The position numbers were made by a program, and so were the translations under genes. The notes below the pieces were generated by a model. The model searched no databases. It saw only the letters and a list, made by a program, of their open reading frames with translations, and had not been told where the DNA came from. This document shows positions 1-64,000 of a stretch of DNA of 64,000 nucleotides, piece after piece. Position 1 is the stretch's first letter. Each line of letters opens with the position of its first letter. Origin of the DNA: Armatimonadota bacterium (lineage in GTDB: Bacteria; Armatimonadota; Fimbriimonadia; Fimbriimonadales; Fimbriimonadaceae); NCBI GenBank assembly GCA_022563855.1, contig JADFMN010000001.1, positions 1 through 64,000 of the forward strand, read 5' to 3'.

Positions 1-790
1 ACCACAGGCGCCCGGTGAGCGGATCGAAAGTCAGGCCGAACGAGTTTCGGATGCCGTAGGCGAACAGCGCCCGTATCCGTGGATCGCCCTCGCCGATGAA
101 CGGGTTGTCGCCAGGGATCGAGCCGTCTAGGTTCAGGCGGGCGATCCCGCCGACGCCGGCAACTGCGGTCGAGTGGGTGTTCTGCTCGATTCGCGGGTCG
201 CCGAAGGTTCCGCGACCCAGGTCTCCCGTGATGACGTAGAGCTTTTCGTCCGGACCTATCTGGATGATTCCGCCGTCGTGATTCACTGTGTTGGCTTGGG
301 CAGGGTCAAACGGGAAGACGACGATCGTGGATTCGAACGTCAGCGTGCTTCCGTTCCACACGAACCGCTCAACTCGGTTATCCAGCCACGTGCCGCCCTG
401 GAAAGTGGCCCGAGAGTAGTAAAGATACACGAGGGGGGTGATCGCAAAATCAGGGTGCAGACAGATGCCCAAGAGGCCTCTTTCACCGGTCGGAGAGACG
501 TCCAAGTCGATGGCAGTCCCCTGAAACACCCCGTCCAGATAGTGCTGCACCCTGCCGGTGTTCTTTTCGAGAACGAGCAGTTCATCGTCATCGACGAACG
601 CCATCGTAGTTGGGAGGCTTAGATCCGTGATGATGGTCTCGACGAAATATCCGGGGAGGGTAAACGTTTGCGATGCTGCCGAGCCGCTGATCGCGAGGAG
701 CGCGAGCACGGCGCATGGCGACGCCAGGCACCGCTTCGACCGGGATCCATCGGAAGCCGCCCGGGGCTGAAGGTGTCGCATCGCCGCCAT
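1..790 (-). CDS. Secreted PQQ-type sugar dehydrogenase-like protein, copy 1 (3' end cut by window edge)
   Basis: The minus-strand frame is open from an ATG at 790 to the window edge and encodes 263 residues that align throughout with the two complete copies at 1079-2833 and 4150-5907. It starts with a basic stretch, a hydrophobic segment and a likely signal-peptidase site (SGSAASQ), then enters a GSDH-type beta-propeller (glucose/sorbosone dehydrogenase family, soluble PQQ-dependent aldose dehydrogenases) with the family's ERGLLGICLHPDF motif, whose His is the expected catalytic base. The family oxidises sugars at the cell exterior; the substrate here is unknown. The first ~170 bases are almost identical to copy 2 (2043-2215), while other parts differ more, so similarity is patchy. 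The rest of the gene, and perhaps a further tRNA fragment, must lie left of position 1. Confidence 0.85.
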   Translation of the reverse strand, partial: MAAMRHLQPRAASDGSRSKRCLASPCAVLALLAISGSAASQTFTLPGYFVETIITDLSLPTTMAFVDDDELLVLEKNTGRVQHYLDGVFQGTAIDLDVSPTGERGLLGICLHPDFAITPLVYLYYSRATFQGGTWLDNRVERFVWNGSTLTFESTIVVFPFDPAQANTVNHDGGIIQIGPDEKLYVITGDLGRGTFGDPRIEQNTHSTAVAGVGGIARLNLDGSIPGDNPFIGEGDPRIRALFAYGIRNSFGLTFDPLTGRLW

Positions 791-895
791 CACAACTAAA
801 TGATGCACGAGAAAGTGCCTGTTGCGTCGGCTTCGAACTGTTAAAAGTGCCATCCTGGCAGAATTACCTGGGCTTCACGAGGGGGATCGGCGTCA

Positions 896-955
896 CGTGA
901 AATCGTTTCACGACGTACCACGAGAGTACAGATCGTCAGGTTCAAGAGAGTAGAA
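896..955. repeat. Array boundary repeat, left copy
   Basis: About 55 bases (from GTGAAATCG to AAGAGAGTAG) recur with few changes at 3968-4026. Both copies lie just left of a degenerate tRNA fragment and the 3' end of a dehydrogenase gene. It marks the edge of the duplicated unit. No open frame or obvious regulatory role is visible. Confidence 0.7.
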
Positions 956-1029
956 TCGAGTTTGGTTCGAGGTAATTCGTAGCCGTTCCGTCAGCGTGCA
1001 TACGTCGCTTCAGTGATCGAAGAGCAGAA

Positions 1030-1067
1030 TGCGAGGGTCTGCGGTTCAAGTCCGCCCTGCGGCACCA
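1030..1067 (+). pseudogene. tRNA 3'-half remnant (unit 2)
   Basis: The sequence reads like the end of a tRNA: a putative 3' anticodon strand (TGCGA), a five-base variable loop, a T-arm with the TTCAAGT loop, a 7-base acceptor strand CTGCGGC, a discriminator A and an encoded CCA. The bases upstream do not supply the matching 5' acceptor (GCCGCAG), D-arm or anticodon stem, so this is not a working tRNA. A near-identical copy is at 4102-4139. Both lie immediately past the stop codon of a dehydrogenase copy. A tRNA 3' half without its 5' half is what site-specific integration into a tRNA gene leaves behind. Confidence 0.6.
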
Positions 1068-1078
1068 TTTTTTCTGAC

Positions 1079-2833
1079 TTACACGCGCACGGTCCAGACG
1101 ATCTGGTCGATGCGCGCTTGCCACGGATAGGAGATGATCGGCCCGGCCTCCTTCCACTTGAGCCGCGCGCGCATCTTGCGCGTTCCGGATTCGATGAACC
1201 GCGAAGCGCCAGCCAGGAACGTCAGCTCGATCACGGAGTCGGACGTCGTCGCGAGGCGCACGTCCACCTCCTCGTACATCCCGGTGGTGAAATTGAACAG
1301 CTCGATCCACTGCCTGAGGCCTCCGATGTCGGTCGATGCTTCAAGCTTAAACCGCAGCTCGGTAGTTGTGGATACCGGGGCGGTCGCCTCAACGATGACC
1401 TGCACGGGCGCGGCCGAGGCGTTGAGCGTTATCCAAGGGCGTACTACAAGCCGGTCGTCGTCGGAGGCTGCGAGGCTCTGGAGGTTTCCGGAGAGCAAAA
1501 GCCCGCGAAATATCTGAAAGCTCTCTGGCACGAACGGATCGAACACAGGGCGGATGCGGTACACCGCGCCCCGAGTGAGGCTGACGATGTAGAGGTATCC
1601 GTCTGGCCCGATTTGGAAGTCCGTAACGATTCCCCAGCTTGTTCCGACCGAGTACTGGATGCGCTCCGTAGCATTGTCGGCGACGCGGTCGCTGGTTCCC
1701 GTTCGCGGCACGACCCCGTCGCGGGCCGCGTTCGGCTCGAACAGGTACAGGCGGCCGTTGTTAGCGTCGCCCACCAAGACGTGGTTTCGGATGCTTGGCG
1801 CAAACTTGATGCCGCTGAGAAACCGGACGGAGGTCACGCCGATCGGCTGCAGCCAACTGAAGAGCGGATCTTGGTAGAAGGCGCCGGGGAGATAGATGAG
1901 GTCCGCCGCGTCAAACGGTGTGAAGTTGTTCCTGCTGTATGTGGCGTCGCGCGAATCCGGCCCCATGATCTTCAGCCAGCCCGAGTTCATGCCGGACTCC
2001 GCGATGTTCAGCTCGTCGTAGACGGTCGGTCCGTTCTCCGTGTACCACAGGCGCCCGGTGAGCGGATCGAAAGTCAGGCCGAACGAGTTTCGGATGCCGT
2101 AGGCGAACAGCGCCCGTATCCGTGGATCGCCCTCGCCGATGAACGGGTTGTCGCCAGGGATCGAGCCGTCGAGGTTCAGGCGGGCGATGCCGCCAACGCC
2201 GGCAACTGCCGTCGTGTGGGTGTTCTGCTCGATTCGCGGGTTGCTGAACGTTCCGCGAAGCAGATCTCCGGTGATGACGTAGAGCTTGTTGTCGGGTCCG
2301 ATTTGAATGATGCCGGCGTTGTGCCACGGACCGTTGGCTTGCGCAGGATCGAACGGGAAGACGACGATCGTGGATTCGAACGACAGCGTACTGCCGTTCC
2401 ACACAAACCGATCGACTCTGTTGCCCAGCCAAGTGCCGCCCTGGAAAGTGGCCAGAGAGTAGTAAAGATACACGAGGGGGGTGATCGCGAAGTCGGGGTG
2501 CAGACATATGCCCAAGAGACCCCTTTCAGAAGTCGGAGAGACGTCCAAGTCGATGGCAGTCCCCTGAAACACCCCGTTCAGATAGTGCTGGACTCTGCCA
2601 CTGTTCTTTTCAAGAACCAGAAGTTCGTCGTCGTCGACGAACGCCATCGTAGTTGGGAGGCTTAGATCCGTGATGATGGTCTCGAAGAAATATCCGGGGA
2701 TGGTAAACGTTTGCGATGCTGCCGAGCCGCTGATCGCGAGCATAGCGAGCACGGCGCATGACGACGCCAGGCACCGCTTCGACGGGGATCTGCCGGGAGC
2801 AGTAAAGCGATGAAGATGTCGCATTGCCGCCAT
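1079..2833 (-). CDS. Secreted PQQ-type sugar dehydrogenase-like protein, copy 2
   Basis: This is a complete 584-residue protein. The basic N-terminus and hydrophobic segment (residues ~22-38) end in SGSAASQ, a plausible signal-peptide cleavage site. Residues ~45-420 form a GSDH-like beta-propeller with ERGLLGICLHPDF (expected catalytic His) and the repeated Tyr/Gly/Asp strands of quinoprotein glucose/sorbosone dehydrogenases. Residues ~435-584 are a separate C-terminal beta-rich module starting near SGNLQSLAASDDDRLVV. I expect a periplasmic or surface sugar oxidoreductase; cofactor and substrate are inferred from the family only. It lies between two paralogues on the same strand and shares with copy 3 long stretches that are identical or nearly so (for example 2560-2665 with 5620-5725) bordered by diverged DNA. 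The start is the ATG at 2833, which aligns with copy 1. Confidence 0.85.
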   Translation of the reverse strand: MAAMRHLHRFTAPGRSPSKRCLASSCAVLAMLAISGSAASQTFTIPGYFFETIITDLSLPTTMAFVDDDELLVLEKNSGRVQHYLNGVFQGTAIDLDVSPTSERGLLGICLHPDFAITPLVYLYYSLATFQGGTWLGNRVDRFVWNGSTLSFESTIVVFPFDPAQANGPWHNAGIIQIGPDNKLYVITGDLLRGTFSNPRIEQNTHTTAVAGVGGIARLNLDGSIPGDNPFIGEGDPRIRALFAYGIRNSFGLTFDPLTGRLWYTENGPTVYDELNIAESGMNSGWLKIMGPDSRDATYSRNNFTPFDAADLIYLPGAFYQDPLFSWLQPIGVTSVRFLSGIKFAPSIRNHVLVGDANNGRLYLFEPNAARDGVVPRTGTSDRVADNATERIQYSVGTSWGIVTDFQIGPDGYLYIVSLTRGAVYRIRPVFDPFVPESFQIFRGLLLSGNLQSLAASDDDRLVVRPWITLNASAAPVQVIVEATAPVSTTTELRFKLEASTDIGGLRQWIELFNFTTGMYEEVDVRLATTSDSVIELTFLAGASRFIESGTRKMRARLKWKEAGPIISYPWQARIDQIVWTVRV

Positions 2834-2932
2834 AATACTGAATAATGCATGAGAATGGGCATTTTACGTCGGCTGTGAACGGTTAGAATTGCTATCCCGG
2901 CAGAATTACCAGGGCCTTACGAGGGGGATCGA

Positions 2933-3041
2933 CGCAGCTTAGCAAGGAGTATTAGGCAAACAGCCAAGGGTTGATCTTAGTGGACTTTCTTCGAGCCGTT
3001 CGAGTTGCGGCCTAGCAGAGGTAGAGGCAGCGGAACGGCGG
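2933..3041 (+). pseudogene. Fragment of the SLBB/polysaccharide-export gene
   Basis: About 105 bases align clearly with 6235-6343 inside the intact export gene, sharing the block CAGCCAAGGGTTGAT and both flanks. The frame is broken: where the intact gene has GAG TAC TCG, this copy has GAG TAT TAG. The promoter, start codon and first ~40 codons are missing, and similarity stops near 3041. It is therefore a deletion remnant of a second copy of the divergent neighbour of the dehydrogenase, showing that the original duplication covered both genes. Confidence 0.8.
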
Positions 3042-3149
3042 TTTTAATAGTCCAATTCTGGTAATAGTAACAGCCTATATTCAACCTTCTTGTACGGTAC
3101 TGTAGGGTTTCGTCGGCGTCGTTGCGCATCCACCGAGGTGAGCTTTACT

Positions 3150-3941
3150 TTGAGCAGAAGAGGATTATTAGTTGTTGCGGCAGTTCTGGGCTGTGCAGTC
3201 TCGCACGCACACGTGATCTTTCTGACGCACAACGGTAGCGGGGTCGTTATCAACTCACACACTGCTTCGGTCGTCAACTGGCAGATGATCGGCGGGGCGA
3301 ACCATGTGAACCAGCACACCTGGTACTTCCGCGATGGCGACGGTGGGGCGGCTTCGCCCATCAGCGACATCGGCACTCCGACTGACACGTTGTTTGGCAC
3401 CCAAGGTGTAGAGATCGTCTACGCGAACAGCGACCTGACCGTGACGATCAACTACTTTCTGCAGGCCAATAGCGACGGCACGGCTGCTAGCTTGGCTGAG
3501 CAAGTTGCATTCGAGACCAACTTCGGTATTAACCTGCGACTGTTCCAGTACAACGACTATGACATTAACGGTACGCCCGCCGACGATACTGCCACGAGAC
3601 TGAACAGTTCGACGATCGTGCAGTTCGACGGCGACTTTGCGGCGACGACGGGCGGCACGCCGTTCCCTGATTTCAGTGAGATCGGCCCGTTTTCAGCCCT
3701 TCTCCAGAACATTGAGGGCACAGCAGGTTATAACCTCAACACTCTCGCAGGCAACGGCATCGGTGAAACGGTGAACGGCAACATGACTTTCGCGTATCAG
3801 TGGAACCGCAACCTCGGTGACGGCGACTCGTTCGTTTTGAGTACCAACAAGGTCGCCGCAGTCCCTGAGCCCACAACGTTCGCAGTTCTCGGCGTTGGCG
3901 CGCTGGCGCTCCTCAGACGCCGCCGACGCATAGCCGCCTGA
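3150..3941 (+). CDS. PEP-CTERM sorting-domain protein
   Basis: This encodes a secreted protein of about 263 residues. I chose the TTG at 3150 because a Shine-Dalgarno-like GAGGTGA lies 7 bases upstream and the protein then opens with SRRGLLVVAAVLGCAVSHA, a normal signal peptide; the frame itself is open from 3090. The middle is Asn/Asp/Thr-rich and beta-like, with no family I recognise. The C-terminus is a textbook PEP-CTERM tail: VPEP, a hydrophobic helix, then five Arg. Such proteins are sorted by an exosortase (none in this window) and often end up in the extracellular matrix. The gene sits inside the duplicated dehydrogenase array directly after the broken export-gene fragment. Its function is unknown. 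Confidence 0.85.
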   Translation: MSRRGLLVVAAVLGCAVSHAHVIFLTHNGSGVVINSHTASVVNWQMIGGANHVNQHTWYFRDGDGGAASPISDIGTPTDTLFGTQGVEIVYANSDLTVTINYFLQANSDGTAASLAEQVAFETNFGINLRLFQYNDYDINGTPADDTATRLNSSTIVQFDGDFAATTGGTPFPDFSEIGPFSALLQNIEGTAGYNLNTLAGNGIGETVNGNMTFAYQWNRNLGDGDSFVLSTNKVAAVPEPTTFAVLGVGALALLRRRRRIAA

Positions 3942-3967
3942 TAAGCTGAATCACGCAGAGCAGGTCG

Positions 3968-4026
3968 CCTGAAATCGTTCCACTACGTACGACGAGAGTA
4001 CACGTCGTCAGGTTCAAGAGAGTAGC
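3968..4026. repeat. Array boundary repeat, right copy
   Basis: This matches 896-955 and again ends with AAGAGAGTAG just before the region leading to a tRNA fragment. It separates the PEP-CTERM gene from the third dehydrogenase unit. Confidence 0.7.
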
Positions 4027-4101
4027 CCTGATTCTAATTCCAGATAATTCGAAGCCGTACCGTCAGCGTGCATACGTCGCTTCAGTGATCGAAGAGCGGA
4101 C

Positions 4102-4139
4102 TGCGAGGGTCGGCGGTTCAAGTCCGCCCTGCGGCACCA
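4102..4139 (+). pseudogene. tRNA 3'-half remnant (unit 3)
   Basis: This is the better preserved of the two fragments. The T-stem GGCGG/CCGCC closes perfectly on the TTCAAGT loop and is followed by CTGCGGC, A and CCA. Upstream, a short stem with a seven-base AGTGATC loop could be mistaken for an anticodon arm, but it lacks U33 and the 5' acceptor pairs poorly (GCCGTAC against CTGCGGC). I call it a remnant. It directly follows the stop codon of dehydrogenase copy 3. Confidence 0.62.
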
Positions 4140-4149
4140 GTTTTCTGAC

Positions 4150-5907
4150 TTACACGCGCACGGTCCAGACGATTTGGTCGATGCGCGCTTGCCAGGGATA
4201 GGAGATGATCGGCCCGGCCTCCTTCCACTTGAGCCGCGCACGCATCTTGCGCGTGCCGGGATCGATGAACCGCGAAGCGCCGGCCAGGAACGTAAGCTCG
4301 ATCGCTGAGTCGGAAGTCGTCGCCATTCGCACGTCCACCTCCTCGTACATCCCGGTCGTGAAATTGAACAGCTCGATCCACTGCCTGATGCCGAAGATGT
4401 CGGTCGATGCCTCCAGCTTGAACCGCAGTTCGGTGGTCGCAGAAACCGGAGCGGTCGCCTCAACGATGACCTGGACGGGCGGCACGGAGGAGTTGATCAC
4501 GATCCACGGGCGGACTACGAGCCGGTCGTCGTCGGAGGCTGCGAGGCTCTGGAGGTTTCCGGAGAGCAAAAGCCCGCGAAATATCTGAAAGCTCTCTGGC
4601 ACGAACGGATCGAACACGGGGCGGATGCGGTACACCGCGCCCCGAGTGAGGCTGACGATGTAGAGGTATCCGTCTGGCCCGATTTGGAAGTCCGTAACGA
4701 CGCCCCAGCCGGTTCCAACTACGTACTGATTCCGCTCCGTCGTGGTATCGGCGACGCGGTCGCCGGTGCCATTCCGGGGCTCGACTCCATCGCGGTTTGC
4801 GTTCGGCTCGAACAGATACAGTTGGCCGTTGTTGTTGTCGCCCACCAGTACCCAGTCGCGGAAGCTTGGAGCAAACTTGATTCCGCTGAGAAACCGGACG
4901 GACGTAACGCCTATCGGCCGCAGCCAACTGAAGAGCGGATCTTGGTAGAAAGCGCCGGGGAGATAGATGAGGTCCGCAGCGTTGAACGGTGTGTTGTTGT
5001 TTCTGCTGTAAGTTGCGTTGCGCGAATCCGGCCCCATGATCTTCAGCCAGCCTGAGTTCATGCCGGCTTCCGCGATGTTCAGCTCGTCGTAGACGTTCGG
5101 GCCGTTTTCCGTGTACCACAAGCGTCCGGTGAGCGGATCGAACGTCAGGCCGAACGAGTTTCGGATGCCGTAGGCGAACAGCGCTCGTATCCTTGGATCG
5201 CCCTCGCTGACGAACGGGTTATCGCCTGGGATCGAGCCGTCGAGGTTCAAGCGCGCGATCCCGCCGACACCGGCAACGGTCGTCGTGTGCGTGTTCTGCT
5301 CGATACGCGGATTGCCGAAGGTTCCGCGATTCAGATCTCCGGTGATGACGTACAGCTTGTCGTCTGGGCCGATCTGGATGATTCCGCCGTCGTGATTCGG
5401 TCCGTTGGATTGAGCGGGGTCGAACGGGAAGACCACGATCATAGATTCAAACGACAAGACGCTGCCGTTCCACACAAACCGCTCGACTCGGTTGTCCAGC
5501 CACGTGCCGCCCTGGAAACTTGCAAGAGAGTAGTAAAGATAGACGAAGCCGTTGCCCGCAAAGTCGGGGTGCAGGCAGATGCCCAACAGACCCCTCTCAG
5601 ATGTTGTGGAAACGTCTAGATCGATGGCAGTCCCCTGAAACACCCCGTTCAGATAGTGCTGGACTCTGCCACTGTTCTTTTCAAGAACCAGAAGTTCGTC
5701 GTCGTCGACGAACGCCATCGTAGTTGGGAGGCTTAGGCCCGTGATGACGGTCTCGACGAAGTAGCCGGGCAGCGTGGTCGTCTGCGATGTTGCCGAGCCG
5801 CTGATCGCGAGCATAGCGAGCACGGCACATGGCGACGCCAGGCACCGCTTCGACGGGGATCCGTCGGGAGCAGTAAAGCGATAAAGATGTCGTCTTGCCG
5901 CCAACAT
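4150..5907 (-). CDS. Secreted PQQ-type sugar dehydrogenase-like protein, copy 3
   Basis: This complete paralogue has 585 residues from the ATG at 5907; the frame is also open to an ATG at 5934, but 5907 aligns with the starts of the other copies. The layout is the same: signal peptide ending near SGSATSQ, GSDH-type propeller with the GLLGICLHPDF motif, and the ~150-residue C-terminal beta module ending in IVWTVRV. It is divergent from the export gene at 6120, with ~210 bases between them, which looks like the original gene order. Within the family fold it may act on sugars or other alcohols; nothing visible fixes the substrate. Differences from copies 1 and 2 are scattered but interrupted by long identical runs. 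Confidence 0.85.
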   Translation of the reverse strand: MLAARRHLYRFTAPDGSPSKRCLASPCAVLAMLAISGSATSQTTTLPGYFVETVITGLSLPTTMAFVDDDELLVLEKNSGRVQHYLNGVFQGTAIDLDVSTTSERGLLGICLHPDFAGNGFVYLYYSLASFQGGTWLDNRVERFVWNGSVLSFESMIVVFPFDPAQSNGPNHDGGIIQIGPDDKLYVITGDLNRGTFGNPRIEQNTHTTTVAGVGGIARLNLDGSIPGDNPFVSEGDPRIRALFAYGIRNSFGLTFDPLTGRLWYTENGPNVYDELNIAEAGMNSGWLKIMGPDSRNATYSRNNNTPFNAADLIYLPGAFYQDPLFSWLRPIGVTSVRFLSGIKFAPSFRDWVLVGDNNNGQLYLFEPNANRDGVEPRNGTGDRVADTTTERNQYVVGTGWGVVTDFQIGPDGYLYIVSLTRGAVYRIRPVFDPFVPESFQIFRGLLLSGNLQSLAASDDDRLVVRPWIVINSSVPPVQVIVEATAPVSATTELRFKLEASTDIFGIRQWIELFNFTTGMYEEVDVRMATTSDSAIELTFLAGASRFIDPGTRKMRARLKWKEAGPIISYPWQARIDQIVWTVRV

Positions 5908-6119
5908 AACCGAATAATGCACGAAAAAGGGCATTTAACGTCGGCTGTGAACCGTTAGAATTGCTATCCAGGCAGAATTACCAGGGCTTTACGAGGCGGA
6001 GATCGGCTCGGCTTTCTGTCGTTACGGCGATTCGCGAACTGTCTGCAGTACGCCAAAGAACCTAGGCAAAGTCGATGCTTGCCGGCCCCCCGGTGCGTCC
6101 GGTACTGTAGAGGAAAGTC

Positions 6120-7220
6120 ATGCTTCGCCTGACCGTCGTTATGCTTGCGGCCTTGGTTGCCGCTATCGTCATTGCCCAAGAGCCGGCAACGATCGCCAAC
6201 GGCGACCGTCTGCGGCTGCTGTGCGAAGAGGAGCCGCAGCTCAACAAGGAGTACTCGGTCAACAGCCAAGGGTTGATCCTAGTTGACTTTCTCGGCGCTG
6301 TGCGGGTCGCAGGTCTGACCGAGAGTCAGGCGGCGGAGCGGATCGCCACGCAACTGATCAAGGAACGCATTCTCCGATCAGCGACCGTCACAGTTCAGAT
6401 CATCAAGCACGATCCAGCGCCTATCCGGTATCAGGGAAGGGTGACCAAGACGGGCGAGATGCCGTTTCGGAGCGGCATCCGGCTCTCAGACGTCATTCTG
6501 CTCGCGGGAGCGACTGAGGAGACAGACCTTGCGCGCATTCTGATAGTCAGCGACGGCAAGGAGAGGCAGTACGTCGACTACACGCGGTTCGATCCGGCGA
6601 CCAACGAGAACAACCCGCTGCTAAAGCCAGGCGACGTCGTCACGTTTCTTGCAAAGCTCCGGCCAGATCAAGTCGTCGTGCTGGGCGGCGTCGAGCGGCC
6701 TGGAACGATCGACCTCAGCCCTGGAATGACTGTGCGGCAGGCGATACAAGCCGCCGGGGGGTTCTCTACGCTCGCGATACCGGCGGCTGTCAAGCTAGAT
6801 CGGGACGGCGAGGCGCGCAGGACGCTTGACCTCAGTCGGCCCGGACCGGACGTTGAGCTGCGCGGTGGCGACCGAGTGTTCGTCGAGGTCAAGAGTCGCC
6901 GCGAGTACGTGCAGGTCATCGGCGCCGTCGTCAAGGGTGGGTTTATCGAGTTTCGACCGGGCATGACGGTCAGCCAAGCGATCGAGGCGGCTGGCGGCCT
7001 CCGGCCGGAGGCGAAAGCCGCCGCCGTTCGAATTGTGCGGTCTCGGACGAACAACTCCATCGAGTTGGTCGACTTGACAAAGGTCGCAAATGGCACCGCT
7101 ATCGACGTGACGTTGAACGCTGGCAACAGGGTAGAGGTTGACGGATTTCGGTCGCAGAATCTCGACCTGGTCAGGATGGTCGCGACTCTGGCGCTGCTGT
7201 ACTTCCTGCTTTCAAAATGA
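6120..7220 (+). CDS. Polysaccharide export protein with SLBB domains
   Basis: This protein has 366 residues, with an N-terminal hydrophobic segment (about residues 1-20, ending VIAQE). Residues ~25-105 are a poly_export (Wza N-terminal) domain, with the NGDRLRLLCEEE and YSVNSQGLILVDFLG regions. Two or three SLBB beta-grasp domains follow (~120-330), each built around a GxxxPGxIxLxPGMTVxQAIxAAGG-like pattern. A membrane segment (LVRMVATLALLYFLL) closes the protein. The family forms outer-membrane or envelope channels for capsule and exopolysaccharide; the C-terminal helix would anchor this one. GAGGAAA precedes the ATG. A broken copy of this gene is at 2933-3041. Its stop overlaps the next start (ATGA), so the two are probably co-transcribed. 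Confidence 0.85.
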   Translation: MLRLTVVMLAALVAAIVIAQEPATIANGDRLRLLCEEEPQLNKEYSVNSQGLILVDFLGAVRVAGLTESQAAERIATQLIKERILRSATVTVQIIKHDPAPIRYQGRVTKTGEMPFRSGIRLSDVILLAGATEETDLARILIVSDGKERQYVDYTRFDPATNENNPLLKPGDVVTFLAKLRPDQVVVLGGVERPGTIDLSPGMTVRQAIQAAGGFSTLAIPAAVKLDRDGEARRTLDLSRPGPDVELRGGDRVFVEVKSRREYVQVIGAVVKGGFIEFRPGMTVSQAIEAAGGLRPEAKAAAVRIVRSRTNNSIELVDLTKVANGTAIDVTLNAGNRVEVDGFRSQNLDLVRMVATLALLYFLLSK

Positions 7221-7939
7221 AGTGGGACAGAACCCGTGGCAGACCTGAGCCGATCGCCGCGCTCAACCGCGTAACTGAGCGAGAGAACGGCGAACCAATG
7301 GTCAATATCTTAAAGGTTGCACCAAAGGTACGCGTTTTTCGCGAGACCACGATCCCGTACGTCAGGAAGAGCGTCGCCCAAATGTTGAAGCGCGCTGCGG
7401 CAAGTCTTCCGCGCGGCGTGTATCTCAGCGTTACCGAAGCGTGGAGGCCGCTAAAGCGACAACAGCTGATCTACGAGTTCATGACCAAAAGCCTGTTGGA
7501 GGTCAAGCCGAACCTCACGTATCCGGCACTGCGACGGAAACTGAACCGCTGGGTAGCGCCAGTCGATCAAAAAACTCCGCCTGGGCACTGTACTGGCGCT
7601 GCCGTCGACGTCAATCTCGTGGACAGGCACGACAAGCCGCTCGACACGACATCGCCGTTCGAGCGGTTTGAATCGGCGCCGACGTTCGCTCTCGGACTGT
7701 CCGACGAGGCGCAGGCGAACAGGATGCTGTTGCACGATACGATGATCGACGCCGGGTTTTCGAACTGTCGCGACGAGTGGTGGCACTACAGTTACGGGGA
7801 TGCGGCGTGGGCGGTGCGGACCGGACGCGACGAGTGCTGTTACGGTCTTGTCGACCTGCCAAAGACTCTTTTCGCGGCTCAGGAGAAGCTGTGGGTGCGA
7901 GAGCGAAAGAAGCGGGCCAACCCCTTTAAGGAGGGTTAG
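7217..7939 (+). CDS. D-alanyl-D-alanine dipeptidase (VanX-like, peptidase M15D)
   Basis: This 240-residue protein carries the zinc-site signatures of the M15D family: GHCTGAAVDV (the SxHxxGxAxD motif, with Thr/Cys variation) around residues 117-126, and DEWWHYSYGD near residue 190, which supplies the catalytic Glu and third ligand His. Family members hydrolyse D-Ala-D-Ala, either for vancomycin resistance or in cell-wall turnover and peptide use. No vanH or vanA ligase is nearby, so turnover is more likely than resistance. The ATG overlaps the export-gene stop; an internal ATG at 7298 (MVNILKV) would trim a poorly conserved leader. No signal peptide is evident. Its stop overlaps the convergent gene's stop by three bases. 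Confidence 0.85.
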   Translation: MKWDRTRGRPEPIAALNRVTERENGEPMVNILKVAPKVRVFRETTIPYVRKSVAQMLKRAAASLPRGVYLSVTEAWRPLKRQQLIYEFMTKSLLEVKPNLTYPALRRKLNRWVAPVDQKTPPGHCTGAAVDVNLVDRHDKPLDTTSPFERFESAPTFALGLSDEAQANRMLLHDTMIDAGFSNCRDEWWHYSYGDAAWAVRTGRDECCYGLVDLPKTLFAAQEKLWVRERKKRANPFKEG

Positions 7940-10272
7940 CCCTTCGGTGGTGGGCTTGCGAGGAGAAAACCGACCGGAGGCCACGGTCCGTCGGGCTGAA
8001 ACCTGACAGGACTGGCGACGATCACATCTAGCTCTAGGTCGGCGGACGGCGGAGCGTCGAGATGCAGCACAACGTCGATCGTTCCCCTTGGCATGTTGGC
8101 GCTTCCGAGCTTGTACCACGCAAATCCCAATCCGTAAAAACTGACCGGATCGGCGTCTAGTCGCAAGGTTTCGGTTCCGATAGTGACGGTCACCTTGTCT
8201 CGAACCGATTCTGGAATCCGGGCGGCGATCCAGAACTCGTGTTCCCCTTCGGTTCTGGTTCGGAGCGGAAACCTGGCGTAGTAAGAGCTGTTGGTGCCGC
8301 TGAGCCGAGTGTCCAGCACCAGGCCGCCGTCGCCAGAGCAGCCAGGGATGAGGCGCGGCTCGCTAAAGTTGTAGTCGCGGCAGTGCTCACCTTCGATCCA
8401 AAGATACGGAGCCGCCTTTGGTATAGCCTCGTGCAGCAGGTGAGTCAACCCGGGGTAGGCGCCGCTAGGGTTTCGCTTGAACGCCTCGATCAACCTGACG
8501 AAATCGTACTGTCGACTGCCCGTGGGGTCAACCCGGTTTTCAAAGTTGGAGAACAGCGCAGTGAGCTGCAGCACGGTCTCCTCGTAGCTGACCTGTGGGA
8601 TCGGGATTTCAAATGTGTTGCGGATGATGACCGGAATCGACGGCATGTTCAGCTCTATGCTGTCCCGGCGCTTTCGGATTCTCAAGTTGCGTCCATCTAG
8701 CGCCGTCAACTCTATGTTCTCTGTGTTAGAGAACAGGAGCTTGACGCGCATCCCGTCCTCTCTCGCCCAAATCACCGAGTATGAATCGGTCGAGCCAGCG
8801 TATCGGTAGCCGAGGAGTTGGCTGCCGTAGTCCAGTCGCTCGCCAGCAGCCGGCGCCGGATACCACCACCACCCGCCGAAGATGCGGCCTGGCCGGGCAG
8901 GATTCATTGCTGATTCGGGATAGAACAGGGGCGTGGGGCTCCACTCCGCGTCGGAAACGTCGGCTCGAAGCTTACGGGCTATCCGCGAAATGACGGCGAC
9001 CTGCTCCTTGCTCTTGGCGCGGAAGAACGCACCTCGAACCCCCATGCTCTTCATCTCGAGCAGCGCTGCGCTGAGAGTGAAGCGACCTTGAGTCGTCAAC
9101 TCGACGTCAGTGGCGAAAATCGCTGTGACCTGTTGCCGTACGAGCGCACTGCCAGCCGCCTTGCTGAGCTGGTCGATCACGTGATATAGGGAATCTCCTC
9201 TGATCCGAACGCCGACGCCGGTCAGTCCGATGCGGTCGCTGTCGTACGGACCCGACCATCCGCTCCAGGTCTGAAAGACGGGGCAGTTCAACTCCCTATT
9301 GATGCTCTGAAGGAGGCGCTCATACCGCCGCAGAGCGGTCGATCTAACGACCTCTCTGATATCCTTCCAAGCGAGGGAATTGATCCGATTGCTGGCAAAC
9401 ACCTTGTCGAACACGGGATCGTACAGTAGTTCGACGCCCCTGGTATCCGACCAGAGCGGTATCAGACGTGAGAGCTGCTCGAACGTTTCGATGTCGTTTG
9501 ACCCAATGCTCCAAGCTCGCATACAGGTCACAGGGCTGCCGTACTTTCTTGCAAGGAAGGTCTCCAACTCTAGATGGAAGAGCGGCGAGGTCGGTACGGC
9601 GCTGAGGTCCGGCGCAGGGAAGACGGATACCTGACCCAACGGATCGAGTATCCCGCGGAATCCCGATCCGAGTTCGTTTCTCCGCAGCGTCAACAGCAGC
9701 TGATCGCGGTGCTCATCGAACCCCTCCCAAAAGTCGGGTATCCCGCTGTTGGTCAGCTCCGGATATAGCAGGAGCACGTGTGGCACAAGAACTTGGGTAT
9801 CGAACTCTCTGTCGATGCGGCCGCCAGGGGTTTCAATGCGGCCAGCAAACCTAATCGCGCTAGTGCGGTTGTCCGCTATCACGGCTATCGCCGAAATCGC
9901 TCCCGGAATAGAGGCGACGACGTGCACGATTCCTTGCAGTTTCTCAATGCGGTAGCCGTGCGGCTCAACAGCTATCCCCCTTGAACTCGGCGCTAGAGAC
10001 GAGATCGCAATCATGAATCTCGCGTCGGACTCGTGCAGAACTTCTAAGGTGGACTCCCAGCCTGAGCCGTCGACAGGCAGTTCGACGATGAGGTCCAAAA
10101 TGCCGGCGTCGAGCGCCGCGCGGACGGATTCTGGATCTCCGGCGATCCGCAGCCCGATCGGCATATAAGGTTCGCCGTCCCACAAAACCGTACCGTGCTC
10201 GTTCACGGACCAGTTCGCGGGGGAGGCGGGCGAAAGGGCCAGGATCAAGGCAATCGCCTGAAGCATCGTCAT
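7936..10272 (-). CDS. Large secreted protein, resembles glycoside hydrolases
   Basis: I do not recognise a specific family. From the ATG at 10272 the protein has 778 residues, starting with a hydrophobic signal segment (MLQAIALILALSPASPA); the frame extends to 10305. The mature N-terminus, VLWDGEPYMPIGLRI, resembles the opening beta-strand of beta-galactosidase-type TIM barrels (GH35/42-like), and the next ~400 residues alternate strands and helices with many Trp and Asp. The last ~130 residues (WIEGEHCRDYNFSEP onward) look like a carbohydrate-binding jelly-roll. A role in extracellular glycan breakdown is an inference. No catalytic Glu pair can be assigned by eye. It is divergent from transketolase with almost no intergenic DNA. 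Confidence 0.6.
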   Translation of the reverse strand: MTMLQAIALILALSPASPANWSVNEHGTVLWDGEPYMPIGLRIAGDPESVRAALDAGILDLIVELPVDGSGWESTLEVLHESDARFMIAISSLAPSSRGIAVEPHGYRIEKLQGIVHVVASIPGAISAIAVIADNRTSAIRFAGRIETPGGRIDREFDTQVLVPHVLLLYPELTNSGIPDFWEGFDEHRDQLLLTLRRNELGSGFRGILDPLGQVSVFPAPDLSAVPTSPLFHLELETFLARKYGSPVTCMRAWSIGSNDIETFEQLSRLIPLWSDTRGVELLYDPVFDKVFASNRINSLAWKDIREVVRSTALRRYERLLQSINRELNCPVFQTWSGWSGPYDSDRIGLTGVGVRIRGDSLYHVIDQLSKAAGSALVRQQVTAIFATDVELTTQGRFTLSAALLEMKSMGVRGAFFRAKSKEQVAVISRIARKLRADVSDAEWSPTPLFYPESAMNPARPGRIFGGWWWYPAPAAGERLDYGSQLLGYRYAGSTDSYSVIWAREDGMRVKLLFSNTENIELTALDGRNLRIRKRRDSIELNMPSIPVIIRNTFEIPIPQVSYEETVLQLTALFSNFENRVDPTGSRQYDFVRLIEAFKRNPSGAYPGLTHLLHEAIPKAAPYLWIEGEHCRDYNFSEPRLIPGCSGDGGLVLDTRLSGTNSSYYARFPLRTRTEGEHEFWIAARIPESVRDKVTVTIGTETLRLDADPVSFYGLGFAWYKLGSANMPRGTIDVVLHLDAPPSADLELDVIVASPVRFQPDGPWPPVGFLLASPPPKG

Positions 10273-10299
10273 AGAGGCTACCCCGCCTCGCCTGCCGGG

Positions 10300-10305
10300 T
10301 AGCAT
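10300..10305 (+). promoter_or_regulatory. Possible -10 box of tkt (leaderless layout)
   Basis: TAGCAT ends six bases before the GTG at 10312, so a transcript starting about 7 bases downstream would begin at the start codon. There is no clear -35 box and no Shine-Dalgarno sequence. It matches the spacing seen before the genes at 18877 and 31077, but the match to TATAAT is only four of six. Confidence 0.3.
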
Positions 10306-10311
10306 CCAACC

Positions 10312-12297
10312 GTGGTGTCGACAGAGAAGGATCTCGACGAAATTTGCATCAATACTCTCCGCGGTCTAGCGATCGACGCCGTTCAGAAGGCAAATAGCGG
10401 GCATCCAGGGCTGCCTTTGGGCGCTGCGCCGTTTGCATACGTGCTGTGGGACCGCCATCTCAAGCACAACCCCGCCGACCCGAGTTGGTTCAACCGAGAT
10501 CGCTTCGTGCTGTCAGCCGGGCATGGCAGTATGCTGCTCTACGGCCTGCTTCACCTGTTCGGATATGATCTCAGCCTGGAGGAAATCAAGAGCTTCCGAC
10601 AGTGGGGAAGCAAGACGCCGGGACACCCTGAAAACCACCTGACGCCGGGCGTGGAGACGGCTACCGGCCCCTTGGGGCAAGGCATCTCGACGGCGGTCGG
10701 CATGGCGGTCGCGGAGCGGTTTCTGGCGGCTCGGTTCAACCGACCTGATCACCAAATCGTCGATCACTACACATACGTTCTTGCCTCCGATGGCGACTTG
10801 ATGGAGGGGGTCACGCAAGAGGCGTGCTCGTTCGCCGGCCACCAGAAGCTCGGCAAGCTGATCGTGCTGTACGACGACAACGAGATCACGATCGACGGTT
10901 CGACGGAGTTGACGTTCACCGAGGACGTCGCGCGAAAGTTCGATGCGCTCGGCTGGCACGTTCAAGGGTGCGACGGCAACGATCTTGACGACGTCGATAG
11001 GTTGATTTCGTTAGCGAAGGACGAAGCCTCACGGCCGAGCCTCATCATTTGCAAGACGACAATCGGATACGGGAGCCCGAACAAGGCGGGCTCGGAAAAG
11101 TCCCACGGCGCTGCGCTCGGCGTCGAGGAGGTCGCCCTGACCAAGCAGGCATTGGATATCCCCGAAGACGATTTCTTCGTGCCGGAAAAGGCCGCTGCGC
11201 ACGGCCGGGCCGCCGTTGAACGAGGGCTCAAGAGCCAAGAGTCGTGGATGGACGCCCTCTCAGCCTACGCTTCCGCGCACCCGAACGAGCATCAAGAGCT
11301 CGTGGCCGCCCTTTCGGGCGATCGGAACTTCGCCTGGCTTGGCGAGCTTCCGACCTTCAGGGAGTCCGAGGCAACGCGCAACAGCAGCAGCAAGATCCTC
11401 AACGAAATCGCCGCAGAACATCCGACGATGATCGGCGGATGTGCCGACCTAGCTGGATCCGTAAAGACGGAAATCAAGGACGGCGGGATCATGTCAGCGG
11501 CAGTACCGGACGGAAGAAACGTCCGCTACGGGGTGCGAGAGCACGCGATGGCGGCGATCGTTAACGGAATGACGTTGCACCGCGGAACGATTGCGTTTGG
11601 CGGGACGTTCCTGATCTTCAGCGACTACTGTCGGCCATCGCTGCGTATTGCCGCGCTAATGCAATGCCCTTCGATCTTCCTGTTCTCTCACGATTCGATC
11701 GGACTCGGGGAGGACGGCCCGACGCATCAACCGATCGAACATGTTATGTCCCTGCGCGCTATCCCGAACTTCAACGTGATGCGTCCTGCGGACGGAAACG
11801 AGACGGCCGCGTGCTGGAAGGTCGCGCTAGAATCGACGACGACGCCGAGCGCGATTCTCCTGACGCGGCAGAACGTTCGCCAGCTTTCACCTAGCTTCGA
11901 CGGGGAGCAACATCCCGCAGAGAGGGGCGCGTACGTGCTGCGCGAATGCGAAGGAGGGCCACAGGCAGTTCTCGTTGCAACCGGTAGCGAAGTCGAGATC
12001 GCCGTCGACGCTGCGACGATCCTCTCTGAGCAAGGGATTGCCTGCCGAGTTGTCAGCATGCCTTCGTGGCACCTTTTTGAGAGGCAAGACGCGGACTACA
12101 GACGGTCGGTGCTGCCGCCAGACGTCGCGACCGTTTCGGTCGAAGCAGGCAGGACATTTGGATGGAGCAAGTACGCCCAGGCGCACGTCGGAATCGACCG
12201 GTTCGGCGCGTCGGCTCCGGCTCCGACTCTGTACAAGGAGTTTGGAATAACGGCCGACGCCGTCGCTTCAAAGGCGGCTGAGCTGATCGGTCGTTGA
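10312..12297 (+). CDS. tkt: Transketolase
   Basis: This 661-residue protein is full length for transketolase. It transfers a two-carbon ketol unit between sugar phosphates in the pentose phosphate pathway, using thiamine diphosphate. The N-terminal TPP domain has the expected [17 protein letters not shown], and [17 protein letters not shown] leading to NEITIDG (metal and pyrophosphate binding). The middle pyrimidine-binding domain carries [14 protein letters not shown] with the catalytic Glu, and the C-terminal transketolase domain follows (~540-660). The frame opens with two consecutive GTG codons (10312, 10315) and has no ribosome-binding site. It is convergent with the hypothetical gene at 12303, only five bases away. 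Confidence 0.95.
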
Positions 12298-12302
12298 CGA
12301 GA

Positions 12303-12932
12303 TTAGGTCTTCGGCTTGCGCTTTGCCCGCGCCCTTTTCTTGCCGCCAGGGCCGAGCTCCACTGCCGTGCTTTCTCCCTCAAACTCTGGGCTGAACACGA
12401 CGTGCCGCTGCAACTCTCCATCGCTCAGCGTTGACCAGTTGACGCGCTCCAGCGACCAGTGCCAGCCGATATCGGTCGGCGAGTACATGAACTCAACGCC
12501 CTGCTTGAGAATATCGCTGAGCAGGGTCTTTAGCTCCTTGCGCTTGCCGAGCACGGCCTCTCCGACCTTTTGATCAGGGCGAATCGTTATCATCATTCGC
12601 AGAGCGGGCTGCTCAAGCAGCTTCGCCTTGGCTGCAGCAGCCTTTGTCATCCTAGCTGGAGCCTTGGTCGTCGTTTTTCTCGTCTTCTTCTTAACAGGCT
12701 CTTCCTCTGTTGCCTTGCTGGCTACCTCTATGTCTCGGATCAGCAGCCGCGTCAGGTCAGCCTGGTCCTGAGGCCACTTGTACGCCTTGCCGTCGAAGAT
12801 GCAGAGCGCGTGCCTGCCGCACTCCACCAGCGCAGTCGCCACGAGCGCGACGTCGGTCGGCTTGAGCTTCTCGTACTCCTTTCGAATCTGGTCGAAAGTC
12901 GCTTCAGGCTTAGTTAGGTTGCAACTGATCAA
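12303..12932 (-). CDS. Hypothetical protein with Lys/Ala-rich linker
   Basis: This protein of 209 residues belongs to no family I recognise. Residues ~1-70 look helical (IRKEYEKLKPTDVALVATALVECG). Residues ~73-105 are a basic, low-complexity Lys/Thr/Ala stretch similar to nucleic-acid-binding linkers. The rest is a compact alpha/beta region with two Trp pairs, ending in a strongly basic tail (KKRARAKRKPKT). Start choice is uncertain: the frame opens with TTG and has no better ATG before the linker. The basic tail and linker hint at DNA or RNA binding, but that is a guess. It is convergent with tkt. Confidence 0.6.
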   Translation of the reverse strand: MISCNLTKPEATFDQIRKEYEKLKPTDVALVATALVECGRHALCIFDGKAYKWPQDQADLTRLLIRDIEVASKATEEEPVKKKTRKTTTKAPARMTKAAAAKAKLLEQPALRMMITIRPDQKVGEAVLGKRKELKTLLSDILKQGVEFMYSPTDIGWHWSLERVNWSTLSDGELQRHVVFSPEFEGESTAVELGPGGKKRARAKRKPKT

Positions 12933-13013
12933 ATCTCTGGAAAACCTCTTGTATCAACCGGCGTTGAGCCTGTCGATCAGGCGCGATTGTACCCGGCAGG
13001 GTAAAACTTGAGA

Positions 13014-14036
13014 ATGCGGCGATACGGTTGGGTGGGCCTTGCGGCTTTGGTTTGTACAGCTATAGCCATATTCGGATGTGACACCAAGCCAGGCTCTGAC
13101 GGCAAGACGGGCGTGATGACCGTCGGCATCGTCTTTGACACTGGCGGGTTGGGCGACAAGTCGTTCAACGACTCTGCTTGGCGCGGGATTGAGCGAGCGG
13201 TTGGCGAACTTGCAATCCGTGATATGCGCATAGAGAGCGGTAGCGAATCCGAGTACGAAGACAACCTGATTCTGATGGCTGAAGAAGGCATAGACCTGGT
13301 GATCGCGGTCGGAATCAATATGCAGACGGCACTAAAGACCGTGGCGCCGCAGTATCCGAACGTATCGTTTGCGATCATTGACGGCAGCATCCTTGATCTG
13401 CCGAACGTGCGGTCGCTGAAGTTCAAAGAGGAGGAAGGGAGCTATCTAGTAGGATTCCTCGCGGGCCTCATGACCGAGAGCGGCAAGATTGGCTTCGTTG
13501 GAGGTCAAGCGCTCGCGCTGATCCGAAAGTTCGAATACGGCTATCGGGCGGGCGCCGAGCGCGCAAGACCGGACGTGGAGTTCCTGCCCGCCAAGTACAT
13601 CGGGAGTTGGGATGACGTAGATCAAGCGAAGGTGGCTGCCAACGTGCTCTACGCCTCTGGCGCCGACGTCGTGTACCACGCGGCGGGGCGGGCCGGTCTG
13701 GGGGTCATTCGATCTGCGGCGGAGAACGAGAAGTGGGCCATTGGCGTCGACAGCGATCAAGACGGCGTCGAGGAAGGGTACGTGCTGACGAGCATGGTCA
13801 AGGGCGTCGACAAGGCAGTCTTCCAGACGATTCAGGATTTCCTGAACGGAGAGTTCACTTCTGGAGAAAAGGTCTACGATCTTGCGAGCGGAGGCGTCGG
13901 CGTTTCAGAGTTCCGATTTACTCGCGGCGACATCGGCGAAGATAACATCAAGCTGCTGGAAGATATTAAGCGGATGATCATCAGCGGCGAAATTGTCGTG
14001 CCATCGACCGAGGCCGAGTACCTCGCGCAGCGCTAG
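13014..14036 (+). CDS. BMP-family (PnrA/TmpC-like) substrate-binding lipoprotein
   Basis: This 340-residue protein starts with a lipoprotein signal (VCTAIAIFGC, Cys becoming the lipidated residue). The mature part matches the basic membrane protein family: TVGIVFDTGGLGDKSFNDSAW, followed by FAIIDGSILDLPNVRSLKF and VVYHAAGRAGLGVI. Family members bind purine nucleosides for an ABC importer. No permease or ATPase gene is adjacent, so partners must be elsewhere. I prefer the ATG at 13014; a TTG at 13008 is in frame. It is convergent with fmdB-like 14039-14314, with two bases between stops. Confidence 0.88.
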   Translation: MRRYGWVGLAALVCTAIAIFGCDTKPGSDGKTGVMTVGIVFDTGGLGDKSFNDSAWRGIERAVGELAIRDMRIESGSESEYEDNLILMAEEGIDLVIAVGINMQTALKTVAPQYPNVSFAIIDGSILDLPNVRSLKFKEEEGSYLVGFLAGLMTESGKIGFVGGQALALIRKFEYGYRAGAERARPDVEFLPAKYIGSWDDVDQAKVAANVLYASGADVVYHAAGRAGLGVIRSAAENEKWAIGVDSDQDGVEEGYVLTSMVKGVDKAVFQTIQDFLNGEFTSGEKVYDLASGGVGVSEFRFTRGDIGEDNIKLLEDIKRMIISGEIVVPSTEAEYLAQR

Positions 14037-14038
14037 AC

Positions 14039-14314
14039 CTACTCGTCTTCTTTTGCCGGCGGATTGCAAGCGCCATCGTCGCCGCCGGACGCGGGCGGAT
14101 CTGCGGAGCTTTCGCTTGCTTCCTTTTTTGCCGGTGCGTTGTCCGTGTGGTAAAAACCTGATCCCTTGAACAGTATCGCAGTCGGTTGGATCAACCGACG
14201 GAGCGATTTCTTCGCGCCGCAACTCTCGCAGTCAGACAGCGGATCATCGGACATCCGCTGCTCGGCCTCAAAGACCGTTTCACACTTCTTGCACTCGTAA
14301 ACGTAGGTTGGCAT
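14039..14314 (-). CDS. FmdB-family zinc-ribbon protein
   Basis: This small 91-residue protein opens with MPTYVYECKKCETVFE, the family hallmark. CxxC pairs at YECKKC and CESCG form one zinc ribbon in the first ~40 residues, followed by LIQPTAILFKGSGFYHTD, also typical. The remaining ~35 residues are a low-complexity acidic/Ala/Ser tail. The family is widespread and was first linked to regulation of formamidase/amidase genes, but its molecular role is unsettled. It lies back to back with a TerC gene. Confidence 0.9.
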   Translation of the reverse strand: MPTYVYECKKCETVFEAEQRMSDDPLSDCESCGAKKSLRRLIQPTAILFKGSGFYHTDNAPAKKEASESSADPPASGGDDGACNPPAKEDE

Positions 14315-14389
14315 TCCTTCCTCATTATCGGGTCTTGGCCACGAAGATGAATTGTGGCAGAATCAGGGTGGCCGTTACCGCTCCGACCC

Positions 14390-15163
14390 ATGGGCAGCCT
14401 GACCTTCGAATTCGCAGACCTCGGCACAGTCTTCTTCCTCATCATACTTGAGGGTCTTCTTTCAGCCGACAACGCGCTCGTGCTGGCGATTATGTGCCGG
14501 CACCTGCCTTCGGCACGACAGCAGAGGTCGGCGCTGACCTGGGGGCTGGCGATGTCGTTCGTGTTCCGCTGTGTTGCGATCCTCTTCGTGACACAGTTGA
14601 TCGCGTTCTGGTGGCTCCAGGCGATCGGTGCGGCGTACCTCTTGTACTTGCTGGTCAAGCACTTCTTGTCAGTTCGCAGTGGCTCGTCAGGCGGTCGGGC
14701 TGCCGGGAGGGGGTATTGGGCGACGGTCGTTGCTCTGGGTATCACGGATGTAGCGTTCGCGATCGACAGCGTGCTGGCGGCGGTCGCGACCGAGCCGAGG
14801 CCGGACAAGATTTGGATCGTCTTCATTGGAGCGTTCGCGGGCGTCGTACTGCTCCGGTTCGCGGCCACCGTGTTCATCAAGCTTCTTGCGAAGTACCCGC
14901 TCTTAGATCATCTCGCGTACTTGCTCGTCGGCTGGGTGGGAGTCAAGCTCGCGTTTCTTGCGGGACATAGCTACATGGCCAGCTACAACGTTTCTCACGC
15001 CACTCCCTTGCCTTATCGCATTCCTGAAATGCCGCTTGCTGTTTTCTGGGGCGTGCTCGGCATTCTCATAGTGGGAGGGGTCTCCCTCGCGGTCGGAAAG
15101 GCCGGCCGCGAGGAAAGTATGCACGCCCTTGACGAGGAGCCCGACGAGGCAGATGACGAGTAG
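14390..15163 (+). CDS. TerC-family integral membrane protein
   Basis: From the ATG at 14390 this is 257 residues; the frame is open from 14354 but the extra residues are not family-like. It shows about seven membrane segments and the diagnostic LEGLLSADNALVLAIM near the N-terminus and TDVAFAIDSVLAAVA in the middle, with conserved Asp residues in the membrane. TerC/YkoY proteins are implicated in metal (manganese) export and tellurium resistance. The C-terminus is an acidic cytoplasmic tail. No ter cluster surrounds it, so a metal-homeostasis role is the better guess. Confidence 0.88.
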   Translation: MGSLTFEFADLGTVFFLIILEGLLSADNALVLAIMCRHLPSARQQRSALTWGLAMSFVFRCVAILFVTQLIAFWWLQAIGAAYLLYLLVKHFLSVRSGSSGGRAAGRGYWATVVALGITDVAFAIDSVLAAVATEPRPDKIWIVFIGAFAGVVLLRFAATVFIKLLAKYPLLDHLAYLLVGWVGVKLAFLAGHSYMASYNVSHATPLPYRIPEMPLAVFWGVLGILIVGGVSLAVGKAGREESMHALDEEPDEADDE

Positions 15164-15204
15164 CGGTATTCTGGCGCTTCTATAAGAACCGAACGAGGAA
15201 AACA

Positions 15205-16272
15205 TTGCTGAAAATCGGATTGATCGGAACCGGCATGATCTGCAACTACGCCCACGTCCCTGGCTACAAGGCCATGGAGGACGACTGTGAGATCGTTTGG
15301 GCGTGTGACCTCATCGAGGAGAGGGCCAAGGAGGTCGCCGAGAAGAACGGAATTCCGAAGGTCACGACCGACTATCACGACATCCTGAACGACCCGGAGA
15401 TCGACGCCGTCTCCGTCATGACGCCGAACATCGCCCACATGCAGCCGACGATCGACGCGCTGAACGCAGGGAAGCACGTCATCTGCGAGAAGCCGCTCGC
15501 CATGAACGGAGACGAGGCCCGCAAGATGTGCGCGGCGGCCAGGGAGAACGGCAAACTGCTCCAAGTAGGCCTCCAGCAGCGGTTCACAGGCGCGGGGCAG
15601 TTCATGCGGCAGTTCATCGATGGCGGCGGCCTTGGGGACATCTACTACGCCAGGGCGCATGCGCTCCGCAGGCGCGGCGTCCCCGGCTGGGGGGTGTTCA
15701 CCAACAAAGAGCTTCAAGGCGGCGGTCCCCTCATCGACATCGGCGTCCACATTCTGGACTTCACGCTCTCGATGATGGATTATCCGAAGCCTGTCAGCGC
15801 AAGCGGCATGACCTGGAACATGCTCGGCACGAACCCCGATCTCTACAACGCCTGGGGCGACTTCGACCGCACCAAGTTCACAGTCGAGGACATGGCGGTC
15901 GGGTTCATCAGATTCGACAACGGCGCGATCGTCGTGCTGGAAAGCTCGTTCATGTCCAACCTGGACGGCAACCCGTTCTGCACGCAGCTCTTGGGCACCA
16001 AGGCCGGCGCCAAGATCGACTTCGACGAAGACGCCAAGGCGGTGGAGATCTACACCGAGTACGACAAACAGCTGTTCAACATGACCCCGGCGAACCTTCC
16101 CAAAGTCGAGTCGGCACACGTCGAAGAGGTCAAGGCGTTCGTCAGCGCGATCAAGAACGGCGACGACTCGCCGGTCCCCGGCGAAGAGGGCCTCATTCTC
16201 AACGCGATCTTCGACGCGCTGTATAAGAGTGCCGAGACGCGGAACGAGGAGCAGATCGACGTGTCGTACTAA
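15205..16272 (+). CDS. Gfo/Idh/MocA-family NAD(P)-dependent oxidoreductase
   Basis: This 355-residue protein starts at TTG 15205, preceded by a GAGGAAA ribosome-binding site. The N-terminus LKIGLIGTGMICNYAHVPGY is a Rossmann dinucleotide fold, CEKPLAMNGDEARKM contains the EKP catalytic Lys, and GGPLIDIGVHILDF supplies the conserved Asp/His of the second domain. Family members oxidise or reduce sugars, inositols and similar polyols. The precise substrate cannot be read from sequence. It stands alone, with a 470-base non-coding stretch after it. Confidence 0.9.
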   Translation: MLKIGLIGTGMICNYAHVPGYKAMEDDCEIVWACDLIEERAKEVAEKNGIPKVTTDYHDILNDPEIDAVSVMTPNIAHMQPTIDALNAGKHVICEKPLAMNGDEARKMCAAARENGKLLQVGLQQRFTGAGQFMRQFIDGGGLGDIYYARAHALRRRGVPGWGVFTNKELQGGGPLIDIGVHILDFTLSMMDYPKPVSASGMTWNMLGTNPDLYNAWGDFDRTKFTVEDMAVGFIRFDNGAIVVLESSFMSNLDGNPFCTQLLGTKAGAKIDFDEDAKAVEIYTEYDKQLFNMTPANLPKVESAHVEEVKAFVSAIKNGDDSPVPGEEGLILNAIFDALYKSAETRNEEQIDVSY

Positions 16273-16744
16273 GCTGAGGGCCTGCGGCTGACTTTTGCTT
16301 CGCTGACACGCGCTCCAACAATCCGTCCCCCGGCCTACAGGATATCGCTTTTCGCAGCTGTTCGTGGCCGGGGGAGGCAGGAGGAGGCCGAAGCCTGCTT
16401 ACGCCCTCACCTAACCTCTCCCACTCACCAACGCGCTCGATACGCGGCAGCAAGCAGAGCGGGAGAGGGATTCTCCGGAACGCGTGGCATTGCTGTCCCG
16501 ATGCGTGTGCGGGGCAGCCATGTGCCTACGGCTACAATTATCGACCTTCCCCATGGAGGGTCGTCCTCCTGGGCGACCTTAGCTTGCGTAGACGGCATAC
16601 AGCCGATCCTGCCAGTGGCCCTCGGTACCAATGTAGCCGCATCCTTCAGGTTGCGTCCCGGCGTGTCGGGTCGCGGCGCTCAGCGGGAGCCTCTGGCTGG
16701 CATGCAAGCTAGAGCATGCGGCTACAACTCTCTGGAATTGGCTT
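16273..16744. repeat. Non-coding stretch with several inverted repeats
   Basis: No credible gene is present. Three inverted repeats stand out: TCCCCCGGCC at 16326-16335 with its complement at 16366-16375; CCTCTCCC at 16415-16422 with GGGAGAGG at 16461-16468; and TGTAGCCGCAT at 16632-16642 with ATGCGGCTACA at 16716-16726. A partial relative of the last arm (CTACGGCTACAA) is near 16523. The pattern looks like a patchwork of interspersed REP-like repeats rather than one element. The first pair could also end transcription of the oxidoreductase gene. Confidence 0.5.
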
Positions 16745-18877
16745 CTAGTCGTCGGCCAGCAAGAGCTTGAGAGCCACGTTGACGTCGGTCGTCGGCAGCT
16801 CGCACGCGAAGTTGTGGCAGACGTACACGGTTGTCTTGCCGTTTTGGGCAACGAGCAACTCCGTGTAGCTCGCAATACTGGCAAGCTCGTCCGAATCCTG
16901 AGAAGCGTCCTTGAGGACGAAGACTGCGTTCGGTCGGTGCTCTGCCTGTAGCCGTCGCATCATCTTCAGCGCTTCGTCTCCCTCTCCGACAACGACGACC
17001 TCACTGGTAAATGCCGAAGTGAAATCCGCTGCGAAGAGCAGCCCTATGTAGCCGTCTGGACTGACGGCGATGTTGCCGCCGAACGCCGCAAGGATATCGC
17101 GCCCCATCTCTTCGACGTCGGTGCGGCCAAGCAGCCTTCCCAGTCGCATCATGTTCCACGCGGCGACGCCGTTCCCCGACGGCAGCGCGCCGTCAGTGGC
17201 CTCCTTCGGCCTGCCGATCGGAATGTCCGCGCCAGCCGCAGTCATGAACAGCCCGCCGTTCTCTTCGTCGAGAAAGGCGCCTTTCAATTGCTCCACGAGC
17301 TTCAGAGCTAACGTGAGGTGAGCAACGTCGAAGTCGGCTTGATACAGCTCGACGAGCCCCCAAAGCAGGAACGCGTAATCGTCGATGAACCCGGTGCCTG
17401 ATGTCTGTCCACCTCTGAACGAGTGTGCGAGCTTGCCGTCTGGCGACGCCATCTCCTTGTCGATGAACGCCGCAGCCCTCTGCGCCCTGGCGATCCACTC
17501 TGGTCGGTCGAACGCGTAACCGGCCCGCGCGTATGCTGCGATCATCAGGCCGTTCCAGTCAGTCAGAATCTTGTCGTCGGTCAACGGATGAACGCGCTTC
17601 TCGCGAGCGTCTCGCAGCTTCTTGACAACGGAGTGGAACTGATCGGTATCGGGAAATTCTCTTGTGAATTCCAGAATGTTGCTTCCCATGGCCGCGCCGG
17701 TCGCCTCATCGCGAAAGTTCCCGGCGTCCGACGCATGGAACCACCCCTTGGCCAACGTGACCTCTTCCGAGCTCAGCACTTCCGCCAGTTGCTCGACGGA
17801 CCAAACGTAGAACTTGCCCTCTTCGCCGTCGCTGTCCGCGTCCTGAGCGCTCCAAAACCCTCCGTTTCCGTCGCTCATGTCGCGGCTTACATATGTGAGT
17901 ATCTCATCGACCGTGCGCTTGAAAATCTCTAGCCCAGTGATCTGGTACGCCTCCGTGTACGCGAGCACATGGAGCGCCTGATCGTACAGCATCTTCTCGA
18001 AGTGCGGGGTGCGCCAGATGCGATCGGTCGAGTAGCGGTGGAACCCGTAGCCGACCTGGTCGTAGATTCCACCGAGCCGCATCTTCGTCAGCGTGTTCAG
18101 CACCGCGTTCTTGTACTCGTCGTTGTCCTGTCGCTCTGCCATTCTCAACAGGAAGATCAAGTTGGCCGGCGACGGAAACTTCGGGCTGTTGCCAAACCCG
18201 CCGTGCAGTTCGTCGTACCTCGACATCAGCCCGTCGGCCGCTTTCTGGAGGGACTCTGCGGAAACCGTGCCCGGATCGGATACAGCCAGGAGCGGTGCCA
18301 GAATGGAGTTGATGCGGTCGCCCTCGGCTTGAATTTTATCGGGATCGTCGTTCCAAAGCTTCTTGACCCCCGCTAGCAACTCGAGCAGCGGATCGTGCGG
18401 GATGTAGGTTGCTGCATAAATCGGCTTTCGGTCTGGCGTCAGCAGTATCGTGTTCGGCCACCCACCCCTGCCCGTCATCCCCTGCGTCACCTGCATGAAG
18501 ACGTGATCGACGCCGGGAAGCTCTTCGCGGTCTACCTTGATCGACACGAACGTTTCGCTGAGCGCGTCTGCGACGTCCTGCTTGGCGAACGACTCCTCCT
18601 CCATGACGTGGCACCAGTGGCACGTCGAGTAGCCGATCGAGAGGAAGATCAGCTTGTTCTCCTTCTTCGCCTTCTCGAACGCCTCATCGCCCCACTCGTA
18701 CCAGTCGACCGGGTTGGTCTCGTGCAGCTTCAGGTACGGGCTGGTGGCGAAATACAGCCGGTTGTACCCTTCGGGAGGAGCGTTGTCCTGTGTCACGGCT
18801 GACGCGACCTTACCCGCGTCGCGACACCCGCCGACGAACAGCGCCGCGAGGAGGCAAAGACTGACGAGGGACTTCAT
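16745..18877 (-). CDS. YyaL-type thioredoxin-domain lipoprotein (DUF255 / SSP411 family)
   Basis: This 710-residue protein begins with a lipoprotein-like signal ([10 protein letters not shown]). Residues ~40-200 are the thioredoxin-like domain typical of the family: [22 protein letters not shown], then [15 protein letters not shown] with a CxxC pair, then [17 protein letters not shown]. The rest is an (alpha/alpha) barrel like six-hairpin glycosidases or epimerases, including [16 protein letters not shown]. The family's biochemical role is not firmly known; the surface location is inferred from the signal. A TACAAT box ends six bases before the ATG, suggesting a leaderless transcript. Confidence 0.88.
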
Positions 18878-18883
18878 AACTGT

Positions 18884-18889
18884 ATTGTA
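18884..18889 (-). promoter_or_regulatory. -10 box (TACAAT) six bases before the start codon
   Basis: On the minus strand TACAAT is followed by exactly six bases and then ATG at 18877. Transcription would start at or next to the A of the ATG, giving a leaderless mRNA. No convincing -35 hexamer is visible. Confidence 0.45.
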
Positions 18890-19018
18890 CTGGCGTGTGC
18901 AGTTTCAGGTTCCGCTGGTTGGCATCTGGTCACCGCAATTGGGTTTCCATCCGATAACCTTGACGGCGCAGTCCATCCGATTGTCGCTTAAGCAACGGGT
19001 TCGAGCAGCCATCAACAG

Positions 19019-20209
19019 TTACCTTAGCCCCGGAATCGAGATCGGCTGAAGAGTGTTGACGTAATCATCTGCCGCCTCTTTAGATTCGAATTGATCCCAC
19101 AAATCAAAGCTGGCATATGGCGACACCTTGTATGATTCCGGAGAAATGATATAGCGCCGTTCGCTAAGGAATGCGCGGACAGCGGGTTTGCCAAGCACCT
19201 CTATCAATTCGACTGTAGGACTAAGAAATGTGCTCTGCTCTTCCGCCGATACGGGGAAGTTCAGATACCATAGCTCGGATGCAGGCTCCAATTTCAGGTC
19301 ACTTCCGTAGGGCCATCCCTCAACAGTTCGACCAGAGAATTCTCTACTCGATATAAAGAAGAGAACAGGTTGTGCCATTCTGCTTAGCTGTTCGTCTGGA
19401 AAGTCCAACTGGTCTCTGTACTTGCGTACGTGGTTGTTCACGCCCCTACATACAAGGGTGGCAACACCCTTGACCTTCAGCACACCCATAACATCAACGA
19501 CTCCTGGGTGGTGATAATCGTAAAGCAGCTCGAGATTGCTACTCAAGACAATGACCCTACATGCATAGAGGTCGGGCGCATTGGCAACGACCACTATCTC
19601 AGGTCCGGGATGCGCACTGCTCAGCTCCATGACAAGTAGATGAACAATACAATAATCGAGCCCTGTCCCAAATGTGCGATCGGGCCCAAGGGAAAACTCT
19701 CTGGACGGTTCGGCAAGCGGATCCTCAAACAAGAAGACGGTGCCGGGCGTGTCACCGACGTGCCGTGTGCCAATCAACACCTTTCGTACCACGTCCGCTC
19801 CTAGTTCCACCACCCCGCCAACGGTGATTTCGGACCCTACTTCGATCTGCGCCAACGACCGACCATCTCTTGACCTAACGTCTGCAAAGTTCTGCCCCTT
19901 GTCCTTGCAGTCGATTAGCCCCATTCTTAAATTGTCCACGAAAAGCCCCACGCTTGAATCGTCCACGACCGCTGGTCTGTTGGTGTCCGCTTCCTCGGCA
20001 ATCGATGTACTTTTGGCCCATGGGTTCCAGATCGTTGCAACGATGAGCAATACTCCCCCCAGAAAGATCACCAGCGATGACCCAGCAAGGTTCAACTCAA
20101 TATTAGAGCCGGGGATCTTGACAGTGTTCTTGCCCTTCGTGCCCTTGATCGCAAACAGAATTATGCCTGCGAAGATGACAAGCGTGCCAACGATTTGGAC
20201 GGAGTTCAT
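19019..20209 (-). CDS. Orphan membrane protein of unknown function
   Basis: This 396-residue protein is unfamiliar to me. Two membrane helices lie near the N-terminus (SVQIVGTLVIFAGIILFAI and LVIFLGGVLLIVATIW) with a short basic loop between them. A soluble domain of ~330 residues follows, rich in beta-strand-like Val/Ile segments (KVLIGTRHVGD, GPEIVVVANAPDLYACRVIVL) that might form a propeller or repeat. The DNA is visibly poorer in G+C than its surroundings (one sampled 60-base line has ~43%), which suggests recent acquisition. It is flanked by small non-coding gaps and has no operon partner. Confidence 0.6.
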   Translation of the reverse strand: MNSVQIVGTLVIFAGIILFAIKGTKGKNTVKIPGSNIELNLAGSSLVIFLGGVLLIVATIWNPWAKSTSIAEEADTNRPAVVDDSSVGLFVDNLRMGLIDCKDKGQNFADVRSRDGRSLAQIEVGSEITVGGVVELGADVVRKVLIGTRHVGDTPGTVFLFEDPLAEPSREFSLGPDRTFGTGLDYCIVHLLVMELSSAHPGPEIVVVANAPDLYACRVIVLSSNLELLYDYHHPGVVDVMGVLKVKGVATLVCRGVNNHVRKYRDQLDFPDEQLSRMAQPVLFFISSREFSGRTVEGWPYGSDLKLEPASELWYLNFPVSAEEQSTFLSPTVELIEVLGKPAVRAFLSERRYIISPESYKVSPYASFDLWDQFESKEAADDYVNTLQPISIPGLR

Positions 20210-20577
20210 TTCTTCTCACACCGAATTGCAACGGCCCTACGCAGGCAATCGAGGCGGCACGGTCGTGTCGACGTGCGGCGAGACGGTATCGAGGACAACG
20301 TCGGTCAAATTCTGGGACCATGGAATTAACTCCGCTTCTGAAATGATCAAGTAGTCTGCCATTAGGGACTGAGATTACCAGTCCATGCCTTTATTGGACC
20401 TTGGTTCAAGTTGACTTTCTCGTGATGTTACGCCCCGATCTCCCAAGTCACGGCCCGGAACTCTCTGAACACGCCTGCGATCCCCACCCTGCACACCGCT
20501 CCCGCAGGTTCATTTGAACCTGGACCAGCCTGGCCTACATTGCTTTCTGCTAATATTGTCGTTACAAGGATTCGCCC
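20210..20577. other. Intergenic region with nothing recognised
   Basis: These ~370 bases separate two divergent orphan genes. I found no conserved frame, tRNA, terminator or clear repeat. A TAATATTGT run near 20550 could belong to a promoter for the gene at 20578 but is not convincing. Confidence 0.4.
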
Positions 20578-21417
20578 ATGCAACAAGGATTCAAGATCTG
20601 CCCGAAGTGCGGACTTCAAGCAGCACTAAACCAGCAGCAGTGCGTTCATTGCCTGCATGTCTACAAGACCGACTTCTCAAATAAGACGGTCGCGATGCCG
20701 TCACATTCCCAGCGGTTGATCGCCAGAAGGAGATTTCCTTGGGGTTGGGCTGTGGCCCTGGTGCTTGCCGGAATCGCCATTTATGGCGGAGTGAAAGTCC
20801 TGACCCCGACTCCCGCAGAAAGACTGATTGGCTCGTGGGCTACTGTGTCCGGGCCACTCGAAGTTCTCACATTCTTCGATGAACAACATGGTATGACAGT
20901 GGGCGAATCAGGGGTAGAGCACCAATTCGTGTGGTCGACGTCGAGCGACATCGTGTACATCGAGTTTCCAGACGACAAAATGGGCTACAACTTCCGCTAC
21001 TGGATCGATGGCGAAATTCTAATTATAAACAGCATGCGGTACGCACGCCAAGAAGAAATGCCTCGCCGGCCGGCCGAGAACATCCTTACGCCCGATCAGA
21101 TTGACTCTCAATCGCGCACAGCCGCGCCGGCTGCCAGCCAGCCGCCAGCGGTGTCAACGGCCACCGATATCCGCTCCTCGCGCGACATTCTGGATAAGAT
21201 AAACATCGGTATGAAGGGCAACACAATAGTCGCTATTCTTGGTCCAGCCGACAAGACGAGTTACTTCGGCCCAGAAGGGCAGTTAAACAGGCTTCTCACC
21301 TACCACACCAGCGACGGGCCCATATACATTAAGATCACTTATCCCAATCATGTCGATTCCATTACGACTTACAACCCACTGATGTCTTCGTACGATCCGT
21401 TGATTTACCCTCCCTAA
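20578..21417 (+). CDS. Zinc-ribbon, single-pass membrane protein of unknown function
   Basis: This is a 279-residue protein. Residues 8-28 form a zinc ribbon (ICPKCGLQ...QQCVHCLHVY, four Cys). A basic stretch and one membrane helix (WGWAVALVLAGIAIYGGVKVL, ~55-75) follow. The extracytoplasmic part has a beta-rich domain (~80-160: LIGSWATVSGPLEVLTFFDEQHG), a Pro/Ala/Ser linker and a short C-terminal domain starting ILDKINIGMKGNTIVAILGPADK, whose pattern recalls the SmpA/BamE-like fold (a helix, then 'GM..xxVxxxLG.P'). That likeness is weak. It neighbours another orphan membrane protein on the opposite strand. Confidence 0.6.
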   Translation: MQQGFKICPKCGLQAALNQQQCVHCLHVYKTDFSNKTVAMPSHSQRLIARRRFPWGWAVALVLAGIAIYGGVKVLTPTPAERLIGSWATVSGPLEVLTFFDEQHGMTVGESGVEHQFVWSTSSDIVYIEFPDDKMGYNFRYWIDGEILIINSMRYARQEEMPRRPAENILTPDQIDSQSRTAAPAASQPPAVSTATDIRSSRDILDKINIGMKGNTIVAILGPADKTSYFGPEGQLNRLLTYHTSDGPIYIKITYPNHVDSITTYNPLMSSYDPLIYPP

Positions 21418-21492
21418 CCACATCTGGCGACACGTTCGCCTCTGCGCTGATTGCGACCGTGCCGAACAGCTCCCGCGACAGCCCGCGACGCG

Positions 21493-22902
21493 CTAAATAT
21501 CGTTGTACAAATAGAACTCGTACGGGTGCGGCTGCAGCTCGACTGCCCGCACCTCGAACTCCATCTTGTAGTCGATGTACGCGGTCAGAAGATCCTCGGT
21601 AAACACGTCGCCCTTCGTCAAGTAGTCGTGATCGCGGGCCAAGTTCTCCAGCACTAAACGCAACGAGCCAGGCGTCATCGCGATGTCGGCCTTCTCCTCT
21701 GGCGGCAGGTCGTACAGGTCCTTGTCGATCGGTTTCGGCGGCTCGATCCTGTTCTGGATGCCGTCGAGCCCGGCCATCAGCATCGCAGAGAACGCCAGGT
21801 ACGGGTTGCAGCTCGGATCGGGCACCCGGAACTCGACCCGCTTGGACTTCGGCGAAGTGCTGTATATCGGGATGCGGACGCAGGCTGAGCGGTTGCGCGC
21901 AGAGTAGATCAGGTTGATCGGCGCTTCGAATCCTGCCACGAGCCGGCGGTAAGAGTTAGTCGATGGATTGGTGAAGGCTAGCATCGACGGAGCGTGCTTA
22001 AGCAGCCCGCCAATGTACCAGCGGGCCTGGTCGCTGAGGCCCGCGTAGCCGTTTTCGTCGTACATGATGTTCTCGCCGTTCTTCCAAATCGACTGGTGGC
22101 AGTGCATCCCGCTGCCGTTGTCGTCCATGACCGGCTTCGGCATGAACGTCGCCATCATGCCGTACATCGTGGCGGTGTTCTTGATGACGTACTTGTACTT
22201 CATCATTTTGTCGGCCATGAGGAGCATGTCGTCGAACTTGATGTCGATCTCGCACTGGCCGGGCGCGCCCACCTCGTGATGGTGCAGCTCGACCTCCACC
22301 CCGACCTCTTCGAGCATGAGCACCATCTCGCTCCTGAGGTCTTGCAGCTTGTCGCCCGGCGGGCAAGGGAAGTAACCGCCCTTCGGCCGGTTCGTGAAGC
22401 CGATCGCCTCCTCGTTGTTGCTGTTCCAGTGCGCCTCCACGCTGTCGACGGTGAACGACGCGTGCTGCGGCGTGTTCTGATACGACATCCGGTCGAACAC
22501 GAAGAACTCCGCCTCAGGGCCGAAAGACGCGGTGTCGCCGATCCCGGTCGATTTCAAGTACTGCTCGGCCTTGTGGGCGATGAATCTGGGATCGCGGGTG
22601 TACCGCTGGCGGGTGATCGGGTCCTCGATGTCGCCGATCATGACCGCAGTCTTGTGCTGGGGAAACGGGTCGAAGAAAAGCGTCGTCGGGTCAGGCATCA
22701 GCAGCATGTCCGACTGGTCGATCGACTGGAAACCGCGGATGCTGGAGCCGTCAAAGCCGATCCCGTCTTCAAAGATGTCTGCCGAAAGCTGGGAGACCGG
22801 GATCGAGAAGTGGTGCCAGACGCCGAAAACGTCGGTGAAGCGGAAGTCGACGAACTGGCATTCTTGAGAGGCGATCTGATCTAGCGCGGACTTGACTGAC
22901 AT
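21493..22902 (-). CDS. glnA: Glutamine synthetase, type I
   Basis: This enzyme makes glutamine from glutamate, ammonia and ATP. From the ATG at 22902 the protein is 469 residues, the usual length. Diagnostic stretches are DGSSIRGFQSIDQSDMLLMPD, HHEVGAPGQCEIDIKF, GSGMHCHQSIWKNG (ATP/ammonia site) and SARNRSACVRIP. KDLYDLPPEE contains the Tyr that is adenylylated in the type-I beta subgroup, so post-translational control is possible. The frame extends 28 codons upstream to another ATG at 22986, but that piece is a decayed duplicate of the true start, so I trimmed it. No other nitrogen gene (glnB, amtB, glnE) is adjacent. Confidence 0.93.
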   Translation of the reverse strand: MSVKSALDQIASQECQFVDFRFTDVFGVWHHFSIPVSQLSADIFEDGIGFDGSSIRGFQSIDQSDMLLMPDPTTLFFDPFPQHKTAVMIGDIEDPITRQRYTRDPRFIAHKAEQYLKSTGIGDTASFGPEAEFFVFDRMSYQNTPQHASFTVDSVEAHWNSNNEEAIGFTNRPKGGYFPCPPGDKLQDLRSEMVLMLEEVGVEVELHHHEVGAPGQCEIDIKFDDMLLMADKMMKYKYVIKNTATMYGMMATFMPKPVMDDNGSGMHCHQSIWKNGENIMYDENGYAGLSDQARWYIGGLLKHAPSMLAFTNPSTNSYRRLVAGFEAPINLIYSARNRSACVRIPIYSTSPKSKRVEFRVPDPSCNPYLAFSAMLMAGLDGIQNRIEPPKPIDKDLYDLPPEEKADIAMTPGSLRLVLENLARDHDYLTKGDVFTEDLLTAYIDYKMEFEVRAVELQPHPYEFYLYNDI

Positions 22903-22938
22903 GGTGCCGACGGCGTGATTCGGGTTGGGGTTGGCGGA

Positions 22939-22986
22939 CTGGCGGTCGTGAGAGGCGATCTTATTTATCGAGGTCTTGACTGACAT
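22939..22986 (-). repeat. Duplicated start region of glnA
   Basis: About 48 bases directly upstream of glnA repeat its first 16 codons 84 bases earlier: MSVKTSINKIASHDRQ against MSVKSALDQIASQECQ. The first ten bases are identical and the in-frame distance is 28 codons, so the two ATGs share a frame. It may provide an alternative, longer N-terminus or be a neutral duplication. Confidence 0.8.
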
Positions 22987-23095
22987 CGTGTGGATCCTAT
23001 GGCTTGTTTCGAGTATGCCATCTTAAGCCTTAAGACGGGGCAGGATTCAAGAGTGCATCTAGAACAAAAGAAAGTTAGTCACTCCGGCGCGGACG

Positions 23096-24682
23096 CTACA
23101 GAGATCGCTGGAGAATCGGCTTCCGCGTTTCGAAGATCGCATCGGACAGCTCTGCCACGTGGCCCGGTCGGGGTTTGGGCAAAGTTACTTCCTCACTTGT
23201 GATCACCTGGAACGCATACCCGGCTCTTGCGTTCGCCCAATTGGCGAACCGATCGTAGGCCATCTGGGCGACTCCCCCAAGCCGATCCGCCCGCAGGCGC
23301 GTCGACTGTTCGGCGAAGCTCAAGATCATGAGGTCTGCCAGCGCGCCGAGCGCGACCTGCTGATCGACCGGTTTTGACAGAGCCTGCGCCAAGAGCTCGC
23401 TGACGAACGAATCTCCCGGCGGTTTTGCGCTTTTGAGGAGTCGCTGGGAATGCTCGGCGATGAAGATGCGGTTGATCTCGTTCGTTCCCTCATAGATTTT
23501 GCTGACCCGGGCATCGCGATAGATGCGCGCCATAGGGAACTCCTCAGAAAACCCGTACCCGCCGAACACCTGCAGCGCCTCGTCGGCGATCACAGCCTGA
23601 ATTTCCGAGGCCAGAACTTTGACGATGCTGCACTCGATCGCGAACTCTCGCGCGGCCTTCATGTTGCCCGGCACGTCGCCTGCGAACTGCTTGAACGCAC
23701 CGTCGATGTTGTGTCCTGTTCGGAACAGGCACGACTCGGCGGCGAAGTACAGCGCAGCCATGTCCGCGAACTTCTGCTTCACAAGGCCGAAGCTCCCGAT
23801 GGGCTGGCCGAACTGCTTGCGCTCTTGGGCGTACAGGGAGCTCTGCCAAATCGCCTCCCGGGCCGGACCGAGCGACATGGCGCCGAGCTTGAACCGACCT
23901 AGATTGAGCGCGTTCAGCGCGACCTGGTGCCCCTTGCCGGGCTCGTGTAGCAGGTTCGCCTGCGGGACATGGGCGTTCTCTAAAACCAGTCGCGCCGTCG
24001 ACGAGCCTATCAGGCCCAGCTTGTGCTCCTCGCGCCCGACCGAGACGCCGGGGAAGTCGCGTTCGACGATGAACGCAGCGAGCTGGCTCCCATCGACTTT
24101 GGCTATCACGAGGAACACGTCGGCCCACGCCGCATTGCTGATCCACATCTTGGTGCCGTTGAGCACCCACTTGTCCCCCTGGCGCTTCGCCGTCGTCGCC
24201 AGGCTCAAGGCATCGGTGCCGCTGTCCGGCTCGCTGAGCGCGTAGGCGCCGATCGCCTCGCCGCTGGTCAGCTTAGGGAGGTACTGGCTCTTCTGCTCGT
24301 GCGTGCCGAACAGGGAGATTCCGAGCTGCCCGATCCCGCTGGTGACGCCGATTGTGACGCTGAAGGAGGCGTTGAGCGAAAGGTGCTCCAAGATTCTGGC
24401 CGCGAGGTTCTTGCCGAGACCGAGTCCACCGTACGCTTCGGGGCCATCGACGCCGCAAAACCCTAGTTCGCCGGCCCGTCGGATCAGGCTCTGCATCAGA
24501 CCCGCCTCTTTCTGGTCGAGCCGCTCTTGAATAGAGATGACCTCGTTTCTGCTGAACTGCTCAGCCATCTCGAGCATCAACAGCTCGTCGCCGGCAAAGT
24601 CTTCTGGAACGAAGGTTCTTTCTGGGGTTGAAGTGAGGAACGAACCTCCGGATTCGGTCGTGTGTACAGGTGCTTCGGCCAA
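23096..24682 (-). CDS. Acyl-CoA dehydrogenase
   Basis: This 528-residue flavoprotein would catalyse the first oxidation step of fatty-acid beta-oxidation. Visible family motifs are YALSEPDSGTDALSLATTA (substrate and FAD contacts), WVLNGTKMWISNAAWADVF, QVFGGYGFSEEFPMARIYRDARV, and KIYEGTNEINRIFIAE with the catalytic Glu. The N-terminal ~35 residues and the C-terminal ~120 residues extend the core, as in FadE-like and very-long-chain forms. The start is TTG at 24682, with GAGGA just upstream. A TATAAT box lies ~35 bases before it. The upstream neighbour is a tRNA on the other strand. Confidence 0.92.
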   Translation of the reverse strand: MAEAPVHTTESGGSFLTSTPERTFVPEDFAGDELLMLEMAEQFSRNEVISIQERLDQKEAGLMQSLIRRAGELGFCGVDGPEAYGGLGLGKNLAARILEHLSLNASFSVTIGVTSGIGQLGISLFGTHEQKSQYLPKLTSGEAIGAYALSEPDSGTDALSLATTAKRQGDKWVLNGTKMWISNAAWADVFLVIAKVDGSQLAAFIVERDFPGVSVGREEHKLGLIGSSTARLVLENAHVPQANLLHEPGKGHQVALNALNLGRFKLGAMSLGPAREAIWQSSLYAQERKQFGQPIGSFGLVKQKFADMAALYFAAESCLFRTGHNIDGAFKQFAGDVPGNMKAAREFAIECSIVKVLASEIQAVIADEALQVFGGYGFSEEFPMARIYRDARVSKIYEGTNEINRIFIAEHSQRLLKSAKPPGDSFVSELLAQALSKPVDQQVALGALADLMILSFAEQSTRLRADRLGGVAQMAYDRFANWANARAGYAFQVITSEEVTLPKPRPGHVAELSDAIFETRKPILQRSL

Positions 24683-24716
24683 TTGTTCCTCGAAACGGGC
24701 GATGCCCGCGAACTGG

Positions 24717-24722
24717 ATTATA
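24717..24722 (-). promoter_or_regulatory. -10 box (TATAAT) of the acyl-CoA dehydrogenase gene
   Basis: An exact TATAAT sits on the minus strand 34 bases before the TTG start, leaving room for a leader with the GAGGA ribosome-binding site. The -35 region is weak. Confidence 0.5.
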
Positions 24723-24769
24723 CTGATGCCGCCTGACTTTATGGTACTGGTAGACTCAAGAGGCTCTGC

Positions 24770-24845
24770 GGGCCTGTAGCTCAGAGGTTAGAGCGTGCGG
24801 CTCATAACCGCTTGGTCGGGGGTTCGAGTCCCCCCAGGCCCACCA
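24770..24845 (+). tRNA. tRNA with CAU anticodon (Met elongator or Ile2)
   Basis: The 76-base cloverleaf is complete: acceptor GGGCCTG/CAGGCCC, D-stem GCTC/GAGC, anticodon loop CTCATAA with CAT at its centre, five-base variable loop, T-arm GGGGG/CCCCC around TTCGAGT, and an encoded CCA. The G1-C72 pair excludes the initiator. The CTTGGTCG segment resembles tRNA-Ile2 genes, where C34 is modified to lysidine and AUA is read; elongator Met remains possible. Confidence 0.93.
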
Positions 24846-24910
24846 CTTTCGGGTGACGGGTGACGGGTTCCCCGCACCATGTGCCTCGCACCTTGATCCT
24901 CGAACCCTCC

Positions 24911-25813
24911 CTAGCGAGTCTTGCCAGCGTGCCCGAACGGGAACATGACGAACGAGCTGCGCCCGATGATGTTCTCGCGCGGGACCAGGCCCCACATGCG
25001 GCCGTCGGACGAAAACGTACGGTGATCGCCCATGAACAGATAGTAGCCCTCCGGGATCGCTGCGGGCGGGAGGGCGGCCAACCGTTGGCCCTCCTCAAAC
25101 GACCCGATTAGAAATTTCTCCACGGTTCCGAGGCGCGAGGTGTTGACTTCGGATCCTTCGATCAGTAACGGTATGTACCGATCACCGTCCTTTACAAGCT
25201 TGAAGTCTGCCATCGGTTCTAGGTCTGCAGCCTCCCCAACCACGATGGTGTAGCCATTGAGGGTCCGGGTCGATATCGTCACGAACGGCTGCTCGATAAC
25301 TTCACCGTTGCGATAGAAAACTCTATCTCGAATCTCAACTACGTCGCCGGGCACGCCCATAACCCGCTTGATGTAGTCGGATCGCTGCTTGCCGGGCAGG
25401 AACGCATGCTCGGGCGGTCGGAACACTGCTATCTCGTCCACCTTCGGATCGTTGAAGCGGTAAACGAGCTTGTTGGCCACGATAAAGTCCCCCTCGTGAA
25501 GCGTCTCCACCATCGAGCCGGACGGGATGTGGAACGTCTGAATCCCGAACGGTCTGACCAGCATGAAAACGACGATCGCCGCGTAGATGAAGGCGTCGCA
25601 GGTTTCGTTGGCGATGCGGGCGAACGAGAATAGGCCGGTCCGTTTGTGAGTGGGCGTGTTCTTCAGGTACGGGTAGAGGACAAGTCGCACAGCGCTCAGC
25701 ACCAGCGCGAAGATCAGGACTTTGCTGAGCGGCGTTCGGGCGACCTTATCAACCCAGAAGATAAGGTTAGAGGGCTCTTGAGATTGAGCTACGAAGTTCC
25801 AGAGGCTGCCCAC
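24911..25813 (-). CDS. lepB: Signal peptidase I
   Basis: This 300-residue membrane serine protease removes signal peptides from exported proteins. Membrane segments are near residues 30-47 and 72-88. The S26 family boxes are clear: box B IPSGSMVETL with nucleophile Ser100, box D YIKRVMGVPGD with general base Lys149, and box E GDHRTFSSDGRMWGLV near the C-terminus. It is the last gene of a trmD-rplS-lepB operon, seven bases after rplS. It would serve the many secreted proteins in this window. Confidence 0.95.
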   Translation of the reverse strand: MGSLWNFVAQSQEPSNLIFWVDKVARTPLSKVLIFALVLSAVRLVLYPYLKNTPTHKRTGLFSFARIANETCDAFIYAAIVVFMLVRPFGIQTFHIPSGSMVETLHEGDFIVANKLVYRFNDPKVDEIAVFRPPEHAFLPGKQRSDYIKRVMGVPGDVVEIRDRVFYRNGEVIEQPFVTISTRTLNGYTIVVGEAADLEPMADFKLVKDGDRYIPLLIEGSEVNTSRLGTVEKFLIGSFEEGQRLAALPPAAIPEGYYLFMGDHRTFSSDGRMWGLVPRENIIGRSSFVMFPFGHAGKTR

Positions 25814-25819
25814 AGCGGT

Positions 25820-26170
25820 TTATCTGCGCTCAGGGATGCGGGCCTTCTTGCCGACCTTGTCGCGAATGTAGTATAGCTTTGCGCGCCGGATCTTCCCGTG
25901 GCGCATGACCTCGAACGACGCTACGTTCGGTGAGTGAAGGGGGAAAGTGCGCTCGACCCAGACGCCGCTCGCCTGCTTGCGGATGGTGACGTTTCTGGCG
26001 ATACCCCCGTTCTTAATGGCGATTACCAAGCCCTCGAAGACCTGGATCCTCTCCTTGCCGGCCTCTCGGACCTTGACGTTCGCCTTGAGCGTGTCGCCGA
26101 CTTGAATCTCAGGCAGATCATCCTTGAGATACTCTTCGGCAGCGGCGTCTAGAATCGCTTGCTTTGACAT
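25820..26170 (-). CDS. rplS: 50S ribosomal protein L19
   Basis: This 116-residue protein is full length from MSKQAILDAAAEEYL; the frame extends upstream but those residues are not L19. VGDTLKANVKVREAGKERIQ, FEGLVIAIKNGG and MRHGKIRRAKLYYIRDKVGKKARI are hallmark L19 segments. L19 sits at the 30S-50S interface. The gene lies between trmD and lepB, a common bacterial order. Confidence 0.97.
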   Translation of the reverse strand: MSKQAILDAAAEEYLKDDLPEIQVGDTLKANVKVREAGKERIQVFEGLVIAIKNGGIARNVTIRKQASGVWVERTFPLHSPNVASFEVMRHGKIRRAKLYYIRDKVGKKARIPERR

Positions 26171-26223
26171 TGAAACCTCATCTCGCTGCGCCACGATCCG
26201 TGTTGCACAGGCCGGGAGCCCAA

Positions 26224-26934
26224 TTATGACAGATCGAGGTCGACGACGGTTAGGTCCGCTTGGCAGTAAAGGTCGGGGCGGTACTTTCGGGTCGCTTGTA
26301 CCTGCCTCTGGCGGCGCCACTTGGCGATCTGGGCGTGGTTTCCCGACTTCAGCACGTCTGGCACCTGCTCGCCCAAGAACTCCTCTGGTCTTGTGAAAAG
26401 AGGGAATCCGAGCAGGCCTTCGCTGTGGCTGTCGTCCTGGTGGCTCTCCGGGTCGCCCAGAACGCCGGAAAGGAGGCGGACCACCGAGTCGGCCATGACG
26501 AGCGCGGGGAGCTCTCCGCCGGTCAGGACGTAGTCGCCGATCGAGTAGACGTGGGTCGCGAGCCGGGTGCGGACGCGGTCGTCGATCCCTTCATAGTGTC
26601 CGCAGAGGAGGATGAGACGGTCTTCCTTTGACAATGCCTGGGCGGCCGCTTGGGTGAATTTTACGCCGGTCGGGTCGCAGAGGACGACCGGCGTGTTCGG
26701 CTCTGGTTTCAGGGCGTCGAGAGCGTCTTTGATAGGCGGGGCCATCATGACCATGCCAGGTCCGCCGCCGTAGCTCGTGTCGTCTACCGTCCTGTGCTTG
26801 TCGTGGACGAAGTCTCTGGGGTTTGAGGTGCCGAACTCGACCGCCCCGGACTTCGCCGCGCGCGCCATGATGCTGTGCGAGAGGGCGTCCAGCACCATCT
26901 CCGGGAACAAGGTCACGAAATCAACGCGGAGCAT
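26224..26934 (-). CDS. trmD: tRNA (guanine-N1-)-methyltransferase
   Basis: TrmD methylates G37 of tRNAs and so prevents frameshifting. The protein is 236 residues from MLRVDFVTLFPEM at 26934 (the frame runs ten codons further without family similarity). The deep-knot SAM site is evident: LLCGHYEGIDDRVR and YSIGDYVLTGGELPALVMADSV. SYGGGPGMVMMAPP is also a family signature. It heads the trmD-rplS-lepB operon, and only 81 bases separate it from the divergent gcvH, so the two promoters must overlap or abut. Confidence 0.96.
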   Translation of the reverse strand: MLRVDFVTLFPEMVLDALSHSIMARAAKSGAVEFGTSNPRDFVHDKHRTVDDTSYGGGPGMVMMAPPIKDALDALKPEPNTPVVLCDPTGVKFTQAAAQALSKEDRLILLCGHYEGIDDRVRTRLATHVYSIGDYVLTGGELPALVMADSVVRLLSGVLGDPESHQDDSHSEGLLGFPLFTRPEEFLGEQVPDVLKSGNHAQIAKWRRQRQVQATRKYRPDLYCQADLTVVDLDLS

Positions 26935-27015
26935 AGTCCGCAAGGTACCCCGCCCTCGAAGCACAGAGGTAACATCCGACGTGAGCCGAGAGGCGTTTTC
27001 AGGAGTATCGGGCGG

Positions 27016-27396
27016 TTGATTTTTCCAACAGATTTGAAGTACACGAAGTCACACGAGTGGGTGCGCGTCAACGGCGACACGGCCACGGTTGGCATCTCCG
27101 ACCACGCACAGTCCGAGATGGGCGACGTGGTGTACGTTGAGCTTCCCGAGGTCGGCCGCACGCTCCAGTCGCAAGAGTCGTTCGGGACGATCGAGAGCGT
27201 GAAGACCGTCAGCGACGTCTACGCGCCGGTCGCGGGCGAGGTCGTCGAGGCCAACGCGGCCTTGGTCGCCCAGTCCGAGCTACTGAACACCGCCCCATAC
27301 GAGGAAGGCTGGCTCGTCAAGATCAAGATGTCCGATCCGCGGGAGGCGGATTTGCTCATGGGCGCTGAGGCGTACCAAGCGTCGCTCGACGACTGA
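27016..27396 (+). CDS. gcvH: Glycine cleavage system H protein
   Basis: The H protein carries the aminomethyl group on a lipoyl-lysine and shuttles it between the P and T proteins. The TTG at 27016 gives MIFPTDLKYTKSHEWV, the standard opening, with AGGAG ten bases upstream; total 126 residues. The lipoylation site is in FGTIESVKTVSDVYAPVAGEV (Lys of SVKTVS). NTAPYEEGWLVKIKMSD is a second signature. It is the first gene of gcvH-gcvPA-gcvPB-lipoate ligase, with gcvPA starting eight bases after its stop. Confidence 0.95.
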   Translation: MIFPTDLKYTKSHEWVRVNGDTATVGISDHAQSEMGDVVYVELPEVGRTLQSQESFGTIESVKTVSDVYAPVAGEVVEANAALVAQSELLNTAPYEEGWLVKIKMSDPREADLLMGAEAYQASLDD

Positions 27397-27403
27397 TCCC
27401 GCG

Positions 27404-28735
27404 ATGCCGTATATCCCCCACACCGACGAAGACCGCCGTGCGATGCTCGAGACGATCGGCGTCGGTTCAATCGAGGACCTGTTCGTAGAGGTTCCTGCTG
27501 ATCTTCGCGTTAAAGGCGGGCTGAACGTGCCTTCAGCGATGGACGAGCACGCGCTGTTCGGCCACCTGAAAGAGCTTTCAGAGAGGAACGTCGATCTTTC
27601 TCGCACAGTCTGTTTCCTTGGCGCGGGGATCTACGACAGGTACATCCCGGCATCGGTTGGTACGGTGCTGTCGCGAGGCGAGTTTCTGACGGGCTACACG
27701 CCTTATCAGCCCGAGGCTTCGCAAGGGTTTCTGCAGACGATCTACGAGTTTCAGACGATGGTCGCGGAGCTGTTCGACATGGATCTCGCGAACGCCTCGC
27801 TGTACGACGGTGGGACGGCCATGGCCGAGGCCGCTCTGATGGCGCACGGTGTAAATGGGGGGAAAGTGGTTTTTGTTTCTTCGGCGGTGCATCCTCATTA
27901 CAGGCAGATTCTCGAGACGTACTGCTGGCCGATGGGGATCGAGGTGCGCGGGATTCCTGTCTCGGATGGCGCGACTTCCGACTACTCTTCGGTGAACGAC
28001 GAAGCTGCTTGCGTGATCGTGCAGTACCCGAACTTCTTCGGCGTGATCGAAGACCTTTCGTCTGCGCGCGATGCTGCCCGGAAGAGCGGGGCGATGTTCA
28101 TCGTCGTCGCCGATCCGACCGCGATGGGGGTTCTTCCCCCACCGGGGAGGTTTGACGCGGACGTGGTGGTCGGCGAAGGTCAGTCGCTCGGCATCCCGAT
28201 GGGTTTCGGCGGCCCGCTGCTCGGGCTGTTCGCGACGAAGAAGGAGTTTGCGCGGCGCATCCCAGGCCGCATCGTTGGGCGTACGACGTGTGTGCAGGGC
28301 AGGGTCGGGTACACGATGACCCTGCGCACCCGCGAGCAGGACATCCGCCGCGAGAAGGCGACCTCGAACATCTGCACGAATGAGGCGCTGATGGCGCTCG
28401 CCGCGACGGTCTACATGGCCGCGATGGGCAAGAACGGGATGCGCTCCGTCGCCGAGACGACCGTGCGGAACACGCAGTACGCAATCGGTAAACTGACCGA
28501 GGCTGGCGCTTCTTTGAAGTTTGCACGGAAAGTGTTTGGCGAGTTTGTTCTGGAGCTTCCGGTGAACGCGGAAGAGGTGCAGCTCGCGCTCCTGCACGAC
28601 GGAGTCCTGGCCGGCCTTCCGCTCGGAAAGTTCTATCCGGACATGGATAACTGTTTGCTGGTCGCGGTGACAGAGGTGCGCACGAAAGACCAGATCGACG
28701 ACTTCGCGAAGAAGCTCAAGGAGGCAATCGCGTGA
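27404..28735 (+). CDS. gcvPA: Glycine dehydrogenase (decarboxylating) subunit 1
   Basis: This 443-residue protein is the N-terminal half of the two-subunit P protein that decarboxylates glycine and loads the aminomethyl group on GcvH. MPYIPHTDEDRRAMLETIGV is the usual opening of the split form, and YQPEASQGFLQTIYEFQTM, YDGGTAMAEA and GRTTCVQGRVGYTMTLRTREQDIRREKATSNIC are characteristic. It lacks the PLP lysine, which lies in subunit 2. Its stop overlaps the GTG of a 60-codon linker frame (GTGA), and subunit 2 begins 175 bases later. Confidence 0.96.
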   Translation: MPYIPHTDEDRRAMLETIGVGSIEDLFVEVPADLRVKGGLNVPSAMDEHALFGHLKELSERNVDLSRTVCFLGAGIYDRYIPASVGTVLSRGEFLTGYTPYQPEASQGFLQTIYEFQTMVAELFDMDLANASLYDGGTAMAEAALMAHGVNGGKVVFVSSAVHPHYRQILETYCWPMGIEVRGIPVSDGATSDYSSVNDEAACVIVQYPNFFGVIEDLSSARDAARKSGAMFIVVADPTAMGVLPPPGRFDADVVVGEGQSLGIPMGFGGPLLGLFATKKEFARRIPGRIVGRTTCVQGRVGYTMTLRTREQDIRREKATSNICTNEALMALAATVYMAAMGKNGMRSVAETTVRNTQYAIGKLTEAGASLKFARKVFGEFVLELPVNAEEVQLALLHDGVLAGLPLGKFYPDMDNCLLVAVTEVRTKDQIDDFAKKLKEAIA

Positions 28736-28914
28736 TGTTGAACGCCATCCCTCCACACTTCGAGTGTGGAGGGTTTTACTTGCCGGAGGTTCACGCTGAA
28801 TCGAACCCTCCACACTTCGAGTGTGGAGGGATGGTGGAAAGAGGTGATCAGGTGATGTTGAACTCTTACCCTCCACACTTCGAGTGTGGAGGGATGATGG
28901 AGGTGATCGCGTGA
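28732..28914 (+). CDS. Hairpin-bearing 60-codon linker ORF between gcvPA and gcvPB
   Basis: This frame begins with a GTG that overlaps the gcvPA stop and ends with a TGA that overlaps the gcvPB GTG. It encodes 60 residues with three PPHFECGG repeats, each the translation of one copy of a 25-base palindrome. Copies start at 28749, 28806 and 28869, so spacings are 57 and 63 bases, both multiples of three. The peptide resembles no family I know. The frame could exist to keep ribosomes moving from gcvPA into gcvPB, to make a small peptide, or simply be open by chance. Evidence that it is translated is positional only. Confidence 0.4.
   Translation: MMLNAIPPHFECGGFYLPEVHAESNPPHFECGGMVERGDQVMLNSYPPHFECGGMMEVIA
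28749..28773. repeat. 25-base hairpin repeat, copy 1
   Basis: A perfect palindrome: arm CCCTCCACACT, loop TCG, and the exact complement of the arm. It should form a stable 11-bp stem in RNA or DNA. Followed by TTTTAC, so in isolation it resembles an intrinsic terminator. Confidence 0.9.
28806..28830. repeat. 25-base hairpin repeat, copy 2
   Basis: Identical to copy 1. No T-run follows; the flank is ATGGTGGAAAGAGG. Confidence 0.9.
28869..28893. repeat. 25-base hairpin repeat, copy 3
   Basis: Identical to copies 1 and 2. It ends 17 bases before the gcvPB start codon, so a folded stem would sit just upstream of the GGAGGTGA ribosome-binding site. The preceding GTGATGTTGAAC also occurs before copy 1, so the repeat unit extends about 12-15 bases to the left. 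Confidence 0.9.
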
Positions 28915-30389
28915 TTCAACGAGGAGTTCCCGAACCGAAGTCTCTGTTCGAGAAATCATCCCCTGGGCGGGTCGGTTGCAACCTGCCGAAGGCGACTACT
29001 CCAGAGGTCGATCTGAGCAAAGCGATCGGAGAGTCGAGAACAGAACTCAACCTGCCGGAGATCGCGGAGCTGGACCTGATCCGGCATTTCACGAACCTCA
29101 GCCAGATCAACTACGGGATCGACACGGGGTTCTATCCGCTCGGCTCGTGCACGATGAAGTACAACCCGCGGATCAACGAGATGACCGCGTCGCTGCCCGG
29201 CTTTACGCAGCTCCATCCGATGCAGCCGGAGGACTCTGTGCCGGGGGCGCTCGAGGTGTTCATGCAGGTTTACGAGATACTCGAAGAGATCACAGGTTTC
29301 GACGAGATCACGATGCAGCCGGTCGCCGGCGCGCACGGCGAGCTGACGTGTCTGCAGATGATCAAGGCGTACCAACAGGGCAAGGGCGAGAAGCGAACAG
29401 TCGTGCTGATCCCCGACTCCGCACACGGCACGAACCCTGCGAGCGCCGCGCGCTGTGGCTATGACGTCAAGTCGGTACCGACCAACGACGAGGGCAATAC
29501 CGACCTGAACGCGCTCGCAAACGTGCTCGACGAAACCGTCGCGGCGTTCATGGTCACGAACCCCTCGACGCTCGGGCTGTTCGAGCCGCACATCGTCAAG
29601 GTTTGCGAGATGGTCCACGCGGCCGGCGGGCAGGTGTTCTGCGACGGCGCGAACATGAACGCGATGGTCGGCACGACCCGGCCCGGCGACCACGGCTTCG
29701 ACTGTATGCACCTCAATCTGCACAAGACGTTCAGCACGCCGCACGGTGGCGGCGGTCCGGGGTGCGGCGCGATCGGGCTGATGAGCCACCTCGAACCGTT
29801 CATCCCAACGCCACATCTAAAGCGGATAAACGGCAAACCGAAATTCGACTACAACAGGCCGCAGAGCATCGGTCGCGTGAGCGATTTCCACGGGCAGTTC
29901 CTGATGGCTGTCCGCGCGCTGACGTATCTGCTCGCATACGGCAAAGAAGGTCTGCCCGAGATCAGCAGGCACGCGGTGCTGAACGCGAACTACGTGATGG
30001 CGCGGCTGAAGGATGTACTCCCGCCAGCGTACGACAGGACGTGCATGCACGAGTGTGTGCTGACGGCAAAGCAGTACAAGAAAAACGGTATCCGTGTGCT
30101 CGACATCAGCAAGCGCCTGATCGACTACGGCTTCCACCCGCCGACCAACTACTTCCCGCTGATCGTCCCCGAGTGCCTGATGATCGAGCCGACGGAGACG
30201 GAGAGCAAGGAGACGCTCGACGCCTTTTGCGACGCGCTGGTCGCGATCTGTAAAGAGGCTGAGACCGACCCCGACCTATTGCTCAACGCGCCGAGCAGCC
30301 AAGTCGTCGGCCGGCTCGACGAGGTGAAGGCGGTCAAACAGCTCGACGTCAAGTGGACCGCAGAGCGGCCCGAAACGAGCCCGGTGTAA
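28911..30389 (+). CDS. gcvPB: Glycine dehydrogenase (decarboxylating) subunit 2
   Basis: This is the PLP-bearing half of the split P protein, 492 residues from the GTG at 28911, which has GGAGGTGA five bases upstream. PLP is bound by Lys272 in HLNLHKTFSTPHGGGGPGCGAIG. TGFYPLGSCTMKYNPRINE and HGTNPASAARCGY are other signatures. Residues upstream in the same frame come from the hairpin repeat and are not family-like. With gcvH and gcvPA it forms three of the four glycine-cleavage components; the T protein (gcvT) is not in the window. Confidence 0.96.
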   Translation: MIQRGVPEPKSLFEKSSPGRVGCNLPKATTPEVDLSKAIGESRTELNLPEIAELDLIRHFTNLSQINYGIDTGFYPLGSCTMKYNPRINEMTASLPGFTQLHPMQPEDSVPGALEVFMQVYEILEEITGFDEITMQPVAGAHGELTCLQMIKAYQQGKGEKRTVVLIPDSAHGTNPASAARCGYDVKSVPTNDEGNTDLNALANVLDETVAAFMVTNPSTLGLFEPHIVKVCEMVHAAGGQVFCDGANMNAMVGTTRPGDHGFDCMHLNLHKTFSTPHGGGGPGCGAIGLMSHLEPFIPTPHLKRINGKPKFDYNRPQSIGRVSDFHGQFLMAVRALTYLLAYGKEGLPEISRHAVLNANYVMARLKDVLPPAYDRTCMHECVLTAKQYKKNGIRVLDISKRLIDYGFHPPTNYFPLIVPECLMIEPTETESKETLDAFCDALVAICKEAETDPDLLLNAPSSQVVGRLDEVKAVKQLDVKWTAERPETSPV

Positions 30390-30395
30390 AGAGTG

Positions 30396-31064
30396 ATGCT
30401 CGTCACAGTCGAACCCCTGAAAGACGGCAGGACGAACATGGCCCGAGACACAGAGCTTCTTGAGCTCGCCGAGAGGGGCGAGTCCGCCGCGCGGGTCTAC
30501 TCATGGGACGGAGCGTGGGTCAGCCTGGGACGTTTCCAGCACCCGGAAAAGGCGCTGCTGCACCCCGAGAGGATCAACTGGGTCGTGCGCCCAACCGGCG
30601 GCAAAGCGGTTCTGCACGGCCACGACGTGACGGTCGGCTTGGCGCTGTCGCTCCGAGACATCGGGATCGGCGAAACGGAGGCTAGGCGTATTTCGGTCGT
30701 TTATCGCAGAGCTATCGGGCCGTTGGTTGAAGCCCTGTCACGCGCTGGGGTTTCCGCAGAGCTTGCGGAAGACACAGAGTTCGTTCGCAACGCGGGGCAC
30801 TCGGCGGACTGCTTTAAGTACGTTTTGCCGAACGACATCGTCGATCCTTCGACGGGCAAGAAGGTCTGCGGCTGTGCGCTCCGGCTTACCGACCGAGCGG
30901 TTCTGGTTCAAGCCAGCATTCCGAACGGCACGCCGCTCGTACCGCCTGAGACGGTGTTTCGCGAGGCGCAACAGACCGCCGCCGCTGGAAAGCTGAATCT
31001 GTACGATTTTGCACAGGAATTGGCTTCTGCGGAATGGAACCCACGGATTCTCAGTTGCGTGTAA
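30396..31064 (+). CDS. Lipoate-protein ligase A family protein
   Basis: This protein of ~222 residues belongs to the biotin/lipoyl transferase (BPL/LplA/LipB) fold. SWDGAWVSLGRFQ, VVRPTGGKAVLHGHDVTVGLALS (matching the R-PTGG-AV-H motif) and a Lys in GKKVCGCALR near residue 155 fit the ligase/transferase active site. Lying seven bases after gcvPB, it probably lipoylates GcvH, either by ligation or by octanoyl transfer (LipM/LipL-like). Which of these cannot be told from sequence. An in-frame GTG at 30393 precedes the ATG. Confidence 0.85.
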   Translation: MLVTVEPLKDGRTNMARDTELLELAERGESAARVYSWDGAWVSLGRFQHPEKALLHPERINWVVRPTGGKAVLHGHDVTVGLALSLRDIGIGETEARRISVVYRRAIGPLVEALSRAGVSAELAEDTEFVRNAGHSADCFKYVLPNDIVDPSTGKKVCGCALRLTDRAVLVQASIPNGTPLVPPETVFREAQQTAAAGKLNLYDFAQELASAEWNPRILSCV

Positions 31065-31070
31065 TACAAT
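31065..31070 (+). promoter_or_regulatory. -10 box (TACAAT) six bases before the start codon
   Basis: TACAAT overlaps the end of the lipoate-ligase gene region and is followed by six bases and then the ATG at 31077, again the spacing of a leaderless transcript. No -35 match is clear. Confidence 0.42.
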
Positions 31071-31076
31071 AGAGAC

Positions 31077-32060
31077 ATGCCGCGTCCTATGGTCATCCTG
31101 TCGATGCTTCTTGTGGTGCTCGTCATCGCTTGCGGTTGTAGCAGCGGGGCTGGGAAGGCACCGCTTACGGGCATCTCTGGCCCTCCCTCCAATGAACCGG
31201 CAAGGGACGCTGGTCCACCGTGGGAGCTCGACAGAATTCCCGAAGGAGTCGGCGAACCAGGGGAGCAGTTGTACTCATTGGCGATTCAGTACGAAGAGGG
31301 AGCGGAGTATCGATACGAGCTGACGAACGACATGGTGAATCGGCTGCCCGACCCAATTTTCGGTCAAATGGTGACGGTGAAGAGCGATCTGACCGCGACT
31401 CAGACCGCGAGAATCGAGCAGCTGGATGGCAGCGGTGCTGTGATTCTGATCAATACGTTCAACGTCGAGTCTAACGTTGAAGGGGACGAAGAGGTAGCGA
31501 TCCTTATCCAGGATGCCACGGCGGGTATCGAGGGCTCGCTCATGAGAGGCAACTACGACGAATTCGGTCGCGGCACCGATGTCTTTCTAGAGCGTGGGAT
31601 CGGCTTGAGTCCAATCGGCGCACAGGCGGGCGACGAAGACCTGATCGTCGGGCTAATGGGATTGCTGTTGCCGCCTACGCCGGTAACGCTGGCCGATGAG
31701 TGGTTGGGATCGTTCGATTTCACTGCCCAGGTCGGGTCATTCTTCGTCAAGGTCGGAGGGACCGTAGAGAACGGCGAGTTTCCGATCGTTTACGCTCTCG
31801 AACAGGTAAACGAGGAAGAGAACTACGCAGTGATCGGCATTCGATCGGAGGGCCGCCCCACGATCATTCTGGCACTCGTCGGCGATGAAACAGTCTCTTC
31901 CGAAATGCACGTCTTGATGGAAGGCAGGGCGCTGATCGACCTAGATACAGGCTGGTTGCGCGAGATGAAGGTCACGACGACGGTCGACTACTCCGGGTTT
32001 ATGCCTGGCGTCAAGCAGGTCGTTCAAAGCACCACCAGGCGGGTTTCTATAAAGAAATAA
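31077..32060 (+). CDS. Predicted lipoprotein of unknown function
   Basis: This 327-residue protein has a lipoprotein signal peptide ending VIACGCSSG (lipidation at one of the two Cys). After a Pro-rich linker to about residue 60, the mature domain is beta-rich: YSLAIQYEEGAEYRYELT, LTATQTARIEQLDGSGAVI, and a C-terminal half with VTTTVDYSGFMPGVKQVV. The layout resembles the 'outer-membrane lipoprotein with repeated beta-sandwich' type seen with DUF-named families, but I cannot name one. It is followed by a bidirectional terminator shared with rpoD. Confidence 0.65.
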   Translation: MPRPMVILSMLLVVLVIACGCSSGAGKAPLTGISGPPSNEPARDAGPPWELDRIPEGVGEPGEQLYSLAIQYEEGAEYRYELTNDMVNRLPDPIFGQMVTVKSDLTATQTARIEQLDGSGAVILINTFNVESNVEGDEEVAILIQDATAGIEGSLMRGNYDEFGRGTDVFLERGIGLSPIGAQAGDEDLIVGLMGLLLPPTPVTLADEWLGSFDFTAQVGSFFVKVGGTVENGEFPIVYALEQVNEEENYAVIGIRSEGRPTIILALVGDETVSSEMHVLMEGRALIDLDTGWLREMKVTTTVDYSGFMPGVKQVVQSTTRRVSIKK

Positions 32061-32061
32061 G

Positions 32062-32092
32062 CCGCCCAGCTATCTGCTGGACGGCTCTTCAG
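32062..32092 (-). terminator. Bidirectional hairpin between the lipoprotein gene and rpoD
   Basis: AGCCGCCCAGC and GCTGGACGGCT pair across a five-base loop with one G-T wobble. On the minus strand the stem is followed by TATTTCTTT, a usable T-tract for ending the sigma-factor transcript. On the plus strand the tract is weaker. Confidence 0.7.
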
Positions 32093-32105
32093 GCTTCCGC
32101 CGCCC

Positions 32106-33242
32106 CTAGGTCGGGGTCGGCGTGATCGTGAAGCCTTGCGTGTGAAGCTCCTGGCCGATATGGCGCAGCTTCTTCATCGCCCTCAGCTCGATCTGACGAA
32201 CTCTCTCTCGGGTGACGTTCAGCGACGAACCGACCTCTTCGAGGGTCCTCGCGCGGCCGTCGTCAAGGCCGAACCTCAGCCGGACGACATCCCGTTCGCG
32301 GCTCGTCAGGCGACCCAGGATCGTGTCGATCTCCTCGCGCCGCATCAGGTTCCAAGTCACGTCGCCCGGAGTCGGGATGTTCTGCGAAGGGATGAAGTCG
32401 CCGATCGACGAGTTGTCCTTTTCACCGACTGGGGTTTCGAGAGACAGAGGCTCGATCGCGACCCGCAACATCTCTTGCACACGGTCCGCCGCCATGCCCA
32501 CTCGCTCGGCAACTTCCTCAGGCGTCGGCTCGCGGTGCAGCTCTTGCTGAAGCTGGTTCGCGGTCTTCATGACCTTGTTGATCAGCTCAGCGACGTACAC
32601 GGGGATACGGATCGTTCTGCCCTGGTTGATGATCGCGCGGGCGATCGCCCTTCGGATCCACCAGGTCGCATACGTCGAGAAGCGGAAACCCTTGCGCCAG
32701 TCGAACTTTTCGACGGCGCGGATCAGGCCGAGGTTGCCCTCCTGGATCAGATCGGCTAGGGGGATCCCCCGCGCGTTGTACTTCTTAGCGATGCTTACGA
32801 CCAGCCGCAGATTGGACTCGATCAGCTGCTTCTTCGCAAGAACGCCCAGCTTCATGACGTCCCCGCGCTCCCAATCGTTGAACTTGTGCCTGCGCGATAG
32901 GTTCCGCAGCTCTGCGACCTTGTCCCACTGATCCTGTTCCGCGAGATCTTTAGCCTGCACTTTCTTCGCGAGGTCCTCCTCTTGGGCAGGGGTCAGCAGG
33001 TGGGCGCGGCGGGTTTGCCGCATCCACATCTCAAGCTCTTCGGAGTCGTCGCTCTTCTTGCGGGCTTCGGCTTCCTGCTCCTCCTCTTCTTCCTCAAGCT
33101 CAAGAAGCTCGTCTTCGGTCAGCTCGTCGTCATCGACCAGCATGTGCTTGCTGGCGTCGATGTAGGCGTGACGGCTGTGGGTCCGAACGGTGATCGCTTT
33201 ACCGCGGCGGACCTGCGTAGGCATCTGGTTGTCTGCTGGCAT
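32106..33242 (-). CDS. rpoD: RNA polymerase primary-type sigma factor (sigma-70)
   Basis: This 378-residue sigma factor directs RNA polymerase to housekeeping promoters. The first ~65 residues are acidic, with a Glu run, in place of a classical region 1.1. Region 1.2 follows. Region 2 is plain in [27 protein letters not shown] and [17 protein letters not shown] (-10 recognition and melting). Region 3 follows, and region 4 has [18 protein letters not shown] and [10 protein letters not shown] (-35 recognition). Group 1 (primary) is most likely, though a group 2 paralogue cannot be excluded without the whole genome. A long ~270-base upstream region contains a TACAAT box near 33440 on this strand. 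Confidence 0.9.
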
Positions 33243-33511
33243 AAACTCAGTAACTCGTTTTCGTTAGATTCTCGGCACCGGCGACGACGTCTTGTCAATC
33301 ATCGTTCGACAGTACAAAACGCCTTCGGGCATCACACCAATAGCGGCGGACAACCTGTGGAAATCCTAGGAGTTTGCCGCCGCTGAGTTTCAATCTGATG
33401 TAGGTTCAAGGCACGTGCCAATTTGTACTGACGCCTCTATTGTAGTACACGTTGCGCGATTTGTGGAAAAAATCTCCTTTGGGCCGGTCGATTTGCAGTA
33501 ATTCCGGGGTA

Positions 33512-34393
33512 TTAGGCCCGGACTGCGTGGAGTGCTTCCTTCACCAACTGCGGTATGTCGCTCGATCTATCGGCTACCGCCGCACCCGCAGCCTCGAGCG
33601 CGTCTACCTTCGATTGCGCTGTGCCCATCCCGCCGCTGATGATCGCGCCAGCGTGCCCCATTCGCTTTCCAGGAGGCGCCGTCCTGCCCGATATGAACCC
33701 GACTACCGGCTTCTTCATCGTCTTGATGTACTCAGCCGCGATCTCTTCGTCCGAGCCCCCGATCTCTCCGATCATGACAACCGCCATAGTCTCAGGATCG
33801 GCCTCGAACATCTCCATAGTGTCGATGAACCTGGTTCCGATGATCGGATCTCCACCGATTCCGGCGCACGTAGTCTGGCCCAAGTCCGCCCTCGTCAGCT
33901 CCCATACGATCTCGTAAGTCAAGGTTCCAGAGCGGGATACCAGCCCGACAGGGCCGCGCTTGAAGATGTGGCCCGGCATGATGCCGAGCTTGCATTCGCC
34001 GGGCGTGATGACCCCCGCGCAGTTTCCGCCGAGGAGCCGGGCACTGCCGTTCGTTTTCAGCCGGTTCACCACGGTCAGCATATCCTTGGTGGGGACGCCT
34101 TCGGTGATGAGAGCGATGAACGGGATGCCCGCGGCTTCGGCCTCCAAAACTGAGTCGGCTGCGAACGGTGCCGGCACGAAGATCAGGGCCGCGTTGCCCG
34201 CGGTGGCGTCGACCGCTTCCTGCATGGAGTCGAATACCGGCACCCCGAGCAGCTCTTGGCCGCCCTTGCCTGGAGTCACGCCGCCGACTACGGCGGTGCC
34301 GTAGGCGATCATCTGCTCAGTGTGGAACGATCCTTCGCGGCCGGTCATTCCGGCAACGATCACGCGGGTGTTCTTGTCTACGAGTATGGCCAA
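33512..34393 (-). CDS. sucD: Succinyl-CoA synthetase alpha subunit
   Basis: This subunit binds CoA and carries the phospho-His in ATP/GDP-forming succinyl-CoA synthetase of the TCA cycle. From TTG 34393, ten bases after GGAGG, the protein is 293 residues: [21 protein letters not shown] opens the CoA-binding Rossmann domain, and [26 protein letters not shown] is characteristic. [24 protein letters not shown] includes the active-site His. The frame continues to 34510 but overlaps the hisB promoter region and is not family-like. The beta subunit gene sucC, usually adjacent, is absent here. Confidence 0.94.
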
Positions 34394-34477
34394 GGGGTCT
34401 ATAGCCTCCAGGAGGAAAGAACAGAATACCGAAAGAATTGCCGGTATCCGAGACCTTCTGAGCGCCTGAGACCGTAG

Positions 34478-34483
34478 TACAAT
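34478..34483 (+). promoter_or_regulatory. -10 box (TACAAT) upstream of hisB
   Basis: TACAAT ends 11 bases before the hisB ATG, predicting a leader of only about five bases. No ribosome-binding site fits in between. The -35 element is weak. Confidence 0.4.
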
Positions 34484-34494
34484 CCTAGAAGCGT

Positions 34495-35103
34495 ATGTCG
34501 AAGCAATCAAAGACCGTGCGATTCGCAGAGGTTGACAGGGAGACCTCGGAGACCGATGTCAGGCTCACTTTGGACCTCGATGGAGGCACGAAGGTCGATG
34601 CCGACACGGGCATCCCGTTCTTCGATCACATGTTGCGAGAGCTAGGTATGCACGGTCATCTCGATCTGGGAATCAAGGTTCGCGGAGATCTCTCGGTCGA
34701 CGACCATCATACGGTGGAGGACGCCGGGATCGGTCTGGGAATGGCGATCAGGCGGGCGATGATGGATTCGGACGCCATCATGCGCTTCGGCAGCGCGCAA
34801 CTGCCGATGGACGACGCGCTCGTGCTCGTTTCGATCGACATGATCGGGCGGGGACACCTGGAGTTCGACGTCGAGTTTTCGCGCGAGAGCATTGGGGGCC
34901 TCTCGCTCGAGAGCGTTCGTGAGTTTTTCCAGGCTCTCGTGATCAATGCCGGAATGACTGTGCACATGCGGAAGCTGGCTGGCGTGAACGACCATCACGT
35001 TTGCGAGGCGCTCTTCAAAGGTTTCGGGGTCGCGATGCATCAAGCGCTGGTGCGCTCGGATCGACGCAGCGGCGCTGCCTCGCACCGGAAGGCCCGGACA
35101 TAG
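34495..35103 (+). CDS. hisB: Imidazoleglycerol-phosphate dehydratase
   Basis: This 202-residue enzyme performs the sixth step of histidine synthesis, using two Mn ions. Metal-binding motifs are complete: [33 protein letters not shown] and [14 protein letters not shown]. It is the single-function form without the phosphatase half found in enterobacteria. No other his gene is in the window, so the pathway is scattered. Confidence 0.95.
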
Positions 35104-35224
35104 CGGACGCAGGTCCCAAATCAACTATTTCGGCAAAACGTATCGCTTTGAATCTCGTACCTTGGTGAAGAATGATTGCGTTGAGGCGACACATGAGTGA
35201 TTGCGCAGGAGGCCACACGTCCTG

Positions 35225-35533
35225 ATGAGGCTTATTGGAGTACTGGTGCCCAGCGAAATCCTGCCGTTCGTTCTCGGCGGTATGGCGCTCCTCATTCCGA
35301 TCGTGTATCTGCTGACTCACCACCAGCGAAAGATGGCAGAGTTGCTCCGCGGCGATAATAAGCAGGAAGCGTTGCCAGAAGTGATCGACGAACTTAGGCA
35401 AATGCGGGCCGAGTTGCAACAGTTACGGACGGAACAGCACGAGACGGCGATCGCAGTCGATGAGCTGCGAACGAGCGTCTCGGCTAGCAGGCAAAGCAGT
35501 GCCGGCGTGGAGACCAGGTTGCATGGCCAGTAA
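35225..35533 (+). CDS. Small membrane protein with coiled coil
   Basis: This protein of ~102 residues from the ATG at 35225 (a TTG at 35201 is also open). One membrane helix (EILPFVLGGMALLIPIVYLL) is followed by THHQRKMAELLRG and a helical region rich in Glu/Leu/Gln (ELRQMRAELQQLRTEQHE) that should form a coiled coil. It shares its plan and the 'TxHHxRKMAxLxR' segment with the next protein, so the two are paralogues. The function is unknown; a scaffold or envelope-stress role (PspB-like architecture) is speculative. Confidence 0.65.
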   Translation: MRLIGVLVPSEILPFVLGGMALLIPIVYLLTHHQRKMAELLRGDNKQEALPEVIDELRQMRAELQQLRTEQHETAIAVDELRTSVSASRQSSAGVETRLHGQ

Positions 35534-35552
35534 CATGGCTGGAGGATGACAA

Positions 35553-35837
35553 ATGGCATTTGATTACGTTTTTCTGATACCGATCATTGCGATTGTGATG
35601 GGCGGCTTCATAGCTGTAGCAGTCATCGTGACCGGCCACCATCGCAAGATGGCAGTGCTCGTTCGGAAAGAACAGCCGGACTCCGAGGTCTTGAATGAGC
35701 TTCGCGCACTGCGAGGAGAGATCGCCGAACTGCGCGATCGAGTGAACCAGCAGACTCTGGCTTTGGAGGAACCCATAGAAAATCGGCCCCGAAGACCGGA
35801 GACTCCGCCAGACATCCCGCAAAGACTCACTGAGTGA
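35553..35837 (+). CDS. Small membrane protein with coiled coil, paralogue of the previous gene
   Basis: This 94-residue protein begins at an ATG with GGAGGATGACAA just upstream. The helix FLIPIIAIVMGGFIAVAVIV is followed by TGHHRKMAVLVRKE and an amphipathic helix (ELRALRGEIAELRDRVNQQ). It ends in a Pro/Arg-rich tail. It lies 19 bases after its paralogue, probably in one transcript, and ~250 bases before rpoB. Confidence 0.7.
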   Translation: MAFDYVFLIPIIAIVMGGFIAVAVIVTGHHRKMAVLVRKEQPDSEVLNELRALRGEIAELRDRVNQQTLALEEPIENRPRRPETPPDIPQRLTE

Positions 35838-36026
35838 CGCAGGGCTGGTAACCTCCTTGCCGTCGGCAGTCAGGCAAGCCCAAGAGGATGGAGCGATCCG
35901 GCCTCAGGAATCGTCCGAAGCCGCCAGCCGAGACAGTCCGAGAGGCGAAAAAGGACTTGTCGGTCGCGAATCGGACGAGTTGGCGTCGAATTGGTCCTGA
36001 AAACGTCCGTTTGCGCCGGTTTTGCC

Positions 36027-36056
36027 TTGATTCTTGCCAAAAAGGGCTGGTATCCT
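36027..36056 (+). promoter_or_regulatory. Probable rpoB promoter
   Basis: TTGATT at 36027-36032 and TATCCT at 36051-36056 are 18 bases apart, and the predicted transcript would have a ~23-base leader containing CGGAGGAG before the rpoB ATG. The match is moderate at both boxes. Confidence 0.4.
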
Positions 36057-36085
36057 TAAGCTTCCCTCAATCTGCGGAGGAGCGG

Positions 36086-39000
36086 ATGAAAGTAATTCAG
36101 CCTTCCTCGAAGCGAATCGGAAGATTGCTCGAGGTGCCGAATCTAATTGAAGTTCAACTCAATAGCTACAAGTGGTTTCTTGAAGTAGGCCTGCCCGAAC
36201 TATTTAAAACGTTTTCACCGATCTGGGATTTCACCCAGACGAACTATATAGAGTTTGTCGATTTCATACTCGGCGAACCGAAGTACGGTCTCGACGAATG
36301 TCGTGACCGCGACTTGACGTTTGAGGCACCTATCAAAGCGACCGTCCGTTTTGGCGGCAAGGATCGCGAGGTGATCGAATCCGAAGTCTACTTGGGCGAC
36401 CTGCCGTTGATGACCGACGCTGGCACTTTCGTGATCAACGGTCGAGAGCGCGTCATCGTGTCTCAGCTATCAAGATCGCCCGGCATCTATTTCGAAGAGG
36501 ATGTCGATACTTCGATGCAAATGGTCATCCGTGGGCGAATCATCCCGAAGGAGGGTCCTTGGCTCGAGGTTGAGAACGACGCTGCCGGTGTTGTAACGAC
36601 CCAGATTTCACAGACCAAGAAGCTTCCAATCACGCAGCTGATCAAGGCGATCCACGGATTCGATCGCGGTCGCGACAGGCAGCTTCAGAAGGTCGGGGAT
36701 TCGCTGCACAAGAAGCTGAGCGAGCCGCTCGTCGATCCGAAGACCGGGGAGATCGTTCTCGACAAGGCGACGATTCTGACGAAGGCCGTGCTGGCTGGAC
36801 TCAAGAAGAGCCAGGCATCTTTCAAAGTGACCGTCGAGACTCCGCTTGGCACCAACGACGATATGTTGTGGGCGTTCGGCGAAGAGCAGACCCTCGCCAA
36901 GCCGGATGCAGAGGAACTAGAGGGTACTCGGCCGATCCAGGAGATCAAGGACGGCGAAGACAAGGTCATCGTCGGCGCGTTGGTCTTGATCGATGCGGAA
37001 ATGGCGGAGAGAGTCGCCGAGCTAAAGCCTAAGAACCTTGAGGTGCTGCGGCTGTCAAAACTGGCTGAAGCTACGTTGGCTTCCGACAAGACGTCGACCA
37101 CGCGCGAGGCGATCCTCGACATACACAAGCGTATGCGTCCAGGTGAGGGGGCCAACGAGGACGCGGCAAAACAGCTTACTTACAGCCTGTTCTTCGACCC
37201 GAGGCGGTACGACCTCGGTCGCGTCGGACGCAGGTTCCTCAATCAGCGCCTCAAGCTGGATGTCGACCTCGACATTCGGAATCTGACGTCCGACGACCTG
37301 GCGAAGATCCTGAGTGCGATTGAGCCCTACCTGACGAAGCAGGCCGAGCGTGACGATATCGACGATCTCCGAAACAAGCGGGTGCGATCGGTCGGCGAGC
37401 TGCTCCAAAGTCAGCTCAGGCTCGGCTTCGTAAGAATGGAGAAGGTCGCTCGCGAGAGAATGACCAGCGCAGATCAGGACAACCTCTTGCCGAGCATCAT
37501 TCTGTCGGTCAAACCGGTCAGCGCGAGCATCAAGAGCTTCTTCAGCTCCAACCAGCTCAGCACGTTCATGGATCAGACCAACCCGCTGAGCGAGCTGACG
37601 AACAAGCGCCGTCTTTCTAGCCTCGGCCCAGGCGGTCTGCAGAGAACGAGCGCGAAGCTGGAAGTCCGCGACGTACACAGGTCGCACTACGGTCGAATCT
37701 GTCCGATCGAGACCCCGGAAGGGCCGAACATCGGGCTGATCAACCAGCTGACGACCCATGCGCGCGTCGATGAGTTCGGCTTCATCATGACCCCGTTCCG
37801 CAAGGTGAAGGATGGCAAGCTCTTGGACGAAGTCGTTTACTTGACCGCCCAAGAGGACTTCGCTTTCCGAATTGCCCCGGCTGACACGCCGCTCGACCCC
37901 AAGACAGGGCTGATCGTCTCCAAAGAAGTGACGGTTCGATGCCCAGGTGGAGATGCTGCGTTCGGTGGTGCGAGCTACCCTACCGTCCCTCGCGAGACGG
38001 TCGACATAATGGATGTCTCGCCGGTTCAGATCGTGTCAGTGGCAACGTCCCTGATACCGTTCCTGGAGAACGACGACGCGAACAGAGCCCTGATGGGCGC
38101 GAACATGCAGCGCCAAGCCGTGCCGTGCCTGCGCTCGGATGCGCCGGTCGTCGGCACTGGTCATGAAAAGCGAACGGCGATCGACTCAGGAGCGTCCGTC
38201 GTTGCACACCGGGCAGGCGTAGTATCGTACGTCGATGCGCTCCGCATAGACGTCGTGTCGGACGACGGGCATGAGGAGAAATACGACCTGTTGCATATGT
38301 TCCAGAGCAACAAGTCGACGTGTTTCACCCACCGTCCGGTCGTTTTCGCCGGCGACCGAGTCGAAGCTGGCGATCCGCTGGCTGACGGCGCAACGTGCGA
38401 CGAAGGGAGGATGGCTCTAGGCCAGAACCTCATCGTTGCGTTCATGCCCTGGGGCGGCTACAACTATGAGGACGCGATCCTCTTGAGCGAGCGCCTGGTC
38501 AAAGAAGACATATATACGTCGATCCACATCGAGCGGTACGAGACGGAGGCCGTCGATACGAAGCTGGGGCCCGAAGAGATCACGCGCGATATTCCAAACG
38601 TCGGCGACGACGCGCTGAAGGACCTCGACGAGAACGGGATCATCCGCGTTGGTGCAGAGGTCAGGCCGGAAGACATCCTGGTCGGCAAGGTCGCGCCCAA
38701 GGGGCAGACCGAGATGACCGCCGAAGAGAGGCTGATCATCGCCATCTTCGGCAAGAAAGCCGAGGAGACTCGCGACGTGTCGCTGCGCGTCCCGCACGGA
38801 GAAAAAGGCGTCGTAGTCGATGTGACCGTGTTCAGTCGGTACAAGTATCTAAGCCCGACGATCAACTACGTTTACAAGGAGTCGAAGAAGAGGGAAAGGC
38901 TCATCTGCGACCGCACCGAAGAGCCCCTCTTGCAGATTTCAGGCGACGATCTTGCTGCCGGCACCAACATGAGCGTTCAGGTCTACGTTGCGCAAAAGCG

Positions 39001-40114
39001 CAAGATCATCATCGGAGACAAGATGGCGGGGAGGCACGGCAACAAGGGCGTCATCTCTATGATCCTGCCGGTGGAGGACATGCCGATGTTGCAGGACGGA
39101 ACGCCCGTCGACATCATCTTGAATCCGCTTGGCGTACCGAGCCGAATGAACATCGGGCAGATTCTAGAAACGCATTTGGGCTATGCAGGGCGGCATCTCG
39201 GAGTGCGATACGTGTGTCCCGCGTTCGAGGGAGCGACCGAAGACGAGATATTGGCCGAAGTCGAACGCATGAGCGAATCCATGCGTAGCCAGGTGCTGCA
39301 GGCTTACTGCAACAGCGAGCTGAATCTCAACCTGAAATTCAATCCGTTAGACAATCTTGACCAGATGTTCAAGCGAGTCGAGACGAAACTGAAACAGTTG
39401 GACGAAGATCGATTGGAGTTCGTCTCGTGCGCGGTAGCTGCGGGCCCGGTAAAGACCAACGGAGAGCTGTCGGTGGACGTGGATATCGACGAGTGGGAGC
39501 CGGTTGAGCTGCCGGAGCGTCCAGGTCCGCCTGCGAAGGCAGACCCCGAGATCTACGAAGAGATATTGAAGCGGATCAAGGAGAACGCGTTCGACAGGGC
39601 TGGTATCGATCCGGTTTCGTGCAAGTCCGTAGTCCGAGATGGGTTGACGGGCGAACGACTGCCCAATCTGATCACCATCGGGCTCATTTATATGCTCAAG
39701 CTCGAGCACTTGGCAGACGAGAAGATTCACGCGCGCTCGATCGGGCCGTATTCGCTCGTTACGCAGCAGCCGCTCGGCGGCAAGGCGCAGTTCGGCGGGC
39801 AGCGATTCGGAGAGATGGAGGTTTGGGCTCTTGAGGCGTACGGAGCAGCGTACACGCTGCAGGAGCTGCTCACGATCAAGTCCGACGATGTTGTCGGGCG
39901 TGTCAAGGCGTACGAGGCGATCGTGAAGGGCGAGGCGATCTCCGAGCCAGGGATTCCAGAGTCGTTCAAGATTCTTGTGAGCGAGCTTCGTTCCTTGTGC
40001 CTGAAAGTGACGATCGAAGATGATCGCAACAGGGTTTTGACGCTTAAAGACCTCGACGAGCTGACAGGCAGCGACGATGTGAGGCTCGCGCGATCAGTGG
40101 GGTTCTTCAGTTAG
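36086..40114 (+). CDS. rpoB: DNA-directed RNA polymerase beta subunit
   Basis: This 1342-residue catalytic subunit is full length. I chose the ATG at 36086 ([20 protein letters not shown]), which has CGGAGGAG eight bases before it; the 66 codons upstream in frame are not RpoB-like. The rifampicin-region core is visible in [33 protein letters not shown], and the DNA-exit and beta' interface in [21 protein letters not shown] and [22 protein letters not shown]. The start is preceded by two membrane-protein genes rather than rplJ-rplL. rpoC follows 83 bases later. Confidence 0.98.
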
Positions 40115-40197
40115 TAAATCGACATTGCAGCCCGGTCGGCGATTGTGCGATCGGGGAGTTCATGCGGCGTGGCCGCAACGAAGAATAAGACAGTAGC

Positions 40198-43100
40198 ATG
40201 GCACATAAAAACCTGTTTGATAAAATTCGGATCGGCATCGCTAGCCCGCAGGAGATCAGGAGCTGGTCTCACGGTGAAGCAAAGAAACCCGAGACGATCA
40301 ACTACCGCACCTTTAAGCCGGAGCGCGACGGGCTGTTCTGCGAGCGGATTTTTGGTCCGGTCAAGGATTGGGAATGCGCTTGCGGTCGGTACAAGAAGAT
40401 TAAGTACAAGGGGATCGTCTGCGAACGGTGCGGCGTCGAAGTCACGCGCAGCAAGGTTCGTCGCGAGCGCATGGGGCATGTCGAGTTGGCGGCGCCCGTG
40501 TGCCACATCTGGTATCTGAAGGGCGTCCCTTCGCCGCTGTCGCTCATCCTGGACATCTCTCCCAAGCAGCTGGAAAAAGTCATCTACTTTGCTGCGTTCA
40601 TCATCATCGATCTCGAAGAAGAGAAGATCAAGGAGCTGATACCTAAGATCTACCAAGGCGTCGAACAGGAGAAGCTCGGTATCCAGGAGCAGATGAAGCA
40701 ACTGGAAGTGGAGAGCCTGAAGCGTCTCGCGACAGAGATGGTCAACAACCCTGACGAGTACTTCGACGAGGGGTACGTCCGAGAAAGGATGAAGGCCAAT
40801 TTCGATAGAATCCGGGCGGAGTTTCGCGATGCGGACGAGCGGCTTCACGATCTCGATATCGCTGCCAAGCTGGTCGGAGAGCTTGAGGTCAACATGCTCA
40901 TCGACGAGGACAAGTGGCGAGCGATCAGCAAGATGCTCGACGCCGTTGGGCGACGGCTTCAAATCGACCTTGACGAGCTGGTTACGGCAAGCATCGGCGC
41001 TGAGGCGATGCGGCTGCTCTTGCGCCGCGTCGACATGGAGCAGTTAGCCGTGGATCTGAAAATCGAGGTCGTCGAAGCCACGAGTCAACGGAGAGTCCGC
41101 GCCATCAAGAGGCTGGAGATAGTAAAGGCTTTGCTGAAGTCGAAGAGCCGGCCGGACTGGATGATCCTCGATGTGGTGCCGGTGATCTCGCCAGAGCTGA
41201 GGCCTATGGTCCAGCTCGACGGAGGCAGATTTGCGACGAGCGATCTCAACGACCTCTACCGGCGCATCATCAATCGGAACAACAGATTGAAGAAGATCAT
41301 CGAGATTCAGGCGCCTGAGTCGATCATCAATCACGAGAAAAGGCTGCTGCAAGAGGCAGTGGACGGATTGATCGACAACGGTCGCAGGTCGAGGCCCGTG
41401 GTCGGCAGCAACCAAAGGCCGCTCAAGTCGTTGAGCGATATGCTGAAGGGTAAGGAGGGCCGGTTCCGAAAGAACCTCCTTGGAAAGCGCGTTGACTACT
41501 CCGGCCGGTCTGTGATCGTCGTCGGCCCGCACCTGAAGCTCCACCAATGCGGTCTGCCGAAGGAGATGGCGCTCGAGCTTTTCAAGCCTTTCGTGATGAA
41601 GACGCTGGTCGAGCGCAAGATAACGCAGAATATAAAGACAGCAAAACGCATGATCGAGCGGATGCATCCTGCCGTCTGGGACGGCCTGGAGGATGTCATC
41701 AGAGAGCATCCGGTGCTTCTGAACCGTGCGCCTACCCTGCACCGGCTTGGCATCCAGGCGTTCGAGCCGATCCTGGTCGAAGGCAAGGCGATCCAATTGC
41801 ACCCGCTGGTGTGCCACGCCTTCAACGCCGACTTTGACGGTGATCAGATGGCGGTTCACGTGCCGCTGAGCATGCAGGCTCAATCCGAGGCGCGCGTCCT
41901 CATGCTGTCGACTCAGAACTTGTTCTCTCCAGCGGACGGGCGGCCAGTTGCGTCACCGATTCAGGATATCGTGCTTGGCTCGTACGCTCTGACCTTTACC
42001 AACATCGAGGCGGCAAAGGCTCTCGACAAGCAGATAGAGCTGAACGAAAGCGACCCGGAAGAGCACGCACCGCCTCCGATCTTCAGCAGCCCAGATGAGG
42101 TCCTGCACACCTTCGAGAACCCTCGCGGAACGACGCTCAATGTGAACGCCCCGGTTCGCGTTCGAATTCGCAGACCGGTTTTCAGACCGGATGACGAAAT
42201 CGACCACCGCGATCCGGAGACGGGCGGCGAGTTCGTCGAAGAGATCACAACGAACGAATTTGACGAAGAGGTGCGCGAGCTCAAACCGTTGGAGCGAAAG
42301 TACGAGTCGCTCGTCGTGACGACCACGCCAGGCCGCCTGGAGTTCAACGGCGTGTTGCCGTACCCGCTGCGCTACAGCGACGAATTCCTGCATCTCGAGC
42401 TAACCAAGAAGGCCCTGGCTACAACCATCGTTGCCTGCCACGACCAGGTCGGTACGGAGGGCACGATCAAGCTGTTGGACGACATCAAGGACATCGGCTT
42501 TAAGTGGGCGACTCAGTACGGCCTATCGATCGCCATGACGGATATGGATCCCCCGGATCGGCGTGTCGAAGTGCTCGACGAGGCGGACGTCAAGGCGGAT
42601 CGCATCTTGCAGCAGTACCGCACCGGCAGGACGACATTCCGCGAAATGCAGGAGAACTTGATCAGGCTTTGGACGGATACCTACGATGAAATCGGCAACG
42701 CGATCGTCGACAATATGAGTCAGGACAACCCGCTTTCGATCATCACGGTCTCAGGCGCGCGCGGCAGCGTGAAGCAGATCGCGCAGCTCTCCGGTATGCG
42801 CGGCCTGATGTTCAACCAGTTCAACGAAGTCATTTACGAGCTGCCCGTCCGCAGTTCGTTCCAAATCGGACTGTCGATGCTTGAGTTCTTCGTAACCACG
42901 CACGGCGCTCGCAAGGGGTTGGCTGATACGGCGTTGAGAACGGCAGACGCCGGCTACCTGACGCGGCGACTTGTAGATGTCGCCCAAGACGTCATCATTC
43001 GTGCGAAGGACTGTGGCACGCTGGAAGGCAGCATTGCGACGAAACTGATGTTCGAAGGCAAGGTGATCGAAAACATCGGAGACCGTACGTTCGGCCGAGT

Positions 43101-44919
43101 GGTCACGAAAAGCGTCAAAAACCTCAAGGGCAAGCTCGTCGTAGCCAGCGGTGGTGTCGTCACGGTTGACATGGTCAGCGTCTTGAACGGTGTTGAGGAG
43201 GGCTACGTCGTGCTCGCTGCAGAAGTTGAATCCGACGAAGATCTGACAAAGCTTCACAAGAAGTTCAGGCGGTTGGGTTATGACTTCGACGACCACGGGC
43301 GCTTGGGCTTGGTGGTCAGAAGCCCACTCACATGCCGACTCGAGCAGGGCATTTGCGCCATGTGTTACGGTGTTGACTTGGCGAGTCAGAAGATCGTCGA
43401 GCAGGGCGTAGCCGTTGGAATCATCGCTGCGCAGTCGATTGGCGAACCCGGCACGCAGCTAACTATGCGGACGTTCCACACGGGCGGCGTCGCGGGCTCC
43501 AAGTCGATCGCTAGAACCAGCCAGTACAAGACCGGCAAGTTCATTCGACAGTTCCAAGAGGACTTTCAAGCAGCGACACAAACGGACAGCAAGGAGTTCG
43601 ATCCGACCAAGCTGATCGAATCGCAGTCCAGCGCCGTGAAGAGTCTTTTCACAAGAGGTGCCCTGGTAGAAGAGGCCGGCGCAAAGCCGAGAAAGACCAA
43701 GGCCACGGAGAAGGCGAAGGAGAAGGCCGACACTGAGTCGCGGAGAATGTGGGAACGGAGTCGCAAGACGTTCTTCTACTCTTGGACCGGTGAGTCCAGC
43801 GGCATCGTTCGCGTAGAGGAGATTTTTGAGGCCCGGAAGCAACCGCGAGGTAAAGCGATCATCTGCCCGGTGACCGGGGTCATCGCTGATGTGCAACGAT
43901 CCAGCTACGGACGATGGGTGATAGTCGAAGCCGAGGTTCCGACGAACCAGACTATGAAGGAGGCTTACGTCGCGGACACTCAGAACTGGGAGACGCAACT
44001 GTCAACGGTCCCATCGGTGTCGGGGAAGAAGAAAGAGAAGACCATCGAGACTTACGATTCGGCGCTGGAGAGAGTGATCGGCCAGAAGATCAATACTGCA
44101 ACCCTACAGGTGTTGCGACGGCACAAGTGCAAGACCGTGCGAGTCTTCTATCCCATCCTCGTTCCACCTCTTGGAAACCTGCCGATCGAGAAGGGCGCCA
44201 ATATCATCAAGGGCGATCCGCTTACGGAGGGCCCGCTCGATCCTCACGAGGTTCTTGAGCTTGCAGGAGCGAAGTCGGTCTACGACTACTTCATAGAAAA
44301 CCTACAGTCCGTCTATAAGGATCAGGGCGTCGATATCAACGACAAGCACCTTGAAGTCATCATTCGGCAGATGCTGAGAAAGAGGAAGATTACGGAGGCA
44401 GGCGACACGCCGTTCCTCCCAGGCCAGATCGTTGACCGTTTCCGGTTTGCGCGAGAAAACAAGAAGCTCAAACAGATGATTGCGGCCGAAGAGAAGGTTC
44501 AGATCGTCGATCCGGTAACGGGTGGAACGAAGGAGCGCAAGCCGAAGCTCGCAACCTGTTCGTGGGTCTTGCTCGGGATCACGGAGGCCTCGCTCGCGAC
44601 GGATTCATTCCTATCGGCGGCGTCGTTCCAAAAGACCACCAGGGTACTGACGGATGCTGCGGTGCGTGGCAAGCACGACGAGCTTCGGGGGCTGAAAGAG
44701 AACGTGATCATCGGGCGTTTGATTCCGGCTGGCACCGGAGTCATGGAGTACCGGGATCTCGCCGTCGATGTCGACCGGACCCAGCCGAGTTGGGCGCATC
44801 AGTCGCTCAGTGCGTTGGTTGAATCAGGCGAAGAGGACGTCGAAAGCCTTGAAGATGCATTTGGCGGCCTGTCGCTCGCCGACCTCGCCACAGAGGAAGC
44901 GAAAGAGTCCGGAAGGTAA
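40198..44919 (+). CDS. rpoC: DNA-directed RNA polymerase beta' subunit
   Basis: This 1573-residue subunit contains the catalytic magnesium site NADFDGDQM (residues 543-551, with three Asp). The N-terminal zinc clamp has Cys60, Cys62, Cys75 and Cys78. Other landmarks are [18 protein letters not shown] (bridge/trigger region), [18 protein letters not shown] (trigger loop), and EGICAMCYG with the second zinc cluster. The region ~1110-1190 includes a Lys/Glu-rich insertion ([19 protein letters not shown]) that may be lineage-specific. No gap for a terminator exists before the convergent hspR stop, ten bases on. Confidence 0.98.
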
Positions 44920-44929
44920 GTCAGGCGGG

Positions 44930-45334
44930 CTACAAGTCGAACTTCTTTCGACTCTTGCGCCGCGGCACCGGGAAGAGCGGCTGGTCGCTTCTGATCGGAG
45001 CCTTCGTGTTGGCGAACTGTTGTTGAAACCGTTGCTCGACTCCGATGACGTACTCATCAAACTGCTTTTCAAAGTCGGAGTGCATCTGATCCATGTCGTC
45101 GAGCAGGCGAAGGATAATCTCGACGCCTGCAAGGTTGACTCCCATCCCCTGCGTTAACCTTTGGATTCTCCTAACGCGATCGATGTCCTTCTCGCTGTAC
45201 AAGCGGTTCTTCGCTCCAGCTCTTGCCGGAACGACTAGTCTAAGTCGCTCGTACTGCCGCAAGGTCTGCGGATGCACGTTACAAAGCTCCGCCGCGACTC
45301 CGATCATGTAAACGGGCTGGCCACTGTCTTTCAT
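44930..45334 (-). CDS. hspR: HspR-type MerR-family heat-shock repressor
   Basis: This 134-residue regulator has a MerR DNA-binding helix-turn-helix: [33 protein letters not shown], then [30 protein letters not shown]. The rest is a coiled coil and a basic tail. HspR represses heat-shock genes by binding HAIR sites, helped by DnaK. Its ATG overlaps the dnaJ TGA, and a perfect HAIR element precedes that operon, so autoregulation is well supported. The frame continues to 45787 in the opposite sense of dnaJ, but that part is an out-of-frame shadow. Confidence 0.93.
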
Positions 45335-46296
45335 TTGTTCTGTTTTGTTAGGTCGCTGATCTCCTTCAGCAGGGCGCGTTCCTTCTTGGAGAGCCTCTTC
45401 GGAACAGAAATCTTGACTCGAGCTCGCAAATTGCCTCGCGATCCGCCGAGCTTCGTGATACCCTGATTGGCTAGGCGGAAAACCTGGCCGGACTGCGTCC
45501 CCGCCGGGATCTTCATGCTGACCGTGCCGCGAATCGTCGGCACTTCCGTTTGGCCTCCAAGCGCTGCCAGCACATACGGCACGACGATCTCTACCTCCGT
45601 ATCTTCGCCGACCCGACGGAACTTCTTGTGTTTGGCCTCGCGAATCACGACGTATAGGTCTCCCGACTGGCCATTGGATCCAGCCGCGCCCTTTCCGGGT
45701 ACGCGGAGCTTTTTCCCTTCTGACACCCCCGCAGGAATTTTCACCTTCACACTCTGGGTCCGCGACTGGGTTCCGGATCCTCTGCAAGCCGGACAGGCTG
45801 AGCGGTGTCTGTCCCCCGTACGCACGCTCCCCGCGCCCCTACAGTGATTGCAAGCGTCCGCCGTCGTGTACGTCAGCTTCCGATCCGTGCCGGTGTCAAT
45901 CTCCTCGAGCGTCACTTCAACGTCTCTGCTGACGTCTCGAGGTGGAACTTGCCTCACCTGAGGACCGGGCTCCTCGCCGCTCATCTGCGAGAAGATTTGT
46001 TCGAAGATCGTATCGAAACCGCCGCCGAAGCCGGTCTGAAACCGATCGCTGACGCGCTCACCGACGTTCTGCAACTGCTCCCAATTCGAACCGAGCGTAT
46101 CGTACTTCTTGCGCTTCTCAGGATCGCTCAGCACGGCGTACGCTTCGCTAGCTTGCTTGAACTTGGCTTCGGCGGTCGGATCGTTCGGATTGAGGTCAGG
46201 ATGGTACTTGCGGGCGAGGCGACGGTATGCCGCCTTGATCGCCTTGTCGTCCGCTCGCCGGTCGACCGACAGAATCTTATAATAATCCTTCGCCAT
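45331..46296 (-). CDS. dnaJ: DnaJ/CbpA-type chaperone with shortened zinc finger
   Basis: This DnaK co-chaperone has 321 residues from [16 protein letters not shown]; an upstream extension in the frame overlaps the operator and is ignored. The J domain includes YHPDLN (HPD at ~34-36) and [15 protein letters not shown] Gly/Phe region follows. The zinc region has only two CxxCxGxG repeats (CNHCRGAG and CPACRGSG) where standard DnaJ has four, so it can bind at most one zinc. The substrate-binding beta domains follow ([21 protein letters not shown] and [18 protein letters not shown]). It is translationally coupled to hspR. Confidence 0.93.
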
Positions 46297-46308
46297 TGCC
46301 TCAGTCAA

Positions 46309-46338
46309 ACTCAAGAGCTTGAGTGTACTATACTCAAG
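46309..46338. promoter_or_regulatory. HAIR operator (HspR binding site)
   Basis: CTTGAGT at 46318-46324, a seven-base spacer and ACTCAAG at 46332-46338 match the HspR-associated inverted repeat consensus exactly. A further half-site ACTCAAG at 46309-46315 lies two bases left, making three half-sites. The element is 12 bases before the dnaJ start and would overlap its promoter, allowing HspR to repress its own operon. Confidence 0.92.
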
Positions 46339-46455
46339 TGACGTCGCTGGACCGGGAGGGGTTTCACGAGTCCCGTTCCGAAATCTCACACATTCTTCTA
46401 GGAAAGTGGCTGCCCTGGGTAAGAGAGAGTCCGGTCAGACCCGAAGATTGAGCTT

Positions 46456-47301
46456 GTGGACTTAGCTAGTCTTGGGATTCGTATTGAAAGGAGTGAGAAC
46501 CTGCCGGTTCTTTCGCAAGCGGCAAGCCAGATTCTTCGCCTTGTCGATCATCCCGATGTCAGCTCGCATCAGGTCGAGGCAGCGATTCAGAAGGATTCGG
46601 CCATTACGGCCAAGATTCTCAAAGTAGCGAACTCAGCTTTCTACGGCGCAAATGGGGTCCCAACGGTCGGCCGGGCAGTAGCGGTGATCGGGATGAACTC
46701 CGTACAGTCGCTGGTTGTCGGCATCACCTTCCAACAGATGGCAGCGAACAAGATGGAGTGTCCGAATTTCGGAAAGCTCGAGTTCTGGCGGCACTCTCTG
46801 GCGGTTGCGACGGCAGCAAGGATCATAGGGAAGCTGACCATGGCCTCCAAAGCCGAAGAGCTGTACTGTGCCGGGATGATGCACGACATCGGATTGCTCG
46901 TGATGGATCGCTTTCTGCCGAAGATATTTGAGACAAATCTGAAGCTGTGCCAGAAGTTGAAACAGCCGCTGTATAAGATTGAAAACCAAACGCTCGGGTA
47001 CGATCACTGCACGGTAGGAGGGCTGTTGGCGGAGAAGTGGAGCTTGACGAAGATCATCAAGCACGCAATCGAGTTCCACCACAATCCCGCCCTTGACGGC
47101 GAATACTATGAGACCACCTGCGTTATCGCAGCCGCTGACGCCTTAGCTCATCAGTGCGGGTTTACTAACAGCGTTCCCGGCGTCGCCTACGAAATCGACA
47201 CCGAGGTAGCGGAGGCGATCGGCCTGCCGACGGAACAGTTCGCCGCCATTCAAGACGTTGTTATCTCAGAGGTCAATAGGGCACAGGAAGCGTACAGGTA
47301 G
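46456..47301 (+). CDS. HDOD-domain signalling protein
   Basis: This 281-residue protein is an HDOD (metal-dependent hydrolase-like output) domain over nearly its whole length. LPVLSQAASQILRLVDHPDVSSHQVEAAIQKDSAITAKILKVANSAFYG is the classic N-terminal block, followed by TVGRAVAVIGMNSVQSLV, MHDIGLLVMDRF and AIEFHHNP. The HD metal site is present only in part, so it is probably a regulatory rather than a catalytic module. HDOD proteins work in chemotaxis, competence or surface signalling. The start is a GTG with no good ribosome-binding site. It is convergent with the EF-G-like gene. Confidence 0.85.
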   Translation: MDLASLGIRIERSENLPVLSQAASQILRLVDHPDVSSHQVEAAIQKDSAITAKILKVANSAFYGANGVPTVGRAVAVIGMNSVQSLVVGITFQQMAANKMECPNFGKLEFWRHSLAVATAARIIGKLTMASKAEELYCAGMMHDIGLLVMDRFLPKIFETNLKLCQKLKQPLYKIENQTLGYDHCTVGGLLAEKWSLTKIIKHAIEFHHNPALDGEYYETTCVIAAADALAHQCGFTNSVPGVAYEIDTEVAEAIGLPTEQFAAIQDVVISEVNRAQEAYR

Positions 47302-47337
47302 CGCTTTCCTCAATCCGGATTCGGACAAGCTCTTCAG

Positions 47338-49407
47338 CTAGTGGTCGTCGTCAGGCGCCTGCGCTGCGGCGTAAGCCTTCACAAGGTTGTTCATCTCGTT
47401 GTGCGGCATTTCGTCGTAGTGCGACATCGTTGCAGTAAATCGCCCGCGGCCCTTCGTGATCGATCGCAAGTCAAGCGCGTAGCGCATCATCGTCGCCATC
47501 GGGACGGTCGCCTTCACAGTAGTCTTGCCCGGGCCGGCCGGCTCCATGCCCTGGAGCTGGGCACGGCGGCCGTTCAGATCGCCAACGACGTCGCCCACTG
47601 CAGGCTCGGGAACCTCGACCTCTAGCTGTAGAATCGGTTCAAGGATGACCGGCGAAGCGCTTTCCGCAGCCGACTTGAACGCGATCGCGGCAGCAAGCTT
47701 GAACGCCATCTCGCTTGAGTCGACGTCGTGGTACGAGCCGTCGAAAACGGTTACCGCGAGGTCAACGACGGGATATCCAGCTAGGAAGCCCTTTGACAGA
47801 GTTTCATTCACTCCTTTCTCAACTGCTGGGATGAAGTTCTTGGGGATCGCGCCGCCTACAACCTTGCTGGAAAACTCGAAGCCTTCGCCTCTAGCACGAG
47901 GAGAGAGTTCGAGCCAGCAGTCGCCGTACTGACCGCGCCCACCCGTTTGCCGCTTGAATTTTCCTTGAGCTTTGGCGGTCGAGCGGATCGTCTCACGGTA
48001 CGGGACCTTTGCTTCCTCTGTTACGACCGTAACTCCGAACCGCTCTTTGAGCTTAGCAATCGCCGTATCGATGTGGATATCGCCCATGCCGGCGAGGATT
48101 TCCTGGTGAAGCTCCATCTCGCGTACGTAATGGAGCGTCGGATCCTCTTCCAGTAGTCGCTCGATGGCGCCTCCAAGCTTGTCTTCGTCCGACTTGGTTT
48201 CAGGGCGAATTGCCACACGGTAGATCGGAGCGGGGAAGTCGATTTGTGGGAACGTGATCGGATGCTTTGGATCGCACAGAGAGTCTCCGGTGTGCGTATC
48301 GCCCAGTTTGGCGATAGCGCAAATGTCTCCGGCCACAACCTCTTTCGTCGCTACTGGGTTCTTGCCAGCCGGATGGAACAGGTTGTGTACGCGCTCGTCT
48401 TTGCCGCGCACGGTGTTCTGCACGTGATCGTCAGCCCTCAAAGTGCCGCGGAAAATCCGCACGTAGTTGATTTTGCCGACGAACGGGTCTGCGGTGGTCT
48501 TAAAGCAAAATGCTGCGAGCGAGCCAGATGGGTCGGCTTTGATCTTCTCGCCGTCCACTTCAACATCCTTGTACTCGGGCGACGGCAGCTCGCCTACGAT
48601 CCTGTCCAGCAGCGGCGCAACACCGATGCCGCTCTCAGCCGAACCCAATAGAACCGGAATTACGCGGCCCTCCTTCATTCCAAGCAGCAGGCCGCGCTCG
48701 ATCTCCTCTAGCGTCAAAGTCTCTCCATCCAAGTACTTCGCCATCAGATCATCGTCGCCCTCGGCCGCTGCGTCCATCATCTTCTCGCGACGCGCATCGG
48801 CTTCCTCCTGGTGGCCTGCCGGAACGTCCTCTATCTCGATGCCGCGGTCCCTGCCCTTGTACACCTTCATGCTCAAGAGGTCTAAGACGCCGCTGAACGC
48901 TGCCTGGTGGCCGATCGGTATTTGCACGTTCACGATCTTGTGCCCGTACCTTTCATGCAGCGACTCGATGAGCCCCTCGTAGTCGGCGTTGTCTCTTTCT
49001 AGCTTGTTGACAAAGATGCAGCGCGGAAGGTTGTGCGTCTCTGCGACCTCCCAGGCCAGGTCGAACCCGACGTCCAGATCGCGCTTCGCCTCACAAACGA
49101 TGATCATCGAGCCGACGACCCGTGCGATCGCGTGCAGGTCGCCGATGAAGTCCGGATAACCCGGCACGTCGATTACGTTGATCTTGTGGTCGTGCCACTC
49201 GATCGGCAGCACGGACGCGCTGACGCTGATCTGTCGCTTCACCTCAAGCGGGTCGAAATCGCTCAGCGACGTACCGGCCTCGACGGAGCCTATGCGTTCC
49301 GATGAGCCTGCCGTATAAAGCATGTGCTCTACGAGCATCGTCTTGCCGACGCCGCCATGGCCGACGATGGCCACGTTCCGAATCTTGTCTGGGGTGTAGC
49401 TCTTCAA
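47338..49407 (-). CDS. EF-G-like translational GTPase (EF-G2 type)
   Basis: This 689-residue protein shares the five-domain plan of elongation factor G. The P-loop is GHGGVGKT rather than the usual AHIDAGKT, G3 is DVPGYPDF rather than DTPGHVDF, and G4 is NKLERDN. The switch I sequence RGITI, nearly invariant in EF-G, is replaced by KRQISVSAS. Domain IV is well kept (GGRGQYGDCWLELSPR, VVGGAIPKNFIPAVEKGV, LAVTVFDGSYHDVDSSEMAF). It is likely the second EF-G of the genome, not the main translocase; its role (recycling, stress or tetracycline-like protection) is unknown. Confidence 0.85.
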   Translation of the reverse strand: MKSYTPDKIRNVAIVGHGGVGKTMLVEHMLYTAGSSERIGSVEAGTSLSDFDPLEVKRQISVSASVLPIEWHDHKINVIDVPGYPDFIGDLHAIARVVGSMIIVCEAKRDLDVGFDLAWEVAETHNLPRCIFVNKLERDNADYEGLIESLHERYGHKIVNVQIPIGHQAAFSGVLDLLSMKVYKGRDRGIEIEDVPAGHQEEADARREKMMDAAAEGDDDLMAKYLDGETLTLEEIERGLLLGMKEGRVIPVLLGSAESGIGVAPLLDRIVGELPSPEYKDVEVDGEKIKADPSGSLAAFCFKTTADPFVGKINYVRIFRGTLRADDHVQNTVRGKDERVHNLFHPAGKNPVATKEVVAGDICAIAKLGDTHTGDSLCDPKHPITFPQIDFPAPIYRVAIRPETKSDEDKLGGAIERLLEEDPTLHYVREMELHQEILAGMGDIHIDTAIAKLKERFGVTVVTEEAKVPYRETIRSTAKAQGKFKRQTGGRGQYGDCWLELSPRARGEGFEFSSKVVGGAIPKNFIPAVEKGVNETLSKGFLAGYPVVDLAVTVFDGSYHDVDSSEMAFKLAAAIAFKSAAESASPVILEPILQLEVEVPEPAVGDVVGDLNGRRAQLQGMEPAGPGKTTVKATVPMATMMRYALDLRSITKGRGRFTATMSHYDEMPHNEMNNLVKAYAAAQAPDDDH

Positions 49408-49626
49408 AATCCAATCCTACGAAAACAGGTTGAAACCGGGCTCCTGAGAGGAGATACCGGTACACCACAAGGATACTATGCGCAGGCGGATGTTCGCCCG
49501 GTCCAGAGGACTGATTTCGCCAATTCTGGACGCCCGCCGGTCCCTGGAGGCTGACAGTTCGATGGTTGCTCACAGGACTTTGGCCGTCGGCGGGAACCGC
49601 TTGTACAAGTACGGGGTTTCGATTGT

Positions 49627-50202
49627 ATGCGAACTATAGACAAGAACGAAACACCGACCGGCTACGCTCTCCACGGCATCGAGGATGCTCCTGAGCAGTC
49701 CCGCCCGACCCTTGAGGCGGTCCAGTCGAAATACGGTATGTTGCCGAATCTTTTTCAGGTTTTCGCCGAAGTACCTTCTGCAGCGTCCGCATACGCGAGC
49801 TTAGGACAACTGTTCAGTGAGACGAGCCTTTCGCCGACAGAGCAGAACGTGGTTCTGGTCGCGATCAGCGTGACAAACGGCTGTGAGTACTGCGTTGCAG
49901 CGAACACTGCCATCGCCAAGGGCGCACAGGTGCCGGACGGCGTGATCGACGCGATCCGAGAGGGCCGACCGATCGATGACGCAAAGCTACAAGCGCTCCG
50001 AGCGTTCGTGCAGGACGTCGTCGAGACCCGCGGCCGCCCGAGCGAAGAGACGCAGAGCGCTTTCTTCGAGGCAGGGTACACGAAGAAGAACGTCATCGAA
50101 GTCATCGTAGGCGTGACGATGAAGACGCTTTCCAACTACGTCAACCACTTCGCTGAGACGCCGCTCGACGAGCCGTTTCAGCCTTTCGCCTGGTCCAAGT
50201 AA
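49627..50202 (+). CDS. AhpD-like / carboxymuconolactone decarboxylase-family protein
   Basis: This 191-residue protein matches the alkylhydroperoxidase D core: LSPTEQNVVLVAISVTNGCEYCVAANTAIAKGAQ, with the redox CxxC and downstream His-like position replaced by Asn/Thr, then IREGRPIDDAKLQALRAFVQDVVETRGR and MKTLSNYVNHFAETPLDE. It probably reduces peroxides or acts as an oxidative-stress thiol enzyme. It stands alone between the EF-G-like gene and the aminopeptidase gene. Confidence 0.88.
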   Translation: MRTIDKNETPTGYALHGIEDAPEQSRPTLEAVQSKYGMLPNLFQVFAEVPSAASAYASLGQLFSETSLSPTEQNVVLVAISVTNGCEYCVAANTAIAKGAQVPDGVIDAIREGRPIDDAKLQALRAFVQDVVETRGRPSEETQSAFFEAGYTKKNVIEVIVGVTMKTLSNYVNHFAETPLDEPFQPFAWSK

Positions 50203-50276
50203 CCATCGCACAGTGTCTGGGTCACAAGGACGTGGCCCAGACCAATAAATAGGGGCACTCAGAACCCGCGCTGTGC

Positions 50277-50282
50277 GATACT
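50277..50282 (+). promoter_or_regulatory. -10-like box (GATACT) before the aminopeptidase gene
   Basis: GATACT ends seven bases before the ATG at 50290, which again fits a leaderless start. A CTCCT between them would not serve as a ribosome-binding site in sense orientation. Confidence 0.35.
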
Positions 50283-50289
50283 TTCTCCT

Positions 50290-51675
50290 ATGACCCAAGT
50301 CGCCGTTTGCGCTCTCACGCTGCTCGTCACGAGCAGCACCGTCCCGCAAAGTCCGGCCTATCCTGTCTTTGAAAACGACAAGATCCCTTCGTCTGAGCAC
50401 GCCGCTCGGCGGCAGGCGCTCAGGGATCACATGGGCAGGAAGAGCATCGGTGTGTTTTTCACGAATGCAGTGCACCACAGAAACGGAGATGTCAACTTTC
50501 AGTTTCGCGCAGAGTCCAACTTTCTGTACCTCACAGGGTTCGAGGAGCCCGATGCCGCTCTTGTCCTGATACCGGGCGGCGCCGTAGTCGATGGCAAGCG
50601 CGTGACGGAGATCCTGTTCGTCAACGAGGCGACGCAAAACTCGATTACATGGCTCGGGTATCGCATGGGTTCCTCCAACGTCGAAACACTCCTCGATTTC
50701 GATATGGGCGCGAGCAACGCGGCGTTCGCGGACGTTCTGAGTGCGGTGGCGCAGGCGGCTGGTGCGACGAGGCTGTATGGGAACAGCCCGCCGCAGGCAG
50801 CGACGGGGACCATGTCTAGAATGGCCAGCGCGTTCGCAAAGTGGCGCAGCGCATCGGGAGCCGCGCTGAGCAACGAGCGCTCTTGGAGCAGATACCTGGC
50901 TCGCGCGAGGGAAATCAAGAGTCCGCTGGAGCAGAAAATGGTGCGCCGGGCAGTCGTTATATCGGTTGAAGCGCACATCGCAGCGATGCAGACGACGAAG
51001 CCGGGAATGAGGGAGTATGAAATCGCCGGATTGGTCAAGTACGTTTTCGCGAGAAACGGCTGCGAATACCCCGGCTACCCGCCAATCGTCGGATCGGGGC
51101 CGAACAGCACGATCTTGCACTACAACACCAACCGCCGAATGATGCAGGACGGCGACATCATCTGTATGGACACGGCGGGGGAGTTCCACGGATACACCGC
51201 CGACATCACACGCTCGTTTCCGGTCAACGGGAAGTTCTCTCCCGAGCAAAAGGCGATCTACGAGATCGTGCTGCGCGCGACCGATGCCGGAATCGCGGCG
51301 TGCAAACCGGGTGCGACGCGCAGGCGGGGCGGGGATGTTGACCTGGCGATTAGACAGATACTCATAAAGGGCCTGCAGAGGCTCGGAATCATACAGAACG
51401 CGAACCAGCTCGGTCGCTATTACATGCACGGATGGGGGCACAACATCGGCTTGGACGTACACGACGTCCAGCCGAGGGGGACGCTCGAGCCGGGTATGAC
51501 CCTGACCGTTGAGCCAGGGATCTACATCAAAGCTGGCAGCCCGTGCGACGAGAAGTGGTGGAACATCGGCATCCGGATCGAAGACAACGTCCTAATCACC
51601 GCTGACGGCCGGGTAAACATGTCGGCCAGTGCCCCAAGGACCGTTGCTGAGATCGAGGCCACCATGCGCCGATAA
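50290..51675 (+). CDS. Secreted Xaa-Pro aminopeptidase (peptidase M24B)
   Basis: This 461-residue metallopeptidase removes N-terminal residues preceding proline. A weak signal segment (VAVCALTLLVTSSTV) suggests export. Residues ~30-170 are the AMP-N domain (ARRQALRDHMGRKSIGVFFTNA). The pita-bread catalytic domain has the metal ligands in ICMDTAGEFHGYTADITRSF (two Asp), HGWGHNIGLDVHD (His), TLTVEPGIYI (Glu) and IGIRIEDNVLI (Glu). It is close to full length for PepP. Confidence 0.92.
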   Translation: MTQVAVCALTLLVTSSTVPQSPAYPVFENDKIPSSEHAARRQALRDHMGRKSIGVFFTNAVHHRNGDVNFQFRAESNFLYLTGFEEPDAALVLIPGGAVVDGKRVTEILFVNEATQNSITWLGYRMGSSNVETLLDFDMGASNAAFADVLSAVAQAAGATRLYGNSPPQAATGTMSRMASAFAKWRSASGAALSNERSWSRYLARAREIKSPLEQKMVRRAVVISVEAHIAAMQTTKPGMREYEIAGLVKYVFARNGCEYPGYPPIVGSGPNSTILHYNTNRRMMQDGDIICMDTAGEFHGYTADITRSFPVNGKFSPEQKAIYEIVLRATDAGIAACKPGATRRRGGDVDLAIRQILIKGLQRLGIIQNANQLGRYYMHGWGHNIGLDVHDVQPRGTLEPGMTLTVEPGIYIKAGSPCDEKWWNIGIRIEDNVLITADGRVNMSASAPRTVAEIEATMRR

Positions 51676-51806
51676 GGCCTTTCAGCTCAGGGCGATGCAC
51701 ATGGGATTTCGGACGTTCTGCTGATCGAGGACGGGTGTTCGCGGAGAGCGGGGAACAAACACCGAATCCAGGTAGTTTCACTAGGTCGTCGGAGACCAAA
51801 ACCTTA

Positions 51807-51812
51807 TATACT
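51807..51812 (+). promoter_or_regulatory. -10 box (TATACT) of the second PEP-CTERM gene
   Basis: TATACT lies ~100 bases before the chosen start, giving a long leader. A -35 box is not clear. Confidence 0.35.
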
Positions 51813-51914
51813 CATCCTCGTATCGCACGACTTTGGTTTCGAAAGGGTCTGTTGCGGCTTGAAGATCGCTCAGCAATCTGGCTTTCGACACGTGCGTATT
51901 TCAGGAGAATGAAT

Positions 51915-52508
51915 ATGATTCGAGGAGCACAAATACTTACATCTAAACCGTTCGTGACCGCAATCGCGGTCGGTTCGATTGCAGCGCTCGCGCTGCTGCC
52001 CAACCGCGCACAGGCTACACCGTTGAGGCTGGACTACACCATTCAGGACATTGGAGGCGGACTCTTCGACTACGAGTTCTTCCTGACGGTCGACAACAAC
52101 GACAATACATACGCGGCAGGACAAGGTTGGAGATGGCTCATCTTTGGCGACGTGCCATCAGGGGCGCCGCCCCTAACTAGTTTCACCGGTGATTTGGGGG
52201 ACATGCCGGTAGGCCCGTGGACCTTTTACGGGACTACCAGCGGAGGCCACAACGGGCCGAATCTCGGGTTCGTGCTCGACTTCTGGATACCGACGGGAAT
52301 CGGCGACTCCCTTTTCTGGTCGGGAACGTCGACTGCGGTCGTGCCGGAAGGAGATCTGGACTGGAGCACGATCGCCGGTACTCTTAATGGTGGCGTCGTG
52401 GCGGATTTCGAGCACGCACACTTGGTCCCAGAGCCAGCATCGCTGTCCGTGCTGGCGCTCGGCGCTTTGGCTCTACTGAGGCGAAGACGAAAGCGCGCTG
52501 ACGCGTAG
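51915..52508 (+). CDS. PEP-CTERM sorting-domain protein
   Basis: From the ATG at 51915, seven bases after AGGAG, this is a 197-residue secreted protein; the frame is open back to 51735 but only this start has a ribosome-binding site and yields a signal peptide (FVTAIAVGSIAALALLPNRAQA). The mature part is a beta-rich domain with many Gly/Asp/Trp, followed by VPEPASLSVLALGALALLRRRRKR. It belongs to the exosortase-sorted class and is not obviously related to the protein at 3150-3941 outside the tail. A perfect 14-bp hairpin ends the transcript. Confidence 0.88.
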   Translation: MIRGAQILTSKPFVTAIAVGSIAALALLPNRAQATPLRLDYTIQDIGGGLFDYEFFLTVDNNDNTYAAGQGWRWLIFGDVPSGAPPLTSFTGDLGDMPVGPWTFYGTTSGGHNGPNLGFVLDFWIPTGIGDSLFWSGTSTAVVPEGDLDWSTIAGTLNGGVVADFEHAHLVPEPASLSVLALGALALLRRRRKRADA

Positions 52509-52550
52509 ATCGGTGCTGCTTCGCAGCGCAGCGAATTGGCTAGATGTCCG

Positions 52551-52582
52551 TGGGGCGATATGCGTTGGCGCATATCGCCCCA
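52551..52582 (+). terminator. Strong hairpin terminator after the PEP-CTERM gene
   Basis: TGGGGCGATATGCG and its exact complement pair across a TTGG loop, a 14-bp stem. The following TTCGGTTCTC is only moderately T-rich. Confidence 0.75.
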
Positions 52583-52705
52583 TTCGGTTCTCGTACTGCC
52601 TACCGATCTACCGAGGATTCGTCGTGTACAACGGCCTGACCGACGAATCGGAGATTCACAGACGACACAGGGTGGACAATTCGCAGCGGCTAGTTCTGAA
52701 TTGTT

Positions 52706-53040
52706 GGTACTCCCGACGGGATTCCCTTCGACAGGCTCAGGACAAGCTTCTCATCCCGGCTGTTGTAAAATAAGAAATCAGGACGGACTGTCTTCGAAAG
52801 CCCGTCCTGGTTTCTTGGTACTCCCGACGGGATTTCCTTCGACAAGCTCAGGACAGGCTTCTCATCCCAACGGAGGCCAAGAACTAAGCCAGGACGCACT
52901 TGCTATCGCAGCACGTCCTGGCTTAATTGGTACTCCCGACGGGATTTCCTTCGACGAGCTCAGGACAGGCTTCTCATCCCTACGGAGGCCAAGAACTAAG
53001 GCAGGACGCACTTGCTATCGCAGCACGTCCTGGCTTAATT
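52706..53040. repeat. Three ~112-bp tandem repeats at the 3' end of tRNA-Glu
   Basis: Units start at 52706, 52817 and 52929, and the tRNA's own equivalent position is 53041, so the periods are 111, 112 and 112 bases. Each unit begins with the last ~20 bases of the tRNA gene in antisense (GGTACTCCCGACGGGATT), then CCTTCGACAAGCTCAGGACA with slight changes, a spacer and a GC-rich inverted repeat around AGGACG/CGTCCT that reads as a terminator-like hairpin on the minus strand. No protein-coding signal is present. Confidence 0.85.
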
Positions 53041-53116
53041 GGTACTCCCGACGGGATTCGAACCCGCGATCTTCGCCTTGAGAGGGCGATGTCCTAAACC
53101 GCTAGACGACGGGAGC
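53040..53116 (-). tRNA. tRNA-Glu (CUC anticodon)
   Basis: The 77-base cloverleaf on the minus strand has acceptor GCTCCCG/CGGGAGT (a G-U closing pair), D-stem GTCT/GGAC, anticodon loop CTCTCAA reading GAG, T-arm GCGGG/CCCGT around TTCGAAT, and an encoded CCA. The three units at 52706-53040 repeat its 3' end. Confidence 0.94.
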
Positions 53117-53152
53117 ACTCGGACGGTATTTTGACACAAATGACCGGCGGCC

Positions 53153-55396
53153 TCAGGTTCTCCTGGCCCAACCCCACATCGGCTTGTACGTCCACGCGCG
53201 CGCCAAGTGGGTCTGGTCGTCGCTGTGATCTCCGCTCTCTGCCACGCCAGGCGACGCCACGCTCCGCGCCACAGGATTCGGCGACATCTCGGTGATCTGA
53301 ATGTACGTTCCGCGATTGATGTACGGTATCGGCGGCCCGTTGGGAACGCGGATCGATCCAGGCTCGTACGACCATGTTGCCGGGTCGTCGCCGTGCCGCA
53401 CCTTCAAGACGGAGAGCGCGTTCGACATCGCCTCTGTGACTACGTCCGTCGGACTGCGACCGGCGAGGTAGTCGTACTTCGTCTCAGAACGCAAAGCACG
53501 GCGAATGACCGTTGGCTGCAAGATTAGCTCGAACAGGCTGGCCTGCAAGAACGTGCCAACGTGCTGCTGAAACAGAATCTTGCGCAGTTGCCTGACGCTT
53601 TCATCGTACAGCAGAGCGCCAGCGGTGCCAGCAACGTGCCAGCCGTCGTAACTGCCCAGGTACCGCGTCAGTTCGCTCGTCTCGCCACTGGCGACCTGCG
53701 CATCGAGCACTGCCTTGAAGTCGGCAAGGAACGAGGCGGTGGACGACGCATCACGGCGAGCGATCGTCCAAGCCGCCATCTCAAGGTCGCGACGTCCGAG
53801 ACGCGGCTTGTCAATCGCGCCGAGCAAGACAGTGTTTCGGAAGATACCGCCCCAAACGGGCGTGTCGAAGTTTGGCCACCAAGCGGCGGGCTTGTTGTTC
53901 CAGTTTGCGATGACGCCCGAATTCGGGTTCACCACATGGGGCATGGATCGAGTTGAGACGAAGCCCTGCCACGCGGTCTCTGGAGTGCTCGGCATCGGGA
54001 ACCGGGGGTCATACCCCGCTGCCCGGAACGGCACCAGGCCCGTATAGTGATAGCCGATCTCGCCTCGCACCGTCGCGTAGAAAAGATTGAACGTCGTCGG
54101 GATTTGCGGTACTAGCCTGGCAACGTCAACGGAGGTCTTGGCCGAGTACATTTTGTGCAAGGCCGCGATTGCGGCTAGCTCGCGGTGCCGATGGGACGAC
54201 TGCACGCTGTAAACGGCGTTCCCGACCCTGCTCCTCAGGATGACCGGGCCGTGATGAGTGCGCTCCACGGTGATCGTGACAGATTTCTCGCCCTTGACCT
54301 TGATCACGTGCTCGTAACGAATGATAGGTCGGGTTTCGGCACCGTATTGATACTCGTTGTCACCGACCAACGGCGCAAAAAAGATGTCCTCAAGATCCGC
54401 TGCGCCGCTCGTGATTCCCCACGCGATATCTGGCGTGTAGCCGACGATGACGACAGGAACGCCTGGCACGTCGATTCCGGCTACTCGGAGATCTGGCGAG
54501 TCGATCGCGATCTCATGGATGACGCTCGGTGAGAAGTGCCCCATCTGCGGGGCGGACATCAGCAACGGGTAACCGGTCGCCGAGCGGTCGCGCCCAACAA
54601 CCACGGCATAGCTGCCGAATCGGTGCGCGACGGACAGCTCCTCGGCGACCAAATTGGACTGTTCGCTAGATGCAAACTGGATCGCCGGAAGAAGTTCCAA
54701 CAGATTCGTGCGCGGGAGCAACGCGATGTGCGCTTCGGTCTGCGCGCGGCTCGGTTCGCTGAATACAGGGTGAGTTTGTGCTAACGGGTCGTCCAGCGGA
54801 TCAACCGTCGGCACGGCAGCCGGATCGTTTTGCCAAGCCAGGTCGTCGATGACGTCCAGCACGCTCGCCTTGCTCGACTGACCACTGAGGTACAGGTACA
54901 TCGCGTAGTTGCGCAACTCGCCTGCTCCGCCGGTTCCGAACTGCTGTAACAGATTGATTGCGATCGCTGCCGAGTCCAAGGTGGTCCATGGCTCTGGAGA
55001 GAAACCGTTGCTGCCGTATCCGGGTGGGAGCGTTCCGTCTGACGTGCGCTGCTGTATCACCGCATTCACACCCGCCGCATACTGCGAAAAGGCGTTACGG
55101 ACGGACTTTGGCAGGGCGGAGAACTGTGCCTCTAGCTCGTCGTCCGTGTACCCCTTGGCAATGACCACCTTGTCGGACGCGAGCCTCGATGGGCCGAGGA
55201 CCTCCGCGAGCCTTCCGCGCGTTAGGCGGCGGGACATCTCCATCTGCCACAGCCGATCTTGGGCGACCGCTCTGCCGAACTGAAAGTACGCGCGCTCAAC
55301 CGTGCTGGCACGCACCAGCGGAACCCCGTAGTCGTCGCGAACGATCTCATCGCTCTGAGACGCGAGGAAAACAAGACTGACGAGCAACGCCTGCAT
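53153..55396 (-). CDS. Penicillin acylase-family N-terminal nucleophile hydrolase
   Basis: This ~747-residue secreted hydrolase (signal MQALLVSLVFLASQS; a GTG two codons earlier is also open) belongs to the penicillin amidase/acyl-homoserine-lactone acylase family. EIVRDDYGVPLVRASTVERAYFQFGRAVAQDRLWQMEMSRRL is the alpha-subunit signature. Autocleavage is expected before Ser264 in HRFG-SYAVVVG, whose Ser becomes the nucleophile. DIAWGITSGAADLEDIF follows in the beta subunit. Substrates could be amides of fatty acids or signalling lactones; nothing decides between them. The family usually forms a periplasmic heterodimer. Confidence 0.9.
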   Translation of the reverse strand: MQALLVSLVFLASQSDEIVRDDYGVPLVRASTVERAYFQFGRAVAQDRLWQMEMSRRLTRGRLAEVLGPSRLASDKVVIAKGYTDDELEAQFSALPKSVRNAFSQYAAGVNAVIQQRTSDGTLPPGYGSNGFSPEPWTTLDSAAIAINLLQQFGTGGAGELRNYAMYLYLSGQSSKASVLDVIDDLAWQNDPAAVPTVDPLDDPLAQTHPVFSEPSRAQTEAHIALLPRTNLLELLPAIQFASSEQSNLVAEELSVAHRFGSYAVVVGRDRSATGYPLLMSAPQMGHFSPSVIHEIAIDSPDLRVAGIDVPGVPVVIVGYTPDIAWGITSGAADLEDIFFAPLVGDNEYQYGAETRPIIRYEHVIKVKGEKSVTITVERTHHGPVILRSRVGNAVYSVQSSHRHRELAAIAALHKMYSAKTSVDVARLVPQIPTTFNLFYATVRGEIGYHYTGLVPFRAAGYDPRFPMPSTPETAWQGFVSTRSMPHVVNPNSGVIANWNNKPAAWWPNFDTPVWGGIFRNTVLLGAIDKPRLGRRDLEMAAWTIARRDASSTASFLADFKAVLDAQVASGETSELTRYLGSYDGWHVAGTAGALLYDESVRQLRKILFQQHVGTFLQASLFELILQPTVIRRALRSETKYDYLAGRSPTDVVTEAMSNALSVLKVRHGDDPATWSYEPGSIRVPNGPPIPYINRGTYIQITEMSPNPVARSVASPGVAESGDHSDDQTHLARAWTYKPMWGWARRT

Positions 55397-55446
55397 TCCC
55401 ACATCTTAGCCGCTGGCGCAGCTCGCCTGATTAGATTCCCCGCGAC

Positions 55447-55635
55447 CTACGGGAGGTATTCGTGCTTGTTGCTGGTGATCGACTTTCTGCCGACCAGCCT
55501 GAAAATGACGTATGCGAGCCCGCCAACTATGGCGAGGGGGATGATCAGACCCAAAATGTTGCCGACGACAATGAACGCATATCGTATCGCAATTATCCCG
55601 AGGACCAGGGCTAGTATGATTTTTCCAGCTTTCAT
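55447..55635 (-). CDS. Small membrane protein of unknown function
   Basis: This 62-residue protein has two hydrophobic segments (IILALVLGIIAIRYAFIVV and LGLIIPLAIVGGLAYVIF) and a charged C-terminus. CGGAG lies ~10 bases before the ATG. It has no recognisable family. Its upstream DNA contains a TACAAT box on the same strand near 55680. Confidence 0.6.
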   Translation of the reverse strand: MKAGKIILALVLGIIAIRYAFIVVGNILGLIIPLAIVGGLAYVIFRLVGRKSITSNKHEYLP

Positions 55636-55755
55636 ACAGTTGACTCCGGTGGAGCCTTCACGGCGCCACGAACAGTATTGTAAGTAATGAATCAGGCAAG
55701 TCCAAGTCCAACTAGGACCAGATCAGGACTACTGGCCTAGAAGATCGGGACCTTA

Positions 55756-56664
55756 TTGGCCGCTAGGTACCATTTTAGAATCGGGATTCCTGTTTTCGGC
55801 ACAGCTCATCAGCAGCCGGTTGCGGACGCTGCTCTGGAACTTGACAGCGCTCTTGTTCGGCGTTGGCTGGTTGCCTTCCTATCTGACGAGATTCAGAGGA
55901 AGCGCGGTATCAAGGGTGCGATCATCGGCCTCAGTGGTGGCGTAGACTCTGCGGTCGTCGCCTTTTTGTGCACCGAAGCACTGGGGAAGGAAAACGTCTT
56001 CTGCTTCAGCTTGCCGTACAAGACGTCGTCGCACAGCAGTGGTGAGCACGCTGCCCTGGTTGTGAAACAGCTAGGAGTAATGCGCGAGACGATCGACATC
56101 TCGCCGATGGTTGACGGCTACGTTGAAGAGCTTGAGGGAGAAATCGATCAGCACCGTGTAGGAAATGTCTGTGCAAGGTGCAGAATGACGGTGCTGTTCG
56201 ACCAAAGTGCAAAGCTCGGCGCGCTTCCGGTCGGAACGGGGAACAAGACCGAACGGTGCTTCGGCTACTTCACGTGGCATGGCGACGACGCACCTCCGAT
56301 CAATCCGCTTGGCGACCTGTACAAGACGCAGGTGATCGCGCTGGCTAGGGAGTTGGGCGTTCCCGAGGTCATCATTCAGAAACCACCGACTGCCGATCTA
56401 GTGCCTGGCCAGAGCGACGAGACGGATCTGGGAGTCACCTACGATATCGCAGACCGCATTCTGATCCGATCGCTGCGCGGTCAAACTGTGCGGCAGATCG
56501 AAACTGACGGGTTTTCTGCGGCGGACGTCCGGCTCGTGCGGGACAAAGTCGCAGGCACGCACTGGAAGCGTCACCTGCCGACCGTCGCGATGCTCAGCGA
56601 TACGTCGATCAACGACTACTATCTCCGGCCGGTCGACTACCGTGGCGTCAAGAAGCCTCAATGA
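55756..56664 (+). CDS. nadE: NAD synthase (NH3-dependent)
   Basis: This 302-residue enzyme amidates nicotinate adenine dinucleotide to NAD. GLSGGVDSAVVAFLCTEALG holds the PP-loop ATP motif, and LGALPVGTGNKTERCFGYFTWHGDDAPPINPLGDLYKTQV is the family core. There is no glutaminase domain, so ammonia is the nitrogen source. The N-terminal ~25 residues are uncertain: the frame opens with TTG at 55756, and no better ATG precedes LVRRWLVAFL. The stop overlaps acyP (ATGA). Confidence 0.93.
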   Translation: MAARYHFRIGIPVFGTAHQQPVADAALELDSALVRRWLVAFLSDEIQRKRGIKGAIIGLSGGVDSAVVAFLCTEALGKENVFCFSLPYKTSSHSSGEHAALVVKQLGVMRETIDISPMVDGYVEELEGEIDQHRVGNVCARCRMTVLFDQSAKLGALPVGTGNKTERCFGYFTWHGDDAPPINPLGDLYKTQVIALARELGVPEVIIQKPPTADLVPGQSDETDLGVTYDIADRILIRSLRGQTVRQIETDGFSAADVRLVRDKVAGTHWKRHLPTVAMLSDTSINDYYLRPVDYRGVKKPQ

Positions 56665-56924
56665 GTTCTGTGCGGTTTAAGGTAGTAGGTCGAGTGCAGA
56701 ACGTCGGCTTTCGGGCGTACGCGTGCAACGCGGCAAGTTCGTCGGGCGTGACAGGCGAGGTTTGGAACTGCCGAGACGGCTCCGTCGAGGGGATTGCGTC
56801 CGGGGACTCGGTGGAAGGCTTTTTGGAGCTTCTTAAGTCAGGCCCGGGGGTTGTGACGATGGTGCGGCGCGAAGACGCACCCGACCAAACGTTCGAAGGG
56901 TTCGTCATCGTTTCGACCCGCTAA
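56661..56924 (+). CDS. acyP: Acylphosphatase
   Basis: This 87-residue protein is full length. VRFKVVGRVQNVGFRAYACNAA contains the catalytic Arg (GFR) although the usual VQGVGFR glycine is Asn, and TGEVWNCRDGSVEGIASGD contains the second motif with Asn. It hydrolyses acyl phosphates such as carbamoyl and acetyl phosphate. It is translationally coupled to nadE and overlaps the convergent SIS gene by four bases. Confidence 0.9.
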   Translation: MSSVRFKVVGRVQNVGFRAYACNAASSSGVTGEVWNCRDGSVEGIASGDSVEGFLELLKSGPGVVTMVRREDAPDQTFEGFVIVSTR

Positions 56925-57862
56925 AGGGTCTTCGTGATCTTGTGAATGTTCTGTGGGTGGTCCGGATCGATGCCTCTTGCCCGTGCGGCCAGCAGCGCAA
57001 GCCATTGCCCGTAGAACGCATCCCATATCGGACTGATCGCGGGATCGGGCGTCTCTGGCGCGATGACTTGCACGCAGCCAAGATCAAAGAGCGACTGGGG
57101 GGTGTCTCCGTACACAATGGCGGCCGTCTGCGCGCCAGCGAGCGCTTTCGGGCCGTGCTCAAAGTCTGCCGTCGAATACGCCTTGCACGGCAGCAACGCG
57201 CACTCCATCAGCTTCAGCGCCGTTTCATGTGCCGAGCTGAAACTGTAGCCGCGTGCCAGCGCAAACAGTGGGCTGCACCGCAGAATCGGGCCAACCGAAT
57301 CCGCTGCCGCGGCTTTCGTCAACTCAGTCCATTGATCGTCCGGCAAGATTGGCTCTTGAAGATCGGCGCCGAGCGCCCGGGCTGTCTGATAAAGAGCCAG
57401 CAGGGAAGAAGTGTAGGTCTTGGTCGCAGCGACGGCCTCCTCATCGCCGGCGCCCAGCAGCAACGTCGCGTCGGCGACCTTGGTCAGCCGTGAGGCGGAA
57501 GTGTTCGTGATGGCGAGAGTTGCATGGCCGGAAGACCTCAGATGTTCCAGCACCTCGGAGACGTCGGGCGCCTCGCCGCTCTGCGATATTCCAATTGCTA
57601 GGCAGTTCGGATATTTCAAGCGGGAGCCGTACTTGGTTATGACGGACGGAGCGGCGAGCGACACCGGGATTCCCAAGTGGATTTCAAAAAGGTACTTTGC
57701 GTACAGGGCTGCGTGGTCCGACGAGCCGCGAGCTGCAAGAAGCACCATCTCGAACCGTCGGGACTCAAAGACGCCGCGCAACTGGTCGAGGTACCGTTTT
57801 GAGTTCTCTCTCAGCGCGCTGGGCTGCTGCCGAATCTCACTCTCCATCTTCGAGCCGTGCAT
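56921..57862 (-). CDS. SIS-domain sugar isomerase (GlmS C-terminal-like)
   Basis: This 313-residue protein has two SIS domains as in the isomerase half of glucosamine-6-phosphate synthase, without the glutaminase half. MVLLAARGSSDHAALYAKYLFE, AIGISQSGEAPDVSEVLEHLR, TNTSASRL and TADFEHGPKAL (the E-HGP motif) are visible. AgaS/FrlB-type deglycases and GlmS-like isomerases share this plan. It may act on an amino sugar phosphate. An in-frame ATG at 57847 is a possible start. Confidence 0.85.
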   Translation of the reverse strand: MHGSKMESEIRQQPSALRENSKRYLDQLRGVFESRRFEMVLLAARGSSDHAALYAKYLFEIHLGIPVSLAAPSVITKYGSRLKYPNCLAIGISQSGEAPDVSEVLEHLRSSGHATLAITNTSASRLTKVADATLLLGAGDEEAVAATKTYTSSLLALYQTARALGADLQEPILPDDQWTELTKAAAADSVGPILRCSPLFALARGYSFSSAHETALKLMECALLPCKAYSTADFEHGPKALAGAQTAAIVYGDTPQSLFDLGCVQVIAPETPDPAISPIWDAFYGQWLALLAARARGIDPDHPQNIHKITKTL

Positions 57863-57998
57863 AGGAAGGTAATCGTACCAAGAACGGCGAATTCCCCGCC
57901 AAGCGATGTGCCAGGCATTGGGAAGCGGGTAGCTTAGAAATGGTCACAGGGATAGAAGCGCAGGTAGGGCCTCGCTCGTCCTGATCCTAACAGACGCC

Positions 57999-59045
57999 AT
58001 GACATTGGTTGCCACGTTGATCGGCATAGCTTCGCTTGCAGGAATGCAGGAGACAGTCGAGTATCGAGACAAAGACCTCGACATAATTCTAAGGCATCCG
58101 AAGGAGTGGCGTGTCGATCGAAAGAGGCTGTTCACGCAATTCAGAATTCCGCTGTCAGATGGCACGACAGGGATTGTCGAGCTGTACGCTGTGGAATTCC
58201 GCCAGTCGGCGAGCGACTGGCAGGCGATGCAGAAAAAGGTGCAGGAGGACATTGGGCGTATAGTCGAGAGGCAGTGGCAGGAAGAGATTCTCGGCGTTCC
58301 GCTGTTGCTGACCAGGATTCGTTCATCCACGCCCAACGGTGACCAGATTACGATCGCGGGCCTGTTGTACAGCGCAACTGCGAAGAAGATGAACTTCAGA
58401 GTCATTGCGCCTGTGGAATCTGCGGACGAGGCCGACCAAGCCTGGCGCTCGTTGCTGTTGACCCTCAGAACGATTTCCGGAAAACTGCCGTTGCCGGAAG
58501 ACCCGACGAAACCGCTGCCATCGGAGGGGTCCGGCTCGGACACGACCGTTTCAACGTACTCTGCGACGACAGGCCCGCCGAAGGTTCCTGTGCGAGGCGA
58601 GCAGGTTCTGACGGTGGATGCTCTTGAGACGAAGATCACCCTCTGGCTGCCACGCGACTGGAGCGTCGGGCAAGACGGCGACCGCCGCTGGATCGAAATA
58701 GACGGCTTGAAGGGGAAAATCGAGCTGGAATTTCAAGCCGGTGGGCGGGCTCAGGCATTGACGCGTGTTAGGAGGGCGACGATCAATGACCTCAAGCGGT
58801 TCAAGATCGTGCGGCTGCGGGACGAGCCGAAAGGCGCGTACAAGCCGTCTGGCGCGTACGTCGTATCTTCGCTCAGAATTGGCGAGACGGATTCCGGGGA
58901 GCTTTGCCTTTGGACGATCGTAGGAGCAGGCTCCACCGTCATCTACAAACTGCGCTACGAATCGACGTCGCTGGCGGATTACAAAGATGACCGCAAGGTG
59001 ATTGAAAAGCTTATTCGAGTCATGTACGCGGACGTAGAGAAGTGA
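57999..59045 (+). CDS. Secreted protein with two related domains, coupled to tsaB
   Basis: This 348-residue protein has a short signal-like N-terminus (LVATLIGIASLAGMQ). Residues ~18-155 and ~205-345 appear to be repeats of one domain: the first opens LDIILRHPKEWRVD and the second ITLWLPRDWSVG. Both then run through hydrophobic beta-strands. A Thr/Ser/Pro linker joins them. The plan recalls the PsbP/LpqN-like lipid- or peptide-binding fold, but this is weak. It overlaps tsaB by GTGA and so is probably in the tsaB-murB operon. Confidence 0.6.
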   Translation: MTLVATLIGIASLAGMQETVEYRDKDLDIILRHPKEWRVDRKRLFTQFRIPLSDGTTGIVELYAVEFRQSASDWQAMQKKVQEDIGRIVERQWQEEILGVPLLLTRIRSSTPNGDQITIAGLLYSATAKKMNFRVIAPVESADEADQAWRSLLLTLRTISGKLPLPEDPTKPLPSEGSGSDTTVSTYSATTGPPKVPVRGEQVLTVDALETKITLWLPRDWSVGQDGDRRWIEIDGLKGKIELEFQAGGRAQALTRVRRATINDLKRFKIVRLRDEPKGAYKPSGAYVVSSLRIGETDSGELCLWTIVGAGSTVIYKLRYESTSLADYKDDRKVIEKLIRVMYADVEK

Positions 59046-59614
59046 TTGCGGTCATCAGCACGTCCAGCCCGCGCGTTTCTGTAGCTCTGATTTCAGACTC
59101 GGGAGCGGTCGTGAGCAGCGGTACCGACCCTGCGAAGAGGCAGGCCAGTGAAGTTGCGATTAGGCTTCTCAACGAACAGCTAGACCAAGCTCAGCTAAGC
59201 CTAAAGGACGTCGCCGCTTACGCCCCGGACGTCGGTCCGGGAAGTTTCACCGGCGTTCGGGTCGGGGTTACGCTTTGCAAGATGCTCGCCTATGCGTTCG
59301 ACCGGCAGATCGTCCCCGTGACGGCATTCGACTTGATCTCTCCCGCCGAGCCGGTTGCGATCCATTGCAAGCGTGATGAATACTTCTTGCGGATTCCACA
59401 ATCTCAACCGACTATCACGACCGACAAGCCTGAGAGCTGCGTGGGATACGGTGGTGATCTGGGCGAACAGCTGCTGCCAGACGCTGCGAACTTCGCCCGC
59501 GTGATGGAATCGTTGCAGGAAATCAACCCCGCTCTAGTCGTTCCGCTGTATATAGCGGAGCCCAGCATCAGCACACCGAAACGCGATATGGGTCTGGGGG
59601 GCACAGGTGTCTGA
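59042..59614 (+). CDS. tsaB: tRNA threonylcarbamoyladenosine biosynthesis protein TsaB
   Basis: TsaB supports TsaD in making t6A37 in tRNAs that read ANN codons. The 190-residue protein has the actin-like N-terminus (VISTSSPRVSVALIS) and the diagnostic VGPGSFTGVRVGVTLCKMLAYAFDRQIVPVTAFDLI. It lacks a zinc site, as expected. It starts with GTG overlapping the previous stop and overlaps murB by eight bases. Confidence 0.9.
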   Translation: MIAVISTSSPRVSVALISDSGAVVSSGTDPAKRQASEVAIRLLNEQLDQAQLSLKDVAAYAPDVGPGSFTGVRVGVTLCKMLAYAFDRQIVPVTAFDLISPAEPVAIHCKRDEYFLRIPQSQPTITTDKPESCVGYGGDLGEQLLPDAANFARVMESLQEINPALVVPLYIAEPSISTPKRDMGLGGTGV

Positions 59615-60566
59615 CGACAGGTATCGAAGGCACGTAAGCCTGCGAGGATTCACCAGTCTGAGAGCCGGTGGTGAAGCCGAGCGGCTTTACGTCGCCCGCA
59701 CGGTAGACGAGCTGGCAGGCGCTGTGGCAAGTGCGCCGGATGGCGAAGACCTCCTTGTGCTCGGTGGATGCACGAACGTGCTGCCGTCGGATCACGGAGT
59801 GCCAGGGCTCGTGATCGTGAATCGGGCATCCTCGATCCGACTGGAAGATGAAACGAATTTGATCGCGGACGTTGGCGCTCACTTTCAAGACGTGTTCTTG
59901 GCTGCTGCGCAAGCTGGTCTGGAAGGCATGGAGTTCGCCGTGGGAATACCGGGCTCGCTCGGCGGTGCGATCGTGAGCAACGCTGGCGCCTATCGCAGCA
60001 ACATCGGCAGCCTCATAACAGAAATCGAGCTAATCGAATCCGGCGTGCGGAAATGGGTCGAGCCAGAGTTCTTGCAGTTCTCCTATCGGGACTCGATCAT
60101 CCGCAGGCAGGAGAGGTCGGGGATTTACCTGCTCCAGGTCAAGCTGCAGTTGAGGCCCGGCAGCGCACCTGATATCTACGACCGGGCGCGCGACTATCAG
60201 AGGCAGAGAATCTCGAAACAGCCGCTTCCGGCGAGCGCTGGAAGCTTCTTCAAGAACGTGTACGATCGGGCGCTCGCCGAGTCGTTGGAAAACCTCCCGG
60301 ATAGGTTAAAGGACGCTGGGGTAGTGCCTTCCGGTTACTTGATCGAAGCGGTTGGACTCAAGGGGTTTCGATACGGGGGAGCGCTGATTTCAGAAAAGCA
60401 CGCAAACTACATTGTGAACGAGTCCGGAGCCAAGGCGTTTGCGATACGGCAGCTCGCAGAGTACGCCAAGAGCGCAGTTTCCGAACGGTTCGACGTGCAA
60501 CTGGAGGAAGAGGTGCTGTACATCGGCGACTGGAGCCGCTTCAGGCAGGAGCAGATCGGCCCGTAG
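59607..60566 (+). CDS. murB: UDP-N-acetylenolpyruvoylglucosamine reductase
   Basis: MurB reduces enolpyruvyl-UDP-GlcNAc to UDP-MurNAc in peptidoglycan synthesis, using FAD and NADPH. The 319-residue protein shows GGCTNVLPSD and GIPGSLGGAIVSNAGAYRSNIG (FAD binding), YRDSIIRR, and PASAGSFFKNV with the catalytic Ser. GALISEKHANYIVNESGA includes the C-terminal Glu. It starts with GTG 59607, inside the tsaB end. It is convergent with the J-domain-like gene at 60576, ten bases away. Confidence 0.95.
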   Translation: MSDDRYRRHVSLRGFTSLRAGGEAERLYVARTVDELAGAVASAPDGEDLLVLGGCTNVLPSDHGVPGLVIVNRASSIRLEDETNLIADVGAHFQDVFLAAAQAGLEGMEFAVGIPGSLGGAIVSNAGAYRSNIGSLITEIELIESGVRKWVEPEFLQFSYRDSIIRRQERSGIYLLQVKLQLRPGSAPDIYDRARDYQRQRISKQPLPASAGSFFKNVYDRALAESLENLPDRLKDAGVVPSGYLIEAVGLKGFRYGGALISEKHANYIVNESGAKAFAIRQLAEYAKSAVSERFDVQLEEEVLYIGDWSRFRQEQIGP

Positions 60567-60575
60567 CGGCGCGAA

Positions 60576-61007
60576 TCACTCGATTTCGAGCGAGCCGAAC
60601 CTCTTCTCCGCGTCCGACATGTCTGCGGTCAACGTTCGATACGCCCAATGAATCTTCTTTTGAATGTCTGCGGCCTGCCGGCGTTCATCCGTACCGGGCT
60701 CGAGATTCATCGGCTTTGTGCGACGATTGAGCTTCGTGAATTTATGGTGGATTTCTCTAAACGACGCGCCTTCCTCGACCCCCAACACGTGCCGTGCGGC
60801 CTCGATTGGCGTGGTGCCTTCCGCCACGTATAAGACCGTCCTTTCGGAATCCGGTTCAGTAGCAGATACGCCTTTGGGCTGCCTGCGTTTGTATGTAGCG
60901 GCGTCCAGTTCTCTCAGCGCGTCCTGCCGCTCCCAACTCTTGATCCGATCCCACTCGCGGTTGATGTAGCCGCGAAGCAAGTTATAGGCGCGTTTTCCCA
61001 CACTCAT
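60576..61007 (-). CDS. J-domain-like protein without HPD
   Basis: This 143-residue protein ends with a J-domain-like segment (ARHVLGVEEGASFREIHHKFTKLNRRTKP... AYRTL, ~70-130). The HPD motif needed to stimulate DnaK is missing; RTKPMNL is found in its place. The first 60 residues are charged and helical. A DnaJ-derived scaffold without Hsp70 activity is plausible. Its start overlaps the end of the coiled-coil membrane gene at 61004 (ATGA). Confidence 0.6.
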   Translation of the reverse strand: MSVGKRAYNLLRGYINREWDRIKSWERQDALRELDAATYKRRQPKGVSATEPDSERTVLYVAEGTTPIEAARHVLGVEEGASFREIHHKFTKLNRRTKPMNLEPGTDERRQAADIQKKIHWAYRTLTADMSDAEKRFGSLEIE

Positions 61008-61711
61008 CTCAGTCGGTCTCCAATCATCTCGTCAGCCTCTTCAATCGTTGCGGTGAGCGTCTTCAGCCGATCCACCATACCTGGCAGGTCGTCATCGTCC
61101 AGGTCTTCCACCCCGGAGGACTGTCCGGTGTTCAGCAGGCGGTCCTTGACGTCGATCATCGCATCTGCGGCCGAATTGACGGTACTTTCGATCTTCGCCA
61201 TGCCCGCTTGAATCTCCTCGTACCGCTCGAGTACTCCGCGCCAAGACGAAATGGCGCTCAGCAGCGACTGGCGCTCCTCGTCGCTCATCTGACTGGCCAA
61301 CTTCTCCTCAAGCTGTGCAAGTTTGAACTCCGCGGATTTACGGTCCTTGATGGTGCGAGAAAACCCGTCGTAGGCGTCTACCCGCCTCGACGCCTGCTCT
61401 ATGATGGCGTCGGCCTCGCGCAGCGCCTCCTGGCTGATCGACGCGAACTCCGGGCGAAGCAGGCCGGATCGGACCGCCTTGTCGAGCTCTGCTCGGGCAG
61501 CGACGAGCGGTTTGATCAGCTGACGGCCGGCAGCGGTGAGGTCGCTTTCGTGTCGGCGCCTGCTCGACTGCTTGAAGCTCAGGTACGCAACGGTCGCAAG
61601 CCAGCCTACAGCACCGGCAAACAGCAGCGGCATGTACCACACAGCGCCGATCACCGCTATCGCGGCGAACAGAATCGAAATCGGGTTCTTGACTGCATCC
61701 ATCGCGCTCAC
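61004..61711 (-). CDS. Membrane protein with long coiled coil
   Basis: This 235-residue protein starts with two membrane helices (NPISILFAAIAVIGAVWYMPLLFAGAVGWLATVAYLS), then ~180 residues of charged helix (AELDKAVRSGLLRPEF, KSAEFKLAQLEEKLASQMSDEERQSLLSAI). It has no recognised domain. It overlaps both neighbours by four bases, so the three downstream genes of the hisS run are translationally coupled. It may partner the J-like protein. Confidence 0.6.
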   Translation of the reverse strand: MSAMDAVKNPISILFAAIAVIGAVWYMPLLFAGAVGWLATVAYLSFKQSSRRRHESDLTAAGRQLIKPLVAARAELDKAVRSGLLRPEFASISQEALREADAIIEQASRRVDAYDGFSRTIKDRKSAEFKLAQLEEKLASQMSDEERQSLLSAISSWRGVLERYEEIQAGMAKIESTVNSAADAMIDVKDRLLNTGQSSGVEDLDDDDLPGMVDRLKTLTATIEEADEMIGDRLR

Positions 61712-62595
61712 AACCGGATGTGCAAGGTAAGGCCCACGTCAGACCACTCCATGCCCCTCAACCTGACAAACGGTTCCCAGCTAAACTTGTTCGTCACCGG
61801 CATCTCCATCTGGATTCGATACCAGTCAGTCGATTCGTTCCACGACTTGGACCACGCGATCGTGACGACGTAATTGGTTTTGCGCGTCGAAAACCGAAAC
61901 CGCAAGTCAGTCAGATCTCGGTTTTCGTCCAAAATCGTCTCTCCCTCTCGCAGCGCGATCCACTCGAAGTCGAACACTCCGCCAAACGCATCGTAGGTAG
62001 CGTCGAAGCCGTAGGCCAGCCGGTAACCGCGTCCGCGCCCGACCCCATCCTCGGGCCTTTGGAACTGGGTCAAGGCCGTCCCCTGGATAGCGAAGTGGTT
62101 TCCGGTTGCGAGGCTGATGCCGACGGAGCGACCGATCCGAGCGACTACGCCCTTCGTCAGCCGCGACCCGTTGTCGCAGACGGCGATTTGAATCGGGACG
62201 TCGTCGAAAACAAGATGAGTATCGTAGCGAGCAGCCGGAACGGTCTCGCGCAAGATGTTCTGCTGGCCAAACGGCAGATACTGCTTCCCAACTCTCCAAG
62301 TGCCTCTGGATTCAATGTAGTACTCGTCCAGCGAATCTGGATCACCGTCGTTGTCGATCTTTTCGAGGCGCTGCGTTATTTTTATCCTGTTGCCGGTCTC
62401 GAGAATGATATGGAATCCCAGCACGCTGTACCGCCCCAACGGGTCGTACCATCGCACGCGGCTGGTCATGCCGCTGTCTTGGAAAAACGTCGGCCGCAGG
62501 TCGAAGAACAGCGCGACCTCCGGGGTCTGCGCCAGTGCAACGCTCGACAGTGATGCCGCCACCAAGCAGGGGAGGGCTATTCGCGCATGTCGCAT
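61708..62595 (-). CDS. Predicted outer-membrane beta-barrel protein
   Basis: From the ATG at 62595, which lies within the last 19 bases of hisS, the protein has 295 residues and a clear signal peptide (ARIALPCLVAASLSSVALAQ). The remaining sequence alternates short amphipathic strands with Tyr/Phe/Trp and charged turns (YSVLGFHIILETGNRIKITQRLE, TNYVVTIAWSKSWNESTDWYRIQMEMPV) and ends LTLHIRL, with a non-standard final residue for BAM recognition. A porin- or phosphate-selective OprO-like barrel is possible. The longer frame to 62826 is a shadow of hisS. Confidence 0.65.
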   Translation of the reverse strand: MRHARIALPCLVAASLSSVALAQTPEVALFFDLRPTFFQDSGMTSRVRWYDPLGRYSVLGFHIILETGNRIKITQRLEKIDNDGDPDSLDEYYIESRGTWRVGKQYLPFGQQNILRETVPAARYDTHLVFDDVPIQIAVCDNGSRLTKGVVARIGRSVGISLATGNHFAIQGTALTQFQRPEDGVGRGRGYRLAYGFDATYDAFGGVFDFEWIALREGETILDENRDLTDLRFRFSTRKTNYVVTIAWSKSWNESTDWYRIQMEMPVTNKFSWEPFVRLRGMEWSDVGLTLHIRL

Positions 62596-63842
62596 ATACG
62601 ACCGATAACCTCCGCAAGCGGCACAACCGACTGTTCGCGGCTGTCCAAGTCCCTCAACGTGACAGAAGAGCTGCTCAGCTCGTCGTCGCCGATCACGATG
62701 GCAAACCTTGCTCCGGCGCGGTCCGCTTGCTTGAACTGCTTTGACACCGGGCGATGATCGAGATCGTACGACGCGCTCAGCCGCTTTGCCCGACAAGCGC
62801 GGGCCAACTCTGCGATCGGCCTCCACGCCGACTCGGAGGCAGCAACGAGATAGACGTCCAGGCGCGGCTTGCTCAACTCGACGCCTTGACCCTCCATCGC
62901 CATCAGCGCTCGCTCAATGCCCATGGCGACGCCGACGCTAGGTGTATCGGGCCCGCCGATGTCAGCGACGAGGCCGTCGTAGCGGCCACCGCCGCAGAGG
63001 GCGTTCTGTGCGCCGAGGCCGCTGTCCTGCACTTCGAACACCGTGTCGGTGTAGTAGTCGAGCCCGCGCACGATCTCTGGCGCAAGCTCAAAGCTCACGT
63101 TCGCATCCGACAGCAGCGACTGTACTTGCTCGAAGTGCTGACGGCTCGAGTCCTCAAGATAGTCGGTGATGAGCGGTGCGCCCTCCATTGCGCGCTGGAC
63201 TTCTGACGACTTGCTGTCGAGTAGGCGCAGCGGGTTCTTTTCAGCTCGATCACGGATATCCTGATCCTGGTCCTTGAGCCACGCGTCGGCGTGCTCCAGT
63301 AATGCCGCGCCGTACTTCTCGCGAGTTGCGGCTTTTCCAATGCAGTTGAGCTTGACCGTCACTCCGCTTAGGCCGATCTCTTCGTAAAAGCCGACAGTCA
63401 GCTCGATCACCTCGGCGTCCGCGCTGGGAGACGAGCTTCCGATCAGTTCGACCCCGACTTGGTACGATTCGCGGTGTCGCCCTTTTTGGGGGCGCTCGTA
63501 GCGGTAAATGCGCGTGTTGTACCAAAGCCGCGCAATCTGCCCGGACCCCGCCAGACCGCCTTCCAAGTACGCGCGCATCGCGGGTGCGGTGGCCTCCGGC
63601 TTCAAGGTCATGCTGCGATCCCCCTTGTCCGTGAAGGTGTACATCTGCTTTGTGACGATGTCGCTAGTGTCACCGCTTGTCCGGGTGAAAAGGTCTGTCG
63701 GTTCAAAGGTCGGAGTGCGGATTTCCGAATACCCGAAGCGCGACGCCAGACCAGCGAACGCAGATTCGACGTGCTGCCATCGAAACACTTCGTCTGGCAG
63801 AACGTCGTGCGTGCCGCGAGGTCTTGAGTATTCGACCGACAT
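62577..63842 (-). CDS. hisS: Histidyl-tRNA synthetase
   Basis: This 421-residue class II synthetase charges tRNA-His. Motif 1 is near YSRPRGTHDVLPDEVFRWQ; motif 2 is RLWYNTRIYRYERPQKGRHRESYQVGVELIG; the His-binding loops GLDYYTDTVFEV and ALCGGGRYDGLVADIGG follow; motif 3 is GVAMGIERAL. The C-terminal anticodon-binding domain (~325-421) is complete. The start overlaps the stop of the class II aldolase by one base (ATGA). Confidence 0.96.
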   Translation of the reverse strand: MSVEYSRPRGTHDVLPDEVFRWQHVESAFAGLASRFGYSEIRTPTFEPTDLFTRTSGDTSDIVTKQMYTFTDKGDRSMTLKPEATAPAMRAYLEGGLAGSGQIARLWYNTRIYRYERPQKGRHRESYQVGVELIGSSSPSADAEVIELTVGFYEEIGLSGVTVKLNCIGKAATREKYGAALLEHADAWLKDQDQDIRDRAEKNPLRLLDSKSSEVQRAMEGAPLITDYLEDSSRQHFEQVQSLLSDANVSFELAPEIVRGLDYYTDTVFEVQDSGLGAQNALCGGGRYDGLVADIGGPDTPSVGVAMGIERALMAMEGQGVELSKPRLDVYLVAASESAWRPIAELARACRAKRLSASYDLDHRPVSKQFKQADRAGARFAIVIGDDELSSSSVTLRDLDSREQSVVPLAEVIGRICDMRE

Positions 63843-64000
63843 CAGCCAAGGTCACCGTTGAGGGCTGTCTTCAGGTACCAGTCGAAATCACCTAATGGCA
63901 TCGACCGTGGCTCGCCAAGCAGCCTTGCGTGCAAAACGACCTTGGCGACGCTTTCGAGCGACTCGATCCGGTACGCGGCTTCGTAGACGTCCTTGCCGAG
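63842..64000 (-). CDS. Class II aldolase/adducin-family protein (5' part cut by window edge)
   Basis: The last 52 codons of a gene entering from the right edge are open and read GKDVYEAAYRIESLESVAKVVLHARLLGEP, matching the C-terminal helix of L-fuculose-phosphate aldolase-type enzymes (the 'GxDxxEAxxRxxxLExxAxxxLxAxxLG' pattern). The zinc-site His residues would lie outside the window. It is translationally coupled to hisS through ATGA. Confidence 0.7.
   Translation of the reverse strand, partial: LGKDVYEAAYRIESLESVAKVVLHARLLGEPRSMPLGDFDWYLKTALNGDLG

Follow-up and report, generated by a model that had tools for sequence, protein, structure and literature searches.

The DNA analysed here, a 64,000-nt stretch of an Armatimonadota genome (the window), carries the two glycine dehydrogenase subunit genes gcvPA and gcvPB on the same strand, with a linker between them that is built of hairpins (H) and copies of a stop/start junction (J) in the order J1-H1-H2-J2-H3-J3. 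Both gene assignments, proposed in a preliminary description of the sequence, were confirmed by scores above the curated NCBIfam cut-offs. The features are as follows, with hairpin scores from the covariance model R1 introduced below.

27404-28735, + strand: gcvPA, glycine dehydrogenase subunit 1 (602 bits on NF001696, whose cut-off is 364)
28720-28736, + strand: J1, GGAGGCAATCGCGTGAT, ribosome-binding site and GTGA at the end of gcvPA (direct repeat D3)
28732-28914, + strand: 60-codon open linker frame, from the GTG of J1 to the TGA of J3
28745-28777, strand not assigned: H1, REP copy (44.4 bits on the + strand, 41.1 bits on the - strand)
28802-28834, + strand: H2, REP copy (54.1 bits)
28840-28856, + strand: J2, AGAGGTGATCAGGTGAT, internal junction copy, in frame with J1 (direct repeat D2)
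28865-28897, + strand: H3, REP copy (51.2 bits)
28899-28915, + strand: J3, GGAGGTGATCGCGTGAT, ribosome-binding site and GTG start of gcvPB (direct repeat D3)
28911-30389, + strand: gcvPB, glycine dehydrogenase subunit 2 (688 bits on NF003346, whose cut-off is 441)

Hairpins and junction copies between gcvPA and gcvPB

A scan of the window located three identical 25-mers, CCCTCCACACTTCGAGTGTGGAGGG, at 28749-28773, 28806-28830, and 28869-28893, with start-to-start distances of 57 and 63 nt, as had been reported; 100 shuffles gave no match like this triplet. The 25-mer had been called a perfect palindrome present three times. The three copies are indeed identical, but each has perfect 11-bp arms around a 3-nt loop (TCG) and mismatches its own reverse complement at 3 positions, so that it is properly an inverted repeat. 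A single copy folds at -19.2 kcal/mol. H1 starts 13 nt past the gcvPA stop and forms with H2 an inverted pair with 31-nt arms (inverted repeat I1). The flank tags of H1 (CAT...TTT) are in reverse orientation but its loop is forward, as if its centre had been swapped with that of a neighbouring copy.

The preliminary description had not included the triplication of the stop/start junction. J1 and J2 lie 120 nt apart, and J1 resembles the gcvPA/gcvPB overlap of relatives. Among 29 gcvPB loci examined in related genomes, gcvPA was adjacent in 17, and in 15 of these the two genes overlap by 4 nt (n = 7) or 1 nt (n = 8), while in the remaining two they are separated by 4 and 12 nt; a clear gcvPB ribosome-binding site lies within the end of gcvPA in several. 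A comparison of the linker in relatives, for conserved frame and stems, had been put forward as a check, and it found all 17 adjacent junctions free of any insert. In a same-genus genome, the contig ends within gcvPA.

Two other repeat regions were seen in the window. Positions 1-6310 hold three long direct repeats that have diverged to about 82-91% identity over 300-nt pieces, at offsets of 2043 and 3071 nt; two of them each contain a full-length ORF on the - strand, and these ORFs are paralogous (584 aa at 1079-2833, 594 aa at 4150-5934). A tandem array at 52704-53058 (3.2 copies of a 112-nt unit, 88% matches) adjoins an ORF with a PEP-CTERM-like tail (51735-52508).

A dispersed repeat family and an associated transposase gene

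The hairpin proved to be one of many in the genome (3.18 Mb in 22 contigs; G000 in the coordinates below). There are 11 exact copies of the 25-mer and 11 more with one mismatch (loop GCG or ACG for TCG), while a relaxed pattern adds copies whose stems carry paired changes, for example CCCTCAACACTGCGAGTGTTGAGGG and CCCTCGACACTGCGAGTGTCGAGGG; a control pattern had no matches in the same genome. Model R1, trained on 39 copies with those of the window left out, recovered all three window copies at the scores listed above, and found at least about 44 loci at E < 2e-6 when 150 of 1052 first-look candidates were scored. The stems show covariation, with 7 both-sided cells against 0.6 in shuffles, a covariation score of 0.081 against 0.027, and both-sided change at 3 pairs. 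The repeat unit is about 31 nt long, with the form nGAA-hairpin-ATGn. In a wider contig collection, from which the window's own or near records were possibly left out, the exact pattern had no match, nor did it in 200 relatives, where the covariance model found diverged look-alikes beside REP-associated tyrosine transposase (RAYT) genes.

Common occurrence at random positions had been named beforehand as an outcome that would count against a special role of the linker. The repeat is spread genome-wide, but it is strongly intergenic: by a purpose-made, simple codon-score gene finder (coding fraction 0.82 in sampled loci), 41 of the 43 copies examined were intergenic, against 7.4 ± 2.4 expected from random placement, with 13 between convergent and three between divergent genes. 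Most copies are singlets, and clear inverted pairs elsewhere are found at C3:322808/322864 and, twice, on C16. The two apparently non-intergenic copies lie at the 3' end of the RAYT frame described below (G000:C6:166076-166108) and in an ORF tail (G000:C12:5319-5351). The C-terminal tails of both ORFs are read through a REP copy, that of the RAYT ending in ...TLHTASVEGW, showing that REPs can provide coding tails. Copies at G000:C1:390455, 391353, and 392283 have similar flanks about 900 bp apart, and G000:C16:10683-11566 contains duplicated inverted REP pairs; these local repeats suggest recurrent local duplication around REPs.

The genome contains nine matches to Y1_Tnp. One of them, at G000:C6:166076-166660 (- strand), matches NF047646 (REP-associated tyrosine transposase) at 91.6 bits against a curated cut-off of 80. 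Repeat copies lie on both sides of its gene in opposite orientation (C6:166080(-), 166686(+), and 166834(+)), the layout described for such genes (PMC2817692). The HUH histidines H65 and H67, and Y138, are invariant in 15 homologues, and a PDB search with the RAYT gave a match to an IS200-type transposase (E = 0.22, not significant by itself). In related genomes, R1 matches flank homologous RAYT genes (e.g. at loci L200, L203, L205, L210, and L212). At a further locus, L204 (865-1123 of contig 342 of related genome G013), five REP-like hairpins stand in tandem beside a RAYT gene at steps of 55-56 nt, a row that represents array growth, with a spacing like that of the window yet not a multiple of three. 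The other eight Y1_Tnp matches (L061-L063 and L065-L069, at G000:C9:134668, C1:247072, C10:56678, C3:46253, C1:285658, C7:39412, C5:110556, and C3:285711) had no R1 match within 1.5 kb of flank, and may serve different repeats or none.

Judged by its sequence, the hairpin repeat is a member of the REP/RAYT family in the broad sense, because it is a short, dispersed, extragenic stem-loop palindrome with a compensated stem, and inverted copies flank a RAYT gene here, as look-alike palindromes flank homologous genes in relatives. It shares with described REP, BIME, and REPIN elements and their RAYTs, or TnpA-REP (PMC2817692, PMC3116915, PMC8266576), a palindrome of 20-50 nt, dispersed and extragenic copies, compensated stems, some close inverted pairs or tandem arrays, and the inverted flanking of the transposase gene; extragenic siting, often near gene ends, is typical of REPs (PMC2817692, PMC12306157). 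It differs from them in its nGAA head and ATG tail, its copy number of about 44, mostly as singlets, and its Armatimonadota host. REP copy numbers are usually >100 (PMC2817692), and both this modest number and the absence of the GTAG head of most described REPs count against the assignment. Since the consensus head is not GTAG or GTGG, the repeat was not placed in the GTAG-tagged superfamily. H1 and H2 have inverse flank tags, as would be expected of the neighbouring, oppositely oriented REPs of a REPIN or BIME, but the loop of H1 is forward. A search of a collection of papers for Armatimonadetes together with REP-associated tyrosine transposases found no report.

Reading frame and predicted RNA structure of the linker

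The single frame claimed for the linker is present: it is open throughout, overlaps gcvPA by the GTGA at 28732-28735 and gcvPB by that at 28911-28914, and encodes PPHFECGG three times, once per copy, as had been noted. It matched no protein family. A translational relay could be read into this arrangement, in which a co-opted array sets the amount of GcvPB made per GcvPA because translation of the 60 codons opens a sequestered gcvPB ribosome-binding site. Ribosomes would leave gcvPA, re-start at J1, translate the linker, melt the structure, and re-start at J3. The open frame, the GTGA at either end, and the good ribosome-binding sites at J1 and J3 all fit such a relay, as do the linker codons outside the REP copies, which score like those of genes (0.256 per codon, from about 30 codons, which is little sequence).

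The GTGA ends, however, follow from duplication of the junction, and the REP element is free of stop codons in all six frames. When the spacers were randomised and the junction copies and hairpins kept, the bridge stayed open in 25% of trials at constant spacer length and in 3% when the lengths were allowed to differ by up to 3 nt, so the open frame, judged post hoc, is at most mildly unusual. Nor do REP arrays keep frame in general, since neighbouring copies elsewhere in the genome are spaced at 45, 45, 56, 148, and 254 nt, and those of L204 at 55-56 nt. The linker as a whole scores 0.041 per codon, a value lower than that of 95% of genes (5th percentile 0.064) and in the range of wrong frames (95th percentile 0.110). 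Taken with the points in its favour, this leaves the relay unlikely.

Computed folding predicts strong structure for the whole region (z = -6.8). H1 and H2 favour mutual pairing in one long hairpin of -61 kcal/mol, a preference absent from the preliminary description. The gcvPB ribosome-binding site is predicted to be mostly paired, with unpaired probabilities of 0.05-0.20 over four of its five bases; J3 would pair with 28863-28866 and 28847-28856, the ribosome-binding site itself mostly with 28863-28866. In the joined empty site, it is predicted to be more open (0.18-0.90), and clearing of the strand upstream of 28894 would free its first three bases (0.80-0.92), both of which would also suit a relay.

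The structure might instead act independently of any linker translation, the array lowering or uncoupling expression because ribosomes stall at the gcvPA stop, the transcript is processed, or transcription terminates at H1. The long H1:H2 hairpin is very stable, and H1, at 13 nt past the stop, lies within the range (<16 nt) at which REPs of E. coli are reported to lower translation in work cited in PMC12306157. H1 is also followed by TTTTACTT and is the only terminator-like site in a promoter and terminator scan, but 0.7 such sites were expected in shuffles, which puts it at chance level; moreover, a translated linker would open the hairpins. Attenuation by the array is on balance unlikely, though a better prospect than the relay, and it is compatible with the preferred reading of an inserted REP array as a side effect. 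From the strong predicted structure, the paired gcvPB ribosome-binding site, and the position of H1 within the range given in that cited work, a modest effect of the array on the gcv operon is plausible, which translation of the linker could lessen.

The preliminary description also raised the possibility of a riboregulator acting at the junction. Stable stems do lie beside the gcvPB ribosome-binding site, but about 40 unrelated loci, most of them intergenic, carry the same element, and relatives lack it at the gcv junction, so a gcv-specific or glycine-responsive element is very improbable. Rfam gave no match above gathering score over 26300-31200, the sub-threshold matches being of microRNA type and to the long hairpin. 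A glycine regulator of a type held in Rfam was rejected for the junction on this result.

Origin of the linker

The linker is very probably a small REP array of a lineage-specific family that was inserted at an ancestral stop/start overlap, with duplication of the junction. A REP array would have entered the gcvPA/gcvPB junction, ancestrally a direct overlap, by the action of a RAYT, and the one encoded elsewhere in the genome is its likely mobiliser. RAYT-mediated insertion alone leaves the duplicated junction unexplained, so a separate step must be assumed; in the simplest history, junction and repeat would have been tandemly duplicated with the insertion or after it. J1 would still end gcvPA and J3 would still start gcvPB, and the duplication would explain why GTGA stands at both ends and why the gcvPA stop and the gcvPB ribosome-binding site and start are intact. 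Because relatives overlap directly and three junction copies are present here, duplication of the ancestral junction is the best reading of the GTGA overlaps. The gene-like score of the linker codons outside the REP copies counts against this history.

Ribosomes that once began gcvPB directly at the overlap would now be able to enter the stop-free linker at J1, open the hairpins on their way, and initiate again at J3. With such a passage, the array was presumably tolerated rather than evolved as a regulator, and it most likely has a modest effect on the operon. The third proposal of the preliminary description, a mobile palindrome preserved in frame-neutral form, was essentially right, given about 44 copies, a RAYT gene, and a stop-free element.

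Two known systems invite comparison. Palindromic repeats readable as protein are known from REPs in reading frames, including the Rickettsia palindromic elements (PMC3733652, PMC10969869), and repeat clusters encoding 43-82 amino acids have been reported (PMC3733652). The Rickettsia elements, however, are about 150 bp long and lie in frame inside genes, whereas 41 of 43 copies here are intergenic and lack the CGTC tag; an in-frame palindromic element of that type was rejected because of the intergenic copies. The linker also resembles mgtQ-type short ORFs (PMC8092293) in being a small ORF between two genes that spans stem-loops and precedes the ribosome-binding site of the next gene. The mgtQ-type ORF controls translation of that gene, while the linker consists of mobile repeats together with a duplicated junction.

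The hairpins are mostly ordinary, then, being a known class of mobile repeat at an interesting site, and one candidate gcv regulator can be dropped from the list. The results add to the Armatimonadota a RAYT/REP family with a non-GTAG tag, and provide a clear example of a REP array inside a gene overlap, where the duplicated junction keeps the stop, ribosome-binding site, and start of both genes. If translation of the linker matters, mobile palindromes would be able to create new operon couplings.
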